Positions 1 through 64,000 of a DNA stretch of 64,000 nucleotides are shown here, piece by piece. The notes beneath the pieces were generated by a model. It saw nothing but the letters and a program-made list of their open reading frames with translations, searched no databases and had not been told where the DNA came from. A program made the position numbers and the translations under genes. Within the stretch, counting starts at the first letter, position 1; each line of letters opens with the position of its first letter. Source of the DNA: Paenibacillus algicola. GTDB taxonomy: Bacteria > Bacillota > Bacilli > Paenibacillales > Paenibacillaceae. The DNA is taken from assembly GCF_005577435.1 (NCBI RefSeq), contig NZ_CP040396.1:3538501-3602500 (forward strand). Direction: 5' to 3'.

Positions 1-190
1 GACTTAGCTACACACTCTTCCCCCTGAAAAAAACATAGCTAAGCCTTCTGAACAGGGCATTCAACCCATCCTCACATCACACCCTTGACAATCATGTCTA
101 AGGTCCGAAAACGAACCCACAGCGTGACCGAGTGCCTACAGTGATAAAGGTGCAGTAGACATTACCTATTCGCTGTAAATTCCTTACTGC
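1..190. other. Non-coding left edge
   Basis: I see no gene here. An 8-bp inverted repeat (CTTAGCTA at 3-10 and TAGCTAAG at 36-43) is present, but no T-run follows on either strand, so I do not call it a terminator. Confidence 0.4.
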
Positions 191-835
191 CTAGACGACC
201 CGATTCATCACAACGCCCAGCATTCTGGCATGAACATGCTCCAGCTGCTCCCGGGCTTTCTTCAAATGCTCTTTTCTCACCTTGCCCGGCGCGGCAACCA
301 TGATCACCCCGTCACATATGGAGCCGACAATTACCGCATCCGAAGCCGCCAGTACGGCAGGAGTATCTACGAGTAGAACATCATATTGCTGCTTCAGCTG
401 CTGCAGAAGCTGGTGCATCGCCGCAGAATCAATAAGCTCTGACGGATTGCCCGGAACAGGGCCGGACGGCAGCAGATCCAGATGCTCGAAGTCGGTAGGC
501 TGCACTGCATCCTGAATACTGCAATGGCCGGTCAATAGGGAGCTCAGTCCCTGATGGTTCAGCTGAGGAAAAATGCGGTGCAGCGACGGCTTGCGCAAAT
601 CGGCATCGATCAGGAGCACCTTTTTGCCTTCCTGGGCATATGCGATCGCTAGGTTGCTAATCGTCGTTGTCTTGCCTTCTCCCCCCTGAGATGAGGTGAC
701 CATGACAGTGCGTGACTCCTGATCCTTGAAGGAGAACTGGATCTTGGTCCGCAGCAGCCGGTAGCTCTCCGCGATGGAGGATTTGGGGTTCATGGATACA
801 ATCAAACTGCTCTCATTGCTGAATCGTGGCATACT
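191..835 (-). CDS. CpsD/CapB-family bacterial tyrosine kinase (exopolysaccharide control)
   Basis: BY-kinase that normally works with a Wzz-like membrane activator to control exopolysaccharide chain length and export at the inner face of the membrane. A Walker A motif (SSQGGEGKT, about residues 47-55), Walker A' (LLIDADLRKP, about 73-82) and Walker B (VLLVDTPA) are visible. I chose the ATG at 835 (MPRFSNESS) because AGGTGAGGG lies just upstream; it overlaps the 3' end of the Wzz-like gene by 23 bases, as expected for translational coupling. An in-frame start at 898 is possible but has poorer context. The protein is 214 aa and stops directly after the P-loop domain at GVVMNRVV. The C-terminal tyrosine cluster usual for autophosphorylation is absent, and no tyrosine run follows the stop in the same frame. 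Family assignment is firm; classical autokinase activity is doubtful. Confidence 0.9.
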   Translation of the reverse strand, partial: SMPRFSNESSLIVSMNPKSSIAESYRLLRTKIQFSFKDQESRTVMVTSSQGGEGKTTTISNLAIAYAQEGKKVLLIDADLRKPSLHRIFPQLNHQGLSSLLTGHCSIQDAVQPTDFEHLDLLPSGPVPGNPSELIDSAAMHQLLQQLKQQYDVLLVDTPAVLAASDAVIVGSICDGVIMVAAPGKVRKEHLKKAREQLEHVHARMLGVVMNRVV

Positions 836-1559
836 TTCCCTCACCTGCCTTTGGTTGTTGTGGAGCTTTCTTCGACTTGAACGCCGGCTTGAGATCACTC
901 TTGGTCATACGGCCGACAGAGGCCAGGACCGGAGCTTCCATAATTTCAAGCACCTCTGACTCCGATTTCAGGGTGTCATCCAGATAATCCAGCAGGAAGA
1001 TAAACCCGATCGCCAGCACGAAGGACACCATGAAGCTGATCAAAAGGTTCATCACCGGGTTGAAGTTAATAGCTCCCGGACTGGCTGCCGGGTCGGCTTC
1101 ACTCAGAATCGTGATATTATCGATATTCATAATGCTTGGAATTTGGGCTTTAAAGACGGTAGAGACCGCATTCACGACAGCAGCGGCTTTTTCATAGGAA
1201 GTATCTTGATAGACGAGGTTCATCACCTGGGAATTGTTCGCTGAGGAAACCGAGATGCGGGCGGCCAGCTGTGATGCGCTCTCACCCAGCTCGGGGTATT
1301 GCTCGACGACTTTATTCATTACGGCCGACGACTTGATAATTTCTTTATAGGAGTTGATCAGAAAAATACTCGTTTGAATGGTGCTGGCATTCAATCCATC
1401 GCCCGACGACTGATTCACGATCAGCTTTGCATTTGCTGCATATACCGGTGTTGTAAAATAGAAGCTCTTCACACTTGCTGCCGTTAAAGCGACCACCACC
1501 ATCATGACAATCAGCCACCACTTTTTCTGGATGACCCGGAAATACTGTTTCAGTTCCAT
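813..1559 (-). CDS. Wzz/YveK-like chain-length determinant, BY-kinase activator
   Basis: Polysaccharide co-polymerase of the Gram-positive CapA/YwqC type. There is a short cytosolic N-terminus, a first membrane helix at about residues 14-35, an extracytoplasmic domain, a proline-rich approach (SPGAINFNPVMNLL), a second membrane helix at about 170-190 and a cytosolic tail (DYLDDTLKSESEVLE) of the kind that docks and activates the kinase. It is 248 aa, normal for the family. The start is supported by GGAGGG upstream. It is the first gene of a two-gene operon with the kinase, and its promoter carries an operator-like palindrome in the spacer (see 1651-1705), so the pair is probably repressed by an Xre-type protein. 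Confidence 0.9.
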   Translation of the reverse strand: MELKQYFRVIQKKWWLIVMMVVVALTAASVKSFYFTTPVYAANAKLIVNQSSGDGLNASTIQTSIFLINSYKEIIKSSAVMNKVVEQYPELGESASQLAARISVSSANNSQVMNLVYQDTSYEKAAAVVNAVSTVFKAQIPSIMNIDNITILSEADPAASPGAINFNPVMNLLISFMVSFVLAIGFIFLLDYLDDTLKSESEVLEIMEAPVLASVGRMTKSDLKPAFKSKKAPQQPKAGEGKYATIQQ

Positions 1560-1650
1560 TGGCTCGCAACCCTCCGCTAATGATTAATGCTGACGCTTGT
1601 AACTAGAGTCCTACTCCGAGGCTCCACCCGAAGTCATGTGTAAGTCTTGC

Positions 1651-1705
1651 GATACACTATGTAGATTACACACCATAATTTAAGATACAATTTGTATCAT
1701 GTCAA
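1651..1705 (-). promoter_or_regulatory. Promoter with GATAC-N5-GTATC operator (wzz-like/kinase operon)
   Basis: Read on the minus strand: TTGACA (plus 1700-1705), a 17-base spacer, TAAATT (plus 1677-1682). The perfect palindrome GATACAATTTGTATC at 1684-1698 fills the spacer, a classic place for repression. A degenerate copy (GATACACTATGTAGA, 1651-1665) lies 33 bases away, the same offset as the pair before the lasso operon. Confidence 0.75.
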
Positions 1706-1800
1706 GCTAATTTTCGTGTTTTTCTGGAATCTGGAAGTCTGTTTGGATGTAAAGGTTTTCATTTTTAGGCAATAAGCAAGCCATGGATGTAACTAGAACA

Positions 1801-1829
1801 AGCCCCGCAGAGTCTGAATCTGCAGGGCT
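1801..1829 (-). terminator. Terminator of the beta-helix protein gene
   Basis: An 11-base stem (1801-1811 with 1819-1829, one mismatch) followed on the minus strand by a short T-containing tract. It lies 20 bases after the stop of the pectate-lyase-like gene. Confidence 0.6.
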
Positions 1830-1849
1830 TCATCTTCTTTTCTGGTACC

Positions 1850-3736
1850 TTAGGTCCGGATGAGCTGCACATTGCCATTGCGTATGGCTATGCGGTAACG
1901 CTCCCCTGTCGCTTCGTCCGTCAGAATTACACCATTGCCCGGTCCCCTGATTTCAAGGGAATCCGTCATATAGCTGTGGGGAACCGGCGAGTAGGACCCG
2001 ATCTGGTCCCAGTTCACCATGACTCCTGCAATATACGTGTCCCCGGTTTCCGGAATACCCGCGATGCTAAAATTGTATAACCGTCCGGTTCGGCTGGACA
2101 TCTCCCGGCCCCGGAGGTGCTTCCACCCCGGCTCCCGCCAAGTGATTGTATCGTTAAAAATATATTCCCAGTTCTGCGCCGTCACCCGTCCCAGGGAGCG
2201 GTACAGGGAGCTGCTGCCGGTGCTCGTTTCGAGGATGAAATACTGCATCGCCAGGTTCCGTCCGGCATCCCCTTCGTACGGAAGCGAGGGTGCCTGAAAG
2301 TCAATCATAACTCCCGGAGACCGCGAACCATCCGGGGTCACCTTCAATATGACGGGATTGCGGCCAAGGACCTGCTTCATTTCATTGCTAATAGGAACCG
2401 GAACCTGCTGCGGACTGACGAGACTGATCGTACCGCCATTCGTGACAGTCCAGTTCGACAGCACCTCCGGGTTGCGCAGCAGATTGGGCGCGGAGACAGG
2501 CATCCCTGTGCGGTGCTCCCGCTCCCGCATCCGTTCGTGCAGGTCCGAAGTCCGGTACAGCGGGGTCCATTTCCGCCGGATGACAGTCTGGGGCAGATTC
2601 AACCCCGTCAGATCACTTTCCCGTTCACCGGTCAGGACTTCAATATATGCGGTGCCTTTTCCACCTGGAGCCGTGGATAATCGCAGCGCCCCCAGATCAT
2701 TATGAATGGTGACTGGATAGGTCAAGGTACCGAACCAGGCCGCATACTGCTGCTTCTCCTCCAGCCGCATCAAGGAATCCGGCAGTGCGTACTGCCAGCG
2801 GGTGGGATCGTCCGAGTACGAAGGAACGGACCAGGAGAACCCGAAGCCGAACATTCTGAGGCTGGAGGTATTCGATTTACTGAGCAGCTTGATGGCAGCC
2901 TCCCCGCACTGCTCGAATTGCACTGTGGTGTAAATGCCGTTTAAGCCATTCACAGAAGCGGCCTGGCGATAATCGTCCATCCCGCTGTCAATACATTGGT
3001 AGATCGCATAAGGCGCAAAGCCCAGATGAACCCTGTGCATATCGGCGGGAAAGCCTCCCCGGTGTCCGGCATGAAGGATGGTCCCCAGCAAAACGCCGCA
3101 GAATGCTCCGGAAATGCCGCCCCCTTGAAAGAAATAGTCCCCCGAATTGATTCTGCAATACACACCGATGAGCCCGCCCCAGGAGCAATCATAAGAGGTG
3201 ACATGGCCCTTCGTGCTGTTCAGCAGCAGTCCCGTCTTCACTCTAGCCGTCTGAATATTGCGGAAGATTGGGGTAGCACCGCCTGCGACCTCGATCGCTG
3301 CACTGCCTGCTGCAAACATCTCATAAGAGCTCTGCTCGAACAGGCTCTTGTCCACCCAGGTCGAAAGATTTCTGGAATTGTAGCCCACCATCCCGAAGAT
3401 GGAGAAGTTCTCAAATACCGCCTTGACCCCCGCATCCTGAATCCGCAGGCACGGGAGCAGGTCCGAGGACGTGTCCAGCGGGTCCCACAAAATCCGGCTG
3501 CCCTGCTGCCCGCTGTCTACATAGGGCGCTTCACCTACAATGCCGCGGCTCTGATTCTCAATAGTCTGCCGAATCCGGTAATCCCCGGACGGAATATACA
3601 GCCGGTGCCGCTTGCCGCACGCTGCCATGGCCGCCTGAAAGGCAGCCGTATCGTCAGCCTTGCCGTCGCCGACAGCCCCATACCATTTGACATTAATGCC
3701 CAGAGCCCTCATTTCCTCATCCATCGGATTGGCCAT
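1850..3736 (-). CDS. Pectate-lyase-superfamily right-handed beta-helix protein
   Basis: 628 aa. The N-terminus carries the hallmark of the Pectate_lyase_3 (tailspike/GH28-like) family: NVKWYGAVGDGKADDTAAFQ at about residues 15-34, followed by a region rich in G and N turns typical of a parallel beta-helix. No signal peptide is evident, so export would need another route, or the protein acts on polymer inside the cell. Start ATG 3736 has AAGGAGGAG upstream. It sits between exopolysaccharide control genes and VanZ, and its upstream region contains the shared GATAC-N5-GTATC operators, suggesting a role in modifying or cutting an exopolysaccharide. The substrate cannot be told from sequence; a polysaccharide lyase or glycoside hydrolase is equally possible. 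Confidence 0.75.
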   Translation of the reverse strand: MANPMDEEMRALGINVKWYGAVGDGKADDTAAFQAAMAACGKRHRLYIPSGDYRIRQTIENQSRGIVGEAPYVDSGQQGSRILWDPLDTSSDLLPCLRIQDAGVKAVFENFSIFGMVGYNSRNLSTWVDKSLFEQSSYEMFAAGSAAIEVAGGATPIFRNIQTARVKTGLLLNSTKGHVTSYDCSWGGLIGVYCRINSGDYFFQGGGISGAFCGVLLGTILHAGHRGGFPADMHRVHLGFAPYAIYQCIDSGMDDYRQAASVNGLNGIYTTVQFEQCGEAAIKLLSKSNTSSLRMFGFGFSWSVPSYSDDPTRWQYALPDSLMRLEEKQQYAAWFGTLTYPVTIHNDLGALRLSTAPGGKGTAYIEVLTGERESDLTGLNLPQTVIRRKWTPLYRTSDLHERMREREHRTGMPVSAPNLLRNPEVLSNWTVTNGGTISLVSPQQVPVPISNEMKQVLGRNPVILKVTPDGSRSPGVMIDFQAPSLPYEGDAGRNLAMQYFILETSTGSSSLYRSLGRVTAQNWEYIFNDTITWREPGWKHLRGREMSSRTGRLYNFSIAGIPETGDTYIAGVMVNWDQIGSYSPVPHSYMTDSLEIRGPGNGVILTDEATGERYRIAIRNGNVQLIRT

Positions 3737-3863
3737 CTTATCTCCTCCTTGCTATATCATAGTGAAGGCCGTGCAAAAAGGTTTGTAGTACACGCCCAGG
3801 GCCGTATCTATATTCTATGAAATTGCACCTTGATGGTTGAATCCGGCTTCTCTGCTCGTATAT

Positions 3864-3901
3864 GATACAGATTGACTGGAGATACATATTGTATCAAATA
3901 A
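3864..3901. promoter_or_regulatory. GATAC-N5-GTATC operator between the beta-helix gene and VanZ
   Basis: Perfect palindrome GATACATATTGTATC at 3881-3895 with a half-matching copy GATACAGATTGACTG at 3864-3878. A possible plus-strand promoter for vanZ is TTGACT (3872-3877), an 18-base spacer holding the palindrome, and AAATAA (3896-3901). The region is the only intergenic space between two divergent genes, so both could be controlled. Confidence 0.65.
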
Positions 3902-3919
3902 CAAAAGGAGAAGGTGTTT

Positions 3920-4354
3920 GTGCGTATTTTGTTCACAGGGCTCTGGGCCATCCTGCTCTTCATATTTACATGCTCCTTCAGCTTTCAGGACCTCATCCAG
4001 CATCAAAGCCTTGACTTCAGCTTTAATGCTTCCCCCGATTGGTCGGAGCTCACCGAACAGGATGTTCAATGGTATCGGCGCGACTGGGTGCTGCGTAAGG
4101 CCGGACATCTCCTGGGCTTCTTTCTGCTGGCACTTCTGGCCTCCGGTGGAGGCAGAAGCACGTACGCATTCGGCTTGTGCCTGCTGTACGCAGCAGCTAC
4201 CGAAATTTTGCAGCTGTATTTTTTTCGCGGTGGGCGTATTTACGATATGGCTATTGATGCTTTGGGGGTTCTTATGGCCTACCTGTGGTGCAGATTTCTC
4301 GTCAGGGTCAAATTAACCACTACTAATTTCACTAGACATAAAAAAAACACTTGA
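3920..4354 (+). CDS. VanZ-family membrane protein
   Basis: 144 aa. Hydrophobic segments include an N-terminal helix (about 1-22), a central pair containing the family signature RKAGHLLGFFLLALL, and TEILQLYFFRGGRIYDMAIDALG, followed by a last helix. This is the VanZ-like domain, known from teicoplanin resistance and from many exopolysaccharide and surface loci; the molecular role is unsettled. Start GTG 3920 is preferred over GTG 3914 because AAAGGAG at 3904-3910 is nine bases away. An operator-like palindrome lies directly upstream, and the lasso cyclase promoter begins inside its last codons. Confidence 0.85.
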   Translation: MRILFTGLWAILLFIFTCSFSFQDLIQHQSLDFSFNASPDWSELTEQDVQWYRRDWVLRKAGHLLGFFLLALLASGGGRSTYAFGLCLLYAAATEILQLYFFRGGRIYDMAIDALGVLMAYLWCRFLVRVKLTTTNFTRHKKNT

Positions 4355-4400
4355 TACAATTTGTAACTTCATGTATATTATGACCGATACTAAATGTATC
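4351..4400 (+). promoter_or_regulatory. Lasso operon promoter with two GATAC-N5-GTATC operators
   Basis: TTGATA (4351-4356), a 17-base spacer and TATATT (4374-4379) form a good sigma-A promoter. GATACAATTTGTAAC (4353-4367, one mismatch in the right arm) overlaps the -35 and spacer; GATACTAAATGTATC (4386-4400) sits at the expected transcription start. The two sites are 33 bases apart, three helical turns, which would suit cooperative binding. Confidence 0.75.
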
Positions 4401-4439
4401 TAATAAAACGTCAGGATGATCATGAAGGAGAAATGGATC

Positions 4440-6389
4440 ATGAGTGCCATCGCCTGTATTTATCGCCTGGACGGAGAACCTGTACAGGCTGGGCATGACG
4501 AACTAGTCATGGACGCCCTGAAGCTGTACCCGGCAGATCAATGCTCCGTGTGGCAGCATGAACATGTCATGCTAGGATGTCTGCTCCAGCAAATGACGAC
4601 CCAGTCTCTGGAGGAACAGCTTCCCTACCACGATTCCCGCCGCGGTCTGGCCATAACGGCAGACTGCATTTTGGACAATCGAGAGGAGCTCATGGACCAG
4701 CTGCTGATTCCACAGGAGCTGAGATCCTCCATGCCAGACAGCCAGCTCCTGCTGTGGGCTTATGAGAAGTGGGAGGGACGCATGCCGGAGCGGCTTGTGG
4801 GTGACTTCGCCTTCATCATCTGGGATCCGCGTCAGCATGTTCTCTTCGGTGCCCGGGATTTCTCCGGAGCGAGAACGCTGTATTATCATCGCGACCGGCA
4901 GCAGCTGTCCCTCTGCACCATGATTAAACCCCTGCTGTCCCTGCCCCATATACATAAAAGTCTGAACCATACCTGGCTGGCCGAATTTCTCGCCATCCGC
5001 GGTGTGTTCGAGCCGCCGGATATGCTCTCCACTGTTTATGAGGGGGTTGCCCAGCTGCCTCCCTCACATACCCTCACCGTCAGAGGAAATGACATCACGA
5101 TTCAGAAATATGACAGCCTTAGAAATATCAGCCCGCTGCAGCTATCCTCCTCTCAGGAGTACGACGAAGCTTTCCGGGGAGTCTTTCAGAAAGCGGTGAC
5201 CTCCCGCTTCCAACGGAGCCACCGCAAGGTGGGCGGCTATCTCAGCGGAGGTCTGGACTCCGGTTCCGTCGCCAGCTTTGCCGCCAAGGCACTCCAGCAG
5301 CAGCAGCGGCCGCTGCATACGTTCAGCTACGTCCCGGCCGAAGATTTTGAAGACTGGACACCCAAGCGCAGACTCGCCAATGAGCGGCCGCTGATTGAGC
5401 AGACGGTTCAGTTTGCCGGTAATATGGAGCCCAGCTACTTGAGCTTTCAAGGAGCCAGCCCGTTCACCGAGATCGATGAATGGCTGGATACCCTGGAATC
5501 CCCTTACAAATTCTTTGACAACACCTTCTGGTTCCGCGGCATTCATGAAGCCGCAAGCCAGCAAGGCATTGGTGTCCTTCTCAGCGGTGCCCGTGGTAAC
5601 TACAGTATCTCCTGGGGTCCCGCATTTGGTTATTACGCCACTCTCTTGAAGCAGCTTCGATGGGGCAAGCTTCGGCGGGAGGTTCAGCAGTACAGCTTGA
5701 ATACCGGTACCAGGCGCAAAATTATGTATTCTGTCTTGTGCCGCAAAGCGTTTCCGATCGTCAATCGGCTCAAGCCGGTGGGAACAGCTTACGAGTTTCC
5801 GCAAATGATCAATGACGCTTATGCTAAAGAAACCGGCATCTACCATCGGCTGCAGGATCAGGCCTTTATTGGCATCGGCTCTGAAGCCGAGCTGCCGGCA
5901 GATCCGCTGGAGGCGCGAAAGGTTCATTTTGAACGCATTCACATGTGGGGTACAACCGGAACGAGCAGCTCCAAGCTTTCACTTCGCTACTCTCTTTGCG
6001 GCCATGACCCTACGAATGATCTTCGTGTCATCCGGTTCTGCCTGGCAGCACCCATCGAGCAGTTTGTGCAGCAGGGCATGGATCGGGCGTTGATTCGCCG
6101 CTCCACCAAGGGCTTGCTTCCGGATTCAATCCGCCTGAATCAGCGCACGCGGGGTATACAAGCGGCCGACTCCCTGCACCGAATGAAGCCGCATTGGCAG
6201 GAATTCTTGAACGCTCTGGAGCAGATGCGGCAGGATTCGCGGATGCAGCATGTGATGAACATGCCGGCCGTAGATACCGCACTTGCCGAAGCACGGCATG
6301 GTATTGCGTCAGATCAGGCTTACCAGCCGACGTTCAAGCTGCTCATGCGAAGTCTCATTCTGCATCGATTTCTACAGCACCATATGTAA
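4440..6389 (+). CDS. Lasso peptide isopeptide-bond cyclase (asparagine synthetase-like C protein)
   Basis: 649 aa, an asparagine-synthetase homologue of the lasso C-protein type that adenylates a side-chain carboxylate of the core peptide and closes the macrolactam ring. The N-terminal glutaminase-like fold is present (GDFAFIIWDP, about 121-130), but residue 2 is Ser (MSAIACIY), so the catalytic Cys of true glutaminases is missing, as is usual for lasso cyclases. The ATP-binding PP-loop SGGLDS is at about 269-274. Start ATG 4440 has AAGGAG nine bases upstream; an in-frame ATG at 4416 has no good site. The precursor gene follows after 29 bases. The adjacent paeninodin-like precursor makes the assignment firm; ordinary asparagine synthetase B is the unlikely alternative. 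Confidence 0.93.
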   Translation: MSAIACIYRLDGEPVQAGHDELVMDALKLYPADQCSVWQHEHVMLGCLLQQMTTQSLEEQLPYHDSRRGLAITADCILDNREELMDQLLIPQELRSSMPDSQLLLWAYEKWEGRMPERLVGDFAFIIWDPRQHVLFGARDFSGARTLYYHRDRQQLSLCTMIKPLLSLPHIHKSLNHTWLAEFLAIRGVFEPPDMLSTVYEGVAQLPPSHTLTVRGNDITIQKYDSLRNISPLQLSSSQEYDEAFRGVFQKAVTSRFQRSHRKVGGYLSGGLDSGSVASFAAKALQQQQRPLHTFSYVPAEDFEDWTPKRRLANERPLIEQTVQFAGNMEPSYLSFQGASPFTEIDEWLDTLESPYKFFDNTFWFRGIHEAASQQGIGVLLSGARGNYSISWGPAFGYYATLLKQLRWGKLRREVQQYSLNTGTRRKIMYSVLCRKAFPIVNRLKPVGTAYEFPQMINDAYAKETGIYHRLQDQAFIGIGSEAELPADPLEARKVHFERIHMWGTTGTSSSKLSLRYSLCGHDPTNDLRVIRFCLAAPIEQFVQQGMDRALIRRSTKGLLPDSIRLNQRTRGIQAADSLHRMKPHWQEFLNALEQMRQDSRMQHVMNMPAVDTALAEARHGIASDQAYQPTFKLLMRSLILHRFLQHHM

Positions 6390-6418
6390 AGCATTGTGCT
6401 TGAAAGGAGGTGAATGCG

Positions 6419-6544
6419 ATGAAAAAAGAATGGAATGCTCCTACATTGGAAGTGCTTGACATGAACATGACCATGGCAGGCCCTGGCGATGCTCGTCCAG
6501 ACCTTGTACAACCGGACCCGGACGAACAGGTACACTTCAGCTAA
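6419..6544 (+). CDS. Paeninodin-family lasso peptide precursor
   Basis: A 41-aa gene with a near-ideal ribosome site (AAAGGAGGTGA). The leader is 19 residues, starts MKKEWNAPTLEVLD and ends MNMTM, with the conserved Thr at the second-last position. The inferred core has 22 residues: ring segment AGPGDARPD, then tail LVQPDPDEQVHFS. Ring closure is expected between Ala1 and Asp9. The AGPG start, the QPDPDE tail and the terminal Ser match paeninodin, whose last Ser is phosphorylated by the cluster kinase. Compared with paeninodin as I recall it, Asp5 and Arg7 replace Thr5 and Thr7 in the ring. Cleavage site, ring position and phosphorylation are inferred from the family, not shown here. Confidence 0.93.
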   Translation: MKKEWNAPTLEVLDMNMTMAGPGDARPDLVQPDPDEQVHFS

Positions 6545-6562
6545 TGCTGTCCACATGTACAA

Positions 6563-6604
6563 AAACAGCCCCTGTACCGCTTCCTCCGGGTATTCGGGCT
6601 GTTT
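6563..6604 (+). terminator. Hairpin between lasso precursor and kinase (probable attenuator)
   Basis: AAACAGCCC (6563-6571) pairs perfectly with GGGCTGTTT (6596-6604) and is followed by TCTCTTCTT. It begins 18 bases after the precursor stop. A partial terminator here would give more precursor mRNA than kinase mRNA, a common arrangement in peptide clusters. Confidence 0.6.
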
Positions 6605-6635
6605 CTCTTCTTACTTAATAGAAGGAGTGAGTGAA

Positions 6636-7598
6636 TTGTCTCAAGAATTACATTCCATCCCGATGTACAAAGCATTTGGCTTGCACATACAGAGTGAAAT
6701 TCACTTTCCGGAATTGCCGACTCTCCCTCCTGCTTCAATCCAGGCACCACATTCTTCTGAGCCGATCGATCTTTACATTGGCTATGCGGACCTTGCCAGC
6801 CAGTGGGCTTCTTACTCCCCAACGGGTGCTTATATCAACACGCCGGACACCTATATGCTGCGCATCGAAGGCCTGGCTCTGTTCGCGTGCAAGAACGGAA
6901 ACCGGATGGAGGCTTCTCCTGAGCCGGGAGCGGACCCGGATCAGCTGCGCCTGTACCTGCTGGGCACCTGTATGGGAGCGATCCTGCTCCAGCGTAAAAT
7001 CCTCCCCCTTCATGGCAGCGCTATTGAAATCGACGGCAGAGCGTACGCCATTGTCGGCCATTCCGGACATGGAAAATCGACGCTCGCCTCAGCGCTGCTG
7101 CAGCAAGGTTATCGCCTGCTCACCGATGATGTGATCCCCGTCAGCAGGGATGCTAACGGCACCTTTCAGGTTACCCCCGCCTATCCGCAGCAGAAGCTAT
7201 GGCAGGAAAGCCTGGATGTCTTCGGAATGAGCACCTCGGAATATCGTCCGCTGTTTGAGCGTGAGACTAAATTTGCTGTGCCGGTCACGTCCTCCTTCGT
7301 TCAGGACACCCTGCCGCTGGCCGGAATATTTGAGTTAGTCAAGGCAGACTGCAAAGACCTGATGCTTCAGGAAACAAGCCGGCTGGAACGGCTGTCCTTG
7401 CTATCAAGGCACACCTACCGCAGCTCCCTCCTTGAAGGATGCGGCCTGACCGCTTGGCATTTTGACATCACTGCGCGTCTGGCCTCCCAGGTAGATCTGT
7501 ACCGCGTCTGGCGTCCTATAGACCAGCAAACGATACACTCCCTGCGGAAACTGGTGCTGGACAGAGCCCGCAGCGTCTCCGCAGCGTTCTCCCAATGA
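6636..7598 (+). CDS. HPr-kinase-like lasso peptide kinase (paeninodin K type)
   Basis: 320 aa. The C-terminal half resembles the P-loop domain of HPr kinase/phosphorylase: AIVGHSGHGKSTLA at about 138-151, followed by LLTDDVIPV. Upstream of it is the LPLHGSAIEI segment typical of this kinase group. The N-terminal 110 residues are a less conserved substrate-recognition part. In paeninodin clusters this enzyme phosphorylates the C-terminal Ser of the precursor before maturation, and the neighbouring precursor does end in Ser. I chose TTG 6636 because AAGGAG at 6622-6627 is eight bases away; an in-frame start at 6489 would lie inside the precursor. True HPr kinase is excluded by context and by the divergent N-terminus. 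Confidence 0.88.
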   Translation: MSQELHSIPMYKAFGLHIQSEIHFPELPTLPPASIQAPHSSEPIDLYIGYADLASQWASYSPTGAYINTPDTYMLRIEGLALFACKNGNRMEASPEPGADPDQLRLYLLGTCMGAILLQRKILPLHGSAIEIDGRAYAIVGHSGHGKSTLASALLQQGYRLLTDDVIPVSRDANGTFQVTPAYPQQKLWQESLDVFGMSTSEYRPLFERETKFAVPVTSSFVQDTLPLAGIFELVKADCKDLMLQETSRLERLSLLSRHTYRSSLLEGCGLTAWHFDITARLASQVDLYRVWRPIDQQTIHSLRKLVLDRARSVSAAFSQ

Positions 7599-7616
7599 TC
7601 CCGGTCCTCTTCTCTC

Positions 7617-7668
7617 CACAGCCAAAGAAAACATCCAGGAGATATCCCGGATGTTCTCTTTGGCTGTG
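7617..7668. terminator. Bidirectional terminator after the lasso locus and LCP gene
   Basis: A 20-base stem with one G-T pair (7617-7636 with 7649-7668) and a 12-base loop, in the 73 bases between convergent genes. It closes the lasso operon directly after the kinase. Confidence 0.8.
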
Positions 7669-7671
7669 CTG

Positions 7672-8676
7672 CTATTGCGGTGGCTGCATATGCTCCACCA
7701 GGATGGACCGGATTCGCTGGCGTTCCTTCGCTTCCACGATATAGTACCAGATTCCGCCGATGGTCGCGCCGGAGCCCTGAATTTCGATTTGTTTTGTGCC
7801 GTGCAGGTTCTTGCGGTATTTCGTCATCAGAATCTTCATTTCCTCAAAGGTGATGTCGGTCCTCACACTGCTCCCGATCCCCTCCAGCAGCTCATTCAAG
7901 CTGAATACCGTAGACATCTGCAAGGACTTCTGAAGCACGCCGTCAACAATCTGCCGCTGCCGCGTGTTCCGACCGAGATCGCCCCGAGGATCCTCAAATC
8001 TCATCCGGGAATACGCCAATGCCTGATCACCCGTAAGCTCAATACTGCCCTGTGTAAAATGGTAACCCCCATAATCAAACGCCATCGTATTCTGAACGCG
8101 GACTCCTCCCAGCGTGTCAATGATCCGGGCGAAGCCCTCCATATTAACCTTCACATAAAAATGGACCGGTACCTGCAGGAACAATTCTACTGTGCGGACA
8201 GACATATCCACGCCGCCAAAAGCGTAAGCATGATTAATTTTGTCCACCGTTCCGTGGCCGGCAATCGCGGTTCTTGTATCGCGGGGGATGTTAAACATCA
8301 GGATGGATTCCCTGGCCGGGTTCACGGACAGCAGAATCATCGCATCCGAGCGTCCACGGTCATGCTCACGCTCATCCACTCCCATAACGAGTACGGTGAA
8401 CGGCTCCTTCTGATCCAGATTAGCCTGGATCGCCGGAACACTTTCTCCAGCCCTAATCGAAATCGCTTCCGTGTCAATGACAGCAGCCATATCCGATTGC
8501 GTGGCCTTCGGCTTGTTCCCCTTAGAGACCGGCTCCGTCTGAAGCACCGTTGGGGGCAAAGGTGTACGTTCTTCAAACATCTCATCCGCTGTTTTTTTCA
8601 CCGAATGATACATACTGTACGCATAAATCCCGGTCCCAAGCAGCAAAGCTCCCAGAACCAGGGTGGTGATTTTCAT
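7672..8676 (-). CDS. LytR-CpsA-Psr (LCP) family cell-wall glycopolymer ligase
   Basis: 334 aa. An N-terminal membrane anchor (ITTLVLGALLLGTGIYAYSMYHSV) is followed by the LCP domain, recognisable from FTVLVMGVDER, GRSDAMILLSVNP, ILMFNIPRDTR and INHAYAFGGVDM. These enzymes move undecaprenyl-linked polymers such as teichoic acid or capsule onto peptidoglycan outside the membrane. I chose ATG 8676 (MKITTL), with TGAGG upstream; an alternative TTG start adds four residues. It lies close to the Wzz-like/kinase pair and may attach the same polymer. The end abuts the shared terminator with the lasso kinase. Confidence 0.9.
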   Translation of the reverse strand: MKITTLVLGALLLGTGIYAYSMYHSVKKTADEMFEERTPLPPTVLQTEPVSKGNKPKATQSDMAAVIDTEAISIRAGESVPAIQANLDQKEPFTVLVMGVDEREHDRGRSDAMILLSVNPARESILMFNIPRDTRTAIAGHGTVDKINHAYAFGGVDMSVRTVELFLQVPVHFYVKVNMEGFARIIDTLGGVRVQNTMAFDYGGYHFTQGSIELTGDQALAYSRMRFEDPRGDLGRNTRQRQIVDGVLQKSLQMSTVFSLNELLEGIGSSVRTDITFEEMKILMTKYRKNLHGTKQIEIQGSGATIGGIWYYIVEAKERQRIRSILVEHMQPPQ

Positions 8677-8724
8677 GATTTTCCTCAAATGGGGTTGACT
8701 CCTTCCATCCCTTCCATGACCCGA

Positions 8725-8753
8725 TTCATATGTTTCTAGTCACAATTTGACAA
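8725..8753 (-). promoter_or_regulatory. Sigma-A-like promoter of the LCP gene
   Basis: On the minus strand: TTGTCA (plus 8748-8753), a 17-base spacer, TATGAA (plus 8725-8730), about 50 bases before the start codon. No GATAC-N5-GTATC palindrome is present here, so the LCP gene seems to be outside the Xre set. Confidence 0.5.
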
Positions 8754-8848
8754 AAGCAAATGTACTTTTCTGCGTAAATAGAACACGTATTTAAGTTAAA
8801 AGAACTAATGACCTACCTGCGCAAGTATAGTAAAATATATGTATTCTT

Positions 8849-9286
8849 TTATTTGCGGGGATACAGTGAAGCTCCAGACCTCCGCTCCCGCCGGGAATGC
8901 CCAAATAACGGGCTTTGATAATGATGAATACGCCGATCCACAGAGTACCGTGACATCATTCGATTTAGCATGCCGGTAATCCGGAGCTTTTGCGTTTCAT
9001 CCGCCTGCAGCTTGACGATGTAGAGCATTCGGCTCTCCCACGGCTTACTCCCTGCAATCTCCCCTTGCAGCAGGAGACGGTCTCTGGAGTCCATAAGCTC
9101 ATAGATCAGCTGGACGCGATCCGATTGAGGAATTTCCCATTCACACAGAAATAGCAGCTGCTGCGGACTGATTTCCAGCACAGTTACCTCGTGGAAACGC
9201 CCGGATATAGGAAGTGTGCCGATGGCGGCAAGCTGTATTCGAACAGATGGGCCATATTGAATGCCCGAGAACATGGAACTATCCAT
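8849..9286 (-). CDS. Hypothetical protein, possible PilZ-like domain
   Basis: 145 aa, no clear membrane segment. The stretch SVRIQLAAIGTLPISG, EVTVLEISPQQLLFLCEWEIPQ, VQLIYELMD and RMLYIVKLQ has the beta-strand pattern of PilZ domains (c-di-GMP receptors), but I do not see the RxxxR and D/NxSxxG motifs of ligand-binding members, so at best it is a degenerate one. I chose ATG 9286 with GAAGGGG upstream. It is divergent from the Xre regulator, and the space between them contains three operator-like palindromes, so it probably belongs to the same regulatory unit. Confidence 0.5.
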   Translation of the reverse strand: MDSSMFSGIQYGPSVRIQLAAIGTLPISGRFHEVTVLEISPQQLLFLCEWEIPQSDRVQLIYELMDSRDRLLLQGEIAGSKPWESRMLYIVKLQADETQKLRITGMLNRMMSRYSVDRRIHHYQSPLFGHSRRERRSGASLYPRK

Positions 9287-9343
9287 AATACCCCTTCTTC
9301 TTTCGAGATTTCTGGTATAGTACATTCAGATCATGGATACAAT

Positions 9344-9414
9344 GATACCAAATGTTTCAAGAAGATACGTTTCGTATCTAATTTCTATTTCCATATTACG
9401 ATACATATTGTATC
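9344..9414. promoter_or_regulatory. Three GATAC-N5-GTATC operators before the Xre gene
   Basis: GATACCAAATGTTTC (9344-9358, one arm mismatch), GATACGTTTCGTATC (9364-9378) and GATACATATTGTATC (9400-9414). They lie between the PilZ-like gene and the Xre gene. The last is identical to the palindrome before vanZ. This is the densest group in the window and is what an autoregulated repressor would show. Confidence 0.75.
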
Positions 9415-9525
9415 TAGTCAATACGCTTCCTTAGGATTTACGGGCAGTATATCCATTTATTTCATGGGTACTTTTTTGTTGTTAATATAAAGGTGTGATT
9501 GTTAGCTACCGGAGGAGGACCATTC

Positions 9526-9894
9526 ATGAACTACGGAGAAAGGATTGCAGCATTGCGGGAGCAGAGGGGCTGGACGCAGGAGGAGCTCGCAACTTCGATC
9601 GGCATCACCCGTGCTGCATTATCCCACTACGAGAAGAACCGGCGCAAGCCGGATTTCGAAACCTTGACCGGACTGGCAGACCGCTTCAATGTGTCGATTG
9701 ATTATCTCATTGGACGGACCGGCAACGAGAAGATGGTTATGGAGCCGGATGTCAGACAATTTGTGGATGAGCTGGAGCTATCGGATGAGGACCTGTTGAA
9801 TCGGTTCCACTTAACTGTAGATGGCCGCAAGCTGAGCGAAGAGGAAGCCCGGCGTTTCATTGCCTTCGTTCGGATGGAGCGCTCGATGAAATAA
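9526..9894 (+). CDS. Xre-family transcriptional regulator
   Basis: 122 aa. The N-terminal Cro/C1-type helix-turn-helix spans about residues 6-61 (GERIAALREQRGWTQEELATSI, then ITRAALSHYEKNRRKPDFETL), followed by NVSIDYLIGRT and an acidic C-terminal segment for dimerisation. I chose ATG 9526 because GGAGGAGG at 9511-9518 is well placed; an in-frame TTG at 9499 adds nine residues without a site. Three palindromes of one type lie upstream, and the same palindrome lies before the exopolysaccharide, vanZ and lasso genes. I infer autoregulation and control of those promoters. The palindrome resembles the operator I recall for the PBSX repressor Xre. Confidence 0.9.
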   Translation: MNYGERIAALREQRGWTQEELATSIGITRAALSHYEKNRRKPDFETLTGLADRFNVSIDYLIGRTGNEKMVMEPDVRQFVDELELSDEDLLNRFHLTVDGRKLSEEEARRFIAFVRMERSMK

Positions 9895-9895
9895 C

Positions 9896-9930
9896 AAATC
9901 CCCGGATCGGTTTATAGGTCCGGGGATTCT
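9896..9930 (+). terminator. Terminator of the Xre gene
   Basis: AATCCCCGGA pairs with TCCGGGGATT (9897-9906 with 9919-9928), followed by CTTTCC, starting at the stop codon. Confidence 0.75.
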
Positions 9931-9969
9931 TTCCACGCTGCGGCGGCTCGTAAACCACCCTCTTCGCTG

Positions 9970-10119
9970 CTATTCGTCTTCTTGAAGCGCAAGATGCTGC
10001 TTCCATTTGTCGGGATGGATTCCCATTTGGCTCATAATGGCATGAATGTCCAAGCTCTTTGGCTCCTGGTTCGGCTGCGGATTATTGATCCGCGTTCCGG
10101 TTTCTCTCTCCTTATTCAT
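9970..10119 (-). CDS. Small hypothetical protein, 49 aa
   Basis: An open frame of 49 codons starting MNKERETGTRINNPQP and ending WKQHLALQEDE, with GGAAGAGG upstream. The second half (SLDIHAIMSQMGIHPDKW) looks like an ordered helical segment with normal protein composition. Hydrophilic, no signal peptide or membrane helix. I do not recognise a family. It is alone on the minus strand between the Xre terminator and gltB. Confidence 0.55.
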   Translation of the reverse strand: MNKERETGTRINNPQPNQEPKSLDIHAIMSQMGIHPDKWKQHLALQEDE

Positions 10120-10436
10120 CCGCTACTTACCTCTTCCTTCCTTGTCTATTCTCTCCATCCCCCGGTATGATTACATCGCGTGCCACCCCTAACTTACTTA
10201 CCAATATTATAATGGACCAAGCCTTGAGATGCTGTCGTCTCATGGAGGCTTGCCCATAAATTTTAGCTTCTAATTTTGTCGAATACTCAGCACATTTTAC
10301 TATCCAATACTGAATTGTTAGATTTAGGCTGGATTTTGAGTAGCGTGGTTTGTCATTATGCAAGCAGCAGGCCTTTATACCCAAATTTATGTAAACCTTT
10401 TCATTTAAGACCTCGATGTGTTCATGACATGTTATT
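10120..10436. other. Intergenic stretch without a recognised feature
   Basis: About 320 AT-rich bases between the 49-aa gene and the gltB terminator. I found no convincing gene, hairpin or repeat. Confidence 0.4.
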
Positions 10437-10478
10437 AAAAAAGAACGGGACGCTCCGTAAGGAGACGTCCCGTTCTCA
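10437..10478 (-). terminator. Terminator of gltB
   Basis: GAACGGGACG pairs with CGTCCCGTTC, with an inner CTCC/GGAG pairing, followed on the minus strand by TTTTTT. It lies 28 bases after the gltB stop. Confidence 0.85.
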
Positions 10479-10505
10479 TGTCTGATCCTCTATGCTGCTT
10501 GTGAT

Positions 10506-13500
10506 TTAGGCACCGCCAGTGCGCGCCAGCTCTCGCATATTCGCTTCGAAAGCGGCCAGCAGGGCAGCATCCCCGGTCAAGCCTTGATCCTGGACCTTCT
10601 GAATCTGCTCCAGCATCCGCTTGTAATCCTTCGGTATTACCTTCACGAACTTAGACAGTGACTGCTCCCAGTCTCCCAGAAGCTCCTGCGCTACACTGCT
10701 GTCCGTGTACATGGAATGCCGCTGAAGCATCGAGAACAGAATTTCAGACTCCTCTGCATCCTCTACGCGCTCCAGAAGCACCATTTCGCGATTGCAGCGA
10801 TCCATAAAGTTTCCTTCCGGATCGTACACATAGGCTGTACCTCCGGACATCCCGGCTGCAAAGTTCCGGCCCGTCTCGCCCAGTACGGCTACACGTCCGC
10901 CGGTCATATACTCACAGCCGTGATCGCCTACGCCTTCAACGACAATGCTGGCTCCGGAATTCCGAACCGCAAAGCGTTCACCGGCAATCCCGCGGATATA
11001 TGCTTCACCGCTCGTTGCTCCGTAAAATGCCGTGTTGCCGGCAATGATGTTCTCTTCCGGTACAAAGGTCGCCTGCGGGGAAGGCTTCACAATAATCTTT
11101 CCTCCCGACAAGCCTTTGCCGATGTAGTCATTGCTGTCGCCCTCTACTGTCAGCGTCATGCCCTTCGGTACAAAGGCGCCAAAGCTTTGGCCTGCAGAGC
11201 CTTCGAAGGTAAACTGAATCGTATCCTCCGGCAATCCGGCAGCGCCATACTTGCGAGTGACCTCGCTGCCGACAATTGTGCCTGCAGCACGATCTACGTT
11301 CGTAATGTGATACCTGCCTTCTACAGCTGTGCCAGCTTGAATTGCAGGCTCCGCTTGCCCCAGCAGAACGCGCATATCCAGCGTTTCTTCCAGACCGTGG
11401 TTCTGGTGCTGAGTACGGTAGCGCGTGCTCTCTTCGTTCAGCTCCGGCGTATAGAGAAGCGCGGAAATGTTGACGCCTTTCTTCTTCCAGTGGCTGTCTA
11501 CATTGACGGAATCCAGGCAATCCGTGCGTCCGATCATTTCATCAACGGTGCGGAAGCCCAGCTCAGCCATCTGCTCCCGCATATCCTCTGCCACAAACTT
11601 CATAAAGTTCACAACATGCGCCGGATCTCCGGTGAAGTTCTTGCGCAGCTCAGGATTCTGGGTAGCGACGCCGACCGGACAAGTATCCATTTGACATACA
11701 CGCATCATGATACAGCCGATCGCCACCAGTGGAGCTGTGGAGAAGCCATATTGCTCCGCGCCCAGCAGCGCCGCAATGATCAAGTCACGGCCGTTCAGCA
11801 TCTTGCCGTCCGTCTCCAGAACGACGCGGTCCCGAAGGTTGTTCATCATCAGCGTCTGATGCGTTTCGGCAAGGCCCAGCTCCCAAGGCATCCCGGCATG
11901 ACGGATGGAGCCCTGTGGTGAAGCACCGGTACCCCCATCGTAGCCGCTGACCAGAATAATATCTGCACGTCCTTTGGCAACGCCTGCGGCAATCGTGCCC
12001 ACACCGACCTCGGAAACGAGCTTGACGTTAATGTCCGCACGAGGATTACTGTTCTTCAGATCGTAGATCAGCTCAGCCAGATCCTCAATGGAATAAATAT
12101 CATGGTGAGGCGGAGGCGAGATCAGGCCGACGCCCGGCGTGGAGCCGCGAACCTCTGCGACCCAAGGATACACCTTACGTCCCGGCAGCTGGCCTCCCTC
12201 ACCCGGCTTGGCACCCTGCGCCATCTTGATTTGAATTTCATCCGCATTCACCAGGTAGTTCGAGGTTACACCGAAGCGTCCTGAGGCTACCTGCTTGATG
12301 GCGCTGCGGCGGGAATCACCGTTCTCATCCAGTGTGTAACGCGCCGGATCCTCGCCGCCTTCACCGGTATTGCTTCGTCCACCGATCCGGTTCATCCCGA
12401 TTGCAAGGCTCTCGTGCGCCTCTTTACTGATAGAACCGAAGGACATCGCGCCCGTCTTGAAGCGCTTCATGATGTTCTCCAGCGGCTCGACCTCATCCAG
12501 AGGCACTGGCTTGCCTCCCGGCTTGATCTGAAGCAGAGCGCGGAGCGTCATATGGCTCTCGTTCTCACCTTGTACCAGCTCTGCGTACTGCTTATATACC
12601 TTGTAATCACCGGTGCGTACAGCTTGCTGCAGCAGGTGAATCGTTCTTGGATTGAACAGATGCTCTTCTCCGCCGTTTCTCCACTGATACTCACCTACAG
12701 AATCCAGCGCCTTATCGTTGCCGTCTTTGTCTGTAAAGGCACGCTCATGGTGTGCCAGAGCCTCGGCAGCCACTTCTTCAAGGCCGATGCCTCCGATCCG
12801 GGAAGGTGTCCAGGTGAAGTACTGATCCACGAACTCGGACTTTAATCCGACCGCTTCAAAGATTTGAGCACCGCGATAAGACTGAATCGTGGAAATCCCC
12901 ATCTTGGAGAGCACCTTCACGACGCCCTTGCTGGCAGCCTTGATGAAGTTCTTGACGGCCTTCTCGTGAGAAATACCGCGAAGCATCTTCTCTTGAATCA
13001 TATCATCCAGAGTCTCGAACGCCAGATAAGGGTTGACGGCACTTACGCCATAGCCCAGCAAGAGCGCAAAATGATGCACCTCGCGAGGCTCGCCCGATTC
13101 CAGCAGAATGCTGACCCGGGTACGGGTGCCTTGGCGAATCAGATGGTGATGCAGGGTCGATACGGCGAGCAGTGAAGGAATCGCTGCGTTCTCGCGATCA
13201 ACACCGCGGTCAGACAGAATCAGTATGTTGTGGCCCTTCTTGATTACACGGTCAGCCGCTTCACACAGGCCATCCAGCGCCTTGCGCAGCCCTTCCGCGC
13301 CGTCTGCAGCGGTAAAGAAAATCGGAATGGTCATCGACTTGAAGCCTGGACGATGCACGTGACGGATTTTTGCAAAATCCTCGTTCGAGAGAATTGGAGA
13401 ATCCAGACGGATATGACGGCAGCTCTCCGGCTCCGGCTGCAGCAGGTTCCGCTCCGGCCCGATGGTCGTAGCCGTAGAAGTGACCAGCTCCTCCCGAATC

Positions 13501-15104
13501 GCATCAATCGGCGGGTTGGTTACTTGGGCAAACATCTGTTTAAAATAATTAAACAGGCGCTGCGGGCGGTCGGACAATACAGCCAGCGGAGCGTCATAGC
13601 CCATAGAAGCAATCGCTTCGGCGCCGGTCAGCGCCATGGGCTCCAGCACCTTGCGCAGCTCTTCATACGTGAAGCCGAAGGATTGCTGCAGCTGACGTAC
13701 ATTCTCATGCTTCGGATTTGGAAGCTCCAGTGCTTCAGGAAGATCTGAAAGCTCAACGAGATGCTCCTTCAGCCAATCGCCGTAAGGGAGCTCGGATGCA
13801 ATCTTTGCCTTTACTTCTTCATCAGAAATAATGCGGCCTTCCTGGGTATCAACGACCAGCATACGGCCTGGGCGCAGACGGTCCTTGCGCAGCACGTTCT
13901 CGGCAGGGATGTCCAGAACTCCTGCCTCGGAGGACAGTACAATCAGGTCATCCTTCGTCACATAATAACGGGATGGACGAAGACCGTTACGGTCCAGTGT
14001 CGCGGCGATCTGAACGCCGTCTGTAAATGCCATCGCGGCCGGGCCGTCCCACGGCTCCATCAGCGTGCTGTGATATTCATAGAACGATTTCTTCGTCGTG
14101 TCCATGCTCTCATGATTGTTCCAAGGCTCCGGCACCATCATCATCGCTACGTGCGGCAGGGAGCGTCCGCTCAAATACAGAAACTCGAAGGTGTTATCGA
14201 ACATGCCTGTATCCGAGCCGTCCGGGTTAATGACAGGCTTGATCTTCTCCAGGTCGCTGCCGAACACTTCACTCTCAAACAGGGATTGACGGGCATGCAT
14301 CCAGTTCACGTTGCCGCGAAGCGTATTAATCTCACCATTGTGGATCATAAAGCGGTATGGATGCGCGCGCTCCCAGCTTGGGAACGTATTGGTACTGAAA
14401 CGGGAGTGCACGAGTGCAATCGCCGAGGTCAGGGAAGGATTCTGCAGATCCAGATAGAATTGGCCGACCTGAACTGTCGTCAGCATGCCTTTATATACAA
14501 TCTTGCGGCAGGAAAGGCTGGATACATAGAAGGTATCGCCTTCCGGCACATTGCTGTAGCGGATCGCCAGCTCAGCGCGTCTGCGGATTACATACAGCTT
14601 GCGTTCGAAATCAAGGTCGTTCTGAATATCTTCACTGCGTCCGATAAACACCTGGCGGACGTAAGGCTTCGCTGCCTTCGCCGTCTTGCCAAGCATCTCG
14701 TCATCCGTCGGGACATCGCGGAAGCCGAGCAGAGTCTGTCCTTCTTCAGCAATGATGCCGGCAAGCTTCTGCTCATGCACTTCACGAACGGCTGCATCAT
14801 GGGAAAGGAACAGCATCCCGGCGCCGTACTGGCCTGCCTCTGGAAGCTCAAATCCCAGGCGCGCTGCTTCTTCAGCGAAGAAGCTGTGCGGAATCTGCAT
14901 CATAATGCCCGCTCCGTCACCGGAATTCGGCTCACTGCCTTGTCCGCCGCGATGCTCCATATTGCCCAGCATTGTCAGCGCCTGGCTGACGATGCTATGT
15001 GAAGGGCTGCCCTTGATATGTGCGACAAAACCCATGCCGCAGGCGTCTTTCTCAAACTGCGGATCATATAACCCTTGTTTCTTCGGGAATTCGGTATGTT
15101 TCAT
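10506..15104 (-). CDS. gltB: Glutamate synthase large subunit
   Basis: 1532 aa, the usual length. It makes two glutamates from glutamine and 2-oxoglutarate. Cys22 (DACGMGF) is the expected N-terminal nucleophile after propeptide removal, starting the class II glutaminase domain; the central and FMN domains follow ([35 protein letters not shown]), with the Fe-S cluster cysteines in [19 protein letters not shown], and the C-terminal beta-helix (GxxGG-rich) domain closes it. I chose ATG 15104 with AGGAAAGG upstream. The small subunit gltD is not next to it on either side, and no GltC-type LysR regulator adjoins it, so partner and regulator must be elsewhere. Confidence 0.97.
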
Positions 15105-15402
15105 AGTAAGCAACCTTTCCTGTTACAAAATAAAATAAAGCCGAAAAATGGGTCCTCCAAGACAAACCGGCCATTTCTCCTGCTTGGTGATCAATATTTG
15201 CATGACAATGACATTTTGTGCAAAATAATAAGAAGGAGCCTTCATCCATTAACATCAGAAGTTAGATTAGTGTTATTATTTTAGCATTCCCTTAATATCA
15301 GCGCAATTCAAACTTTTTATAATTTCGATAACTTTTGCTTTTGTGACCGTTCTCAAGCCAACTTACTTGATTGATTATGTATAATAATGCAAAAAAACCA
15401 CC
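15105..15402. other. gltB upstream region
   Basis: About 300 AT-rich bases, presumably holding the gltB promoter on the minus strand. I could not fix -35/-10 boxes with confidence and see no gene. Confidence 0.4.
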
Positions 15403-15443
15403 AAAAAAGACATTCCGCATTTTTCAGCGAAATGTCTTTTTTT
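15403..15443 (-). terminator. Terminator of the yhgE-like gene
   Basis: AAAAAGACATTTCGC pairs with GCGGAATGTCTTTTT on the minus strand with T-runs; it starts at the stop codon. Confidence 0.8.
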
Positions 15444-15444
15444 G

Positions 15445-17706
15445 TCACTGCACGGCGGTTATTGCCGGAGTAGGGTTGACTCTCTTCTTGTATTGATTCG
15501 TTAGGAAATACACGGCCGTCAGCACCAGGCACCCGCCGCCAAAGGCGGACAGAACCAAGGTATTGCTCCAGATCACGCTCACATCGCCGGTAGAGATCAC
15601 AGCCTTGAAGCCCGCTACACTGTACGTCATCGGAAGCAGTGGATTAAACAACCTCATCCAATCGGGAATCAGCTCCAGCGGGAACGTGCCTGCGCTTGTC
15701 GTAAGCTGTAGAATCAGGATGACTATGGCGACAAAGCGTCCCGGCAAATCGAGCCAAGTTACCAGCGCTTGAATCAGCAGCATATACGACAGACTCGTGA
15801 TGATCGCAAACCCATAGAACATGGGTACGTTCTGGACCTCCAGATCCAGGCCGTAAATCAGAAGCAGCACGGCCAGCAGCGCCTGAATGACTCCCATAGC
15901 TGCAAAGGAAAGCGTCCGGCTCACGAGTCGGCTCAAGCCGCCAGCCCCAGGCACCGAAGACTCCACCACCGGCATCACAATGGAAGTAATCAGTGCACCA
16001 ACAAACAATCCCAGCGACAGGAAGTACGGCGCAAACCCGGTCCCGTAGTTGGGCACCTCGTTCACTTTCTGCTCCTCCACCTCAACGGGTCCCGCAAACA
16101 TCGTATACGTGCTGTCTGTTGCCTGAACCGCACCTGCCTGCTCCGCGGCTTCATTCAGTCTGGCTGCGAGTGTGCCGGAGCCGGATGTCAAGGAATTCAT
16201 TCCGCTGACCAGTTCACCTGCACCGGCATCCAGCTCCTTCGAGCCGTCCGCGAGACGCCCGACCCCGCTGCCCAGCTTATCCGCGCCTTCGCTAAGCGCC
16301 AGCGTGCCCTGCTTCAGGCTGGCGGCGCCATCTGCGAGCTCAAGGCTGCCCTGTGCAGCCTCGCCCAGCTTGCTGCCAAACTGCTTTATGCCCGCCGACA
16401 GCTGTTCTTGCCCCGCCGTCAGCGATTTGGCACCCGCAAGGAGCTGTTCACTGCCGCCGGACAGCTCCTTGCTGCCCTGTAGCAGCTCTTCTGCGCCGGT
16501 GTTCAATCTGCCTGCTCCCTCGCTCAGCTCGGCAGTCCCCGCCTTCAGCTTCGCGGCGCCGGCCCGCAGCTGCTCCTGGCTCTCACTCATTGTTGCAGTG
16601 CCGGCTGCGAGCTCCTGGCTTGCTGCCAGCAGCTGCTGCAGTTCTGGCAACGCAGCCAGCTGCTCATTGCTTTCAGAGAGCTGCTGTAAGCCCCCGGCCA
16701 GCGCTTCGGCCCCTTCCTGCAGAGACTTTGCACCTTCCTGTGATTGCGCAAGGCCGTTCTCCAGGCTTTCTGCTCCGTTTGCGGCGCTCTGTGCTCCTGC
16801 CTGCAGCGCTGCAGCCCCATCGCGGCTGGCTTCCAGCCCTGCAGTCAATTCCCGGCTGCCGCTGGCTGCTCTTTCAATGCCGGCAGCCAGCTGAGTGCCG
16901 CCGCCGGCAGCGTCCTCTGCACCTGCCTGCAGCTCCTTCTGAGCCGCAAGCAGCTGGGACAAGCCTGATGCCAGCGCCTTCGCGCCCCCGTCTAGGGAGC
17001 TCGTGCCAGCCGCTACCTCCTGAACGCCCTGTGCCAGTGGAGCGACTCCGGAGCGAAGCTCCTCTGTACCGCTCACCAGCTTGCTCAGATTGTCTTTCAG
17101 CTTGAGAGCTCCTTCGTCCAGCTTCACCGCACCGTCTGACAGCTCAGAGGCACCCTGACCTGCCTCGCTCAGCCCGCCTGCCAAGTCCTGGACCTGCTGA
17201 AATAACGTCTCGGTATAAGCCTCTGTCACTTTTGCAGACACACTGGACTGAATCTGCTTGACCGCACTTCCACCGATCTGACCTGCGAGAAAGTTATAGC
17301 CCTCGTTCGGCTCAAAGATCAGCTTCGCCGGCTGCGGCTGCTCATCCAGTACGGTTGTCGCCTGCTTCGAGAACTGCTCTGGAATCACAATCGTCATGTA
17401 GTATTCATTATTTATCATCCCAGTCTCCGCTTCTTCACGGCTGACAAACTGCCAGTTGAAGTCACCACCCTTCTTCAGCTCGGCAACAAGGTCCTCCCCA
17501 ACGGTCAGTGTCTTCCCCTCGAATTCTGCACCCAGGTCGTCATTGACGACGGCCACGGGCAGCTGCTCCATTTTTCCATACGGATCCCAGAAGGCTCCTA
17601 AGAACATCCCGCTGTACATAATCGGAATAAACAGGACGGCAATGAGTGGAATCAGCAGCTTCCGATTACGCAGAGCCGCTCCTACATCCTTGAAAAACAC
17701 ATTCAC
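15445..17706 (-). CDS. yhgE: YhgE/Pip-domain membrane protein
   Basis: 753 aa. One N-terminal membrane helix (LLIPLIAVLFIPIMYSGMFL), a large extracytoplasmic part, then about five C-terminal membrane helices of ABC-2 permease type. The central 430 residues are built from imperfect 7-residue units of the form (L/A)xxGxxx (for example SEGAGRLNTGAEELLQGSKE), giving a long alpha-helical stalk. The family includes phage-infection protein Pip of Lactococcus and the EsaA-like type VII secretion proteins; function in this lineage is unknown. Start is GTG 17706 with AAGGAGATGGAG upstream. A TetR gene lies upstream on the same strand, the same order as yhgD-yhgE in B. subtilis. Confidence 0.85.
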   Translation of the reverse strand: MNVFFKDVGAALRNRKLLIPLIAVLFIPIMYSGMFLGAFWDPYGKMEQLPVAVVNDDLGAEFEGKTLTVGEDLVAELKKGGDFNWQFVSREEAETGMINNEYYMTIVIPEQFSKQATTVLDEQPQPAKLIFEPNEGYNFLAGQIGGSAVKQIQSSVSAKVTEAYTETLFQQVQDLAGGLSEAGQGASELSDGAVKLDEGALKLKDNLSKLVSGTEELRSGVAPLAQGVQEVAAGTSSLDGGAKALASGLSQLLAAQKELQAGAEDAAGGGTQLAAGIERAASGSRELTAGLEASRDGAAALQAGAQSAANGAESLENGLAQSQEGAKSLQEGAEALAGGLQQLSESNEQLAALPELQQLLAASQELAAGTATMSESQEQLRAGAAKLKAGTAELSEGAGRLNTGAEELLQGSKELSGGSEQLLAGAKSLTAGQEQLSAGIKQFGSKLGEAAQGSLELADGAASLKQGTLALSEGADKLGSGVGRLADGSKELDAGAGELVSGMNSLTSGSGTLAARLNEAAEQAGAVQATDSTYTMFAGPVEVEEQKVNEVPNYGTGFAPYFLSLGLFVGALITSIVMPVVESSVPGAGGLSRLVSRTLSFAAMGVIQALLAVLLLIYGLDLEVQNVPMFYGFAIITSLSYMLLIQALVTWLDLPGRFVAIVILILQLTTSAGTFPLELIPDWMRLFNPLLPMTYSVAGFKAVISTGDVSVIWSNTLVLSAFGGGCLVLTAVYFLTNQYKKRVNPTPAITAVQ

Positions 17707-17733
17707 TCTTCTCCATCTCCTTTTAATACAATA

Positions 17734-17760
17734 TGACTATTTTGTTCATTTGGTCATTCC
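17734..17760. promoter_or_regulatory. Putative TetR operator before yhgE
   Basis: TGACTAT at 17734 and GGTCATTCC ending at 17760 recur in the same order before the tetR gene (18478-18512). A sequence shared by exactly these two promoters is the expected mark of the TetR protein between them. Confidence 0.45.
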
Positions 17761-17823
17761 TAAGCAAAAAAATAAGACATTCCACCTGGGACGCCCTTCA
17801 CCTTGGCAAAGCGGGTCCCTCCG

Positions 17824-18417
17824 TTATATCCGGCCGGATCCCGCATCCTTTAGTCCCTGCTCCATAAACAGCATCATATATTGCTTCACGTCATTCTTGG
17901 CCAGCGGCTCTCTCAAGCCATTGAAATTTCCTGCCAGAGACGTATACAGCTTCAGCATCACAAAGGCTATAACCTGAGAATCGCAAGGCTTGATCTCCTG
18001 CTGCTCAATCGCGTTCTCCACCACGCCTTGAATATACGATACAATTCCGTTCTCTACCTTGGACAAGCCATAGCCTGCCTTAGCGGTACCTAGATCCCGT
18101 TTCTCCTGCCCCAGCTTTATAAACAGCGAATGCTCATCCCGGAAATCCAGGAGCGCATCCAGCACGTCATACAGATTATCGAAGAAATGTCGGTCCTTAC
18201 GGATCGTTCGCTCCGCGATCTTCTTCATCTCTAGCATGACCGAAAGCAGAATCTCTTCAAACAGCTCTTCTTTATTCGCAAAAAAAGTATAGATCGTCCC
18301 TTTGCCTACATTCGCAATCCGGGCTACCTGATCCATGGTTGTCGCCTTGTATCCAAAGCGCGCGAACGATTCGGCCGCGGCATCCAGAATCAGTTGACGG
18401 CGGTCTACAGCTGCCAT
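17824..18417 (-). CDS. TetR-family regulator (YhgD-like by context)
   Basis: 197 aa. The N-terminal helix-turn-helix is typical: RRQLILDAAAESFARFGYKATTMDQ and then VGKGTIYTFFANKEELFEEIL. The C-terminal ligand and dimer domain is variable. A strong GGAGGGGG site precedes ATG 18417. It is upstream of and co-directional with yhgE; both promoters share TGACTAT...GGTCATTCC, so it probably represses itself and yhgE. The inducer is unknown. Confidence 0.9.
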   Translation of the reverse strand: MAAVDRRQLILDAAAESFARFGYKATTMDQVARIANVGKGTIYTFFANKEELFEEILLSVMLEMKKIAERTIRKDRHFFDNLYDVLDALLDFRDEHSLFIKLGQEKRDLGTAKAGYGLSKVENGIVSYIQGVVENAIEQQEIKPCDSQVIAFVMLKLYTSLAGNFNGLREPLAKNDVKQYMMLFMEQGLKDAGSGRI

Positions 18418-18477
18418 ATATCCATCCCCCTCCTTCGTGTATTATAATAGAAGAAACTTGTCCGGAATCGATAAAAT

Positions 18478-18512
18478 GACTATAATTCAATTCTGGTCAT
18501 TCAGTCATTCCA
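18478..18512. promoter_or_regulatory. Putative TetR operator before tetR
   Basis: TGACTATAATTCAATTC followed by TGGTCATTCAGTCATTCC. It repeats the TGACTAT and GGTCATTC elements seen before yhgE and adds one more TCATTC unit. Confidence 0.45.
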
Positions 18513-18688
18513 GTGTAGCAAATTCATCGCTGAAGCGCAATAGCTGCCATAGGCTTGGATTTTACAAAAATAAACGGAAAACATCCGCAGCTACAGCGTA
18601 TATACTAGTAATGTCCTTTTTTGCGAAGTCACTCTTCAAAAATCCAATCCGTTTTTGTAAGATAGAGGAAGAAAGAAGTGGTGAAAAC

Positions 18689-19855
18689 ATGCGAAAAACA
18701 AGAGTGCTTCTCTTTTCAGAAGGCTTCGGCACAGGACATACCCAAGCGGCGTATGCATTGGCAGAAGGCCTCAAGAGAAAGAATCCGCATATTCAGTGCC
18801 GGGTCATTGAGCTTGGCAATTTCCTGAATCCGACAGTAGGCCCGCTGATTCTTTCTGCTTACCGCAAGACGGTAAGCGTCCGGCCCCGGCTTGTAGGCAT
18901 GCTGTACCGTTCACAATACAAGAAATCGCTGAACAAGCTGACCCGGCTCGCATTGCACCGGATTTTTTATGCGCAGGCTTCCCAGGTCATTCAGCAGCTC
19001 AAGCCGGACCTGATTATATGCACCCATCCTTTTCCCAATGCCGTGGTATCCCGGCTCAAGCGTCAAGGACTGCACGTTCCTTTATACACGCTGATTACTG
19101 ATTATGATGCGCATGGAACCTGGGTAAATCCCGAGGTTGATGAATACCTGGTATCCACGCCGCAGGTGAAGAAGCTGTTGATGCGCAGATCGATCTTATC
19201 GCAGTACATACATGTAACCGGCATTCCGGTCCATCCGAAGTTCTGGGATCCTGAGCCTCCCGAGGCTCTCCGGACGGAGCTGGGGTTCAAGAATATGCCA
19301 ACGATCCTGATCATGGGCGGCGGCTGGGGGCTGATGTTCAATAAGGAGCTGCTCAGCAAGCTGGCATCGAGAGCTGACGATATTCAGCTGATCTTTTGCA
19401 TGGGACAGAACGAGAAGCTCGTCGCCGAGATGAAGCACAATCCGTTGTTCCGCCATCCGCACATTCATGTGCTGGGATACCGCAAGGATATCCACAAGCT
19501 GATGGGCGCCTCGGACCTGCTCATTACAAAGCCCGGGGGCATGACGTGCACGGAAGGAGCCGCCAAGGGCATTCCGATGCTCTTCTACGAGCCGATTCCG
19601 GGTCAAGAGGAGGAGAACTGTCACTTTTTTGTGAGTGAGGGGCTTGGTGAGGTACTGGATCAGCCTGCGGTGCTGGATAAATGGCTGCAGCTGCTCTCCT
19701 GCCGCTATGAGGACGTTCTGCAGTACCGCCGCCGCATGATGGACGGGGTTTCCCCGCATCTTATGCCTGATCACTGTGTGAATCAAGTGCTCTCCATGCT
19801 GAACCGCGAAACCGTGGCCATTCCCCATGGCGTTCAGGTGCTCGTGGATCAATAG
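18689..19855 (+). CDS. MGDG-synthase/UgtP-like GT28 glycosyltransferase
   Basis: 388 aa. The N-terminal MGDG-synthase domain is seen from SEGFGTGHTQAAYALAEGL (about 10-28) and CTHPFPNAVVSRLK; the C-terminal GT28 domain (MurG-like) from ILIMGGGWGLMFN, IHVLGYRKDIHKLM and KPGGMTCTEGAAKGIP. Such enzymes move glucose or galactose from the UDP-sugar to diacylglycerol at the inner membrane face, making glycolipids and lipoteichoic acid anchors. I chose ATG 18689 (MRKTRVLLFSEGFG); the longer open frame upstream has no ribosome site. Monocistronic, closed by a strong terminator. Substrate is inferred only from the family. Confidence 0.85.
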   Translation: MRKTRVLLFSEGFGTGHTQAAYALAEGLKRKNPHIQCRVIELGNFLNPTVGPLILSAYRKTVSVRPRLVGMLYRSQYKKSLNKLTRLALHRIFYAQASQVIQQLKPDLIICTHPFPNAVVSRLKRQGLHVPLYTLITDYDAHGTWVNPEVDEYLVSTPQVKKLLMRRSILSQYIHVTGIPVHPKFWDPEPPEALRTELGFKNMPTILIMGGGWGLMFNKELLSKLASRADDIQLIFCMGQNEKLVAEMKHNPLFRHPHIHVLGYRKDIHKLMGASDLLITKPGGMTCTEGAAKGIPMLFYEPIPGQEEENCHFFVSEGLGEVLDQPAVLDKWLQLLSCRYEDVLQYRRRMMDGVSPHLMPDHCVNQVLSMLNRETVAIPHGVQVLVDQ

Positions 19856-19895
19856 TCTATCTGCCATCATTCAATAGTACTGTGCATCCTATATA

Positions 19896-19936
19896 AAAGG
19901 CTGGGCCCGCATGAGCAGCGGGTCCAGCCTTTTTGT
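19896..19936. terminator. Bidirectional terminator
   Basis: A long stem (AAAAGGCTGGGCCCGC with GCGGGTCCAGCCTTTTT, one G-T pair) between two convergent genes, with A-run and T-run on both sides. Confidence 0.85.
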
Positions 19937-19964
19937 GCGATTAGATATGAGGTTGTCTATAAGA

Positions 19965-20648
19965 CTATATCTCCAGACTTTGTCCGGATGTCAGCGGATA
20001 GCCTTCAATGCCGGACTGCTTCAGCCGGTTACAAAAGTCCTGTCCATCCTGCTCAATGCCCGGAAAGGTGTTATAGTGTACCGGGATGACCCGTGGTGTG
20101 CGCAGCCATTGCGCTGCCAGCAAGGCATCCTGCGGTCCCATCGTGAGCGCATCTCCGATCGGCAGTGCCGCGCAGGCTATAGAATTCATCTCGCCAATCA
20201 TCCGCAGATCACTGAATAGCGCGGTATCCCCGGCATGATAAAAGGTATGTCCTCCCATGGTGAGCAGCACGCCGGCCGGCTGTCCTGCATATACCCAGGT
20301 GTCTCCGTCCGATACGGATGAGGAGTGCAGCGCACTCGTCAGCTTAACCTCAAAGCCGTCATATTTGCGGGCCCCGCCAATATTGAGTCCATCGGCTTGA
20401 ACCCCTTTTTTGCTGCAAAATACAGCAAGCTCATACACTGCAATAATCGGGCAGTTGTTTCTCCTGGCAAGATCGATGCAATCGCCAAAGTGATCATCAT
20501 GGCCATGAGTCAGAATGACCGCATCCACTTCAATATTTTCCGGGGACACGCCACTTGGAGGATTGCCGGACAGAAAAGGATCTATAATCACCCTCTTCGC
20601 CTCATGCTCAACCAGCGTGCAGGAATGACCGTAATACGTTATTTTCAC
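19965..20648 (-). CDS. UPF0173-type metallo-beta-lactamase-fold hydrolase (YtkL-like)
   Basis: 227 aa. The MBL motif THGHDDHFGD is at about residues 50-59, with further metal ligands in ALHSSS (His) and FYHAGDTALF (Asp). Length and start (KITYYGHSCTLVE) are typical of UPF0173 proteins. Start is GTG 20648 with AGGAGG upstream. Likely a cytosolic Zn-dependent hydrolase; the substrate is not known for the family. Confidence 0.88.
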   Translation of the reverse strand: MKITYYGHSCTLVEHEAKRVIIDPFLSGNPPSGVSPENIEVDAVILTHGHDDHFGDCIDLARRNNCPIIAVYELAVFCSKKGVQADGLNIGGARKYDGFEVKLTSALHSSSVSDGDTWVYAGQPAGVLLTMGGHTFYHAGDTALFSDLRMIGEMNSIACAALPIGDALTMGPQDALLAAQWLRTPRVIPVHYNTFPGIEQDGQDFCNRLKQSGIEGYPLTSGQSLEI

Positions 20649-20687
20649 AGGGTTAGCACCTCCTGCTGTTACATTACCCGAAGGAGG

Positions 20688-21686
20688 CTATTTGTAAAAA
20701 GAATGATTTCCGATTTTTTTCGCAAAGGTTCTGGAATGATGCACCGTCAGGTCTTGAGCTAACGTTAAGGACAGGAAAAAATACGTATCATCGCTGACCG
20801 CCTTCTCGCCATGAAGTGCAGCATGCACCGCTTTAATCGTCTCTTCGCTCGGTTTTACCCGGTCCATACGTCCGTTCGCAACGGGACTGAACTGATGCTT
20901 CTGGTAAATCACATTTCTAATCGTATCGGGAAAATTGGCTGACCGCAGCCGGTTCAGGACAACATTGGCAACTGCCACTTTGCCTTCGTACGGTTCGCCT
21001 TCCGCCTCTGCCATAACAATCTTTTGGAGCAGAAGCAGCTCTTCAGCTGACAAAGCGTATTCCCAGGTAGCGTGCTGCTTCTCATTCTGGGTTAACGTCT
21101 TCGTTCTTGTGAAGAATAAAGTTGTGGGGGGGTGTAGGCTGTTCGCCTTGGCATTAACGGCATGAGTCCCCTCTGTGTTCTTCGGCTTCGCCTGGGCCTT
21201 AGGTGCTGAATCTTCTGTGCTCTCATCAACGGGCTTGGCTGTGCTTTTCGAATGCTGGCTCGCAGTTGCTTTCTCTTTAGCCTGAGCTTCTTCCTTGTCG
21301 GATTCGCTCTCCTGCTGCCGGGGTTCCGGAATAGACAATGCCTTGTCTGGCTCCGGCTTCCAGCCTTGAAGCTGGCTTGAATAATGAAATGCCGGTAGTT
21401 GAAACGGTTGGTTCTCATTCGGGCTTGAATGTTGAATCGGTGCTGCATTTGGCTTGACTGCCTGTATCGCTGTGTTGCTTGTTAACTCGGTACTCTGTCG
21501 GCTTGCTTCGCCTGGTTGCTGTGCCGAGGCCGCAGATGGCTTGCCGTTCACCAGGGAAGGCTTGCTCTTCTCTGTCTGTTCTGCGGATGTCTGCATTCCC
21601 AGCAGGCTTATTAAAGACAAGCTCACTAAAAGCGCTCCGAGCAGCAGAGCGATGAAGCGATTTTGCCTAAACATTGAAATATCCAT
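20688..21686 (-). CDS. SleB/CwlJ-like cell-wall hydrolase
   Basis: 332 aa. ATG 21686 follows AGGAGGAAGAAC. An N-terminal membrane or signal segment (FIALLLGALLVSLSLISLLG) is followed by a long low-complexity linker rich in Ser, Gln, Lys and Pro, and a C-terminal Hydrolase_2 domain: LLQKIVMAEAEGEPYEGKVAVA, VLNRLRS and HQFSPVANGRMD. The Glu in MAEAEGE is the expected catalytic residue. These hydrolases cut spore cortex or vegetative peptidoglycan; the linker suggests a protein reaching into the wall. No YpeB partner is next to it, so a vegetative role is possible. Confidence 0.87.
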   Translation of the reverse strand: MDISMFRQNRFIALLLGALLVSLSLISLLGMQTSAEQTEKSKPSLVNGKPSAASAQQPGEASRQSTELTSNTAIQAVKPNAAPIQHSSPNENQPFQLPAFHYSSQLQGWKPEPDKALSIPEPRQQESESDKEEAQAKEKATASQHSKSTAKPVDESTEDSAPKAQAKPKNTEGTHAVNAKANSLHPPTTLFFTRTKTLTQNEKQHATWEYALSAEELLLLQKIVMAEAEGEPYEGKVAVANVVLNRLRSANFPDTIRNVIYQKHQFSPVANGRMDRVKPSEETIKAVHAALHGEKAVSDDTYFFLSLTLAQDLTVHHSRTFAKKIGNHSFYK

Positions 21687-21799
21687 GTTCTTCCTCCTAT
21701 AAGTCGGCACATTCCCTCTCTATGTAACCAGAAATTCAGGAGTTGAAAACACCCATTCTCGCAAAAATAAAAAGTTTGAGCGCGCTTCCTCCTGAGAGA

Positions 21800-22372
21800 T
21801 CAGCCTGAAAAAGCAGCTCGTTCCTGAACTTCGTACATAGGGCTGGCACCCATCACGGTCCGATACAGCACCAGAGCGTCCGCCGTGAAGCGAACACGCT
21901 CTGGTCCCTGCTCCAGGCAGGGGATGGGAATGCGGCCGTCTATAAATTTTCTGGCAGCGGTAATATGAGGCCGGTAAGGGCGTTCCTCCGGCTTTAAGCC
22001 GAGGGCTGCCATACTGGCGGTCACACGCTGCTGCAAAACCTGCAGCTCCTTCAGATCTCCGTCCACGCCTGTCCACATGACTCGCGGCGAAGCAGCCAGC
22101 CCGAACACCCCGCCCTTCCCGAGCGTGAGTGAAAAAGGCTTCTGTATCACTGCAACGCTGGACAGGCTAGACACCACGGAGGCCGTCATCTCCGGATCCA
22201 GATCTCCAAGAAACTGAAGAGTAATATGATAATCCTGCGGGTGCACCCATTTGCGGAAGGACAGATGCTCCTTCAGCTCCTGAGTCCATTGAAGCATAGC
22301 GCCGGCTGCTTCCCGGGGCAGCGGCAGGGCGACAAACAAACGCATGACCGAGCTTCGGTCGGCTGCATTCAT
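21800..22372 (-). CDS. thpR: RNA 2',3'-cyclic phosphodiesterase
   Basis: 190 aa, of the LigT/2H phosphoesterase group. Both catalytic motifs are present: HITLQFLG (about 51-58) and HITAARKF (about 135-142). The family opens 2',3'-cyclic phosphate RNA ends. ATG 22372 has GAAGG seven bases upstream; ATG 22345 (MRLFVALPL) is a possible later start. A single gene. Confidence 0.9.
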   Translation of the reverse strand: MNAADRSSVMRLFVALPLPREAAGAMLQWTQELKEHLSFRKWVHPQDYHITLQFLGDLDPEMTASVVSSLSSVAVIQKPFSLTLGKGGVFGLAASPRVMWTGVDGDLKELQVLQQRVTASMAALGLKPEERPYRPHITAARKFIDGRIPIPCLEQGPERVRFTADALVLYRTVMGASPMYEVQERAAFSG

Positions 22373-22772
22373 GCCATAACCTTCTTTCCTTTGTGGTTTG
22401 ATTGCACCCTTAGAGGATGTGCATTTCCCGCACTAAGTTCTACATGATACCATAAAATCTGAAAAAGGGAATGCAAAAAACTCCCAGCACGCCTGAAACG
22501 GCGCCTGTTCAGCCTCTTCAGCTGCGTATATTTCATCAGCTTTGAATCCTGTTGTCAAGTCAGTGAGGCAGGGTTATGGTCATCCTCCATCCCCTTCATG
22601 TAAGCGCTATACTCCTTGCCAGATCACGATTTTAAGGGGTGCACCTGTTCCCCTATAGCAGACCCGGTCACTGATGCCGGATGTTTCCCGACATGCATCA
22701 CTGGTTTAATTCTGATAAAATATTGAACGACCTGGTACTTTTTTCATTCATCTGAAGGAGGAGACCCCATTC
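22373..22772. other. Intergenic region, 400 bases
   Basis: The space between divergent genes. It must hold two promoters, but I cannot place them firmly. A short AGGGG/CCCCT hairpin occurs near 22636-22655. No convincing gene. Confidence 0.35.
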
Positions 22773-23726
22773 ATGCCGAAAATTGTTGCATTACACAAGC
22801 TTTCCCAGGAAGAACAGAACCGGATCACCGAGGCAGCGCAAGGCTATGAGCTCGTTGTCGGGAAGTATAAGGAGCTTCCATCCGGAACGGTATCCTCTGC
22901 GGATATTGTGCTGGGCTGGACCAAGGATGCTCAGGAGGAAGCCTTGCAGGAGAACAGCCGCGTTCGCTGGATCCAGGTTTGGTCCGCCGGTGTCGATAAG
23001 CTTCCGTTACAGGACTTCAAAGCCCGGGGCATCCAGCTTACGAATGCCAGTGGTGTGCACAGTATTCCGATTACCGAGCATATTTTCTCGCTGATGCTGG
23101 CCTTCAACCGGAATCTTCACCGCGCGATTGAAGGACAAAGCAGCCATCAATGGATCAAAGGCGGAGATTTTCGCGAGCTGTCCGGCAAAACCGCTGTCAT
23201 CATCGGTGTCGGTCACATCGGAAGTGCTGCGGCGAAGGCAGCGCAAGCCTTTGGAATGAGAACGATTGGCGTCCGCCGCTCTGGCAAGCCTGACCCTTAT
23301 ATTGATGACATGATGACCACAGACAAGCTGAATGATGCCCTTGCGCAAGGAGATTACTGCATTAACATTTTGCCGCTCACGGACGAAACGAAGGGTTTGT
23401 TCAATAAAGACCGATTTGCTGCCATGAAGAAAGGAGCTTTCTTCGTCAACGTGGGCCGCGGACCTAGTGTAGTTACCTCCGCCCTTGTCGAGGCGCTGCA
23501 ATCCGGACATCTGGCCGGCGCCGGACTGGATGTGTTCGAGGAGGAGCCGCTTCCAGCGGACCACCCGCTGTGGGATATGCAGCAGGTCATTATGACCCCG
23601 CATACGGCCGGTGATACGGTTCATTATAACGAACGGATTATGGATATATTTATAGACAATCTGAAGGCTTATGCAGATGAAAAGCCCTTGCCGCGCAACG
23701 TCATTGATTATGAGCGGGCGTACTAA
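22773..23726 (+). CDS. D-isomer-specific 2-hydroxyacid dehydrogenase
   Basis: 317 aa. The NAD-binding Rossmann motif is GVGHIGSAAAKAAQAFGM (about 147-164). Catalytic residues of the family are visible: Arg in NVGRGPSVV, Glu in DVFEEEPLP, His in MTPHTAG. The N-terminal substrate domain is short, as in the CrdA/GhrA-like branch. It reduces or oxidises a 2-keto or 2-hydroxy acid; which one cannot be told. ATG 22773 follows AAGGAGGAG. Single gene with its own terminator. Confidence 0.88.
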   Translation: MPKIVALHKLSQEEQNRITEAAQGYELVVGKYKELPSGTVSSADIVLGWTKDAQEEALQENSRVRWIQVWSAGVDKLPLQDFKARGIQLTNASGVHSIPITEHIFSLMLAFNRNLHRAIEGQSSHQWIKGGDFRELSGKTAVIIGVGHIGSAAAKAAQAFGMRTIGVRRSGKPDPYIDDMMTTDKLNDALAQGDYCINILPLTDETKGLFNKDRFAAMKKGAFFVNVGRGPSVVTSALVEALQSGHLAGAGLDVFEEEPLPADHPLWDMQQVIMTPHTAGDTVHYNERIMDIFIDNLKAYADEKPLPRNVIDYERAY

Positions 23727-23758
23727 GAGCTGTCAGCAGCTTCAATATAGATAGCAAT

Positions 23759-23783
23759 ATCCCGGCAGTGTGACTGTCGGGAT
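23759..23783. terminator. Terminator between convergent genes
   Basis: ATCCCGGCAGT pairs with ACTGTCGGGAT (one G-T pair) with a GTG loop, followed by TT. Confidence 0.7.
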
Positions 23784-23792
23784 TTGCTATGA

Positions 23793-24764
23793 TTACATAC
23801 TCTGGCACAGCCATATATCCCGCGTAAAGGTACCCTTGCGCGTCTGTACATGTCTCAGCACGGTCCAGCCGGCGTCTGCAAGGAGCGTCTCCAGCGGCTC
23901 GGTCGCTACGATTACGACCCGGCCCGTCAGGCGGCGCAGCGACCTGAGCATCTGTATTTTCTCTTCCTCCGGAAGCACTGAGCAGACGTTGTACGGCAGA
24001 TCCAGCACAGCTGCATCATAGCGGCCGCTGCGGTCATTCATATCCTGAATTCGTACACAGTCCTCGCCATACCCGTAATGCCTCAGATTGACTCTCGCAC
24101 CCTGCACAGCAAGCGGATTTAAGTCGCCGCCTTCTGCTCTGAGCCCCATTGAGAGCGCCTCAATGAGCACATTGCCCATGCCGCAGCAGGGGTCAAGGAA
24201 CGTCGTTCCCTCCAGCCGGGGTGCTGCAATATTGACGAGTGCCCGCGCGGTCCGCGAGCTGAGGCCTGTCGAATAATTGTGCGGCTTGGAGGTATGCTCC
24301 AGCCACTGCCGCGGAGGCAGGTGCAGCTCACCGAGCAGCCATTTCCCTCCCGTGGCGGCCAGGCCGAAGGTGACATCCGGCGACTTCATTCGGGCCTGTC
24401 CCTGAATACAAGCGCCGATGCTCCTTTCCCGTGTTCGCTGCTCTTCATAGCTGCAGGCATCGCTTTCTTTCAGGTAGACGACCTTGAAGGTCATCTCCTC
24501 CGGCAGAGAGAGGCTAGCTGCCTGAAGCGCCAGCTCCTCGACCGTTGAAGCGGCAAACCAGACATCCAGCCGCGCTGTCAGAAACGGACTCCGGTCCGGG
24601 TTTACAGCTCTTTCACTGAATAGCAGGCCCCGGCTGGACGGTGCAGGCGATGATTTCAGCGTAACAGGAAAAGATCCTAGCAGCTCTGACAGCTCCAGCG
24701 CGCACAACGCCTGCTCGGATTCATGGGCAGCATAGGTGTAAAGATATGCATCCATCATGCTCAT
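23793..24764 (-). CDS. TRM11-like RNA methyltransferase
   Basis: 323 aa. SAM-binding motif I FLDPCCGMGNVLIEAL (about 188-203) and the catalytic motif IV DLPYN (a variant of D/N-PPY) mark an N2-guanine RNA methylase of the UPF0020/TRM11 group. The N-terminal part replaces the THUMP domain. Archaeal and eukaryotic relatives make m2G10 in tRNA; Bacillales members are uncharacterised. Its ATG overlaps the stop of the upstream luciferase-like gene (ATGA), so the two are translationally coupled. Confidence 0.8.
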   Translation of the reverse strand: MSMMDAYLYTYAAHESEQALCALELSELLGSFPVTLKSSPAPSSRGLLFSERAVNPDRSPFLTARLDVWFAASTVEELALQAASLSLPEEMTFKVVYLKESDACSYEEQRTRERSIGACIQGQARMKSPDVTFGLAATGGKWLLGELHLPPRQWLEHTSKPHNYSTGLSSRTARALVNIAAPRLEGTTFLDPCCGMGNVLIEALSMGLRAEGGDLNPLAVQGARVNLRHYGYGEDCVRIQDMNDRSGRYDAAVLDLPYNVCSVLPEEEKIQMLRSLRRLTGRVVIVATEPLETLLADAGWTVLRHVQTRKGTFTRDIWLCQSM

Positions 24765-25690
24765 CCCTGCCGCATCACCTGAGACAGCAGGCGGTAAGAG
24801 CTCAGGCGCTGTTCATAGCTGCCCAGCGGCGGCGTAAAGATCATAAATTCACTGCAGCCGTAGTACTCTGCCATCAGCAGCAGCCGTGAATGTACCTTGT
24901 CCGGCGTGCCCGTAATGACCCGCCGCTCTTTCTCTCCTTCTTCCATAGGAAATCCGGGCATTACGGCCTGCTCCGCCAAGGCCTCGGCTTCCCCCGGTAC
25001 CGCGGCACAAATCACACTCACAGCAACCATAGCTGCCGGTGACGGCTGCAGCGGCGATACTGTGAAGCTCTCCCGGTATTGTGCCAATATTTCTTTGCCG
25101 TCCTTCTCACTCATAAACTGACCGAACACATAACCTGTCCCGTGCTCAGCCGCCAGGGCAGCACTCTTGGTGTTCGTACCCAGCATCCAGAGTGCCGGCT
25201 GGATCTTGGGCACCGGCTTAGCGGTTACTGCAGCTCCCTCATACGTATAAGCATCCTGAAGCAGATCGCTCAGCGCCTTCACCCGATCACGCATCTCTGC
25301 CACATGCGAGAGGTAATTGCCGCTCAGTGCCATCGAAGCATGGGCGGAGCCTCCGGGAGCTCGCCCGATGCCCAGATCTACCCGATCCGGGAACAGCGCT
25401 GCCAGCATGCGGAAATTCTCCGCTACCTTGAGCGGACTGTAATGCGGGAGCAGCACCGCTCCTGATCCCAGGCGAATCTGCTTCGTAGCCGCGCCAATTC
25501 GCGCCAGCAGCACCTCCGGCGAAGCGCAGGACAGCTGGTCCATATCATGATGCTCTGCCGCCCAGTAACGATGATATCCCCAGTGCTCCGCCTCCTGTGC
25601 AAGTGTTACAGCCTGCTGCAAGGCTTCTTCAAAGCTTGATTCCCCGGTGTGCGGAACGAGATCAAGCACGCTTAACGACAGCTGTTGCAT
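24761..25690 (-). CDS. Luciferase-like (LLM class) flavin-dependent oxidoreductase
   Basis: 309 aa. A bacterial-luciferase-type TIM barrel: starts LSVLDLVPHT, followed by RYWAAEHHDM, LGSGAVLLPHYSPLKVAENFRML and RVDLGIGRAPGG, the usual landmarks of the YceB/YvbT branch. Such proteins use reduced FMN to oxidise small substrates. GGAGGGGG precedes ATG 25690. Overlaps the downstream methyltransferase gene by four bases; the pairing has no obvious biochemical logic. Confidence 0.9.
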   Translation of the reverse strand: MQQLSLSVLDLVPHTGESSFEEALQQAVTLAQEAEHWGYHRYWAAEHHDMDQLSCASPEVLLARIGAATKQIRLGSGAVLLPHYSPLKVAENFRMLAALFPDRVDLGIGRAPGGSAHASMALSGNYLSHVAEMRDRVKALSDLLQDAYTYEGAAVTAKPVPKIQPALWMLGTNTKSAALAAEHGTGYVFGQFMSEKDGKEILAQYRESFTVSPLQPSPAAMVAVSVICAAVPGEAEALAEQAVMPGFPMEEGEKERRVITGTPDKVHSRLLLMAEYYGCSEFMIFTPPLGSYEQRLSSYRLLSQVMRQG

Positions 25691-25726
25691 GTGAACCCCC
25701 TCCTGATGACGTTCTCTTGCCGTTCA

Positions 25727-27148
25727 TTAATCCAGGTCATAGATAGAGCCGACCTTTAATCCAAACAGCTCGTTATAGATTTTCTCTGCGAAGGCGTCCG
25801 TCATGCCTGCAATATAATCAATGACCATATGCTCCCAGGTCCAGATCGGCTGTGACCGCTTCTGATCCTCTTCATAGCGCTGGAGCCAGTCCGAGGGAAT
25901 AATGGCTTTGGACGATTCCGGATCGAGAAACGCGCCCCATAGGCGCCGGATAATCCACTCGCTGCGCTTTTGCAGCCGCTGGACGCGAAGATCGCGGATC
26001 ATTGTCACCCAGGCGAAGCTTTTGAGCACACTGACCGTTCTCAGCATATCCTCGTCCTCCGCGCCCTCCTTCACGAACGTCACCTTTTTCCAATCTCCAT
26101 CCGGAATGACGCCCAGGCTCCCGACAAACAGGCTGACCCAATACGCCTTCACCTCGCGCCGGGTGCGGGAATAATCATGCTGACACAGGGGCAGCTTCTC
26201 ATTCCAGACACGCTGGAAGTCATCCAGCACCTGTGCTACCTTCGGGCCGATGCTCTCCGGCTGCCAGCCGCTCCAGAAATCATCCTCCAGTGTCGTAATC
26301 TTCTCCACAATGAGCCGGTTCAGATGTCCGTCTCTCAAAAAATGCTCATGCACCTCAATCTTGCCCGCTTTAATTCCATCCTCCAGATCATGCGCGGAAT
26401 ACGCGATGTCATCGCAAAGATCCATCAGCTGCGCTTCCAGCGTCCGCTTCTTGTCCGGAATTTCCCAGACCTGCCGAATCTGTGAAATATACTCCCACTC
26501 ATGGCGGTACATGCCCTTGGGCTTCTCCAGCCCGGAAAAAGGATACTTGTTCACGCCCAGCAGCACGGCATCGGAGAGGTTCAAGCCGTTAACATCCTCT
26601 CGTTTCTCCAGAAACATCATCAGACGGAAATTATGTGCATTGCCTTCAAAATGCTCATATTTCTCCCGCATCAGCCGCTTCACCCGCAGCGCCTCTGCGG
26701 GGTCCGGAATGCCCGGCTGCTTCGCCAGCTCCTGCTCCGTCTTCCGGTCCACCAGCTTATCCAAAATATCCTGAAGCACCTCCTCGCCCTTATGGCCAAA
26801 CGGAGGATGCCCGAAATCATGCGCGATCGCCGCGCACTCTACAACCTCGGGATCGATGATCAGACCGGCACTCTCTGCCGACTCCGGCAGCACCTCCGGG
26901 TAAGAGCGAAGCAGGCTGCGCGAGGCCTCCCTCGCAATCTGCGCCACCTCCAGGGAATGCGTCAAGCGCGTGCGGTAGTAATCTCCCGTGCCGGCCCCGA
27001 ATACCTGCGATTTGCCCTGCAGCCGCCGAAAGGTCGGCGAATGAATCAGGCGGGAATAGTCCCGCTCATAAGCGGCCCGGGTTACGTCCTGCTTCGTCTG
27101 CTCCGGATATTGCCGATGCTCCCGCAGAGACTTCAATATATGCTCCAT
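25727..27148 (-). CDS. dgt: Deoxyguanosinetriphosphate triphosphohydrolase
   Basis: 473 aa HD-domain enzyme that splits dGTP to deoxyguanosine and triphosphate. N-terminal FRRLQGKSQVFG and RLTHSLEVAQIAR are followed by the HD motif AIAHDFGHPPFGHKGEEVL (about 112-130) and LMDLCDDIAYSAHDLEDGI. Length fits the Dgt family. ATG 27148 follows AGGAGTGG. Besides nucleotide balance, some Dgt enzymes limit phage; nothing here shows that. Confidence 0.93.
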   Translation of the reverse strand: MEHILKSLREHRQYPEQTKQDVTRAAYERDYSRLIHSPTFRRLQGKSQVFGAGTGDYYRTRLTHSLEVAQIAREASRSLLRSYPEVLPESAESAGLIIDPEVVECAAIAHDFGHPPFGHKGEEVLQDILDKLVDRKTEQELAKQPGIPDPAEALRVKRLMREKYEHFEGNAHNFRLMMFLEKREDVNGLNLSDAVLLGVNKYPFSGLEKPKGMYRHEWEYISQIRQVWEIPDKKRTLEAQLMDLCDDIAYSAHDLEDGIKAGKIEVHEHFLRDGHLNRLIVEKITTLEDDFWSGWQPESIGPKVAQVLDDFQRVWNEKLPLCQHDYSRTRREVKAYWVSLFVGSLGVIPDGDWKKVTFVKEGAEDEDMLRTVSVLKSFAWVTMIRDLRVQRLQKRSEWIIRRLWGAFLDPESSKAIIPSDWLQRYEEDQKRSQPIWTWEHMVIDYIAGMTDAFAEKIYNELFGLKVGSIYDLD

Positions 27149-27243
27149 ACTGTTCCACTCCTGTAACCAGTCTCTCTGTCTTGTGTTCTAATTATATGTT
27201 ATTCCTGACGGTATTGAAAAAGGATGTCAGGTATTTTTGGAGT

Positions 27244-27426
27244 TTACTTCTTTCCATGAGATGCATTCCGATCATCCCGAAGTTCTTTTTGCAGCTCCAG
27301 AACAGCATGGTTTAATGCTTCAAGCTTCTTCTCAACTCGCAGCAGCAAGAATCCGGCTACCACAATTGGAAATCCCAGGTTTGAAACCACAGAGCTCATC
27401 AGTGTAATCCAAGAAGAATCCTGCAT
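27244..27426 (-). CDS. YvrJ-family small membrane protein
   Basis: 60 aa: short N-terminus, one membrane helix (LGFPIVVAGFLLLRVEKKLEAL, about 17-38) and a charged coiled tail. NLGFPIVVAGFLLLRVE is the YvrJ family pattern. Function unknown; often near phage-like or sigma-O-type loci. AGGAGGCGAG precedes the start. First gene of the small phage-like island between dgt and the DUF5704-like gene. Confidence 0.8.
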   Translation of the reverse strand: MQDSSWITLMSSVVSNLGFPIVVAGFLLLRVEKKLEALNHAVLELQKELRDDRNASHGKK

Positions 27427-27583
27427 ACATCACTCGCCTCCTTTCCTTTATCGACGTTGTGTCGTAACACTGAGTACACCTATTCCTTGAAATGAGATAT
27501 CGCCTCCGCTTGCTACAAATATTGTACCTTCTTCAGGATATATCGCTGACGATCCAAGGAAGAACCTCGGACGAATCTCGGGA

Positions 27584-27610
27584 CAAAAAAAGTAGGAACA
27601 CACGTTCCTA
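27584..27610 (-). terminator. Terminator of the arpU-like gene containing a LexA-like dodecamer
   Basis: TAGGAAC pairs with GTTCCTA around a CACA loop, followed on the minus strand by seven T. The core GAACACACGTTC (27595-27606) is identical to the one at 29348-29359. Position and T-run favour a terminator; LexA binding is a second reading. Confidence 0.6.
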
Positions 27611-27636
27611 TTTAGCAGTGCTTGTCCCGTTGTATA

Positions 27637-28128
27637 TTAGCTCATAGCTCTGCCATTTCCCTTCGCCTTGCTCCCCTTACGCAGCTTCTCCAGGTGAAGC
27701 ATTCCCCGATCTGCAAACGCAAGAGCCAGCTTGTAAAAAGCGCGGCTGCGGATTTTGGCATACGTATCCTTGCTGACGGGCGGCTCCAGCATGTGATTGT
27801 ACACCTTGTAATCATAAACGTCGTCCTGCTTCAAATACCGCTCTCGAATCAGCCGCTGCTCCCGTTCACTCAGCCGTTCTACCATGAGATCAATCGTATC
27901 GCAATACTGCTTCCTTGCGGCAGGGACATCCATGTTCGTATTCTCTGCCTGCGCAGTCTGCTCTGAGGTTCCATTGGTGGGACCCTGAGATCTGTCACCG
28001 TATAAAGCGGTCAGATCGGTTTCCCGGGCTTCAAAGGTGATGGTTTTATAAATGCGGTATTTTTCAAACAAGGCTTCAATGGCCTGCTGGGTCTTGCGGC
28101 GATCCAATTCCGGTAAATGGTGATTCAT
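27637..28128 (-). CDS. ArpU-family phage-type transcriptional regulator
   Basis: 163 aa. The C-terminal half has the ArpU pattern: SEREQRLIRERYLKQDDVYD followed by YNHM, VSKDTYAKIRSRAFYKLALAF, resembling region 4 of sigma factors. In Gram-positive phages ArpU proteins control late or lysis genes. ATG 28128 has AAGGAG eight bases upstream. The neighbours Xre, ImmA/IrrE and YvrJ fit a decayed mobile element; no structural phage genes are present. Confidence 0.85.
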   Translation of the reverse strand: MNHHLPELDRRKTQQAIEALFEKYRIYKTITFEARETDLTALYGDRSQGPTNGTSEQTAQAENTNMDVPAARKQYCDTIDLMVERLSEREQRLIRERYLKQDDVYDYKVYNHMLEPPVSKDTYAKIRSRAFYKLALAFADRGMLHLEKLRKGSKAKGNGRAMS

Positions 28129-28300
28129 GCTTCTCACTCCTTAAAAAAATGTAGTGCGGGCTCAAAGGCTCTTCCATTTATCGAAGTTCCTGTTCCCATT
28201 TTGTTCGTATTTAAGATCAATATACCACTATTTGGTGTTTGTCGTAAAACAGGAATGCGTGACCCTTTTTGAATGCTGCTTAAGATATGCTCTTGTTTCC

Positions 28301-28345
28301 TTGCCTTTTGGCAACGATACGCAGAATTTAGAACCTGTTGGCAAC
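28301..28345. promoter_or_regulatory. Repeats before the Xre/ImmA pair
   Basis: TTGGCAAC occurs at 28308-28315 and again at 28338-28345. The first copy is half of a palindrome, TTGCC-TTTT-GGCAA (28301-28314). They lie between the divergent arpU-like and xre genes, where an autoregulatory operator is expected. Confidence 0.4.
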
Positions 28346-28409
28346 ACGTAGGCTCGTGTTTATACTATATAAAGGATGCAGTATATTTGAACGTTTAGGA
28401 GTGGCGGAT

Positions 28410-28844
28410 GTGGAGCAAGCATTTGGCGAGTATCTGAAAACACTTCGGGAAGATCAGAATCTCAGCATCAGTCAGCTATCGCAGGCGGCCGGCATTAGCG
28501 GCTCCCAAATTTCCCGGATTGAAAACGGCCTGAGAGGGATTCCCAAGCCGCAAACGCTCCGCAAGCTCGCGGAGGCGCTTCAAGCTCCTTATGAAGAGAT
28601 GATGCAGGCGGCAGGATACTGGGAGGATCTGCAGTCCTCCGAGGACGAAGACAAGCTCGTGATTCCGGAATGGGCCACCAACAAGGACAAGAGGGATTTC
28701 AAGCACCTGCTCGAGGATGACGGAGAGCTTATGTTTGATGGAATTCCGCTGGACCAGGAGGACAAGCAGCGTATCAAGGACGTCCTGACCGGACTCTTCT
28801 GGGAGGCCAAGAAAATGAACAAGCGCGGCAGGAACAAGCCATAG
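28410..28844 (+). CDS. Xre-family regulator (ImmR-like)
   Basis: 144 aa. Helix-turn-helix at about 7-62: FGEYLKTLREDQNLSISQLSQ, then AAGISGSQISRIENGLRGIPKP. The C-terminal half is acidic (SSEDEDKLVIPEWATNKDKRD). I chose GTG 28410 with AGGAG eight bases upstream; earlier in-frame starts have none. It is followed by an ImmA/IrrE protease gene, as in ICEBs1 immR-immA, where the protease cuts the repressor after DNA damage. Targets are probably the divergent arpU-like gene and itself. Confidence 0.88.
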   Translation: MEQAFGEYLKTLREDQNLSISQLSQAAGISGSQISRIENGLRGIPKPQTLRKLAEALQAPYEEMMQAAGYWEDLQSSEDEDKLVIPEWATNKDKRDFKHLLEDDGELMFDGIPLDQEDKQRIKDVLTGLFWEAKKMNKRGRNKP

Positions 28845-28919
28845 TTGTCCAGAATGTTAGGGGAGAGATTAAGTAAACGCTGACTCCCGTTAAATTTAGT
28901 AAAGCTGCAGGTGAATATC

Positions 28920-29345
28920 ATGGATGATCTGCTTCAAGCACTTGTACGCAAGCTCGTACGCAAACATCATACAAGCTGTCCTTTTACACTGGCTTCGCTG
29001 CTCGGCGTTCACATCCGTTATGCTGATCTCGGCAAGTCTACCAAGGGGCTTTACGTCCGGAAGCTACGGCGGCGATTCATTGTCATTCATTCCAGGCTGC
29101 CTTTGGAGTGGCAGCGGTTCGTCTGTGCCCATGAGCTGGGTCATGATCGGCTGCATAAAGGGATCAGCCGTTTGTTTTTGGAGGATCACTCGTACTTTTC
29201 GCCAGGGAAGCTTGAACGCCAGGCCCATCGCTTCGCCATTCTGCTCCTTACCGCTAACGTGACACTGCAGCCCGACGAATCATTGAGAGAGTATTATTTA
29301 AGAGCCGGCATTCCACAGGAAATGCTTTATTTTTTTGATATTTAA
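28920..29345 (+). CDS. ImmA/IrrE-family metallo-endopeptidase
   Basis: 141 aa. The zinc-protease motif HELGH (in FVCAHELGHDRLHKG) is at about residues 73-77, with a downstream ERQAHRFAILLL that supplies the third ligand region. Such proteases cleave their partner Xre repressor. ATG 28920 has AGGTGA upstream; a GTG three codons earlier is possible. It lies 75 bases after the Xre gene in the same direction. Confidence 0.9.
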   Translation: MDDLLQALVRKLVRKHHTSCPFTLASLLGVHIRYADLGKSTKGLYVRKLRRRFIVIHSRLPLEWQRFVCAHELGHDRLHKGISRLFLEDHSYFSPGKLERQAHRFAILLLTANVTLQPDESLREYYLRAGIPQEMLYFFDI

Positions 29346-29346
29346 C

Positions 29347-29360
29347 CGAACACACGTTCT
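29347..29360. promoter_or_regulatory. LexA (SOS) box-like site before the IF-3 paralogue
   Basis: CGAACACACGTTCT matches the Bacillus LexA consensus CGAACRNRYGTTYC at every position but the last. It starts one base after the immA stop and lies about 92 bases before the IF-3-like start codon, with a possible -10 (TATGAT, 29406-29411) between. Confidence 0.5.
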
Positions 29361-29451
29361 TAATCAGGCGTGCTTGACGGATTGTAATTATTGCATGCTC
29401 ACTTTATGATAGTTCTATCGATCTGTGTATTTATTCGGGAGGGAATGTATT

Positions 29452-29976
29452 GTGGCCGTATTCATAAACGAACAAATTCAAGCATCAGAGGTGGTCCTTA
29501 GCGGATTAAACGGAGAGCCGCTCGGGGTGTTGTCCCGGGAAGAGGCTCTTGCGATGGCCCGCTGGTATAAAGCCGACCTACTCTGCACCTCGCTGATGAG
29601 CAGCCCGCCGCCCTGCAGACTTGTTGCTAAAGGGAAAGGAAAGGCCTTCGCGCAAGGGCAGAAAAGAACGGAGAACAACAGCCGCCCCGCCGCGGACAAG
29701 AAGTCCAAAGGAACAGCGAAGGAAAAAGTAAAAGAGCTAAGATTTACTGCGCACATCGAGGAGCATGATTACGATACCAAGCTGCGCCAGGCAGACAAGC
29801 ATCTCCGCTCCGGCAAGCCGGTGCAGCTTGTGGTCAGAGCCTCCGGCGCCAAAGAGGCTGCCGCCGCTAAAGCCGTGCTGGAGCGTCTCTTGACCGATCT
29901 TAAGGAATCCGGAACAAAGGAGACCGGGATCCAGTCCAGCGGTAAAGGCGCTCAGGTCAAAGTGAATCCGCGCTAA
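29452..29976 (+). CDS. Divergent translation initiation factor IF-3 paralogue
   Basis: 174 aa. The N-terminal domain keeps the IF-3 pattern: FINEQIQASEVVLSGLNGE, LGVLSREEALAMA and PPPCRLV. The C-terminal domain keeps KVKELRFTAHIEEHDYDTKL and LRSGKPVQLVVR. Between them is a long Lys/Gly/Ala-rich linker (about 60-100). The RGRE segment after the conserved strand in normal IF-3 is replaced by ASGAKEAAAA, so ribosome contacts may be lost. Real infC normally sits with rpmI and rplT; those are absent. Start GTG 29452 has GGGAGGGA eight bases upstream. A LexA-like box upstream and immA before it suggest a stress-linked paralogue. Function is inferred only. Confidence 0.8.
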   Translation: MAVFINEQIQASEVVLSGLNGEPLGVLSREEALAMARWYKADLLCTSLMSSPPPCRLVAKGKGKAFAQGQKRTENNSRPAADKKSKGTAKEKVKELRFTAHIEEHDYDTKLRQADKHLRSGKPVQLVVRASGAKEAAAAKAVLERLLTDLKESGTKETGIQSSGKGAQVKVNPR

Positions 29977-30042
29977 TGGAAGAGAAGCTTCGGCTCATTC
30001 GCAGATGCTGACCATCATAGGGGATTTGTTAATGGAAGCTAA

Positions 30043-30171
30043 GTGACCAGGAAATCGATCGATGATCTTAAACCAAATGACATGCTAGAAGCATGGGTCT
30101 GGTCTACAACGACATTTGGCGATGAGCTTATTGAAGTGACCGAAATCACCGCAATACAAAGCAAAGAGTAG
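30043..30171 (+). CDS. Small open frame, 42 aa, possible gene or remnant
   Basis: GTG start with an in-frame stop directly upstream and only a weak ribosome site. It encodes TRKSIDDLKPNDMLEAWVWS then TTTFGDELIEVTEI, of normal protein composition. A strong terminator starts inside its last codons, which supports a transcribed unit. I do not recognise the family; it could also be the end of a decayed gene. Confidence 0.35.
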   Translation: MTRKSIDDLKPNDMLEAWVWSTTTFGDELIEVTEITAIQSKE

Positions 30172-30194
30172 GATTTATCCCCTACTCTTTGCTT
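30159..30194 (+). terminator. Terminator overlapping the end of the 42-aa frame
   Basis: A perfect 14-base stem (30159-30172 with 30181-30194) and 8-base loop. The stop codon of the small frame is inside the left arm. Confidence 0.7.
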
Positions 30195-30202
30195 GTACTC
30201 GT

Positions 30203-30298
30203 TTAGTTTGGTTGGACCCGTGTAACACCATTATAGATATAACGTCCAGGAGCTCCATCGCTGCCTCGATTTAGAATGAGAGCACTCAGTTGATCGTG
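30203..30298 (-). pseudogene. Start-less C-terminal gene fragment
   Basis: A 31-codon open stretch on the minus strand, containing LSALILNRGSDGAPG and RYIYNGVTRVQPN before a TAA, with a stop directly before its first codon and no start. The composition reads like a real secreted or surface protein end. It lies next to an 8-base tandem repeat after the DUF5704-like gene, so it may be a remnant left by rearrangement. Source family unknown. Confidence 0.35.
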
Positions 30299-30305
30299 TT
30301 ACTGC

Positions 30306-30337
30306 GTTGTTCGGTTGTTCGGTTGTTCGATTGTTCG
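30306..30337. repeat. Four tandem copies of an 8-base unit
   Basis: GTTGTTCG three times and then ATTGTTCG. It lies 12 bases after the stop of the DUF5704-like gene. Not a CRISPR (no spacers). Confidence 0.9.
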
Positions 30338-30348
30338 GCTTCATTTCA

Positions 30349-33300
30349 TTAATGCGGCACCTGCGACTCGAAATCCTGCCGGCTGCCGAGATCGCCGTGG
30401 TAGAACAGCACATCTCCGTCCAGCAGCGGAAACCTCTGTCCGGCAGGGTTGTGGATACTGTCCTGAAAGCCCTCAAGCCGCCACTGATTCATATGCGGGG
30501 CATGGATATACTGCAGATGCGGATGGGCAACATCCCCATTCCGCACGCTTTCGAGGTCAAAGTTCACGATAATGTATCCCTCTTTCAAGAACAGGTCTGA
30601 TTGCTCGTCCAGTCCATAGCGCCGGGCATATTCCGGCAGCGAGGTCCCCTGCGGCACCGCATAGACCTCCGCCGGCAGGCTGTATTCGCCGTACCAGCGC
30701 TGGATCGCGGCACTCGCCCGGTAAGGATCTACCGTAGGCGGAAGGCCAGCCTTAGGACCGATCAGGGTCCGCAGCTGGGACGGCAGCAGCAACCAATCAT
30801 AACGGCCAATCCATGTTTTCTCCGTGCTCACCTGCTGGAGGTAGCGGCTCGTGTAGGGCTGCAGCGCCTCTCCTTGCGGACCTCTCTGGTACTGGTAAGC
30901 GGCCGTATCGAGCAGCTCCTGCAGCGGCACATTGCGCAGCCGGGTATTCAGCGTGATCTCCCGCTTCACCGTATCCTGCGGGGAGCCGATTGGAATGAAG
31001 TACTCCTTCCCGCGGTGGTAGTACAGGTCCACCGGCTGGCGACCCCTGCCATCTAAATGGACAAAATCAAATCGCGGTGTGATGGCGATACCGTCACTTG
31101 ACCCGAACAAATTGCCCTTGGTCTTCACATCAAACTTGAAGTGGTAGCCCGTCTTCACGGCGGCATTAGCGTAGCCGGCCTGCGGGTGCTTGCCCGGTGC
31201 AATCGGCAGGGTGTATGGCAGCACGTTGCCACGGCTGCCTCCATCCAGATGCTGCAGGCCGGTCCAGTACACCTTGCCGGTATGCTCTCTGCTTCCTTTC
31301 GCGGTGCGGAACACCGTCTCCCATGTGTAATCAGCAATATCCGTCACCTTGAAGTCATACAGCCGCCCGATCACGTCCACACTGACCTCATCCACCGCAG
31401 CGTGGTGCGGGAGATGAAGGTTTGCCTCCCGTTCCCAGCTGTAGTCTGCCGGAGCATTCTCAGCCAGCGTCCTGAAGTATACCTCGTACTCGCCTTCGTC
31501 GACCCATACCGGCAGGAAGAACTCCGTATCCAGCTGGTGAACCGGAATGTCGATCCACGTATGCTTCGGGATAAAGGTGCTTCGATCTGCCTGATAAACA
31601 TCAAACGGAAAGCGAACCTGCTTACTCCGAACATAGCGGGCATAATCCCGGTTCCCGTAGCCGGGAAAGGACGACGCCTCCAGATGCTGTCCGGAGGTTG
31701 GGATCCGGACGGTGAAGGGCCGATCCAGAATGAAGGCCGCCCGGGTAGGATGGGGCTCCGTCTTTTGGTTGTGCGCCTGGTCATCGGACACTGAGGCATA
31801 GAGGACAACCGGAGTATGTATTGTCACTGGATTAATGGATGAAATCGGAAAGACCGGATCGACTCCACTGCCCTGGATCTGGACGGGCATCCGCTGGTAA
31901 GCCAGGGTGCCCTGGCTGGGCGCCCGGGAGCGGTTGATTTTATCCGCCGAGATCACATGGTTCGGACTGTACAATACATCAGGATGAATCCAGCCGGGCG
32001 CAGGAAGGGCCGATGGCGCCGGGCCCGACTCCTCCACCAGCGAGCTGTCCAGGATCAAGCTTTGGTTGAAGGTCAGGTGATCATTCCGGACCTTGACGGG
32101 CGTGACTGCTTCTTCCGCATAGGCTGTGAAATCCTCGGCTGGCACCTGGTCACCGGCGACCGTCTTGAGCGGCAAAGTGACCGCGTTGATGGAAGGCTCC
32201 AGAAGGTGCTCCCCCGCCGTTGCAGCAGCATAGGAAGGCGGCGTATATCCTGCCGGGCGCAGGGTCATCGTACCACCGGACAGGGCATAGTTCATCAGCT
32301 CCGCCTCCTGCAGCTGATACACCTCCAGTTTCCCGATCACCCAGTAAGCGTAAGGTCGCTCTACAGTGTACTCCTGAGTCACCGTTTCGCTGCGCTGCTT
32401 GCGGACGGTTATCGTCGTGGGCTTTCCGCTGGCATCCGGCGGCCCATTTTCTTCCTCATCCCACTGAAGCAGATACGGCTGTGTGACCGGAACCGTGTAT
32501 GTACACGTTCCGTGCATGTTCACAAACTCATTTTGATATAGATATGACCGCGCCATCACGTTGCCGTAGAGAGATTCCGAGGTCGGGATGCCCTGAAGCA
32601 CGTCAAAGCGCTCCTGCCCCCGTGGATCTGCCCGAATTACGGCGGTCGCCGACGGGTCCATAACACTTCCCGTCACCGAGTCGCCTGGAACGGGCGCGGT
32701 GCAGCCGCCTCCCGGCGCGGGCGGCGGACCACAGTCTCCCACGCACCCGCCGTCTTGAACGGTCAGGGTGAGCGAGGCGGTCAGGACGTAGCCCTCATCA
32801 TTCGGGGTCTCCTGCTTCCGCCAAACCGCGGTGACGGTCGCCGTCCCCGGGCTGACGCCTTTGACCTTGCCCGAGCTTCCGACAAGGCTAACAACAGACT
32901 GCTTGTCTGTGCTCCAATCGGCAGCGTAGGAGATATTCACCGGCGCGCTGAAATCGACTTGCCCGGGAGACAAGGTCGAAACCGCGGCGGCCAGACTCGT
33001 CTCCTCACCGATATCCAGCGTGGCCTTACCGGTGAGGGTGATTTTTTTCTCCTCGATTACGTCCCCACGCCAGTAGATGTTGATGGGGGTGTAGTAGCCA
33101 AAGGTCCACTTGCTCCAGTCCAAATAGCAGCCGCAAGCATCGCTCCAGGCTTTGTTGCCGGTGTCTTCTCTCATAAATTGATTATATTTATTAGAACTCA
33201 TAGAAATTCTGCCGGTTCTAGAGGTAATCATAACAGCAGTTTTTAGATCTGTAATTTCCAGTGAAGTAATTTTTGATTCTTCATCTTGTCTCCCATCCAC

Positions 33301-33759
33301 CGTTTCAACTTTAACAATGATAGGATTCTTGACTTTAACGGGATGCGCAGGCAAGCCTTGATAATCTTTATACTCATGAGGCTTGTACAAGGGATTATTT
33401 TTCATTTCAATTTTGTCTACAACTTCATTCGTAGCTGGCCATGGCGTAGACTCACTGCCAATGTTGTTAGTAAATACATATCCACCCGATGCGCGATAGC
33501 TAGTTGCGCGGAATCTTCCGTCGTCAATTTGTGTCCAGTACACTCCTGGAGTAGACTCTCTCAATCCTTCTACCTGGGTCACTTTTATTTGATGCGAAGT
33601 GGGTCCTTTAGAAGGCGAGGGTTTAAATTCGGGTGAGACTAAGGGTTTGTTATCTTCGATATCAGAACTAACCACATTTAAGGGGGTTGCTACTACGTGC
33701 GTGTTCCATGACACTGTAAACACTAAAATTACTGTACATAAAACATATAATTTCCTCAT
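30349..33759 (-). CDS. Large secreted DUF5704-like surface protein
   Basis: 1136 aa with a signal peptide (LYVLCTVILVFTVSWNTHVVA). After an N-terminal region with a CGCYLDW segment comes a BIG2-like bacterial Ig domain (about 240-345: LTGKATLDIGEETSLAA, then VSLVGSSGKVKGVSPGTATVTAVW), a Cys/Pro/Gly hinge (GGCVGDCGPPPAPGGGC), and a long C-terminal part that I assign to the DUF5704 type found in Paenibacillus. No LPXTG or SLH anchor. It starts 19 bases after the last SLH gene, so it is probably the last gene of that operon, and its anchoring may depend on those SLH proteins. Function unknown. Confidence 0.7.
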   Translation of the reverse strand: MRKLYVLCTVILVFTVSWNTHVVATPLNVVSSDIEDNKPLVSPEFKPSPSKGPTSHQIKVTQVEGLRESTPGVYWTQIDDGRFRATSYRASGGYVFTNNIGSESTPWPATNEVVDKIEMKNNPLYKPHEYKDYQGLPAHPVKVKNPIIVKVETVDGRQDEESKITSLEITDLKTAVMITSRTGRISMSSNKYNQFMREDTGNKAWSDACGCYLDWSKWTFGYYTPINIYWRGDVIEEKKITLTGKATLDIGEETSLAAAVSTLSPGQVDFSAPVNISYAADWSTDKQSVVSLVGSSGKVKGVSPGTATVTAVWRKQETPNDEGYVLTASLTLTVQDGGCVGDCGPPPAPGGGCTAPVPGDSVTGSVMDPSATAVIRADPRGQERFDVLQGIPTSESLYGNVMARSYLYQNEFVNMHGTCTYTVPVTQPYLLQWDEEENGPPDASGKPTTITVRKQRSETVTQEYTVERPYAYWVIGKLEVYQLQEAELMNYALSGGTMTLRPAGYTPPSYAAATAGEHLLEPSINAVTLPLKTVAGDQVPAEDFTAYAEEAVTPVKVRNDHLTFNQSLILDSSLVEESGPAPSALPAPGWIHPDVLYSPNHVISADKINRSRAPSQGTLAYQRMPVQIQGSGVDPVFPISSINPVTIHTPVVLYASVSDDQAHNQKTEPHPTRAAFILDRPFTVRIPTSGQHLEASSFPGYGNRDYARYVRSKQVRFPFDVYQADRSTFIPKHTWIDIPVHQLDTEFFLPVWVDEGEYEVYFRTLAENAPADYSWEREANLHLPHHAAVDEVSVDVIGRLYDFKVTDIADYTWETVFRTAKGSREHTGKVYWTGLQHLDGGSRGNVLPYTLPIAPGKHPQAGYANAAVKTGYHFKFDVKTKGNLFGSSDGIAITPRFDFVHLDGRGRQPVDLYYHRGKEYFIPIGSPQDTVKREITLNTRLRNVPLQELLDTAAYQYQRGPQGEALQPYTSRYLQQVSTEKTWIGRYDWLLLPSQLRTLIGPKAGLPPTVDPYRASAAIQRWYGEYSLPAEVYAVPQGTSLPEYARRYGLDEQSDLFLKEGYIIVNFDLESVRNGDVAHPHLQYIHAPHMNQWRLEGFQDSIHNPAGQRFPLLDGDVLFYHGDLGSRQDFESQVPH

Positions 33760-33778
33760 TACATATGTTTCTCCTCAA

Positions 33779-35032
33779 TCATTCAGGTCTTGGAATAGAG
33801 AAAGTTGTAAGGGTACCGTATCTCCCCATCGAACCACCATTACTGCTAGCCTTCCATTCTCTATTCAAAAACTTATGCATCCAAAATTTTCGCGGGACTT
33901 TTTCTTTAAAGAATCCTGATGTCAGGTAATTATCATCTCTTGGAAGGACCGTCAGACCAAATTTTTTGATTGTTCCACTTTCAAATCCTCTTCCTGTGGT
34001 GAAGTTATAAACAGTTGCTGACGCAAAAGCGGCATTTGATAACGATGTATTGTTGTTTGGAACCACTGTGGCCTCGAGAAAGACATTGTACATGTCACCC
34101 CTTACCGAAATACTGAAATCCGAGTCTATAAACATCCTTGCGTACAAATTGTTATGTTGAGTTGAGGATTTTGCATCTGTAACAATCATTCGATGAACGG
34201 TCATAGTCCCACTGTTGTACAACATTGGATAGGATTTGTTTGAAAATCTAGTGAAGTCCGCAATTTCAGTGGTGCCTAATATTTTAGGATACTCATGCGG
34301 CGTCGCCGACAGCAGATTCGTCCCCGTCAACCCAACCTCACGCATCTCCTCCAGATCCTGATAATCTGACGCCTCTTTAAGTTGTACCTGCTGATATCGG
34401 GACAGAATGACAGCAACCTCTGCCCGGGTCGTTGGCTGAGATGGACCGAAAGTACCGTCCAGATAACCCGTCATCAGTCCTGTGCCAAGCACCACCGATA
34501 GATAGGGATAGTCGCTCGGGTTTAATCCACCCTTGTAGTACTCAGCCACTGGTACTAGCGTATCCTTTGTATCCGACAGCGCCTGTTTAAATCCTTCATT
34601 TCTGGCTGCAAGCCCTGACGCCATCCACTTCGCCATCTCACGGCGGGTTAATGCCTCGTCTGGCTTAAAGCCGCCCGAGTAATCTGACGGCGTCAGAAAG
34701 CCCATCCCGATGGACTGTTCAATGCCAGATCTTCCCCAGTGACCTACAATATCTGCAAAAGTGCTAGAGTCATTCTCAACCGCGTTGCTCGAAATCCGTG
34801 ACAGCAGTACGGCAAATTCCGCCCGCGTGATATGGGCTTGCGGCCGAAACGTCCCGTCGGCATATCCTTTGAAATACCCTTTAGCTACGGCATCCTCAAT
34901 AGAAGCTTTAGCCCAGTGACTTGCTGGCACATCGTTAAACGAAGCTTTGGCTGCTTCCGCTGACTCCCCGTTCCCCAGTATGGCACCTATACACATTGCA
35001 CCTGCCATAAGCGTCATCCACATTTTCTTCAC
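33779..35032 (-). CDS. SLH-domain surface protein, paralogue 1
   Basis: 417 aa from GTG 35032, chosen because GGAGGAGAAAG precedes it and the start then aligns with its two paralogues. Signal peptide (WMTLMAGAMCIGAILG), then three SLH domains (FNDVPASHWAKASIEDAVAK; FADIVGHWGRSGIEQ; PYLSVVLGTGLMTGYLDGTFG) that bind pyruvylated wall polymer. The 190-residue C-terminal domain is of unknown type, with NSGTMTVHRMIVTDA, MYNVFLEATVVPNNN, YNFTTGRGF and PRKFWMHKFLNR. The first 230 residues are almost identical to the paralogues, the C-terminus much less so. Confidence 0.92.
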   Translation of the reverse strand: MKKMWMTLMAGAMCIGAILGNGESAEAAKASFNDVPASHWAKASIEDAVAKGYFKGYADGTFRPQAHITRAEFAVLLSRISSNAVENDSSTFADIVGHWGRSGIEQSIGMGFLTPSDYSGGFKPDEALTRREMAKWMASGLAARNEGFKQALSDTKDTLVPVAEYYKGGLNPSDYPYLSVVLGTGLMTGYLDGTFGPSQPTTRAEVAVILSRYQQVQLKEASDYQDLEEMREVGLTGTNLLSATPHEYPKILGTTEIADFTRFSNKSYPMLYNSGTMTVHRMIVTDAKSSTQHNNLYARMFIDSDFSISVRGDMYNVFLEATVVPNNNTSLSNAAFASATVYNFTTGRGFESGTIKKFGLTVLPRDDNYLTSGFFKEKVPRKFWMHKFLNREWKASSNGGSMGRYGTLTTFSIPRPE

Positions 35033-35161
35033 ACTCTTTCTCCTCCTCAATCCATTTTGCCTGCACCGAGAATCTTGTGTATCTCAATCAGCAAGCGACA
35101 AGCAGTGTTCTCACATTTGATGCTAATGAACACAGTTTTCAAAAAATGATTGATATACTTT

Positions 35162-36406
35162 TTAAGGTATATACCAATGCGTTAACGTTCCATTTCTGCC
35201 CATAGTTCCTCCATTAACACTTACTTCTTTATCTCTATTTAAGTATTGATGCATCCAAAAACGACGTGGAACATCTTTTTTGAAGAATCCGGTTCTCAAA
35301 TAATCATCATAGGCAGGTAAGACTGTCGTTCCGAAGTGATCAGAAGTTGAACTTTTAAATCCTCTTCCAGTTGTGAAATTGTATAGAGTAGAACTAGGAA
35401 AGGCAGCATTCGTCAAAGAAGCATTATCGTTTGGAATAATAGTAGATTCTATAAATACATTATAGAATTTGTCTTTAATCGGTCTGGTAAAATCACCCGC
35501 CAAAAACATCCTTCCGTACAAATTCTTGGATTCTGTTTTGCTAACTGCATCCACAACGATCATTCGATGCACGGTCATTGTTCCCCGATTGTAAAGCATC
35601 GAATAGGGCGTGTTCGCAAAATTCTCAAAACTGAGTGGTTCCGTGGTTCCGTGCAACTTCGAGTACACATGCGGCGTCGCCGACAACAAATTCGTCCCCG
35701 TCAACCCAACCTCCCGCATCTCCTCCAGGTCTTGATAATCTGACGCCTCTTTAATCTGTACCTGCTGGTATCGAGATAGAATGACAGCAACCTCTGCCCG
35801 GGTCGTTGGCTGGGATGGACCGAAGGTGCCGTCCAGGTAACCCGTCATCAATCCTGTGCCAAGCGCCACCGATAGATAGGGATAATCGCTCGGGTTTAAT
35901 CCACCCTTGTAGTACTCAGCCACCGGTACTAGCGTATCCTTCGTATCCGAAAGTGCCTGTTTGAATCCCTCATTTCTGGCTGCAAGCCCTGAAGCCATCC
36001 ACTTTGCCATCTCACGGCGGGTTAATGCCTTGTCTGGCTTAAAGCCGCCCGAGTAATCTGACGGCGTCAGAAAGCCCATCCCGATGGACTGTTCAATGCC
36101 AGATCTTCCCCAGTGACCTGCAATATCTGCAAAAGTGCTAGAGTCATTTTCTACCACGTTGCTCGAAATCCGTGACAGCAACACGGCAAATTCCGCCCGC
36201 GTGATATGGGCTTGCGGCCGAAACGTCCCGTCGGCATATCCTTTGAAATACCCTTTAGCTACGGCACTCTCAATAGAAGCCTTGGCCCAGTGACTTGCTG
36301 GCACATCGTTAAACGAAGCTTTGGTCGCTCCCACCACCTTAGCGCCCCCTAGGAATAGCCACATACATAGCGCGCCTGCCATAAATGCTTTCCACGTGTT
36401 CTTCAT
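35162..36406 (-). CDS. SLH-domain surface protein, paralogue 2
   Basis: 414 aa, same plan as its neighbours: signal peptide (MKNTWKAFMAGALCMWLFLG), three SLH domains to about residue 220, a joint (LLSATPHVYSKLHGTTEP), and the shared unknown C-terminal domain with YNRGTMTVHRMIVVDAVSKT, FYNVFIESTIIPNDN, TLYNFTTGRGF and VPRRFWMHQYLNR. It is closer to paralogue 3 than to 1 in the C-terminal part. The 128-base gaps on each side have no clear terminator, so the three are probably co-transcribed. Confidence 0.92.
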   Translation of the reverse strand: MKNTWKAFMAGALCMWLFLGGAKVVGATKASFNDVPASHWAKASIESAVAKGYFKGYADGTFRPQAHITRAEFAVLLSRISSNVVENDSSTFADIAGHWGRSGIEQSIGMGFLTPSDYSGGFKPDKALTRREMAKWMASGLAARNEGFKQALSDTKDTLVPVAEYYKGGLNPSDYPYLSVALGTGLMTGYLDGTFGPSQPTTRAEVAVILSRYQQVQIKEASDYQDLEEMREVGLTGTNLLSATPHVYSKLHGTTEPLSFENFANTPYSMLYNRGTMTVHRMIVVDAVSKTESKNLYGRMFLAGDFTRPIKDKFYNVFIESTIIPNDNASLTNAAFPSSTLYNFTTGRGFKSSTSDHFGTTVLPAYDDYLRTGFFKKDVPRRFWMHQYLNRDKEVSVNGGTMGRNGTLTHWYIP

Positions 36407-36483
36407 TCTCTTCTCCCGTTAAATTCGGTATTTCTTTCCAGATTCAACTACAACTATGTATAACAACATTGCTTTTGATAAAC

Positions 36484-36506
36484 GGTAAAAGATTCAATCT
36501 TTTACC
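36484..36506. other. Perfect 10-base inverted repeat between SLH genes
   Basis: GGTAAAAGAT-TCA-ATCTTTTACC. No T-run follows, so a regulatory palindrome or mRNA-stabilising hairpin is more likely than a terminator. Confidence 0.45.
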
Positions 36507-36534
36507 ACGGATAAGTATTTTGTTATGGACTTCT

Positions 36535-37794
36535 TTATCTAGATAGTGGGATGGACCACGAAGTCAAGGTACCATTTCCAATTCTACCCATATCCCCACC
36601 ATTGTCATTAGTGCTTGTATCTTTGTTTAAATACTGATGCATCCAAAAACGTCGGGGCACATCCTTTTTAAAAAATCCGGTCTTTAGGAAGTTGCCTGAT
36701 TCCGGAAGAGTAGTTAATCCATACCTTAACGTGCTACTACTTTGGAATCCCCTCCCAGTCGTGAAGTTATAAAGGGTCGAATTAGGAAAAGCTGCGCTCG
36801 TTAAAGATGTGTTGTCATTTGGAACAACCGTTGTTTCTAAGAACACGTTGTAAAATCGGTTTTGTACCGGAAACGTAAAATCACTATCCATAAACATCTT
36901 GCCATATAAATTCTTAGATTCTGTTTTGCTCACTGCATCGACTACGATCATTCTATGTACAGTCATCGTTCCCCGATTATATAGCATGGGGTAAGGTTTG
37001 TTGGCAAAATTGTCAAAACTGGTAATTTTATTTGATCCATAAATGGTATGATACTCATGCGGCGTCGCCGACAACAAATTCGTCCCCGTCAATCCAACCT
37101 CACGCATCTCCTCCAGATCCTGATAATCTGACGCCTCTTTAATCTGTACCTGCTGGTATCGAGACAGTATGACGGCAACCTCTGCCCGGGTCGTTGGCTG
37201 GGATGGACCGAAGGTGCCGTCCAGGTAACCCGTCATCAATCCTGTGCCAAGCACCACCGATAGATAAGAGTAATCGCTCGGGTTCAATCCACCCTTATAG
37301 TACTCAGCCACTGGTACTAGCGTATCCTTCGTATCCGACAGCGCCTGTTTAAATCCCTCATTTCTGGCTGCAAGCCCTGACGCCATCCACTTCGCCATCT
37401 CACGGCGGGTTAATGCCTCGTCTGGCTTAAAGCCGCCCGAGTAATCTGACGGCGTCAGAAAGCCCATCCCGATAGACTGTTCAATGCCAGATCTTCCCCA
37501 GTGACCTGCAATATCTGCAAATGTGCTAGAGTCATTCTCTACCACATTGCTCGAAATCCGTGACAGCAGTACGGCAAATTCCGCCCGCGTGATATGGGCT
37601 TGCGGCCGAAACGTCCCGTCGGCATATCCTTTGAAATACCCTTTAGCTACGGCACCCTCAATAGAAGCTTTAGCCCAGTGACTTGCTGGCACGTCGTTAA
37701 ATGAAGCTTTGGCTGCTCCCACCACCTCAGCGCCCCCTAGGAACACCCCCATACATAGTGCGCCTGCCATAAATGGTCTCCACGTGTTCTTCAT
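36535..37794 (-). CDS. SLH-domain surface protein, paralogue 3 (first of the operon)
   Basis: 419 aa from ATG 37794 (GGAGGACAAGG upstream); a longer frame to 37863 adds a basic stretch that spoils the signal peptide. Signal peptide MKNTWRPFMAGALCMGVFLG, three SLH domains, and the unknown C-terminal domain (FDNFANKPYPMLYNRGTM, FYNVFLETTVVPNDN, VPRRFWMHQYLNK). The sequence upstream shares CAGCAAGCGACAA with the sequence upstream of paralogue 1 (35088-35101), a trace of the duplication. Confidence 0.92.
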   Translation of the reverse strand: MKNTWRPFMAGALCMGVFLGGAEVVGAAKASFNDVPASHWAKASIEGAVAKGYFKGYADGTFRPQAHITRAEFAVLLSRISSNVVENDSSTFADIAGHWGRSGIEQSIGMGFLTPSDYSGGFKPDEALTRREMAKWMASGLAARNEGFKQALSDTKDTLVPVAEYYKGGLNPSDYSYLSVVLGTGLMTGYLDGTFGPSQPTTRAEVAVILSRYQQVQIKEASDYQDLEEMREVGLTGTNLLSATPHEYHTIYGSNKITSFDNFANKPYPMLYNRGTMTVHRMIVVDAVSKTESKNLYGKMFMDSDFTFPVQNRFYNVFLETTVVPNDNTSLTSAAFPNSTLYNFTTGRGFQSSSTLRYGLTTLPESGNFLKTGFFKKDVPRRFWMHQYLNKDTSTNDNGGDMGRIGNGTLTSWSIPLSR

Positions 37795-37934
37795 TTGCCT
37801 TGTCCTCCTCGACCAGCTCCGCTCCTTCTGAAATTGAAATCCTCCCCTCCTCTTAGTCAGCAAGCGACAAAACTCGCACTACAGGAAATTCTACCCATCT
37901 ATTGCTATTTCCTCCTTATGAAGTCCTCAAGTAC

Positions 37935-37979
37935 CAAAAAAAGCAGAGCCCGCCCAATGTCTCGGCAAGCTCCGCTTTA
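37935..37979 (-). terminator. Terminator of the ykoEDC operon
   Basis: AAAGCGGAGC pairs with GCTCTGCTTT (one G-T pair), followed on the minus strand by a T-run. Confidence 0.7.
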
Positions 37980-38031
37980 TACGGCAGCAGGTAAGTATTT
38001 ACAGTCAGTGTAGCACGGACCCTGTATAAAA

Positions 38032-38838
38032 TCAATTGAAACGTACGTCTCCAATCCCGAAGCCCGGGGCCCAGATGGAGAACAAATACGCAGCACCTGC
38101 TGCAGCTGCCAGCAGCAGCATAATGACCAGATCATATCTGGAATATCGGGATTCGTAGAAAAAGGTTCTGCCCTTCCCCTGATCCCCGTCAAATTGCTTG
38201 GCTTCCATCGCCGCCGCGACGCGGTGGGCCCGGCGGATGCTTTGAGCCAGCAGCGGCACCGCGAACATATTGGCCCGCTCCGCCAGGCCGCGAATTCCTT
38301 TTACCGGACGCATACCGCGCACCTGAAGGGCCTGTCTTCGAATCAGAAACTCTTCCCACACCATCGGCAGCAGCCGAATGGAGGCCATAAAGCTGTACGC
38401 AAACTTAGGAGCCAGCTTCAGCTTCTGCATCAGTCCATAGAAGAGGGCTACCGAAGACGTGGTCGTTACGAATAACAGCCCTTCCGCAGCAAACGCAATC
38501 CCTTTAAATCCAAGATGCAAACCGCGGTAGAAGCTTTCCTCCGACACTTTAAACAGCCCCCACTCCCACCAGATGGTCTCTCCCTTCCCGAACAGCATCA
38601 TCGTGGAAGCCGAGGAAACAAACGCGATCAGAAAGGGCAGTGAAAACAGCCCGATCTTCCACAGCTTCAAGCCGCAGAGCAGTACCAGACAAACCGTAAA
38701 CACCGCAGCCTGATACATTATAAAATCCAGATTGTGCGTCAGCACCGTCATGGTGAACAGCAGCAGCAGAATACCCAGCTTGACTACAGGGTTAGCTTTA
38801 TGCAGCCATGTGATTCGATCCTGTCCCCATACATTCAT
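38032..38838 (-). CDS. ykoC: ECF transporter transmembrane subunit, YkoC type
   Basis: 268 aa EcfT protein. Several membrane helices (LGILLLLFTMTVLTHNL, AAVFTVCLVLLCGLKL, IGLFSLPFLIAFVS) and the coupling helices with the ARG-like motifs (RRQALQVRG and AMEAKQFD) that contact the ATPase. Its ATG overlaps the stop of ykoD (ATGA). The energy-coupling module works with the S component YkoE in thiamine-precursor uptake, as the TPP riboswitch upstream indicates. Confidence 0.9.
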   Translation of the reverse strand: MNVWGQDRITWLHKANPVVKLGILLLLFTMTVLTHNLDFIMYQAAVFTVCLVLLCGLKLWKIGLFSLPFLIAFVSSASTMMLFGKGETIWWEWGLFKVSEESFYRGLHLGFKGIAFAAEGLLFVTTTSSVALFYGLMQKLKLAPKFAYSFMASIRLLPMVWEEFLIRRQALQVRGMRPVKGIRGLAERANMFAVPLLAQSIRRAHRVAAAMEAKQFDGDQGKGRTFFYESRYSRYDLVIMLLLAAAAGAAYLFSIWAPGFGIGDVRFN

Positions 38839-40451
38839 ACCCCCACCTCCACGACACTGCTGAAGGATTCGGCCTTGGCCGCACATGCTTCCTTATCATA
38901 CATGCCGCGGCTTGTCTGCCGGGACAGCAGCCGCCCCTGACCGATCTCCCAGATCTCGCGGGCCGCCTGATGAGCAATTTCCATCTCATGGGTGACCATC
39001 AAAATGGCGGTTCCCGCCTCATTCAGCTCCTGGCACAGCTCGAGGATGGCAAAGGTATTCCGGGCATCCTGCCCGAAGGTCGGCTCATCCAGCAGCAGAA
39101 CGTCAGGCTTGCGGACCATCGCCGTTGCGACGCTCAGCCTTCGCTTCTGTCCGGTGGACAGCTGGTACGGATGCCGATCCTCCAGTCCCTTCAAGCCGAA
39201 ACGGGCAAGACAGACCTCCGCTTCCTGCATCGCTTTCTCTGGAGTGTACCCTTCCACGATCAAGGAATAAGCAACCTCATCGAGCACCCGCTCGCACACA
39301 AATTGCAGCTCCGGATTCTGAAACACAAATCCGATGCGGCGAAGCGCCTGCTCCCGCTGCTTGCGCACCCGCCGCTGACTGCCCGCCGGTATGACCTGCT
39401 CTCCAAGCCGATACATGCCGGTGAAGGGCAGCAGACCCATCAGGCCGAGTAACAGCGAGCTTTTGCCAGCACCATTATGTCCGATAATGGCTGTGAAATC
39501 CCCTGGATACACCCGCGCTTCATCAACATGAACAATAGGCTGCTTTCTTCGCAGCACCTGAAATTGGTTCAACTCCAGCACAGGTGCAGGATTGCCTGTC
39601 TCTGTCAGAGGTCCTCCCTTCAGCTGACCCGGGACTCTGCCTTCCACCAAGCGCGATGACCGCTCCGGTTGCGTGGACCGAAACTCCTGCCATACTCCCG
39701 GGTGCCAGATGCCGTACTGCTTCAGCTCCTGACGATAGTCACCAAAAATAAAATCCGGTCTCCCATCGCCCAGAATCTGGCCCTCCGGTCCAAACAGCAC
39801 CACCCGGTCCACGTAATGAAGCATCTCGTCGATCCGGTGCTCCACGATAACGAGCGTTCGGTCCCCTGAAACCGCCTTAACAGCTTCCCAGATTTGCTCC
39901 CGCCCTTCCGGGTCAAGCAAAGCTGAGGGCTCATCCAGGAACAGCACCTCCGGCTCCAGCAGCAGAGCTGATGCCAGCGCCAGGCGCTGCTTCATACCTT
40001 GCGACAGTGTGGAGATCGGTGTATGCATGTCGGGCAGCTTCAGCCCGACAGCGTCAAGGGCTTCCCGCATCCGATCTCTCATATGGTCTCGCGGGACCTG
40101 TAAATTTTCCAGCACAAACGCTAATTCTTCATCGACATAAGGCATACAGAACTGCGTGTCTGGATCCTGAAACACATATGCCCATGAAGACGGATGCAGT
40201 TGGTCCGCGCATTTCATCGGCACTTCTACGGCTCTCGGAATCATTCCGCTCAGCACCTGAATGAGCGTAGATTTACCGCAGCCGCTCGGTCCCAGCAGCA
40301 GAATCTTTTCCCCCCGCTTTGCTTGAAAGCTAAGATCTCTGAACAGCAGCGGACCGTCTCCCGGAAACTTCAGCCGGAGATCCCGAACGGATGCGGCAAT
40401 CGGCTCCACCGCTTCCGCCGTATCCAGCACCCTTGCAGCCGGCTCAGCCAT
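38835..40451 (-). CDS. ykoD: ECF transporter double ATPase, YkoD type
   Basis: 538 aa with two fused ABC domains. First domain: Walker A GPSGCGKST, signature LSQGMKQRLALA, Walker B VLFLDEPSALLD, switch VEHRID. Second: Walker A GHNGAGKSS, signature LSTGQKRRLSVA, Walker B VLLLDEPTFGQD, switch VTHEME. The fusion is typical of YkoD. I chose ATG 40451 (MAEPAARV), which overlaps the ykoE stop by eight bases. Confidence 0.93.
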   Translation of the reverse strand: MAEPAARVLDTAEAVEPIAASVRDLRLKFPGDGPLLFRDLSFQAKRGEKILLLGPSGCGKSTLIQVLSGMIPRAVEVPMKCADQLHPSSWAYVFQDPDTQFCMPYVDEELAFVLENLQVPRDHMRDRMREALDAVGLKLPDMHTPISTLSQGMKQRLALASALLLEPEVLFLDEPSALLDPEGREQIWEAVKAVSGDRTLVIVEHRIDEMLHYVDRVVLFGPEGQILGDGRPDFIFGDYRQELKQYGIWHPGVWQEFRSTQPERSSRLVEGRVPGQLKGGPLTETGNPAPVLELNQFQVLRRKQPIVHVDEARVYPGDFTAIIGHNGAGKSSLLLGLMGLLPFTGMYRLGEQVIPAGSQRRVRKQREQALRRIGFVFQNPELQFVCERVLDEVAYSLIVEGYTPEKAMQEAEVCLARFGLKGLEDRHPYQLSTGQKRRLSVATAMVRKPDVLLLDEPTFGQDARNTFAILELCQELNEAGTAILMVTHEMEIAHQAAREIWEIGQGRLLSRQTSRGMYDKEACAAKAESFSSVVEVGV

Positions 40452-41067
40452 TCCGTGCATCATCCAGAGCCGCATAGTCTTTGGAGGAGGCCGGATTCAG
40501 CAGCGAGGTCACCCCGGTCCGCTCCAGCGCCTTCGCCAGCGCCAGCATGGCCAGGCCCGCAATCAGCACACCGCTGATGACGCGCATGGAATACTTGTAT
40601 ATGAACATCCACAGTGCATAATCATCGGTATAGCTTAAGTAGAAGTCCATGAACATAGAGCCGAAGGCTGCTGCAGCCCCGGCCAGGGCAACCACCCAGG
40701 CCCCCGTTTTGCGATAGCGGAATGCGGCAAATACCAGCTCACAAGCTAGTCCCTGAATCAAGCCGTACAGCAGCAGATTCAAGCCCCACCCGCTTCCGAA
40801 CAGTACCTCGATGTGCGCAGCAGCGAGCTCGGCAATGACAGCGACTCCGGGCTTTCGGATCAGCAGAAACGCAAGCGTCGCCGCCGCAAACCACATGCCG
40901 TACATGAGCTCGCCCGCCTCAGGAAACAGCGGCTTGAACAAGCTGTACACCGATGCCCAGAAATGATACACCACTCCAAATACTAACGAAATTAATACGG
41001 TGACGAGAATGTCACTGAGGCGAAGCCCCTTTTTTACCGGTAAACCTCCCAATGTCTTGCTTTGCAT
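40444..41067 (-). CDS. ykoE: ECF transporter substrate-binding S component, YkoE type
   Basis: 207 aa with about five membrane helices (LSDILVTVLISLVFGVVYHF, LMYGMWFAAATLAFLL, GLNLLLYGLIQGLACELVF, WVVALAGAAAAFGSMF, VISGVLIAGLAMLALA). YkoE captures thiamine or its pyrimidine part (HMP) and gives it to the YkoC-YkoD module. I chose ATG 41067 (MQSKTLG), with GAGG eight bases upstream. First gene of the ykoEDC operon, controlled by the TPP riboswitch. Confidence 0.92.
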   Translation of the reverse strand: MQSKTLGGLPVKKGLRLSDILVTVLISLVFGVVYHFWASVYSLFKPLFPEAGELMYGMWFAAATLAFLLIRKPGVAVIAELAAAHIEVLFGSGWGLNLLLYGLIQGLACELVFAAFRYRKTGAWVVALAGAAAAFGSMFMDFYLSYTDDYALWMFIYKYSMRVISGVLIAGLAMLALAKALERTGVTSLLNPASSKDYAALDDARNG

Positions 41068-41111
41068 GTCCTTCATCCTCTCTTCTTCCTAGAATAACTT
41101 GCAAGAACGAC

Positions 41112-41141
41112 AAAAAACCGCCTGGACACAAGCGCAGACGG
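41112..41141 (-). terminator. Terminator of the TPP riboswitch expression platform
   Basis: On the minus strand CCGTCTG pairs with CAGGCGG (one wobble) and six T follow. It lies between the aptamer and ykoE, so TPP binding should favour termination. Confidence 0.8.
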
Positions 41142-41180
41142 AAAACAGACCCAATAGACACAAAGGGACGCGGATATTCT

Positions 41181-41266
41181 CTACGCTGGCATTACCCAGT
41201 TCAGATTAACGGTCAGCAGCAGGATCTTATCTGCAATCTCAGCCTGATTCACTCAAGCCCCCGTAG
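41181..41266 (-). promoter_or_regulatory. TPP (thiamine pyrophosphate) riboswitch
   Basis: Conserved THI-element blocks in order on the minus strand: CTACGGGGGCTTG, GGCTGAGAT, GACCGTTAATCTGAACTGG, GTAATGCCAGCGTAG. The ends pair (CTACG with CGTAG). Located upstream of ykoEDC. Confidence 0.97.
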
Positions 41267-41441
41267 TCCATATTCGGTTTTTGGCTGACTTAAAAATACA
41301 CAGATTTCCAACAATTTGCAAGAGTTTTTTTCACAGCGCTGCGTCTTATTGATTTCACCCTTGTTCTATGTCAATATAGTTCAGAATAGGAATGCTTCGT
41401 AAACGCCTGACACACGCGGTTTAAGGTTAAAGGAGAATATT

Positions 41442-42242
41442 ATGGCCAAAACATTACTGAGACTGATGACCGAGCTTTCCTCCCGCCGATGGGTATCCCG
41501 GGTAATGGGACGCTTTTCACACAGCGGGCTAAGCCGTTATCTGATCCCGACATTTATTAAAGCCTATCAAATTCCAGCCCACGAGGCGGAAAAAGAAATT
41601 CAGGAATACCGGTCGCTGAACGAGTTCTTCTCCCGCCGGCTAAAGATCGGCATGCGCGAGATTGATACGACGGCGGACGCGATGACCTCTCCCGTGGACG
41701 GCATTATTACCGGCATGGGAGAAATTCATGCAGGAACCATTCTAAATGTGAAGGGCCAGGATTATACCGTGGGCGATCTGCTCGCGCAGTCTCCCCGCAT
41801 GGAAAATTACATGCATGGATATATGTATGTCCTGTACCTGAGCCCGACAGATTATCACCGCATTCACTCCCCCGTTACCGGCACCCAATCGGAAAGTGAA
41901 TATCTCAAAGGCAAGGTGTATCCTGTCAATGATTTTGCAATGACGCATATCCGGGGAGTGTTGAGCCGGAACGAGCGGCTGATCACATACATTGCCCATG
42001 GATTTGGCGAGGTTGCTGTGGTGAAGGTCGGTGCCATGAACGTCAGCAGCATCCGCTATGCGGATGAATCACGCACCCAGTGGAGCATCGGGGACGAGCT
42101 GGCTTATTTTGAATTCGGTTCCACCGTTGTCCTGCTGACCGAGAACGGAACCTTTACCCCCCGCGGCGATCTCAAAGTCGGCGATAAGGTCCGAATGGGA
42201 GAGCTCCTTGGCCTGCTGCACCCTCCTGCGAGCAAAGGCTAG
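41442..42242 (+). CDS. psd: Phosphatidylserine decarboxylase
   Basis: 266 aa. Makes phosphatidylethanolamine at the membrane. The self-cleavage site that creates the pyruvoyl group is FGST (residues about 226-229, in YFEFGSTVVLL), a normal variant of LGST. Conserved SPVDG and LSPTDYHRIHSPV regions are present. AAAGGAG precedes ATG 41442. No pssA (phosphatidylserine synthase) is next to it. Single gene with a terminator. Confidence 0.95.
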   Translation: MAKTLLRLMTELSSRRWVSRVMGRFSHSGLSRYLIPTFIKAYQIPAHEAEKEIQEYRSLNEFFSRRLKIGMREIDTTADAMTSPVDGIITGMGEIHAGTILNVKGQDYTVGDLLAQSPRMENYMHGYMYVLYLSPTDYHRIHSPVTGTQSESEYLKGKVYPVNDFAMTHIRGVLSRNERLITYIAHGFGEVAVVKVGAMNVSSIRYADESRTQWSIGDELAYFEFGSTVVLLTENGTFTPRGDLKVGDKVRMGELLGLLHPPASKG

Positions 42243-42275
42243 CGGCCCCTGTCCTGTCACATATCTGTATAACCA

Positions 42276-42308
42276 AGCGGCAGCCCACCCACGTGAGCTG
42301 CCGCTTTG
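42276..42308. terminator. Bidirectional terminator after psd
   Basis: AGCGGCAGC (42276-42284) pairs with GCTGCCGCT (42297-42305), followed by TTT, between convergent genes. Confidence 0.75.
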
Positions 42309-42339
42309 ATCTGTTTATAAACGCACCCGTTAGCACCCG

Positions 42340-43227
42340 TTATGTCCGTCTGCGCCGGATCGCTGACAGCACCAATCTCCGAAACAGGCGGTGCGGAAGC
42401 AGACGTTTGGCCGCAAGCGTCCAGCGGCTGGAGGACGGCAGCATATATCTCAGCTTGGGAGACTTCTGATCAACAATATTTCCTACCTGTACCGCGACCT
42501 CAAGAGGATCGCCGCTTGCGCCTGCGGTCTGGCTGGAGAAGGCCAGCACGTCCTCCAGCATCTCCCGGTACGGCGACTCTGCGGCGGGCTGGATTCCGCG
42601 GAAGCCCTTGTCCCAGATCGGCGTACCGTAGGCGCCCGGCTCCACCAGAACCACATGAATGCCAAACGGCTCAAGCTCCATCGCGAGACTCTCTCCCAGC
42701 CCTTCTACCGCAAACTTTGAGGCAGCGTACGGACCGTATCCTGGAAAGCCGATCACCCCGCTGATGCTGCTCATCAGAATGAGCTTGGCTCCCTCACTTT
42801 TCCGCAGCAGCGGCAGCGCCGCACGGGTCATGGAGATCGTTCCGAACACATTAACCTCAAATTGTCTCCGCCAGCTCTCTAGTGACAGCTCCTCCACAAA
42901 CCCGCCCACCGCCTCTCCGGCATTGTTCACGAGCACGTCGAGCCGTCCCCAGCGGTCACTCGCCTCTTCCACTGCAGCATGGACCTGCTCCTCCAAACAA
43001 ATATCGAGCAGCACGGCATGGATGCGTGTTTCGACACCGGCTGCCAGCGCCAGATCCATCAGCTCCGCCCGTGCTTCCTCTCTACGGACCCCGGCCATAA
43101 CCTCATAGCCTCTGGAAGCCAGCTCCAATGCGATCAATTGTCCGAAGCCGCTGGATGCACCGGTAACCAGCGCGCTCTTGCCGCTGCGCGGCTTTACCCC
43201 GTCAGCAGGCTTGTTGTTCCTTGCCAT
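42340..43227 (-). CDS. Short-chain dehydrogenase/reductase (SDR)
   Basis: 295 aa classical SDR: cofactor motif TGASSGFG (about 22-29), NNAG (about 102-105), catalytic Ser in MSSISGVIG, and YAASK. The C-terminal extension is longer than in the basic fold. Start ATG 43227 follows AAAGGAG. Substrate unknown. The second SDR in the window (49954-50727) is a different subtype. Confidence 0.9.
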   Translation of the reverse strand: MARNNKPADGVKPRSGKSALVTGASSGFGQLIALELASRGYEVMAGVRREEARAELMDLALAAGVETRIHAVLLDICLEEQVHAAVEEASDRWGRLDVLVNNAGEAVGGFVEELSLESWRRQFEVNVFGTISMTRAALPLLRKSEGAKLILMSSISGVIGFPGYGPYAASKFAVEGLGESLAMELEPFGIHVVLVEPGAYGTPIWDKGFRGIQPAAESPYREMLEDVLAFSSQTAGASGDPLEVAVQVGNIVDQKSPKLRYMLPSSSRWTLAAKRLLPHRLFRRLVLSAIRRRRT

Positions 43228-43252
43228 ATTCTACTCTCCTTTATAACACATC

Positions 43253-43290
43253 AAAAAAGCACCCTGAACCGTGAAGCGCTTCAAGGTGCT
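43253..43290 (-). terminator. Terminator after the 40-aa gene
   Basis: AGCACCTTGAA pairs with TTCAGGGTGCT (one mismatch) and six T follow on the minus strand. It stands upstream of the SDR, so it ends a transcript coming from the AraC gene or the 40-aa gene. Confidence 0.75.
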
Positions 43291-43307
43291 GCTGAGTTTA
43301 AGCTGTA

Positions 43308-43430
43308 TTAGAACCACATATCCACTTCGGGATTGGAATCAACGAATTTGGACCGACGCAGGCGATTTCTAAAAACGCTCCAGCCTCCTCGACCGCCGTT
43401 CAGGCTGCGCATTCTTCTTCTCTGGCTCAT
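43308..43430 (-). CDS. Small Arg-rich peptide gene, 40 aa
   Basis: ATG 43430 has a GGGGG site eight bases upstream; the frame starts MSQRRRMRSLNGGRGGWS and ends FVDSNPEVDMWF. The terminator follows 18 bases after the stop, so site, frame and terminator form a complete unit. The basic first half and aromatic end are unusual. I do not recognise a family; a small regulatory or membrane-binding peptide is possible, but chance is not excluded. Confidence 0.45.
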   Translation of the reverse strand: MSQRRRMRSLNGGRGGWSVFRNRLRRSKFVDSNPEVDMWF

Positions 43431-43535
43431 TGCCGGCACCCCCTCTCTGTATGTCTTGTCTTCCCTGATATTACCCTGGCAGGATTGCGGTGAACCAGAT
43501 CCAAGCATGCGGTCAATTTCTGGATCCTGCAGTCC

Positions 43536-44324
43536 CTAGCGTACCTCTGACGGGCTTTTGCCGGTGTATTGCTTGAACTGCCTGCTGAAAAAGAAAATAT
43601 CGCGGTACCCCAGGGCATCTGCCACCTCCGTCACGTTCATGCCCTGGTGCAGCAGCAGATGCTGTGCCCGTTCGATCCGCATCTTGATAATATACGACTG
43701 GACCGGAACGCCGACCAGCTCTTTGAACTTGATGGAGAAATAACGCGGCGACAGCCCGGCGCGGGCAGCCAGGTCCTCCACCTTGTGAGAAATGCCGGGA
43801 TGAAGACGGACATAATTGGCAATCTCCTGAATGGCCTCACTCAAGTGATGACTGGCCTTTTTGACGTGTGGGGCCGAGCGGTCTTCCCGCAGCAGGAAGA
43901 TCATCAGCTGTTTGAGCAGGAGCTTCCCCTCCTCCTCTGCCCCGAACGGCTGGTCGAGGTACAAGCGCACATAGCGGGCGAGCAAATACTCGAAATCAAT
44001 CGTGTCCTTCAGCTGGCGGTACCGTGCAGGAATATCCTCAACCGGTTCGGTGACGTCAAAATGTATATAAGTCAAGACCAGCGGCTTCTGCGGGTTATGT
44101 GTTGCACTAGTATAATCGCCGGGATAAAAAAGAAAGCAGCTTCCTTTGGACACCTCGTAAGGCTCATCATTCACAATTACGGTGCCCTCACCGCTCCAAA
44201 CATAGAATAGGTCATAATTTTGCATCGGTTTCTCACGCTTTTGCCATTTCCATCCGGGCTCGCAGACAATTTTGGCCAAAGCGGGCTTGATTACAAAAGA
44301 AGACGGCGATGCGTCCAGCATCAC
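43536..44324 (-). CDS. AraC-family regulator with cupin sensor domain
   Basis: About 262 aa. The N-terminal cupin (YVWSGEGTVIVNDEPYEVSK, then GSCFLFYPGDYTSATHNP) senses a small molecule, often a sugar. The C-terminal double helix-turn-helix is at about 165-260 (VEDLAARAGLSPRYFSIKFK, VTEVADALGYRDIFFFSRQF, KQYTGKSPSEVR). I chose GTG 44324, with AGGGGG six bases upstream; ATG 44321 directly after it or a start at 44354 is possible. No sugar genes adjoin it, so the target is unclear. Confidence 0.87.
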   Translation of the reverse strand: MMLDASPSSFVIKPALAKIVCEPGWKWQKREKPMQNYDLFYVWSGEGTVIVNDEPYEVSKGSCFLFYPGDYTSATHNPQKPLVLTYIHFDVTEPVEDIPARYRQLKDTIDFEYLLARYVRLYLDQPFGAEEEGKLLLKQLMIFLLREDRSAPHVKKASHHLSEAIQEIANYVRLHPGISHKVEDLAARAGLSPRYFSIKFKELVGVPVQSYIIKMRIERAQHLLLHQGMNVTEVADALGYRDIFFFSRQFKQYTGKSPSEVR

Positions 44325-44561
44325 GTCATTCCCCCTGTCTTTCATTAATCGCACTACTACCCATCATACTCTTTTTTCATCCGTTTTGCATATCCCTGGA
44401 GCTGACATTCCGTGATAGCTTATTACCTGGGGCAGATGACTTGTAATGGCGCTCATTTTTCGTGACGCTCACGCGGTGAAGTGATATAATGTTAGGCAAT
44501 GATTGTAAACAGAAGGTAAATCCATTTTAACCCTAAGCATTCGGAAGGATGATATGAACTC

Positions 44562-45860
44562 ATGAATTCATTGGCTGCACAATTGAATGAAAGCATTTCC
44601 GCGGGCAACCGCCATGTGTATGACATGCTGTCCAATCTAGGCCGAGAGATTTACTTCCCGAAGGAAGGCATTCTAAGCCAATCTGCGGAAGCCGCCAGCC
44701 AAGCCAAGCGATATAACGCAACGATCGGCATCGCCACAGAGGGTGGCGGACCGATGCACCTGGGCGTGATCCAGGATAAGCTGTCTGCCTATGCGCCGAA
44801 GGATCTCTATCCATATGCCCCGCCAGCCGGCAAGCCGGAGCTGCGCAGTGCCTGGCGCACGAAGATGCTGAAGGAGAATCCAAGCCTTGAAGGCAAGAGC
44901 ATCAGCACTCCGATTATTACCAATGCGCTGACGCACGGCCTCTCCATCGTAGCAGATCTGTTCGTGGATGCAGGTGACGCTGTCATCTACCCGGATAAGA
45001 ACTGGGAGAACTACGAGCTGACCTTCGGCATCCGCCGGCATGGCGAAGCTGTAAATTATCCTTTGTTTACAGAGGACATGAAGTTCAATGCCGCCGGGCT
45101 GCGCGAAGCACTCCTGAATCAGAAGGACAAAGGCAAGGCCGTCGTCATTCTGAATTTCCCGAATAACCCGACCGGCTATACTCCAGGAGCAGCCGAAGGC
45201 GAAGAAATCGTATCCGCCATCAAGGATGCAGCCGAAGCCGGCATTAATGTCGTCGCTGTCACAGACGATGCGTACTTCGGGCTTTTCTTCGAGGATTCCC
45301 TCCAGGAATCCTTGTTCGGGAAGCTGGCGGATCTCCATCCCCGCGTACTGGCTGTGAAGATTGACGGAGCTACGAAAGAAGAATTTGTCTGGGGCTTCCG
45401 CGTCGGCTTCATCACGTATGCCTCTCAGGATGCTGGTGTGCTGACTGCACTGGAGCAGAAGACGCTCGGCATCATCCGCGCCACAATTTCCAGCGGCTCG
45501 CACCCGTCCCAGACGTTTGTTCTAGAGGCGCTGAACTCCCCGGAGTTCGAGGCACAGAAGCAGGAGAAATTCGTTATTATGAAGGGCCGGGCGAACAAGG
45601 TGAAATTCCTGCTCGACAGCGGTAAATACGATGGCGCCTGGGATTACTATCCGTTTAACTCCGGATATTTCATGTGTCTGAAGCTGAAAGGCATCTCCGC
45701 CGAAAGCCTGCGCGTTCATCTGCTTCAGGCGTACGGCTTGGGCACGATCGCACTGGGTGAATATGATCTGCGGATCGCCTTCTCCTGCATTGAGGAGCAG
45801 CATCTGGAGGATCTGTTCGATCTCGTATATCAAGGCATTCAGGATTTGCAGTCCTCCTAA
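44562..45860 (+). CDS. Class I/II PLP-dependent aminotransferase
   Basis: 432 aa, fold-type I. Landmarks: YPYAPPAGKPELRSAWR near the N-terminus, NFPNNPTGYTPG, the PLP-binding Asp/Tyr in VTDDAYFGLFF, the likely PLP lysine in IDGATKEEFVWGFRVG, and C-terminal Arg in YDLRIAFSC. The branch with an ILSQSAEA start is not one I can tie to a substrate; amino acid aminotransferase is as far as the sequence goes. Start ATG 44562 follows GGAAGG. Strong terminator downstream. Confidence 0.87.
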   Translation: MNSLAAQLNESISAGNRHVYDMLSNLGREIYFPKEGILSQSAEAASQAKRYNATIGIATEGGGPMHLGVIQDKLSAYAPKDLYPYAPPAGKPELRSAWRTKMLKENPSLEGKSISTPIITNALTHGLSIVADLFVDAGDAVIYPDKNWENYELTFGIRRHGEAVNYPLFTEDMKFNAAGLREALLNQKDKGKAVVILNFPNNPTGYTPGAAEGEEIVSAIKDAAEAGINVVAVTDDAYFGLFFEDSLQESLFGKLADLHPRVLAVKIDGATKEEFVWGFRVGFITYASQDAGVLTALEQKTLGIIRATISSGSHPSQTFVLEALNSPEFEAQKQEKFVIMKGRANKVKFLLDSGKYDGAWDYYPFNSGYFMCLKLKGISAESLRVHLLQAYGLGTIALGEYDLRIAFSCIEEQHLEDLFDLVYQGIQDLQSS

Positions 45861-45867
45861 TGCGACA

Positions 45868-45920
45868 GCAGGGCTGCTCCGAAGAATCTTCCGAGAAGAT
45901 TCCGGAGCAGCCCTGTTTTT
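45868..45920 (+). terminator. Terminator of the aminotransferase gene
   Basis: CAGGGCTGCTCCG pairs with CGGAGCAGCCCTG, enclosing a second small hairpin, followed by TTTTT. Confidence 0.85.
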
Positions 45921-45948
45921 ATTTCATGTACCCTCCACGCTCGCCCAT

Positions 45949-45976
45949 ACCTGTTCACCACGAGCATCATACAATA
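45949..45976 (+). promoter_or_regulatory. Sigma-K-like promoter of the YjcZ gene
   Basis: AC at 45949-45950, 17 bases, then CATACAATA at 45968-45976, which fits the sigma-K pattern AC-N16/17-CATANNNTA. It also matches the sigma-E -10 (CATACANT). Start codon 51 bases downstream. A late mother-cell promoter fits the gene type. Confidence 0.55.
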
Positions 45977-46026
45977 CCATGTATCAAGCAACCACAACCA
46001 ATTACGAACCGAAAGGGGAATGAAAC

Positions 46027-46149
46027 ATGAGTGCAGTTGCAGGTGCAGCAAGATGCGGAGGATACGGATACGGTGGATACGGTAACGTTGGAGCGATTCT
46101 GGTACTCTTTATCCTGCTCGTAATCATCACTCGCGCTTTCTGGGTATAA
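46027..46149 (+). CDS. YjcZ-family small sporulation protein, 40 aa
   Basis: A 40-aa protein: Gly/Tyr-rich start (RCGGYGYGGYGN) and one membrane helix (VGAILVLFILLVIITRAFWV). This is the YjcZ pattern of small proteins made in sporulating cells. AAAGGGG precedes the start. The sigma-K-like promoter upstream agrees with mother-cell expression. Likely role in the spore coat or outer membrane; unproven in the family. Confidence 0.85.
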   Translation: MSAVAGAARCGGYGYGGYGNVGAILVLFILLVIITRAFWV

Positions 46150-46233
46150 TCCCGGTGACGCTTCCGTGGGGCTGTCGCAAGAGTAGACTCAAGGGATGGC
46201 CTCATCTTTAAGAAAAGAGCATGCAGCAGGCAA

Positions 46234-46272
46234 AATAACCAGCCAAAGGTATTATACCTGGCTGGTTATTTC
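46234..46272. terminator. Bidirectional terminator
   Basis: A perfect 13-base stem, AAATAACCAGCCA (46234-46246) with TGGCTGGTTATTT (46260-46272), between the YjcZ gene and ecsB. Confidence 0.85.
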
Positions 46273-46352
46273 TCTTTGTTGGCTTAAGGATGCAGCGATT
46301 TCGGACCAGCGGACGCGTTCGCCTTTGACGCCGAATTCTGACATCGCTTGAG

Positions 46353-47576
46353 CTACAGGTCGTCCTCCTCCAGCTCCTTTTTGGCCTTGCGCATGGCAGC
46401 GGCGCGGAAGCCCCACACCAGCACGAGGCCTGCTGCTCCCGTTCCCAGCACACGGACCGGCTGGGAGAGGAGCTGAGGCAGAAGGGGCAGCCACAAAAGC
46501 ACCGCCCATAGCAGCTGCAGTTGAACCAGCAGCTTCACTTCATTGCGGGAGCGGGAGCCCTCCGGAAGCGGATAAACCATCAGCCAGAACGATTCCCGGT
46601 GCACATTCCGCAGCGACGACAGCTGAAGTCCCGCAATCATCAGGGCCACCAGGTACACTGCGGCTGAAGCAAGCTGTCCCCCGGTAATGATCATAAGAAC
46701 AAGGCCCAGAGCTAAAACGCGCAGCAGAATCCCGAAGGACTCACTGCGGGACAGGCTTTTGATCAGCAGGAAACGGTATGCCGTCTCCTTGCTCCAGGGG
46801 ATGCCGCTGCCCCATCGGGACAGCCATTTACGGGCATACACCCGCTGCTCCCCCTGAGGCACATTTACGAACCAGCTCAAGATAAGCATAACCTTTGCGG
46901 CATGCCGCTTCTCCAGCTGAATGAATCGTTCCCAGGGAACGGGGTGACGTACCGGAATCAGGCTGGCGGCGAGGTAAGCTGCAGCCAGCAGCGTGACAAA
47001 GATCAGACTGCTGACCGGGGAATACCACAGCCAGGATGCCAGCGCCAGCCCAATGACAGACCATCTCAAGAGGCGAAATCCGGCAGCCGCTGGCTTGTAC
47101 ACCATATGCTGCTCTCTCCAGCTTCCCCAGCCTGACAGCACCTTCAATCCGCTCAACAACAGCACCGTAAAAGTCAGACCCTGCGGATCCGTGTCACTGC
47201 GGATGTACAGCGGCCATAGAATAGTCACCGCCAGCAGCAGCAGGATCAGCTTGTACACGATGCCACGAATAACAGCACTGCTGAAATAGGAGGCCATTCT
47301 GGATTCCTGAGGCAGCAAGAAGACAACATCCGCAGGCTTTAGATATGTACGGGCGCTGCTGAATATCGTCAGCGGCAGCAGGATGCCAAGCATGATCCAG
47401 CGGATCGGCAATCCCTCTGGCACATTGATAAGGATTGACGTATACCATGCGGAGAACGCAATCAATAGAAACAGGAACACTACGGCGACACCGCTCTGCA
47501 GGACATAGCCCAGATACGGCAGCACCTGGCTCCAGAATTGTCCGCGCCGGCTAGATAACAGCTCCTTCAGGTTCAT
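46353..47576 (-). CDS. ecsB: ABC transporter permease, EcsB type
   Basis: 407 aa. Start MNLKELLSSRRGQFW and about eight membrane helices (VLQSGVAVVFLFLLIAFSAW, IMLGILLPLTIFSS, LILLLLAVTILWPLYI and others). The order ecsA-ecsB with a four-base overlap is as in B. subtilis, where Ecs affects protein secretion, intramembrane proteolysis by RasP, competence and sporulation. Substrate unknown. Confidence 0.88.
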   Translation of the reverse strand: MNLKELLSSRRGQFWSQVLPYLGYVLQSGVAVVFLFLLIAFSAWYTSILINVPEGLPIRWIMLGILLPLTIFSSARTYLKPADVVFLLPQESRMASYFSSAVIRGIVYKLILLLLAVTILWPLYIRSDTDPQGLTFTVLLLSGLKVLSGWGSWREQHMVYKPAAAGFRLLRWSVIGLALASWLWYSPVSSLIFVTLLAAAYLAASLIPVRHPVPWERFIQLEKRHAAKVMLILSWFVNVPQGEQRVYARKWLSRWGSGIPWSKETAYRFLLIKSLSRSESFGILLRVLALGLVLMIITGGQLASAAVYLVALMIAGLQLSSLRNVHRESFWLMVYPLPEGSRSRNEVKLLVQLQLLWAVLLWLPLLPQLLSQPVRVLGTGAAGLVLVWGFRAAAMRKAKKELEEDDL

Positions 47577-48328
47577 CGGCGGCTCCCGTCTTGAATCAAC
47601 GCATAAAATAACTGCTCCAGCGGCAATCCCGGCTTTCCGGCCTGCTCCGCAATGTCCTCCAAGCTGCCTTGGGCAATAATCCGGCCATGATGCAGTACGA
47701 CAAAGCGTTCACAATAATTCTCGATCGTCGATAAAATATGGGAGCTCAGCAAAATGGATGCGCCGGTCTGCTTGATCTCCACCATGAAGTCCAGCAGTGA
47801 ACGAATCCCCAGCGGGTCGAGGCCCAGAAACGGCTCATCGATAATGTACAGCGACGGCCGGGCCACGAAGGCGCACATAATCATGACCTTCTGGCGCATC
47901 CCCTTGGAGAGATGCGAGGACAGGCTGTCCATCTTCTCCTCCATCCGGAACATGCCGGACAAGGCTGCTGAGCGGGCCTCATAATCCGCTTTACTCACCC
48001 CGTAAGAGCGGGCTGTAAATTCCAGATGCTCCCGCACCGTCATCTCCTCATACAAAATCGGTGACTCCGGCACAAAGCCGAGCGCTCCATGATAACCCTC
48101 CGCATCCTGGCTGCGGGTTCTGCCCTGCACCCTGATCTCGCCCTTGTGCGGGTTCATGAGTCCAAGAATATGCTTCATCGTCGTGCTCTTGCCCGCTCCG
48201 TTGAGGCCAATCAGACCGACCATTTCTCCCGGCCGCACCTGAAAAGACACCTCATGCAGCACGGGACGGTTCAAGCTGTAGCCTCCGCTCAGTCCGCTCA
48301 CGGACAGGATCTCGGAAACCTCCTTCAT
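47573..48328 (-). CDS. ecsA: ABC transporter ATP-binding protein, EcsA type
   Basis: 251 aa. Walker A GLNGAGKST (about 39-47), signature LSKGMRQKVMI, Walker B LYIIDEPFLGLD and switch LSSHIL. LSGGYSLNRPVLHEVSF and the EcsB-like partner identify the subtype. Start ATG 48328 follows a G-rich site. It begins 17 bases after the helicase gene, so the helicase may be co-transcribed. Confidence 0.92.
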   Translation of the reverse strand: MKEVSEILSVSGLSGGYSLNRPVLHEVSFQVRPGEMVGLIGLNGAGKSTTMKHILGLMNPHKGEIRVQGRTRSQDAEGYHGALGFVPESPILYEEMTVREHLEFTARSYGVSKADYEARSAALSGMFRMEEKMDSLSSHLSKGMRQKVMIMCAFVARPSLYIIDEPFLGLDPLGIRSLLDFMVEIKQTGASILLSSHILSTIENYCERFVVLHHGRIIAQGSLEDIAEQAGKPGLPLEQLFYALIQDGSRR

Positions 48329-48345
48329 TCCCTCACCCCCAACTT

Positions 48346-49761
48346 CTATTCACCCTTGGATTTATTCTTCAGCCATTTCGGCGCTCCTTTGTTCTTCCGG
48401 TCCTTGAGACGCTCGCTTTGCGATCTTGAGGAGACACTCTCACTTGCACCGGCAGCAGATGACGGCCGCGCCGGCCGGTTCTCACTGCGCGCTGACGCCG
48501 GCTTCCCAGCAGTCTCTGAGGAGGCACCCTGCCGCGGCGAACGTTCGGAGCCGGGGCGTACGCCAGCCGTCTTCGCCTTCCCGCCGCTTCCGCCTGCCGG
48601 ACGTTTAGCCGGAAAGCTGCTGGAGCGCGGTGTCCGTACCTTGCCGCCATACAGCGCCCGCTCTCCAATGGAGATGCCCAGCTCCTGATTGAATTTCCGC
48701 ATAATGAACACCTGGCGGTCGGTGACTACCGTCACGGCCATACCGCTTTTTCCCATACGTCCGGTTCTGCCGGCTCGGTGCGTATAGCTCTCCGCGTTCA
48801 GAGGAGGATCATAATTGATGACCATCTCTAGCCCTTCAATATCCAGTCCTCTCGCGGCAACATCACTTGCAACCAGCAGCTGGGTGCTTCCTTCGCGGAA
48901 CGCTTTCAGCACGCGGCTGCGTGTCAGCTTGTCTGCCTCCCCGTACAGGGCGGCGGAGGATAAGCCGACATAGTTCAGCTTGGCTTCCACCTCCGCCAGA
49001 TCCTCCGTCTGATTCACAAATACGATCACGCGCTTCGGGTTATAATGCCGTACAATCCGGCGCACCATATCCACCCGGTCCCGCTCTTCCGCGACAAAAT
49101 ACACATGCTCCAGTGTAGACGGAGTCCGTGCACCAGGATCAATGCCGATCTCGACGGGCCTGTCCATCTCCTGCTTGACCAGCTGCGCTGTTTCCGCACT
49201 AACGGTGGCGGAGAGAAATACGAGCTGCCGCTGACGCAGCGTGCTCTTCAGAATCCGGTCCACATCTCCGGCGCCTCCCAGCTTGAATACCTGATCCACC
49301 TCATCCACAACCACGGTGCTGACTTCATGCATCTTCAGCTTCTTGATTTCGATCAGCTCCCGCACCCGTCCCGGTGTTCCCACAACCAGCTGGGGATGCT
49401 GCTTCAGCTTCTCCTGCTGACGCTTGATAGCAGCGCCGCCGATCAAGGAGAGCACCCGAATTCCTCTTGCTTCTCCGTACCGCTCCGCTTCCCGCACAAT
49501 CTGCATCGCCAGCTCCTGGGTCGGCGCGAGGATCAGCTTCTGCAGATGCTTGCTGTCCGTGTCAATGCCCTGCAGTGCCGGCAACAGATAGGCCAGTGTC
49601 TTACCGGTCCCGGTCTGCGAGGTGGCCAGCACATCCTTGCCTTCCAAAATAGGCGGAATGGCTTCTGCCTGAACCGGAGAAGGCTCTGTAATTCCGTGCT
49701 CTGCCAGCCGCTCTGTAAATTCCCCGGCGATGCCGAGGCTTTGAAATCCATTAGAGGTCAT
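48346..49761 (-). CDS. DEAD-box-family RNA helicase with DEVD motif
   Basis: 471 aa. Q motif (GFQSLGIAGEF plus ITEPSPVQ), motif I ATSQTGTGKT (about 46-55), Ia APTQELAMQ, Ib GTPGR, II VVDEVD (DEVD in place of DEAD), III SAT, V ASDVAARGLDIEG, VI HRAGRTGRMG. The basic, Ser/Gly/Arg-rich tail (about 385-471) is low complexity and probably binds RNA. Small variant of the CshC/YfmL group by length. ATG 49761 follows GGATGGAG. Likely acts in ribosome assembly or cold growth; inference from the family. Confidence 0.9.
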   Translation of the reverse strand: MTSNGFQSLGIAGEFTERLAEHGITEPSPVQAEAIPPILEGKDVLATSQTGTGKTLAYLLPALQGIDTDSKHLQKLILAPTQELAMQIVREAERYGEARGIRVLSLIGGAAIKRQQEKLKQHPQLVVGTPGRVRELIEIKKLKMHEVSTVVVDEVDQVFKLGGAGDVDRILKSTLRQRQLVFLSATVSAETAQLVKQEMDRPVEIGIDPGARTPSTLEHVYFVAEERDRVDMVRRIVRHYNPKRVIVFVNQTEDLAEVEAKLNYVGLSSAALYGEADKLTRSRVLKAFREGSTQLLVASDVAARGLDIEGLEMVINYDPPLNAESYTHRAGRTGRMGKSGMAVTVVTDRQVFIMRKFNQELGISIGERALYGGKVRTPRSSSFPAKRPAGGSGGKAKTAGVRPGSERSPRQGASSETAGKPASARSENRPARPSSAAGASESVSSRSQSERLKDRKNKGAPKWLKNKSKGE

Positions 49762-49886
49762 GATGTTACTCCATCCTTTATCTCGAGAGTCCCGAGTTTC
49801 GTTTCATTCATTATATGCTAAAAAAGGCGCCCTCACCAAGTCAAAGACAAATTCCCTCGCCTTTAAGGTCTTCGGCCTCCGCCGCG

Positions 49887-49942
49887 CAAAAAAAGACGCC
49901 CCGCTTCCGGGGGCATTTAGCTTCCCTCGGGAGCGGGGCGGG
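49887..49942 (-). terminator. Terminator of the second SDR gene
   Basis: CGCCCCGCTCCC pairs with GGAAGCGGGGCG on the minus strand, followed by TTTTTTT. Confidence 0.8.
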
Positions 49943-49953
49943 TCGTTGCAGCA

Positions 49954-50727
49954 TTACTTCATATCCAGCCAGCGATAAAGCACCTTGTCCATCAGTCTTG
50001 GAAACAGCTGATAGATTCTCATTCCCGCCGCCGCAGATCGCGGCAGATTGAGCTCTTCCTTCCGCTTCTTGATCAAGTGCACAATCCGGTCAGCAACGTA
50101 GTCCGGCTTCATGACAAACCAGCTAATATTTTTGACATATTGTCCTGAAGGATCTGCCTGGTCAAAAAACGGCGTGTCAATGGGACCGGGATTTACGGAG
50201 GAGACCGTAATCCCCGTTCCTCTCAGCTCTTGGCGGAGCGAATTGGTCAAGCCCAGAACCGCATGCTTGCTGGCCGCATAGCCGGATGATTTGGCAATCC
50301 CCATCTTCCCTGCAATTGAAGCGATATTGACGATCTGTCCGAAGCCCTGCTTCAGCATAACTGGCAGCACCGCTTGTGTCGTCCGGACAATGCCCATGTA
50401 ATTGACATCCATCATATCCTGAAACCGCTCTGGCGGAGCATCCAAAAAATTCTCAAATACGCCGTAGCCCGCATTGTTGACGAGCACATCAATAACACCG
50501 TGCCGCGCCTCAATGTCGTGAACGACCGCCTTTACCTCTTCGGCATTGCCAATGTCCATCTGAATCGTTTCGTATTTGCCAGGCATTCCGCTGACCGCTT
50601 CTTTCAAGCGGGCTTCGGATCTGCCGGTCAAAATGACATAGGCCCCCTGCTGGGACAGCTTCTTGGCGGTCAAGGCCCCGATTCCGCTGGACGCTCCGGT
50701 GATGACTACAACTTTATTTTCAAGCAT
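49954..50727 (-). CDS. Short-chain dehydrogenase/reductase (YqjQ-like)
   Basis: 257 aa classical SDR: TGASSGIG (about 11-18), NNAGYGVFENF, catalytic Ser in NIASIAGKMG, YAASKHAVLGL, then the NPGPIDTPFF segment. I chose ATG 50727 (MLENKVVVIT), with GGAGG ten bases upstream; a TTG two codons earlier is possible. It shares the type with YqjQ of Bacillus; the substrate is unknown. Confidence 0.88.
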   Translation of the reverse strand: MLENKVVVITGASSGIGALTAKKLSQQGAYVILTGRSEARLKEAVSGMPGKYETIQMDIGNAEEVKAVVHDIEARHGVIDVLVNNAGYGVFENFLDAPPERFQDMMDVNYMGIVRTTQAVLPVMLKQGFGQIVNIASIAGKMGIAKSSGYAASKHAVLGLTNSLRQELRGTGITVSSVNPGPIDTPFFDQADPSGQYVKNISWFVMKPDYVADRIVHLIKKRKEELNLPRSAAAGMRIYQLFPRLMDKVLYRWLDMK

Positions 50728-50805
50728 GATCAATTATCCTCCCTGCAGCCTCGCCGGGCAGGCTGGATCTTCGCCTTCGGTGTGATGGGCTGTGATCCTT
50801 CTATT

Positions 50806-51264
50806 TTATGAAATCATGACCTGAATATCCAGTTCCCCGATGCCGTCCATCTTCAGCGGGATACTGAGCGCTTTTCGTGAAGAAAATTCCGCAAAGCCTT
50901 CCGAGTGGTACACCTGCGGAGGCGTAATGTCCACATTGACCCCCTGATTGGATAAAATGGTGCTGGCATTCCCGCTGATCATATTGCTCAGCTCTGAAAT
51001 CGCGCTCTTGCCCATTTCATCCATCTCCGTAATCACAAAGCCTCCCATCATGATCGACACCATGCGAAGTGCCACCTGCTCGTGGAGGCCAAAGACGATA
51101 TCGCCCTTCATTTGGCCTGTCATGCCGATCAAGATCCAGATATGGTCCTGCTGAGATGAGATTTCTTTCACACCAAGAGTACCGGTTGAAGGCGAAATCT
51201 GGATGACTTGCTCAATGACATTCCTTGCTGATTCTAAAAATGGGTTGATGACTTCCGCTTTCAT
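50806..51264 (-). CDS. cheX: CheX-like chemotaxis phosphatase
   Basis: 152 aa. One CheC/CheX/FliY-type active site: Glu and Asn in AISELSNMISGNAS (about 87-100), followed by the usual downstream Pro (VDITPPQ). Length and single site fit CheX, which dephosphorylates CheY. No other chemotaxis gene is near, so it is an orphan, perhaps acting on a distant system. GAGGGGG precedes ATG 51264. Confidence 0.85.
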   Translation of the reverse strand: MKAEVINPFLESARNVIEQVIQISPSTGTLGVKEISSQQDHIWILIGMTGQMKGDIVFGLHEQVALRMVSIMMGGFVITEMDEMGKSAISELSNMISGNASTILSNQGVNVDITPPQVYHSEGFAEFSSRKALSIPLKMDGIGELDIQVMIS

Positions 51265-51650
51265 TCCCGAATGCCCCCTCGTCTGGGTTGTTGGTCAGGG
51301 TCCTAAAGTCCCACGTAATAGTGTAATGCCATTATAATAGATACCCTGTAATAATTCATCATAAATTAAGTCTGGAAGCGTTGTGCCAAGATCACGGGCC
51401 CGAGTCAACGGAATAAAACCCTCTCTAAAGAGGGTCTTTTGTAGTAGTTCAAAAAGAACAGTCTCTTACTATTTATCGGTTTTTTTCGTCTGCATTTAAT
51501 AAACCAGCTGAAATTTTTTTACGGCAGACGCCGTCATTTTCCAATCTTTCATGCTGCATACGTTTGCCCCCTATTTCAGAATCCCCTATAATTCAAGAAG
51601 ACCCTGATTCGTGTACCGGTGATCAATTTATCTAGACTAGGAGGAAGGCC
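51265..51650. other. Intergenic region with a strong hairpin at 51418-51435
   Basis: No gene found in 386 bases. ACCCTCT-CTAA-AGAGGGT is followed by CTTTTG on the plus strand and by TTTTATT on the minus strand, a terminator-like element with no gene ending at it. A short RNA ending there is possible. Confidence 0.45.
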
Positions 51651-52553
51651 ATGAATATCAGCCAGCTGGAAACGCTGATTACGATTTCCAAAACCATGAG
51701 CTTCCGTAAAGCCGGAGAGCTGCTAAACCTGACTCAGCCTGCCGTTTCGGCTCAAATCAAAAGTCTGGAAGAAGAATTCAAAACCGTGCTGGTAGACCGC
51801 AGCCAGCCTGTCACGTTAACTGACCGTGGACAAGTATTTGTAGAGCACGCTGATCAGATTCTACGCATTGTGGATGAGATGAAGCAGCGGCTTTCCGATT
51901 TGGATCAGACCCCGCAGGGGCATATCCGGCTCGGCACTACGACCTCCATTGCGATTCAGATCCTGCCGCGCGTGCTGTCGTATTTTCAGGATCAGTTTCC
52001 TCATATCAAGACGACGATTCAATCCATGGCATCCTCACAAATTTATCACGGTGTCGAGAACAACCTGATTGATGTCGGTATTGGCTATCTCATTGAGCGT
52101 AATCCCAATGTAAGCTCCTCCATCCTGTTCTATGATTCTTTCGAGCTGGTCGTCTCTCCTGACCATCCGCTAGCCAAACAAAGTAAAGCCGGCATTGAAG
52201 TGCTGGGCCAAACTCCCTTGATTTTGCTGACTCAGGACACTGTAGGCCGGCGCTTTGCAGATGAAGTCATGAGAAAGCATGCTATCGAGCCCCAGGTCAT
52301 TATGGAGCTGTCCAGCAGTGAAGAAATCAAGCGGATGGTTGAAATCAACATGGGAGCGGGCATATTATCCAAGCAGTCTGTCTCCAAAGAGCTGCGCAAC
52401 GGCTCTCTGCGCATTATTCCTTTAATTGAATTGGAGGTCAGTCACCCTGTCGGCGTCATCTATAAGAGCGGCCGGTATGTGAGCTCCGCGATGCGCCAGT
52501 TTCTGAGCGACTTGAAGGGCATGCCGGAAACACAGTTTATCAGCACGGAATAA
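51651..52553 (+). CDS. LysR-family transcriptional regulator
   Basis: 300 aa. N-terminal winged helix (ISQLETLITISKTMSFRKAG, NLTQPAVSAQIKSLEEEFKT) and a C-terminal effector domain (HIRLGTTTSIAIQILPRVLSY). TAGGAGGAAGG precedes ATG 51651. The histidinol-phosphatase gene follows after 50 bases, so the two may be one operon, but a link to histidine is not shown. Effector unknown. Confidence 0.9.
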   Translation: MNISQLETLITISKTMSFRKAGELLNLTQPAVSAQIKSLEEEFKTVLVDRSQPVTLTDRGQVFVEHADQILRIVDEMKQRLSDLDQTPQGHIRLGTTTSIAIQILPRVLSYFQDQFPHIKTTIQSMASSQIYHGVENNLIDVGIGYLIERNPNVSSSILFYDSFELVVSPDHPLAKQSKAGIEVLGQTPLILLTQDTVGRRFADEVMRKHAIEPQVIMELSSSEEIKRMVEINMGAGILSKQSVSKELRNGSLRIIPLIELEVSHPVGVIYKSGRYVSSAMRQFLSDLKGMPETQFISTE

Positions 52554-52603
52554 AGTGCCGCCGGAGCACACCAGGACATCATATTCCAAGGAGGATTCCC
52601 ATC

Positions 52604-53416
52604 ATGAAGTTTGACTTGCATACCCATCATTTTCGTTGCGGACATGCGGACGGTAACATTCGGGATTATATAGAGGCCGGAATCGCCGCTGGACTTCAGG
52701 TCATTGGCATCTCGGATCACACGCCTTTCTTCGGACATGAAGAGGAGCAGCCATTCCCCGGCATTGCGATGGCGAAGAGCGAGCTCGCCCATTATGTAGA
52801 AGAAGTACTTCAGCTCAAAAAAGAATATGACGGGCGTATTGATGTCCTGCTCGGCATTGAATCCGACTTTTTTCCCGAACACGGCGCTCTATATACGGAA
52901 ACGCTCTCCCGATATCCCTTTGATTACATTATCGGCTCGGTCCATCAGACCCTGGGCGTCAGCATTTTCAACAAGAACCGCTGGAAAGGGCTGTCCCCTC
53001 AAGAGAAAGTGATGCATAAGGAAGAATATTATGCCTTGATCCGCCAATCCGCCCGGCACGGTCTGTTTCAAATTCTCGGCCATATTGACGCCATGAAGGG
53101 CAATTACCCCTCGTTCTCCGATATTATGACGGAAGAGGCGCTGGAGGAGACGCTGAAGGTCATCGCCGAGTGCGGCGTTGCCATCGAGATCAACACCTCC
53201 GGGAAGACCAAGCTCAGCGGCGGCTGGTATCCCTCCCACGCCATTCTGGAGCGTGCCTTCCACTATGGCGTGAATGTTACGTTCGGCTCTGACAGTCATG
53301 TCCCTTCCCGGGTCGGTGATGAGCTGATGGAGGTGGCTGCGGTACTTAAAGAGATCGGCTATACAGAGTGGGTGTATTACAAGCAGAAGCAGAAGGTTTC
53401 CGTTCCTCTTCCTTGA
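52604..53416 (+). CDS. hisJ: PHP-family histidinol-phosphatase
   Basis: 270 aa PHP-domain phosphatase of the HisJ/HisK type. Metal-ligand motifs in order: FDLHTHHFRCGHA, ISDHTPFFGH, LGIESDFFPEHG, GSVHQTLG, LGHIDAMKG and FGSDSHVPSRVG. It catalyses the second-last step of histidine synthesis (histidinol phosphate to histidinol). AAGGAGG precedes ATG 52604. No other his genes adjoin; the Bacillus enzyme is also encoded alone. Confidence 0.9.
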   Translation: MKFDLHTHHFRCGHADGNIRDYIEAGIAAGLQVIGISDHTPFFGHEEEQPFPGIAMAKSELAHYVEEVLQLKKEYDGRIDVLLGIESDFFPEHGALYTETLSRYPFDYIIGSVHQTLGVSIFNKNRWKGLSPQEKVMHKEEYYALIRQSARHGLFQILGHIDAMKGNYPSFSDIMTEEALEETLKVIAECGVAIEINTSGKTKLSGGWYPSHAILERAFHYGVNVTFGSDSHVPSRVGDELMEVAAVLKEIGYTEWVYYKQKQKVSVPLP

Positions 53417-53453
53417 GGCGGAAATCTTTTTTTATAGTGGGTCATATCGAGGA

Positions 53454-53485
53454 CAAAAAAAGTGGACCCGAAGCAATTCGGGTCC
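53454..53485 (-). terminator. Terminator of the phosphoesterase/channel operon
   Basis: GGACCCGAA pairs with TTCGGGTCC (53464-53485) and seven T follow on the minus strand. About 105 bases after the phosphoesterase stop. It would serve hisJ less well (no T-run on the plus strand). Confidence 0.7.
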
Positions 53486-53589
53486 CAAAGCATTTATATA
53501 TTCTCAAAAGGGGGTCATGTGATAAGCTTACCCGATCGCTGTTAGAGTTTGATAACAGCTATATTTCAATTGTGTGACAATGGTTTGCC

Positions 53590-54495
53590 TTAGCGGCTGG
53601 ACAGCGTAAGCACGGTAATTTCCGGCCTGCACAGAAATCGCATCGGGAGTCTCGTCGTCCCCAGCCCGCGGTTAACATAGAGCGGCATTCCACGCTCACC
53701 CACGCTGTACAGACCCTGCACGTAGCGAAGTGCGCCAGGGGGCGTCACAACCTCTCCAATGCCTGGCAGGCGAATCTGCCCCCCGTGGCTGTGTCCTGAA
53801 AGCTGAAGGTCTACAGGGTAAGTTGAGACGATACCGGCATAATCCGGCTCGTGCATCAGCATAAGTGTGTACATGCCCTCCGGAATGCCCTGTAATGCCT
53901 GCTCTGCATCAGGGGTTCCCTCCAGCCAGTCCTCCAGCCCCGCTACCGCGATGACCTCACCGCGCCGCTCCAGCAGCACATGGCTGTTGCGCAGCACCGT
54001 AAAGCCGGCAGAGGCCTGCTTCGAGACCAAATCACCGGCATTCTCATAATCATGATTTCCGAGAATCGACAGCACGCCCAGCGGAGCCTGCAGGCGGGAC
54101 AGCGCCTCCAGCGAGCCGTCAAGGGCCTGAGCACGTCCGTCCACCATATCCCCCGTGAACACGATCAGGTCCGGCTTTTCTTGCAGAATCATCTCTACAA
54201 CCTTCCCGGTCTTGTCAGACCAAAGAGGAAATCCGAGATGCAGATCGCTGAAATGTATAATCTTCATGCCGTGAAAAGAAGCGGGCAGGCGCTGCTGCTG
54301 CAGATTCAGCCGGGTAAGCTCGATATGATTCGGCTCCCAGAATGCCCCGTAGCCTGCCCCAAGCAGCCCTGCGGCCGCTGCAGCCTGAAATCCGCGCTTC
54401 AGAAACTGCCTCCGCGTCATTCCCCGTCCGAGAGGCGGAGACAAGGATGGCGAGGAGTCCGGCTCTGTACCGGATCGTGATCCCGATGTATTCAT
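53590..54495 (-). CDS. Tat-exported metallophosphoesterase (YkuE-like)
   Basis: 301 aa. The N-terminus has a twin-arginine signal (MTRRQFLKRGFQAAAAAGLLG), so it is exported folded by Tat. The calcineurin-type metal motifs are all present: FSDLHLG, FTGDMVDG, LGNHDYENA and SGHSHGGQ. YkuE of B. subtilis is a Tat-exported wall protein of this kind. The gene overlaps the potassium channel by four bases and shares its operon. Confidence 0.9.
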   Translation of the reverse strand: MNTSGSRSGTEPDSSPSLSPPLGRGMTRRQFLKRGFQAAAAAGLLGAGYGAFWEPNHIELTRLNLQQQRLPASFHGMKIIHFSDLHLGFPLWSDKTGKVVEMILQEKPDLIVFTGDMVDGRAQALDGSLEALSRLQAPLGVLSILGNHDYENAGDLVSKQASAGFTVLRNSHVLLERRGEVIAVAGLEDWLEGTPDAEQALQGIPEGMYTLMLMHEPDYAGIVSTYPVDLQLSGHSHGGQIRLPGIGEVVTPPGALRYVQGLYSVGERGMPLYVNRGLGTTRLPMRFLCRPEITVLTLSSR

Positions 54496-55193
54496 CCTGT
54501 AGGTCCCCCCTGTTCCCGGTCTTTTGGAGCCTCATCCGGCGGCTCATCAAACGGTCCCTTCTTCTCCATGGGCAGTTCGTTCTCATCGCCGGGATCAAAG
54601 ATCTGCCGTAGCGTTCCGAGCATGGATAGGGCGTAGCCCACGGTAATGAAGCTGAAGGTCATTTGCATCGTGACGACGAGCCGCGCCGTATTATCCACCG
54701 GTGACACATCCCCGTACCCGACAGTGACAAAAGTGGCTACACTGAAGTACAGAAACGTAATCATCTGGCTCAGTGTGTCTTCACCCAGATTCGTGCCCTC
54801 AAAGGATGAGCCCTCAAACAGCTTGTAAATCGACATATACACGATCGTAAAGAACAGCACGCAGGTCAGCGCCGCAAAGCTGATCCGCATCAGCGTCGTC
54901 CGCATCAGAATATGCTTATGCACCGACTCGGCAATTTTATTGAAAATATAAATGATATAAAACACGACAGACAGCAGCACAAACAATACAACCAGCACCC
55001 GAACACCTGCTTCTCCCGGCACGACCGACATCAAATCAATCCATCCGAACAGATCCTCCAGCGACACGGCGATATAAATCAACAGCGGTGCCAGCAGCAC
55101 CGGCCTGCTCGACCATTTCTTGTCCACATTATAAAAGATCAGGATCAGAGAAGCCAAGCCGATGATATTTATAATCCACATCCACCAATTCAA
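54492..55193 (-). CDS. Potassium channel-family protein
   Basis: 233 aa with several membrane helices (IINIIGLASLILIFY, LLAPLLIYIAVSLEDLFG, VLVVLFVLLSVVFYIIYIFN, ISFAALTCVLFFTIVYM), then a pore loop with the selectivity filter TVGYGD (about 158-163) and a last helix. The short acidic tail has no RCK domain. Start is TTG 55193 with GGAGG ten bases upstream. Its stop overlaps the phosphoesterase start. Confidence 0.88.
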   Translation of the reverse strand: MNWWMWIINIIGLASLILIFYNVDKKWSSRPVLLAPLLIYIAVSLEDLFGWIDLMSVVPGEAGVRVLVVLFVLLSVVFYIIYIFNKIAESVHKHILMRTTLMRISFAALTCVLFFTIVYMSIYKLFEGSSFEGTNLGEDTLSQMITFLYFSVATFVTVGYGDVSPVDNTARLVVTMQMTFSFITVGYALSMLGTLRQIFDPGDENELPMEKKGPFDEPPDEAPKDREQGGPTG

Positions 55194-55278
55194 AGCCTCT
55201 CCGCCTCCCTTTGCTGGTCTCTTCCGTTAAGACCTACCTATCTATTACCCGTTATTCCGTGAGGCTGCTTCAGCTCTC

Positions 55279-55315
55279 AAAAAAAGACACCTGCGTTAAC
55301 TGCCGCAGGTGCCTT
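55279..55315 (-). terminator. Terminator of sdhCAB
   Basis: CACCTGCGGC pairs with the GCAGGTG arm around TTAAC, with TTTTTTT on the minus strand. It begins 11 bases after the sdhB stop. Confidence 0.85.
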
Positions 55316-55325
55316 TAGATTCAGA

Positions 55326-56090
55326 TTATACGCCCAGCCAGCGCTTGAAAAGCTGCTTCGTGGTGTCTTTGTTCATTTCTGCAATGGAGGTCGTCAATGG
55401 AATGCCTTTCGGACAAGAGCGGACACAGTTCTGCGAGTTTCCGCAGCCCTCAATGCCTCCGTCCTGCATCAGCGTCTCCAGGCGTTCTTCCTTATTCATC
55501 TCACCCGTTGGATGGGCGTTGAACAGGCGCACCTGAGAAATGGCTGCCGGACCGATGAAATCGGTCTTCTCGTTCACGTTCGGGCACGCTTCCAGGCAGA
55601 CGCCGCAAGTCATGCACTTGGACAGCTCATAAGCCCACTGGCGCTTCTTCTCCGGCATACGCGGTCCCGGACCCAGGTCATAGGTACCGTCAATCGGAAT
55701 CCACGCCTTGACCTTCTTCAGGGCGTTGAACATCCGGCTACGGTCGATAACCAGGTCACGAACGACCGGGAAGGTCTTCATCGGTTCAATCTTGATCGGC
55801 TGCTCCAGCTTATCCACCAGTGCCGCACAGGCCTGACGCGGCTTCCCGTTAATGACCATCGAGCAGGCGCCGCATACTTCCTCCAGACAGTTGGCTTCCC
55901 AGCATACCGGAGAGGTATCTTTCCCCTCAGCGTTGCTCGGATTCCGCTGAATTTCCATCAGCGCACTGATTACGTTCATGCCGGGACGATACGGAATCTC
56001 GAAATCCTCACTGTAGGATTTCGACTCCGGGCTGTCCTGACGGGTGATACGAAACTTGACGTTTTTCGAGGACGCAGTTGTTTGAGCCAT
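55326..56090 (-). CDS. sdhB: Succinate dehydrogenase iron-sulfur subunit
   Basis: 254 aa. The 2Fe-2S ligands are in CWEANCLEEVCGACS and the later C (about 68-91); 4Fe-4S and 3Fe-4S ligands are in CMTCGVCLEACPN and CGNSQNCVRSCPKG. It passes electrons from FAD in SdhA to the membrane quinone site. AGGGGG precedes ATG 56090. Last gene of sdhCAB. Confidence 0.96.
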   Translation of the reverse strand: MAQTTASSKNVKFRITRQDSPESKSYSEDFEIPYRPGMNVISALMEIQRNPSNAEGKDTSPVCWEANCLEEVCGACSMVINGKPRQACAALVDKLEQPIKIEPMKTFPVVRDLVIDRSRMFNALKKVKAWIPIDGTYDLGPGPRMPEKKRQWAYELSKCMTCGVCLEACPNVNEKTDFIGPAAISQVRLFNAHPTGEMNKEERLETLMQDGGIEGCGNSQNCVRSCPKGIPLTTSIAEMNKDTTKQLFKRWLGV

Positions 56091-56105
56091 GTCTAATCCC
56101 CCTTC

Positions 56106-57848
56106 TTACTTATCTTTCGAATAATCGCGAATACGCGGTGTAATCAAGGATACATCCACTTCTTCATAAGAGATCTGCGGTCCATCCGCCGTCCACGCGG
56201 CTTTGGTCGTCTTCAGGAACTCATCATCATTACGGTCTGGGAACTCCGGCTTGTAGTGGGCACCGCGGCTTTCGTTCCGCATAAGGGCGCCCAGAGTCAT
56301 TGCCTCAGCCAGCTCCAGCATGTTCCACAGCTGGCGGGTAAACGCTGCCCCTTGGTTGTTCCAGCGGGAAGTGTCCGTCATATTGATGTTCTGGTAGCGC
56401 TGCTTCAGTTCTTTGATCTTGTGGATCGTTTGCTCCAGCTTGTCGTTATAGCGAACCACCGTCATGTTGTTGGTCATCCACTCGCCGAGCTCCTTATGAA
56501 TCACATAAGCATTCTCGGTACCCTGCATGTTCAGCAGACCGTTAAACTTCGTCTCCTGCTCCTTGACTGCCCGCTCGAACACGTTGGAGGAAACATCCTC
56601 GGACGATTTCTTCAGGCCCTTCACATATTCAATTGCCTTCGGCCCTGCAACCATTCCGCCGTAGATGGCGGATACCAGAGAGTTCGCTCCCAGGCGGTTC
56701 GCGCCGTGGTATTGATACTCACATTCGCCGGCTGCAAACAGACCCGGAATGCTCGTCATCTGGTTGTAATCGACCCACATGCCGCCCATGGAATAATGGA
56801 CCGCCGGGAAGATTTTCATCGGGATTTTGCGGGGATCATCACCCATGAATTTCTCATAGATTTCGATAATGCCGCCGAGCTTCACATCCAGCTCCTTCGG
56901 ATCCTTATGGGACAGATCCAGGTAAACCATGTTCTCGCCGTTAATGCCGAGTCCCATGTCTACGCAGACAGAGAAGATTTCGCGGGTTGCGATGTCACGA
57001 GGCACCAGGTTGCCGTAAGCCGGATATTTCTCTTCGAGGAAATACCATGGCTTGCCGTCTTTATAGGTCCAGATCCGGCCGCCTTCACCGCGGGCGGATT
57101 CCGACATCAGGCGCAGCTTGTCATCGCCCGGAATCGCTGTCGGGTGAATCTGGATGAACTCGCCGTTGGCGTAGTGAACACCCTGCTGGTACACAGCACT
57201 TGCCGCTGTACCTGTATTAATAACCGAGTTGGTCGTTTTGCCAAAAATAATACCAGGACCGCCGCTGGCCAGAATAACCGCGTCGGCACGGAATGCGCGC
57301 AGCTCCATGGTGCGCAGATCCTGTGCATTGATGCCCCAGCATACGCCGTCGTCATCCAGCACGGCGTTCAGGAATTCCCAGTTCTCGTACTTCGTTACGA
57401 GTCCTGCAGTTTCCCACCGGCGAACCTGCTCATCCAGCGCGTACAGCAGCTGCTGACCGGTTGTAGCCCCCGCGTACGCGGTACGGTGATGCTTCGTGCC
57501 GCCGAAGCGGCGGAAGTCCAGCAAGCCCTCCGGCGTCCGGTTGAACATAACGCCCATGCGGTCCATGAGGTGAATGATGCCGGGTGCCGCGTCACACATA
57601 GCTTTTACCGGCGGCTGGTTCGCGAGAAAGTCTCCACCGTAAACGGTGTCGTCAAAGTGCTCCCAAGGTGAGTCGCCCTCCCCTTTGGTGTTCACGGCTC
57701 CGTTAATGCCGCCTTGCGCGCATACAGAGTGGGAACGTTTAACCGGTACCAGCGAGAATAGATGAACGTGTGCTCCGGCTTCTGCTGCCTTGATGGTAGC
57801 CATCAAGCCTGCGAGGCCTCCGCCCACAACAATAATGTTAGATGCCAT
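56106..57848 (-). CDS. sdhA: Succinate dehydrogenase flavoprotein subunit
   Basis: 580 aa. N-terminal FAD motif VVGGGLAGLMATIKAAEAGA; the His that holds FAD covalently is in RSHSVCAQGGINGA (about 39-41); the active-site region RGEGGRIW and HGANRLGANSLV are present. Oxidises succinate to fumarate in the TCA cycle on the inner membrane face. Second gene of sdhCAB, 16 bases after sdhC. Confidence 0.97.
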   Translation of the reverse strand: MASNIIVVGGGLAGLMATIKAAEAGAHVHLFSLVPVKRSHSVCAQGGINGAVNTKGEGDSPWEHFDDTVYGGDFLANQPPVKAMCDAAPGIIHLMDRMGVMFNRTPEGLLDFRRFGGTKHHRTAYAGATTGQQLLYALDEQVRRWETAGLVTKYENWEFLNAVLDDDGVCWGINAQDLRTMELRAFRADAVILASGGPGIIFGKTTNSVINTGTAASAVYQQGVHYANGEFIQIHPTAIPGDDKLRLMSESARGEGGRIWTYKDGKPWYFLEEKYPAYGNLVPRDIATREIFSVCVDMGLGINGENMVYLDLSHKDPKELDVKLGGIIEIYEKFMGDDPRKIPMKIFPAVHYSMGGMWVDYNQMTSIPGLFAAGECEYQYHGANRLGANSLVSAIYGGMVAGPKAIEYVKGLKKSSEDVSSNVFERAVKEQETKFNGLLNMQGTENAYVIHKELGEWMTNNMTVVRYNDKLEQTIHKIKELKQRYQNINMTDTSRWNNQGAAFTRQLWNMLELAEAMTLGALMRNESRGAHYKPEFPDRNDDEFLKTTKAAWTADGPQISYEEVDVSLITPRIRDYSKDK

Positions 57849-57864
57849 TCTTAGGTCACTCCCC

Positions 57865-58533
57865 TTAGCTTAGAACTGTTTGGATCATATCAATCATTGC
57901 GGCAGCTTCTTCAAACTCCGAGCCGCGGAATGCATTCAGCGCCATAACGAACATTACGCTCATGATAACGAACAAGCCCATGCAGATGTATGAGGATACA
58001 CGCTGAGCACGCGGTCCGACCGTGATGCCCCAGCTGACCATAAACGCCCACAGGCCGTTTGCAAAGTGGAACGATGCCGACACGATCCCGATCACGTACA
58101 GGACGAAGATCAGCGGATTGGTAACCATCTCATGCATGGCAGCTCCCAGCTCTTCATGCGTAATCTTGCCGATGGCCACCTGGAAGCGGGTGTCGTACAT
58201 ATGCCAGATGACAAACACAAACGTGATGACGCCCGTAATCCGCTGCAGCGTAAAGCGAATATTGCGGGAGTAGTTGTATCGGTCGATGTTGTTGTTCGCC
58301 TGATAGGCAATGTACAAGCCGTAAACTCCATGGTACAGCAGCGGCAGCCAGATCAGAAACGTTTCTAGGAACAGAACCAGCGGCATGCTGTTCAACAGGT
58401 TAACCGCCTTGTCGAATCCCTCTTTCCCTCTTTCATACGCTTGATAGTTCGTCAGCAGGTGCTCGATTAAAAAAGCGCCGAGCGGGATGACCCCTAGCAA
58501 GGAATGCAGCTTTCTGGAATAATACCCTTTCAT
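57865..58533 (-). CDS. sdhC: Succinate dehydrogenase cytochrome b-558 subunit
   Basis: 222 aa, five membrane helices, of the single-subunit di-heme (B-type) kind used by Bacillus, so no sdhD is expected. Heme-ligand His residues lie in LHSLLGVIP, EHLL, YHGVYGL and FHFANGLW. I chose ATG 58533 (MKGYYSRKLHSLLG), because it has AAAGGGG upstream and matches the start of the B. subtilis protein; a longer frame to 58572 is less likely. First gene of sdhCAB. Confidence 0.93.
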   Translation of the reverse strand: MKGYYSRKLHSLLGVIPLGAFLIEHLLTNYQAYERGKEGFDKAVNLLNSMPLVLFLETFLIWLPLLYHGVYGLYIAYQANNNIDRYNYSRNIRFTLQRITGVITFVFVIWHMYDTRFQVAIGKITHEELGAAMHEMVTNPLIFVLYVIGIVSASFHFANGLWAFMVSWGITVGPRAQRVSSYICMGLFVIMSVMFVMALNAFRGSEFEEAAAMIDMIQTVLS

Positions 58534-58631
58534 CAGTGGACGTTCCCCTTTCATTGTGTATAGCGTTTTCATGAATCAAATCACTGTGAGGTAGTAACCC
58601 ATCTTTCATGATACAGCATAATGCGATCTGT

Positions 58632-58682
58632 TTGTGACATGATTCTACAAAACAGGGCAGACTGCGAACATCATGTGTCACA
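58632..58682. promoter_or_regulatory. Inverted repeat in the sdhC-lysR intergenic region
   Basis: TGTGACATGAT (58633-58643) and ATCATGTGTCACA (58670-58682) form an interrupted palindrome. The first arm, read on as TTGTGACATGATTCTACAA, has partial similarity to a Rex (NADH-sensing) site. A LysR operator is the other reading. Confidence 0.35.
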
Positions 58683-58789
58683 TTTTATGTTACTCCTTTT
58701 TTTCTTATAATGGAATTGCAATATAATTATTAAACGTTATAATATACACGCATAACGAGACGTTACCCATTTATAAGGAAGTGAAACCC

Positions 58790-59710
58790 TTGTTCGATGA
58801 ACTGGATGTATTTGCTGTTGTGGTAGAACAGAGCAGCCTGAACAAAGCCTCCAAGCTGCTGAATCTGTCCCAGCCCGCCCTCTCCCGCAAGATTGCCAAG
58901 CTGGAGGACGAGCTGGGGGTACAGCTGTTTAACCGGCGCGGCAAGCGGCTGGAGCTGACCTCCATCGGACAGCTGGCGTACACTTACGCCCTGGAACAGC
59001 GGCAGAACCAGCTTCGCTTCATGCAGACCCTGGCTCACTACCGCGAGGGAGAACAGATCACAATTACCCTGGGAGCCAGCCTCACGACTCTTCAAACAAC
59101 GCTGCCCCCCTTGGTGAACGCCTTCATGGAGCGCCATCCTTCGGCGGAGATCAAGCTCATTACCGGCAAAACGCATGAAATCGTGTCCTCCGTGCGGGAC
59201 AAACGGGTCGATGTGGGAATTGTCGCTTCCTCCATCTCCCAGGCGGGCCTTAATTGCATTCCGCTCTTTGACGACCACCTGGAGCTGGTACTGCCTGAGG
59301 GCCATCCGCTGGCTGATGCGCCCGAGGTGGGCATCGAGCAGCTGCAGGGGCTGCCGATGATCATCTTCTCGACCGGCACCTGGTACCGCAAGCTGACCGA
59401 TGATCTGTTTCATCGGTGGGGCATTATGCCGGACATCCGCATGGAGATTGATTCCTTTGAAGCAATTGTCCGGCTCCTGCCCACCTGCAAAGCCGCCGCA
59501 CTGCTTCCCAAGTCATACCTTCGGCCGCAGCTGCTGGCCGACAACGGACTTGTAGATATCCATATTCCGGTCCTCATCGAGACCCGGCGCACCACCAGCC
59601 TTATCTACGGTGAAGCCTCCGAGCTTAGCAGCGCGGCCAGCCGCTGGATTGCAGAGACCGAAGCACTGTTCCGCAAGCTCGCGGAAGAGCGGCGGCAAGC
59701 CGGTAACTAG
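58790..59710 (+). CDS. LysR-family regulator divergent from sdhCAB
   Basis: 306 aa. Winged helix: DELDVFAVVVEQSSLNKASK, NLSQPALSRKIAKLEDELGV. Effector domain starts ITITLGASLTTLQTTLPPLV. I chose TTG 58790 since AAGGAAG stands eight bases upstream; GTG 58781 overlaps it. Divergent placement 256 bases from sdhC suggests it controls sdhCAB, and CcpC/CcpE-type LysR regulators of the TCA cycle are known in Firmicutes. Effector (citrate or other) is inferred, not shown. Confidence 0.88.
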   Translation: MFDELDVFAVVVEQSSLNKASKLLNLSQPALSRKIAKLEDELGVQLFNRRGKRLELTSIGQLAYTYALEQRQNQLRFMQTLAHYREGEQITITLGASLTTLQTTLPPLVNAFMERHPSAEIKLITGKTHEIVSSVRDKRVDVGIVASSISQAGLNCIPLFDDHLELVLPEGHPLADAPEVGIEQLQGLPMIIFSTGTWYRKLTDDLFHRWGIMPDIRMEIDSFEAIVRLLPTCKAAALLPKSYLRPQLLADNGLVDIHIPVLIETRRTTSLIYGEASELSSAASRWIAETEALFRKLAEERRQAGN

Positions 59711-59738
59711 TGCTTCACCGCTTTCCTTGCTGAACGAC

Positions 59739-59780
59739 AATAGGCAGACGGGACAGAGTATTCTGTCCCGCCTGCCTATT
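59739..59780. terminator. Bidirectional terminator after lysR
   Basis: AATAGGCAGACGGGACAG pairs with CTGTCCCGCCTGCCTATT (one mismatch), a long stem between convergent genes. Confidence 0.85.
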
Positions 59781-59821
59781 TCACATACTGCTTCATGCCC
59801 GGCCTGGCCCGCAGGCTTCAC

Positions 59822-60487
59822 CTAGGTGTTAACGACTTCACCTTCAAAGCGGTCAATATTATTCTTAGTTCCGATGACGACCATTATATCTCCCGCCTTG
59901 AGGACGTCCATCGCCGTCGGCGCCACAATAATACCCTTATGCTGATTGAGAGCCACGACGCTCACTCCGTATCGCGTCCGGGTGTTCAGCTCGCTGAGCG
60001 TTTTGCCATCCATGCATTCGGTTACGGTCATCTCCACCAGCAAATAATCCTTCGACAGCTCCATATAGTCCACCAGATTGGGAGTCACGAGCTGATGCGC
60101 GACCCGGATGCCCATATCCCGCTCCGGAAAAATCACGCGATCCACGCCCAGCTTATCCAGAGCCCTTCCGTGCAGCACCGAGATCGCTTTGGCTACGACC
60201 GTCTTCACACCAAGCTCCTTGAGCTGAATTGCCGTCAGGATGCTCGTCTGGATATCATCGCCGATGGCCACAATCCCGCAGTCAAAGTTTCGGATGCCTA
60301 GCGATTTCAGCACCTCTTCATCCGTAGCATCCGCAACAACGGTATGTGTCAGCAGATCGCTCATATCCTCCACAATCTCTTCGTCCCGGTCCACGCCCAG
60401 CACCTCATAGCCAAGGTCCATCAGCTCCAGCGCCAGACTGGCGCCGAAGCGACCAAGGCCGATCACCGCAAACTGTTTTGGTTTCAT
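59822..60487 (-). CDS. ktrA: Ktr potassium uptake regulatory subunit (RCK protein)
   Basis: 221 aa. RCK_N domain with the nucleotide motif VIGLGRFGASLALEL (about 8-22) and the acidic end of beta-2 (LGVDRDEE); RCK_C domain from about 140 (LLVEMTVTECMDGKTL), which in KtrA-type proteins binds c-di-AMP. Cytosolic gating ring for the KtrB-type channel encoded 14 bases upstream. Whether it is KtrA or KtrC cannot be told. Confidence 0.93.
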   Translation of the reverse strand: MKPKQFAVIGLGRFGASLALELMDLGYEVLGVDRDEEIVEDMSDLLTHTVVADATDEEVLKSLGIRNFDCGIVAIGDDIQTSILTAIQLKELGVKTVVAKAISVLHGRALDKLGVDRVIFPERDMGIRVAHQLVTPNLVDYMELSKDYLLVEMTVTECMDGKTLSELNTRTRYGVSVVALNQHKGIIVAPTAMDVLKAGDIMVVIGTKNNIDRFEGEVVNT

Positions 60488-60501
60488 GTCCTTCTATCCC
60501 C

Positions 60502-61854
60502 TTATCCAATAATCATTTTGCCTTCCGGATACCGGTACAGCTCTTTTCCCTTCTTCGGCCCGAGCGCGAATACGAGTGTCAGCAGGCCGACCCGGCCCGC
60601 AAACATGGTCACCGTAATCAGTACCTTGCCGAGCAGGGACAGCTCGGGCGTCAGTCCCATGGACAATCCTACCGTAGAAAATGCCGAGGCCGTTTCAAAC
60701 AGAATCGCCAAAAAGCTCGCATCCTCCGTTGTAGACAGCACCATAGCCACTGCTACAATAAACAGCAGAGCCAGCAGAGAGACCGTCAGTGCCTTAAAGA
60801 TCCGCTCCTGCGCCAGCCGGTGACGGAACAGCACGATATCATCACGTCCGCGAATCATCGAAATGACGGCACCGATCATAATCGTAAAGGTCGTCGTCTT
60901 GATTCCCCCGCCCGCCGATCCCGGCGATGCTCCAATAAACATAAGAATAATGATAAAAAACTGAGTGGCCTGGCGCAAATCCGGAATATTCAAGGTGTTG
61001 GCCCCTGCCGTCCGCGGCGTGACGGACTGGAACAAGGAGCCCCACAGCTTGCCGTCCCAGCCCAGTGCGCCCAGCGTTTTGACATTCGTAAATTCAAATA
61101 TAAATATAATGACCGTACCGATCACAATCAGCGCTCCCGTCATGGACAGCACCACCTTGGAGTGCAGGGACAGCTTCCGCCGGGTTTTATAATCTACGAT
61201 TTCTGACATTACAATAAAACCGATTCCGCCGGATATAATAAGAAATAGGCTCGTAAGATTAACAAAAGGATCACTCACATAACCCGTCAGGCTTCTGAAA
61301 TCTCCGAACAGATCAAAGCCCGCATTGTTAAACAGGCTGATCGCGTGGAAAACGGCAAAATAGGCCGCTTTGCCCAAGGGCATATCGAATGCCCATCTGG
61401 CCGTATAAATGATTACAGCCACCCCTTCAATATACAAGGAGTACAGCAGCACTCTTCGGATCAGCCGCACGATCCCTTCCATAGCGGTCTGATTCATGGC
61501 CTCCTGCAGGATCAGCCGATCCTTGAGCGAGATTCGGCGCTTGAGAACCAGCGCAATCAAGGTAGCCATCGTCATAAAGCCCAGGCCGCCTACTTGTATC
61601 ATACACATAATGACGATTTCCCCAAACGTGCTGAAGAACGTTTCTGTATCCACAACGACAAGACCCGTAACGCAGGTTGCAGAGGTGGCCGTAAACAAGG
61701 CATCCATAAATCCGAGCCCTTCCCCGCTTTCGCTGGCTATGGGAAGCATCAGCAGAAAAGCCCCCGTCAAAATAATGGCACTAAAGCCCGCAACCAGAAA
61801 CTGCGGCGGGGACAAGCGGAGCCATTTCAGCTTCCATTTCAACTTCCGTTTCAC
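60502..61854 (-). CDS. ktrB: Ktr/Trk-type potassium uptake membrane subunit
   Basis: 450 aa with four repeated membrane-pore-membrane units; selectivity Gly residues occur in TCVTGLVVVD, NAGFDLFGDF, PRTAGANTLN and FSTVGLSMGL. GASPGSAGGGIKTTT marks the intramembrane gate. I chose GTG 61854 with GAGGTGA upstream; GTG three codons earlier is possible. Sodium-driven or sodium-dependent K+ uptake. The operon is preceded by a c-di-AMP riboswitch, so both transcription and protein activity should fall when K+ (and c-di-AMP) is high. Confidence 0.94.
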   Translation of the reverse strand: MKRKLKWKLKWLRLSPPQFLVAGFSAIILTGAFLLMLPIASESGEGLGFMDALFTATSATCVTGLVVVDTETFFSTFGEIVIMCMIQVGGLGFMTMATLIALVLKRRISLKDRLILQEAMNQTAMEGIVRLIRRVLLYSLYIEGVAVIIYTARWAFDMPLGKAAYFAVFHAISLFNNAGFDLFGDFRSLTGYVSDPFVNLTSLFLIISGGIGFIVMSEIVDYKTRRKLSLHSKVVLSMTGALIVIGTVIIFIFEFTNVKTLGALGWDGKLWGSLFQSVTPRTAGANTLNIPDLRQATQFFIIILMFIGASPGSAGGGIKTTTFTIMIGAVISMIRGRDDIVLFRHRLAQERIFKALTVSLLALLFIVAVAMVLSTTEDASFLAILFETASAFSTVGLSMGLTPELSLLGKVLITVTMFAGRVGLLTLVFALGPKKGKELYRYPEGKMIIG

Positions 61855-61881
61855 TTTGCTCACCTCTTAAAAATGGCACAT

Positions 61882-61913
61882 AAAAAAGACACTGGAAATC
61901 CAATGCCTTTTTA
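61882..61913 (-). terminator. Terminator of the c-di-AMP riboswitch
   Basis: GGCATTGG pairs with CCAGTGTC (two wobbles) on the minus strand and six T follow. It lies between aptamer and ktrB. Confidence 0.75.
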
Positions 61914-61936
61914 TCGCGTTTGGGTCCCTGTGCACA

Positions 61937-62058
61937 CAGCCTACGAGGTTAGCTGACGGATTCGGGCATATCACAGGCTGCCCTATTCGCTTCTCCTGCA
62001 AAAAGCGAAATTCACCCCAATTACATGGTTCCCCCGTTTTCTTATCGAAACTCGGCTG
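61937..62058 (-). promoter_or_regulatory. c-di-AMP (ydaO-yuaA) riboswitch
   Basis: Conserved blocks in order on the minus strand: ACGGGGGAACCA, GGGGTGAAT, AGGGCAGCC, CCCGAATCCGTCAGCTAACC and CTCGTAGGC. The ends CAGCC and GGCTG pair. These are the landmarks of the ydaO-yuaA class. Upstream of ktrB-ktrA. Confidence 0.95.
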
Positions 62059-62097
62059 ATCTATTCAATTATCGTCATGACGTTCTGACATGATGTG

Positions 62098-62103
62098 ATT
62101 ATA
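62098..62103 (-). promoter_or_regulatory. -10 box of the ktr transcript
   Basis: A perfect TATAAT on the minus strand, about 40 bases before the riboswitch. The -35 is weak (TTGGAT with a 19-base spacer). Confidence 0.5.
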
Positions 62104-62383
62104 ACGCATGCAGCCAGGGAATATCCAAAACCGTTTTTGACGGAAATCCATGTAAAAAGGTTCAAATTAGCCATATTCCAGAATCACAGCATCCCCTTTT
62201 CTGAGGTTTTCGAAATCTTTCCCGTGTTTTCAGTTTTTTTCAAGCTATTTGAAGGTTTCCTTCCTTGGACCATGCGCCCTTATTTGTGCTCCCGGCATCC
62301 CAGCCTATATACTTCTAAATAACAAAGCCTTCAACAGAGTCACCAATCTGAAAAATCCATTTCGCAATATAAGGAGGGACATC

Positions 62384-64000
62384 ATGAATCGGTCAGGCTC
62401 CCCGCTGGTCCTTAGGCCAGATTTCAAGCCCTTGCTCCTGATGGCTTTGGCCGGCTGTATACTGTTTCTCGCCCTGCAGGTGTACCCTGCACTATATTCC
62501 GGGGCGTCAACCCCCCAGCCCATCGACAAATCCGAAGCAGCAGCGGCGGCACAGCGCTTTTATACCGAACAGATGACGCTCAGTCCCGGCAGCAGCCAAG
62601 AGCCCTTAGTGACATATACTGCGCGCTCTGAGCTTTACGGCTACCTGATGAAGGAGAAGCTGGTGCAGCTCTATGACGAACAATTCAAGGAGAAATATCC
62701 TTATGAGCTGTACCGGGTCACTCTCGATCAAGGAAATAGCAACGCCATCCATGTCGATGTCAATATGCATACCGGAGCGATCGCCGGCTTCACCTACGAT
62801 TCGCAGGACTCCGGCTATGAGGGCGCCATGCTGCAGGAGGGCCGGGCGCAGCGGCAGCTGCTGCTCCTGCTCGAAGGAGAGCTGACGCTTGCGGAGAAGC
62901 AGGCTTTAGCTGCCCCTTGGGTACAGCGCGCAGGCTATGATCCCGAGCAGCTGACGATGGTCACAGGCAAACGTGAGCCCGGGCTGATCTACCGGGACCC
63001 TGATGCTAAGGCCGGGGATGCGATGCTGCAGCTTGCCTTTACTTTTGAGAATGGACAGCTTCGTTCTTTCGAGCCGGCTTTTGCCGCTCCTGAATCTCAT
63101 CTGGCTTATGTCGATCAGCAGACCATGGCTGCGGTGCTGCTTACCTTGCTGGGCTACGGGCTGTTCACCCTTCTCCTAGGCATCCTGGCCGTCATTTACA
63201 GCGTCAGAACCCGGATGTACATCTCCTGGAAGCGAGGCGTTCTGCTTGCAGTCATCGTGTTTGTAACGCAAATGCTCAATGTGTACAATATGCTGCCGTC
63301 CTATGAAGCTCAAGGGATGTCGGAGACCATGATCGGCGGGCGGCTTCTCTTCTATGCCGGCTACTCCCTGGTCTTTTCGGCCCTGGTCTACTTCTCTCTT
63401 GCCGGGGGAACAGGGCTGTGGCTCAAAGAGGATGGCTTGAATCCTTTTCCCGAGGTCCGTGAGACCGGTTATGGCCGCTATGTATTGCAGAGCATGAAGC
63501 TGGGTTATGTATGGGCGTTTATCTTGATGGGCGTGCAATCAATGATTTTTGTCGTTCTCGGGCTGACACTGAACACATGGTCAACCATTGACGCCAGCCA
63601 ATCTCCCTACAATATGCTGTATCCGTGGCTGTTCCCTCTGATGGCATGGTTTGCCGGCATCATGGAAGAAACCGTATACCGCCTGTTTGGCATTAAGATG
63701 CTGTCCAAGATATTCCGGAGCACGCTGGCCGCAAGTCTGATTTCGTCCCTGATTTGGGCGCTGGGGCATACGCTGTATCCTATTTTCCCAATCATATCAA
63801 GGCCGATCGAGCTCATCGTTATCGGTTTACTGTTCAGCTTTATCTTTCTGCGGTATGGATATTTGGCGGTCATGTTCTCCCATATCGTCTTTAACAGCAT
63901 CCTGATGGGCTTCAGCCTGGCGATGATGAATGGAACAGGGAACCTGCTCACAGGCATCTTCTACATGCTGCTGCCAGCCATCGTGGGGTATCTGATCCAT
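62384..64000 (+). CDS. CPBP-family intramembrane metalloprotease, cut by the window edge
   Basis: At least 539 aa; no stop before the edge. ATG 62384 has AAGGAGGG at 62371-62378. One N-terminal helix (LLLMALAGCILFLALQVYPAL), then about 210 extracytoplasmic residues with a PepSY-like pattern (VDVNMHTGAIAGF), then several membrane helices. The CPBP (Abi) motifs are present: EETVYR (about 428-433), IWALGHTLYP and FSHIVFN. The family includes prenyl-protein-processing and bacteriocin-immunity proteases. The large outside domain is unusual for it. Substrate unknown. Confidence 0.85.
   Translation, partial: MNRSGSPLVLRPDFKPLLLMALAGCILFLALQVYPALYSGASTPQPIDKSEAAAAAQRFYTEQMTLSPGSSQEPLVTYTARSELYGYLMKEKLVQLYDEQFKEKYPYELYRVTLDQGNSNAIHVDVNMHTGAIAGFTYDSQDSGYEGAMLQEGRAQRQLLLLLEGELTLAEKQALAAPWVQRAGYDPEQLTMVTGKREPGLIYRDPDAKAGDAMLQLAFTFENGQLRSFEPAFAAPESHLAYVDQQTMAAVLLTLLGYGLFTLLLGILAVIYSVRTRMYISWKRGVLLAVIVFVTQMLNVYNMLPSYEAQGMSETMIGGRLLFYAGYSLVFSALVYFSLAGGTGLWLKEDGLNPFPEVRETGYGRYVLQSMKLGYVWAFILMGVQSMIFVVLGLTLNTWSTIDASQSPYNMLYPWLFPLMAWFAGIMEETVYRLFGIKMLSKIFRSTLAASLISSLIWALGHTLYPIFPIISRPIELIVIGLLFSFIFLRYGYLAVMFSHIVFNSILMGFSLAMMNGTGNLLTGIFYMLLPAIVGYLIH

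Follow-up and report, generated by a model that had tools for sequence, protein, structure and literature searches.

A shared palindromic operator probably places exopolysaccharide, lasso peptide and other surface genes of Paenibacillus algicola under one phage-type Xre repressor

As judged from sequence, a phage-type Xre repressor very probably controls the exopolysaccharide (EPS), lasso peptide, VanZ, beta-helix and PilZ-like genes of Paenibacillus algicola through one operator. The window, a 64,000 bp stretch of the chromosome, was analyzed, and its relevant features are collected in Table 1. An earlier note on this DNA had proposed that one Xre repressor governs a surface polymer together with a lasso peptide. 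This proposal is supported by the rarity of the palindrome, its conserved placement at promoters and its co-occurrence with xre, from which we infer that Xre is the operator-binding protein and acts as a repressor. The genes listed in that note stayed in the predicted regulon, which appears to be wider than claimed and to include the PilZ-like gene and a small Cys-rich open frame.

Table 1. Operators, promoters and genes in the first part of the window.
Feature	Position	Strand	Details
cpsD, polysaccharide biosynthesis tyrosine autokinase	191..898	-	TIGR01007 above cut-off
cpsC, Wzz chain-length determinant, first EPS operon gene	813..1559	-	PF02706; TIGR01006 below cut-off
Second cpsC operator	1651..1665	.	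3' of -10; 2 mismatches; 33 bp from first
cpsC promoter	-35 TTGACA 1700-1705; -10 TAAATT 1677-1682	-	reads into cpsC
Operator, exact	1684..1698	.	fills 17-bp spacer of cpsC promoter
Pectate-lyase-like beta-helix protein	1850..3736	-	PF12708; divergent from vanZ
Half operator GATACAGATTGACTG	3864..3878	.	3 mismatches
Operator, exact	3881..3895	.	between beta-helix gene and vanZ
VanZ family membrane protein	3914..4354	+	PF04892; NF037970 above cut-off
Operator, 1 mismatch	4353..4367	.	fused to lasso -35
Lasso promoter	-35 TTGATA 4351-4356; -10 TATATT 4374-4379
Second lasso operator, exact	4386..4400	.	directly 3' of -10
Lasso peptide cyclase (C protein)	4440..6389	+	PF00733; NF033535 E 1.3e-104, below its cut-off
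Paeninodin-family lasso precursor, 41 aa	6419..6544	+	NF033524 60.1 bits, cut-off 27
HprK-like kinase, lasso cluster	6633..7598	+	PF07475 just above cut-off
LytR-CpsA-Psr (LCP) glycopolymer transferase	7672..8688	-	PF03816, TIGR00350
PilZ-like protein (degenerate; start may be 9283)	8849..9325	-	PilZ E 0.034, below cut-off
Operator, 1 mismatch	9344..9358	.
Operator, exact	9364..9378	.
Operator, exact, in minus-strand promoter spacer	9400..9414	.	-35 TTGACT 9416-9421; -10 TAATAT 9393-9398
Xre-family regulator, 122 aa, proposed repressor	9526..9894	+	PF01381 (HTH_3) E 3.7e-19

Counting of the pattern GATACN5GTATC in the first 9.4 kb of the window revealed five exact copies, two copies with one mismatch and one with two (Table 1). 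All nine coordinates given in the earlier note were as described; the copy at 3864 is a half site, which deviates from the 12-base form at three positions. Counting over the whole window gave no sixth exact copy, and beyond the first 9.4 kb a single one-mismatch match was found, at 28615, in line with the remark that no further copies had been noticed there. The number of two-mismatch matches in the window (25) barely exceeded that of shuffled sequences (mean 17.6; 4 of 100 shuffles reached 25). Therefore, the signal in the window consists of the exact and one-mismatch copies. Two pairs have the same 33 bp offset, as had been noted (1651/1684 and 4353/4386), and the pair 9364/9400 is offset by 36 bp.

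The genome (4,475,055 bp) contains seven exact copies, and window positions 1 to 9,414 account for five of these (binomial p = 8.6e-13). Chance clustering of the palindrome was rejected on this basis, and the rarity of the site held genome-wide. The sharper form GATACANNNTGTATC has four genome copies, all inside 27 kb. The sixth exact copy is 18 kb beyond the left window edge, at the opposite end of the EPS operon that begins with cpsC. The seventh, which is G+C-centred, lies at contig position 476454, outside frames of at least 100 codons and with no evident link to the regulon. Among the 11 genome sites listed with at most one mismatch to the 12-base form, five off-regulon ones were checked. 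Four were inside frames read as coding (1277384, 4316195, 3493698 and 3512327) and one, 3278376, was between frames with no evident link. The two-mismatch genome count (162, versus 54 for the reversed pattern) was given no weight, since the two patterns are not matched in dinucleotides and the sites listed show a scattered distribution.

The operators sit on core promoter elements. The copy at 1684 was correctly placed by the earlier note between a TTGACA and a TAAATT box; this promoter is on the minus strand and points toward cpsC, the start of an EPS operon of about 20 kb that extends leftward past the window edge. An operator in the -35/-10 spacer was observed for 17 of 18 cpsC orthologs, and the remaining one (L219) shares this layout but has a poorer -10. 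At the lasso promoter, the operator covers the -35 in all 18 orthologs, window included, when a -35/-10 spacing of 16-18 bp is allowed, and in 8 of 18 when the spacing is fixed at 17 bp. Repression is favoured because the operators cover such elements, the cpsC spacer and the lasso -35.

The promoter that holds the 9400 operator (TTGACT/TAATAT) faces the PilZ-like gene, away from xre. Assignment of this gene product to PilZ is weak: a profile match was obtained for one of 12 family members, and the best Foldseek match of the AF2 model was BcsA (4p00, E 9.8e-4). In the best 80 of 200 related xre loci, the operator-in-spacer layout was present in 65, and the operator-holding promoter pointed away from xre in 65 and toward xre in none. 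Promoter layout thus does not demonstrate autoregulation of xre. In 75 of these best 80 of 200 loci (the exceptions are L103, L116, L120, L121 and L122), an operator carrying no more than one mismatch lies within 400 bp upstream of xre; the gene body and the downstream region gave 0/80. As a control, the reversed pattern was counted at the same upstream regions and gave 0/80, while 20 scrambled palindromes gave 0-1/80 each. In the window, xre is flanked by LCP, PilZ-like and glutamate synthase genes; matches to the reference set around the 80 loci were polysaccharide, PLD-like, YitT, M23 and bactofilin genes.

The lasso cluster of the window genome is split. The C-A-K genes lie at 4440-7598, and the NT-B1-B2-D genes occupy the distal end of the EPS operon. 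At locus L012, B1 (PqqD) and B2 (transglutaminase-like) matched NF033536 and NF033537, both above cut-off, and the exporter (PF00005/PF00664) and nucleotidyltransferase (PF14907) were identified likewise, all about 20 kb from C-A-K. In P. brasilensis (L253) the cluster is contiguous. The cluster has a PadeA-type precursor (NF033524), as paeninodin clusters do.

Conservation was examined across 100 genomes of the genus, of which 35, including the window genome, encode an Xre ortholog (E < 1e-50). Exact 12-base copies were present in 34 of these 35 (mean 3.9) versus 22 of the 65 Xre-negative genomes (mean 0.43), or 135 versus 28 sites; the reversed control gave 4 versus 8. The Fisher p of 1e-10 for operator presence against Xre comes from related Xre-positive genomes, so that the counts are not independent. 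One Xre-positive genome (G013) has no exact site. Two exact sites of Xre-negative genomes were inspected, and both were within a coding frame. In Xre-positive genomes, further sites away from the reference genes precede acyltransferases, nucleotidyltransferases and a few other genes, and those in L159 and L178 are inside coding frames. Judged by site position, the regulon of other genomes appears to include acyltransferases, nucleotidyltransferases and short Xre paralogs.

For the upstream tests, loci were picked by protein and not by site; site-centred regions were used for description only, because they had been picked for holding exact sites. The operator was present upstream of 18 of 18 lasso cyclase orthologs versus 0 of 12 distant homologs (47-49%), and upstream of 18 of 18 cpsC orthologs versus 0 of 12 distant homologs (42-44%). 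The distant sets comprised 12 of 57 lower-identity cyclase matches and 12 of the lower-identity cpsC matches. None of these 24 loci is from an Xre-positive genome, although G089 encodes a 41% homolog of Xre. The operator link is therefore not universal, since the distant homologs tested lack it. Outside the tested 12, a lower-identity cyclase (second cluster of G033, L163) has an exact operator directly before the gene. Of the 18 genomes, 16 have xre away from the locus: six carry it on a different contig, and in ten it shares the contig at a distance of 44 kb to more than 1 Mb. The palindrome is conserved in trans at orthologous promoters and tracks xre across genomes even where that gene is not adjacent.

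This separation also bears on the idea that the copies are relics of a local promoter duplication with no regulatory use. Five of the seven genome copies do lie within 8 kb. However, the operators are kept where the EPS-lasso locus is away from xre, their positions persist while surrounding sequence diverges, and the flanking bases differ among the cpsC, lasso and PilZ-like promoters. We rejected relics, which would be an extremely improbable explanation. Besides repressing, XRE proteins can also activate, and the palindrome could be an activator site through which Xre switches genes on. Against this stand the positions of the operators, inside the spacer, over the -35 or directly after the -10, and the near-consensus boxes of the cpsC and lasso promoters, which should need no activator. 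Activation was rejected on this placement and is very unlikely.

A different XRE protein might be the main binder, with the neighbouring Xre secondary; candidates include short HTH-only paralogs and the repressor of a resident prophage. Many relatives carry a short HTH-only Xre paralog with a near-identical recognition region, most with operators directly upstream, and phage repressors use the same operator. However, the window genome and G009, G023, G032, G033 and G041 have a single Xre match at E <= 1e-20, and all contain exact operators. We consider another main binder unlikely, and the neighbouring Xre is the preferred one.

The resemblance of the palindrome to the PBSX operator was borne out in kind. 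In 9 of 12 viral contigs with a tandem operator a related Xre repressor adjoins it (39-52% identity to the window Xre over 60-113 residues); three of the nine are identical over the 600 bases compared, leaving at most seven different elements. Four of the nine repressors we take to be similar to PBSX Xre. As in PBSX-type systems, an HTH repressor stands beside tandem GATACANNNTGTATC operators. Unlike them, the window xre lies among polysaccharide genes and adjoins a glutamate synthase gene, and operators of its type occur at chromosomal operons elsewhere in many genomes. The best PDB sequence match to Xre was the DNA-binding domain of ICEBs1 ImmR (7t8i, E 3e-11), and the phi106 repressor with antirepressor AimX (9sf2) aligned to residues 2-119 (E 3.5e-9). 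In 31 orthologs, R29, A30, L32, S33, H34, Y35, E36, K37, R39, R40, P42 and D43 are invariant. Against the RstR family repressor model NF041951, Xre scored 66.2 bits, below the curated cut-off of 80. SinR, the Bacillus subtilis biofilm matrix repressor, is an XRE repressor of an EPS operon, as is proposed here for the window Xre (1b0n, Foldseek E 2.9e-4). Identity with SinR was rejected, as the sequence matches to SinR chains (E 0.002-0.004) fall far short of those to ImmR and 9sf2. The SinR operator, GTTCTYT, differs, and the window regulon includes a lasso peptide.

Paeninodin lasso clusters have been described in capsular polysaccharide loci, and the same study saw one lasso gene and one exopolysaccharide gene of P. 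alginolyticus increase jointly in stationary phase (PMC13381572, 2026). The window genome likewise has, within a polysaccharide locus, a paeninodin-type precursor, cyclase, HprK kinase, B1, B2, nucleotidyltransferase and ABC exporter, but its cluster is split by the EPS operon. The main text of that paper does not mention Xre, and the part available names no regulator of the lasso or EPS genes. Loci of the P. polymyxa group, for example L096, have an operator-bearing xre ortholog divergent to a cpsC-cpsD operon, which probably corresponds to pep-2, the EPS cluster of P. polymyxa WLY78 needed for biofilm (PMC7911366). The available part of that paper cites SinR only for B. subtilis and names no Xre regulator of pep-2. 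In the literature searched we found neither a description of such an Xre/EPS/lasso regulon nor an Xre-type EPS repressor in Paenibacillus.

In the mechanism that we propose, the 122-aa Xre would be a phage-type dimeric repressor predicted to recognise GATACA-N3-TGTATC operators. The operators often come in pairs about 33-36 bp apart, which would lie on the same DNA face and may be bound cooperatively. By occupying the -35/-10 spacer, the -35 or the region of the start, Xre would block promoters of the sigma-A type. The predicted regulon comprises the EPS operon, the lasso C-A-K operon, vanZ, the beta-helix gene, the PilZ-like gene divergent from xre, and the small Cys-rich open frame past the end of the EPS operon. 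Lasso B1-B2-D, at the end of that operon, would be read from the cpsC promoter. Inactivation of the repressor should then lead to joint production of polymer and lasso peptide, and the inducing signal may be a small antirepressor acting on the Xre C-terminal domain.

The role of paeninodin-type lasso peptides is given as unknown in the part of PMC13381572 available, and a biofilm role is left there as untested speculation. With the promoters of the lasso cyclase and the EPS operon tied to one repressor by a conserved operator, this role becomes testable, as one deletion should switch on both, and shared control with slime genes may be a lead to lasso peptide function. An EPS repressor is thereby proposed for a genus of interest to agriculture and for its polymers, and the host regulon would be a case of reuse of a repressor and operator of phage type. 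More tentatively, and with considerable doubt, a temperate-phage immunity circuit may have been domesticated as a master switch for matrix and lasso peptide in Paenibacillaceae, its operator still interchangeable with PBSX-type phages. If so, slime and lasso production could be open to cross-talk from the repressors and antirepressors of resident prophages, with short HTH-only paralogs perhaps competing for the same operators.

The palindrome GATACN5GTATC, which the earlier note had named at nine places as a shared operator, was found at each of them as an exact (five) or near copy. The note had seen no further copies in the window, and the palindrome proved rare in the whole genome (4,475,055 bp, single contig, with the window at 3,538,501-3,602,500): only seven exact copies were detected, of which five lie in the window's first 9,414 bases (binomial p 8.6e-13). 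With the inner bases likewise fixed, the resulting 12-base pattern, GATACANNNTGTATC, occurs four times in this genome, every copy within 3,520,531-3,547,914. One exact operator beyond the window precedes a small Cys-rich open frame immediately past the end of the EPS operon (Table).

The genes of the locus were assigned with Pfam and NCBIfam. From left to right they encode CpsD, CpsC, a pectate-lyase-like beta-helix protein, VanZ, a lasso cyclase, a paeninodin-type precursor, an HprK-like kinase, an LCP transferase, a PilZ-like protein and the HTH_3 regulator, Xre. Weak evidence suggests the PilZ-like product, encoded divergently to xre; its model predicts a barrel with a C-terminal helix, and the canonical c-di-GMP motif is absent. 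The EPS operon, to which cpsD and cpsC belong, measures about 20 kb in total and extends leftwards past the window edge, with genes for a GalU-type nucleotidyltransferase, a sugar transferase, Wzy, GDSL, glycosyltransferases, a flippase, ManC-like and UgdH. Its terminal genes encode a lasso-type nucleotidyltransferase, B1, B2 and an ABC exporter. Thus the lasso gene set is complete yet split, because cyclase, precursor and kinase lie in the window and the remaining four genes at the operon's far end, with polysaccharide genes between.

Features and loci (L, locus; G, genome; G000, the window's own)
Feature	Location	Remark
xre	window 9526-9894 (+)	122 aa
Small PilZ-like protein family (putative)	window 8849-9325	divergent to xre
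Lasso NT-B1-B2-D	L012:12192-16017 (G000:C1)	18-22 kb left of window
Exact operator beyond window	L012:12031-12045	after TTGACA promoter-like stretch (promoter by eye)
Exact operator, second lasso cyclase of the relative G033	L163:6809-6823	just ahead of start
Exact operators ahead of transferase genes, other Xre-bearing genomes	L169, L254, L258, L130, L134, L144, L179, L259	
Catabolite-response-like sequences upstream of vanZ	L131, L139, L147, L150, L157, L170, L172, L180	by eye
Catabolite-response-like sequences upstream of cpsC	L213, L216, L220, L222, L224	by eye
Short HTH-only Xre paralogs	L045, L046, L050, L052, L053, L058, L124, L126, L129, L133, L135, L140, L141, L143, L148, L152, L167, L174	

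The 12-base pattern and the Xre protein were both searched in the same 100 genomes of the genus. An Xre ortholog (E < 1e-50) was present in 35. At least one exact site was found in 34 of these (135 sites) versus 22 of the 65 others (28 sites), counts that are not independent since the genomes are related. As a control, the reversed pattern gave 4 sites in genomes with the ortholog and 8 in those lacking it. Exact sites are therefore commoner than the control also where Xre is missing (28 versus 8); these sites have only a partial explanation, both of the two examined being within coding frames. We also analyzed 80 named xre loci, the best 80 of 200 relatives (66-88% identity), which come from Paenibacillus, Cohnella, Thermobacillus and, by its title, one Neobacillus record. 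Within 400 bp upstream of xre, 75 of these 80 loci have an operator with no more than one mismatch. The reversed pattern gave none there, nor did gene bodies and downstream regions, and each of twenty scrambled palindromes was found at 0 or 1 locus. Neighbouring operators were most frequently spaced by 33-35 bp.

Conservation in trans was tested most cleanly at loci picked by protein alone, again allowing one mismatch within 400 bp. Operators were present at every close ortholog of lasso cyclase (18 of 18, 61-100% identity) and of cpsC (18 of 18, 68-100%), both sets coming from one group of 18 genomes, so the palindrome is conserved at orthologous promoters. None was found at 12 lower-identity homologs of each, and all the genomes that carry these homologs lack an Xre ortholog at E < 1e-50. 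By coordinates, all 18 genomes have cpsC and lasso cyclase adjoining each other. Of these genomes, 10 have xre on the same contig, 44 kb to >1 Mb off, and 6 have it on a different contig; the 6 are drafts in which a separate contig is no proof of distance. Only G033 and the window's own genome have all three genes together. With xre remote or on another contig in 16 of 18 and every promoter carrying the operator, its conservation is in trans. G033, whose sites agree with those in the P. lemnae record, also has a second lasso cyclase, 44% identical, with its own exact operator. Lasso clusters of P. brasilensis and P. illinoisensis (cyclases 45% identical) have a promoter with an operator aimed at them from about 1.4 kb upstream, and at two Cohnella loci operators stand immediately ahead of lasso cyclase.

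In 17 of 18 cpsC promoters a TTGACA box and a TAAATT-like box lie 17 bp apart, and the operator fills this spacer. At lasso promoters the first operator (up to three mismatches counted) is fused to the -35 box (TTGATAC...), with a TATAAT-like -10 at 17-18 bp, in 18 of 18; two operators (up to two mismatches) are present in 15. By eye, operators follow the -10 at many vanZ and small-Cys-gene promoters of relatives. Of the 80 xre loci, 65 have the operator filling the spacer of a promoter that faces away from xre, and no locus has it in one that faces xre. The window's divergent gene is PilZ-like; in many relatives this gene is the cpsC of a different polysaccharide operon. Because the operators overlie core promoter elements, they point to repression. 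Near operators of relatives, sequences resembling catabolite-response elements were seen by eye, suggesting a carbon-control input there; none was noticed in the window.

Exact operators in other Xre-bearing genomes also lie ahead of genes for Acyl_transf_3 acyltransferases, for nucleotidyltransferases (Pfam scan on one of four) and for one hexapeptide transferase. This suggests a wider regulon that takes in polymer decoration.

The literature searched (titles, abstract starts, three papers in part) contained no description of this regulon. Passages of PMC13381572 place paeninodin clusters within capsular polysaccharide loci, describe a lasso gene and an exopolysaccharide gene of P. alginolyticus as rising jointly at stationary phase, and call the peptides' role unknown. 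Neither GATAC nor Paenibacillus occurs in the main text of an XRE-motif survey (PMC12565409). The parts of PMC7911366 examined show that one EPS operon of P. polymyxa is needed for biofilm and cite SinR for B. subtilis only.

Xre is strongly conserved: among 31 orthologs, 12 positions of its recognition region, from 29 to 43, do not vary. The best AF2 model (pLDDT 91, pTM 0.62) predicts an HTH domain plus a helical C-terminal region. Foldseek matched this model to arbitrium-phage repressors, DdrO, SinR and RghR; full-length matches show high rmsd, and therefore only the predicted HTH domain superposed well. Among sequences with a solved structure, ICEBs1 ImmR and the phi106 repressor come closest. 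Short HTH-only paralogs with nearly the same recognition region were observed in many relatives, most with operators just upstream (none within the stretch examined at L135). Most measure 64-88 aa; five frames are longer (101-119 codons, start uncertain), and several paralogs adjoin a second cpsC-cpsD-UgdH polysaccharide locus. The window's genome has none at E <= 1e-20. The tandem operator pattern was also found in 12 viral contigs, nine with an adjoining Xre repressor 39-52% identical to the window's (three of the nine being identical over 600 bases), and four of these repressors presumably resemble PBSX Xre. Most simply read, a phage-type repressor would have been recruited together with its operator to run surface-polymer genes.
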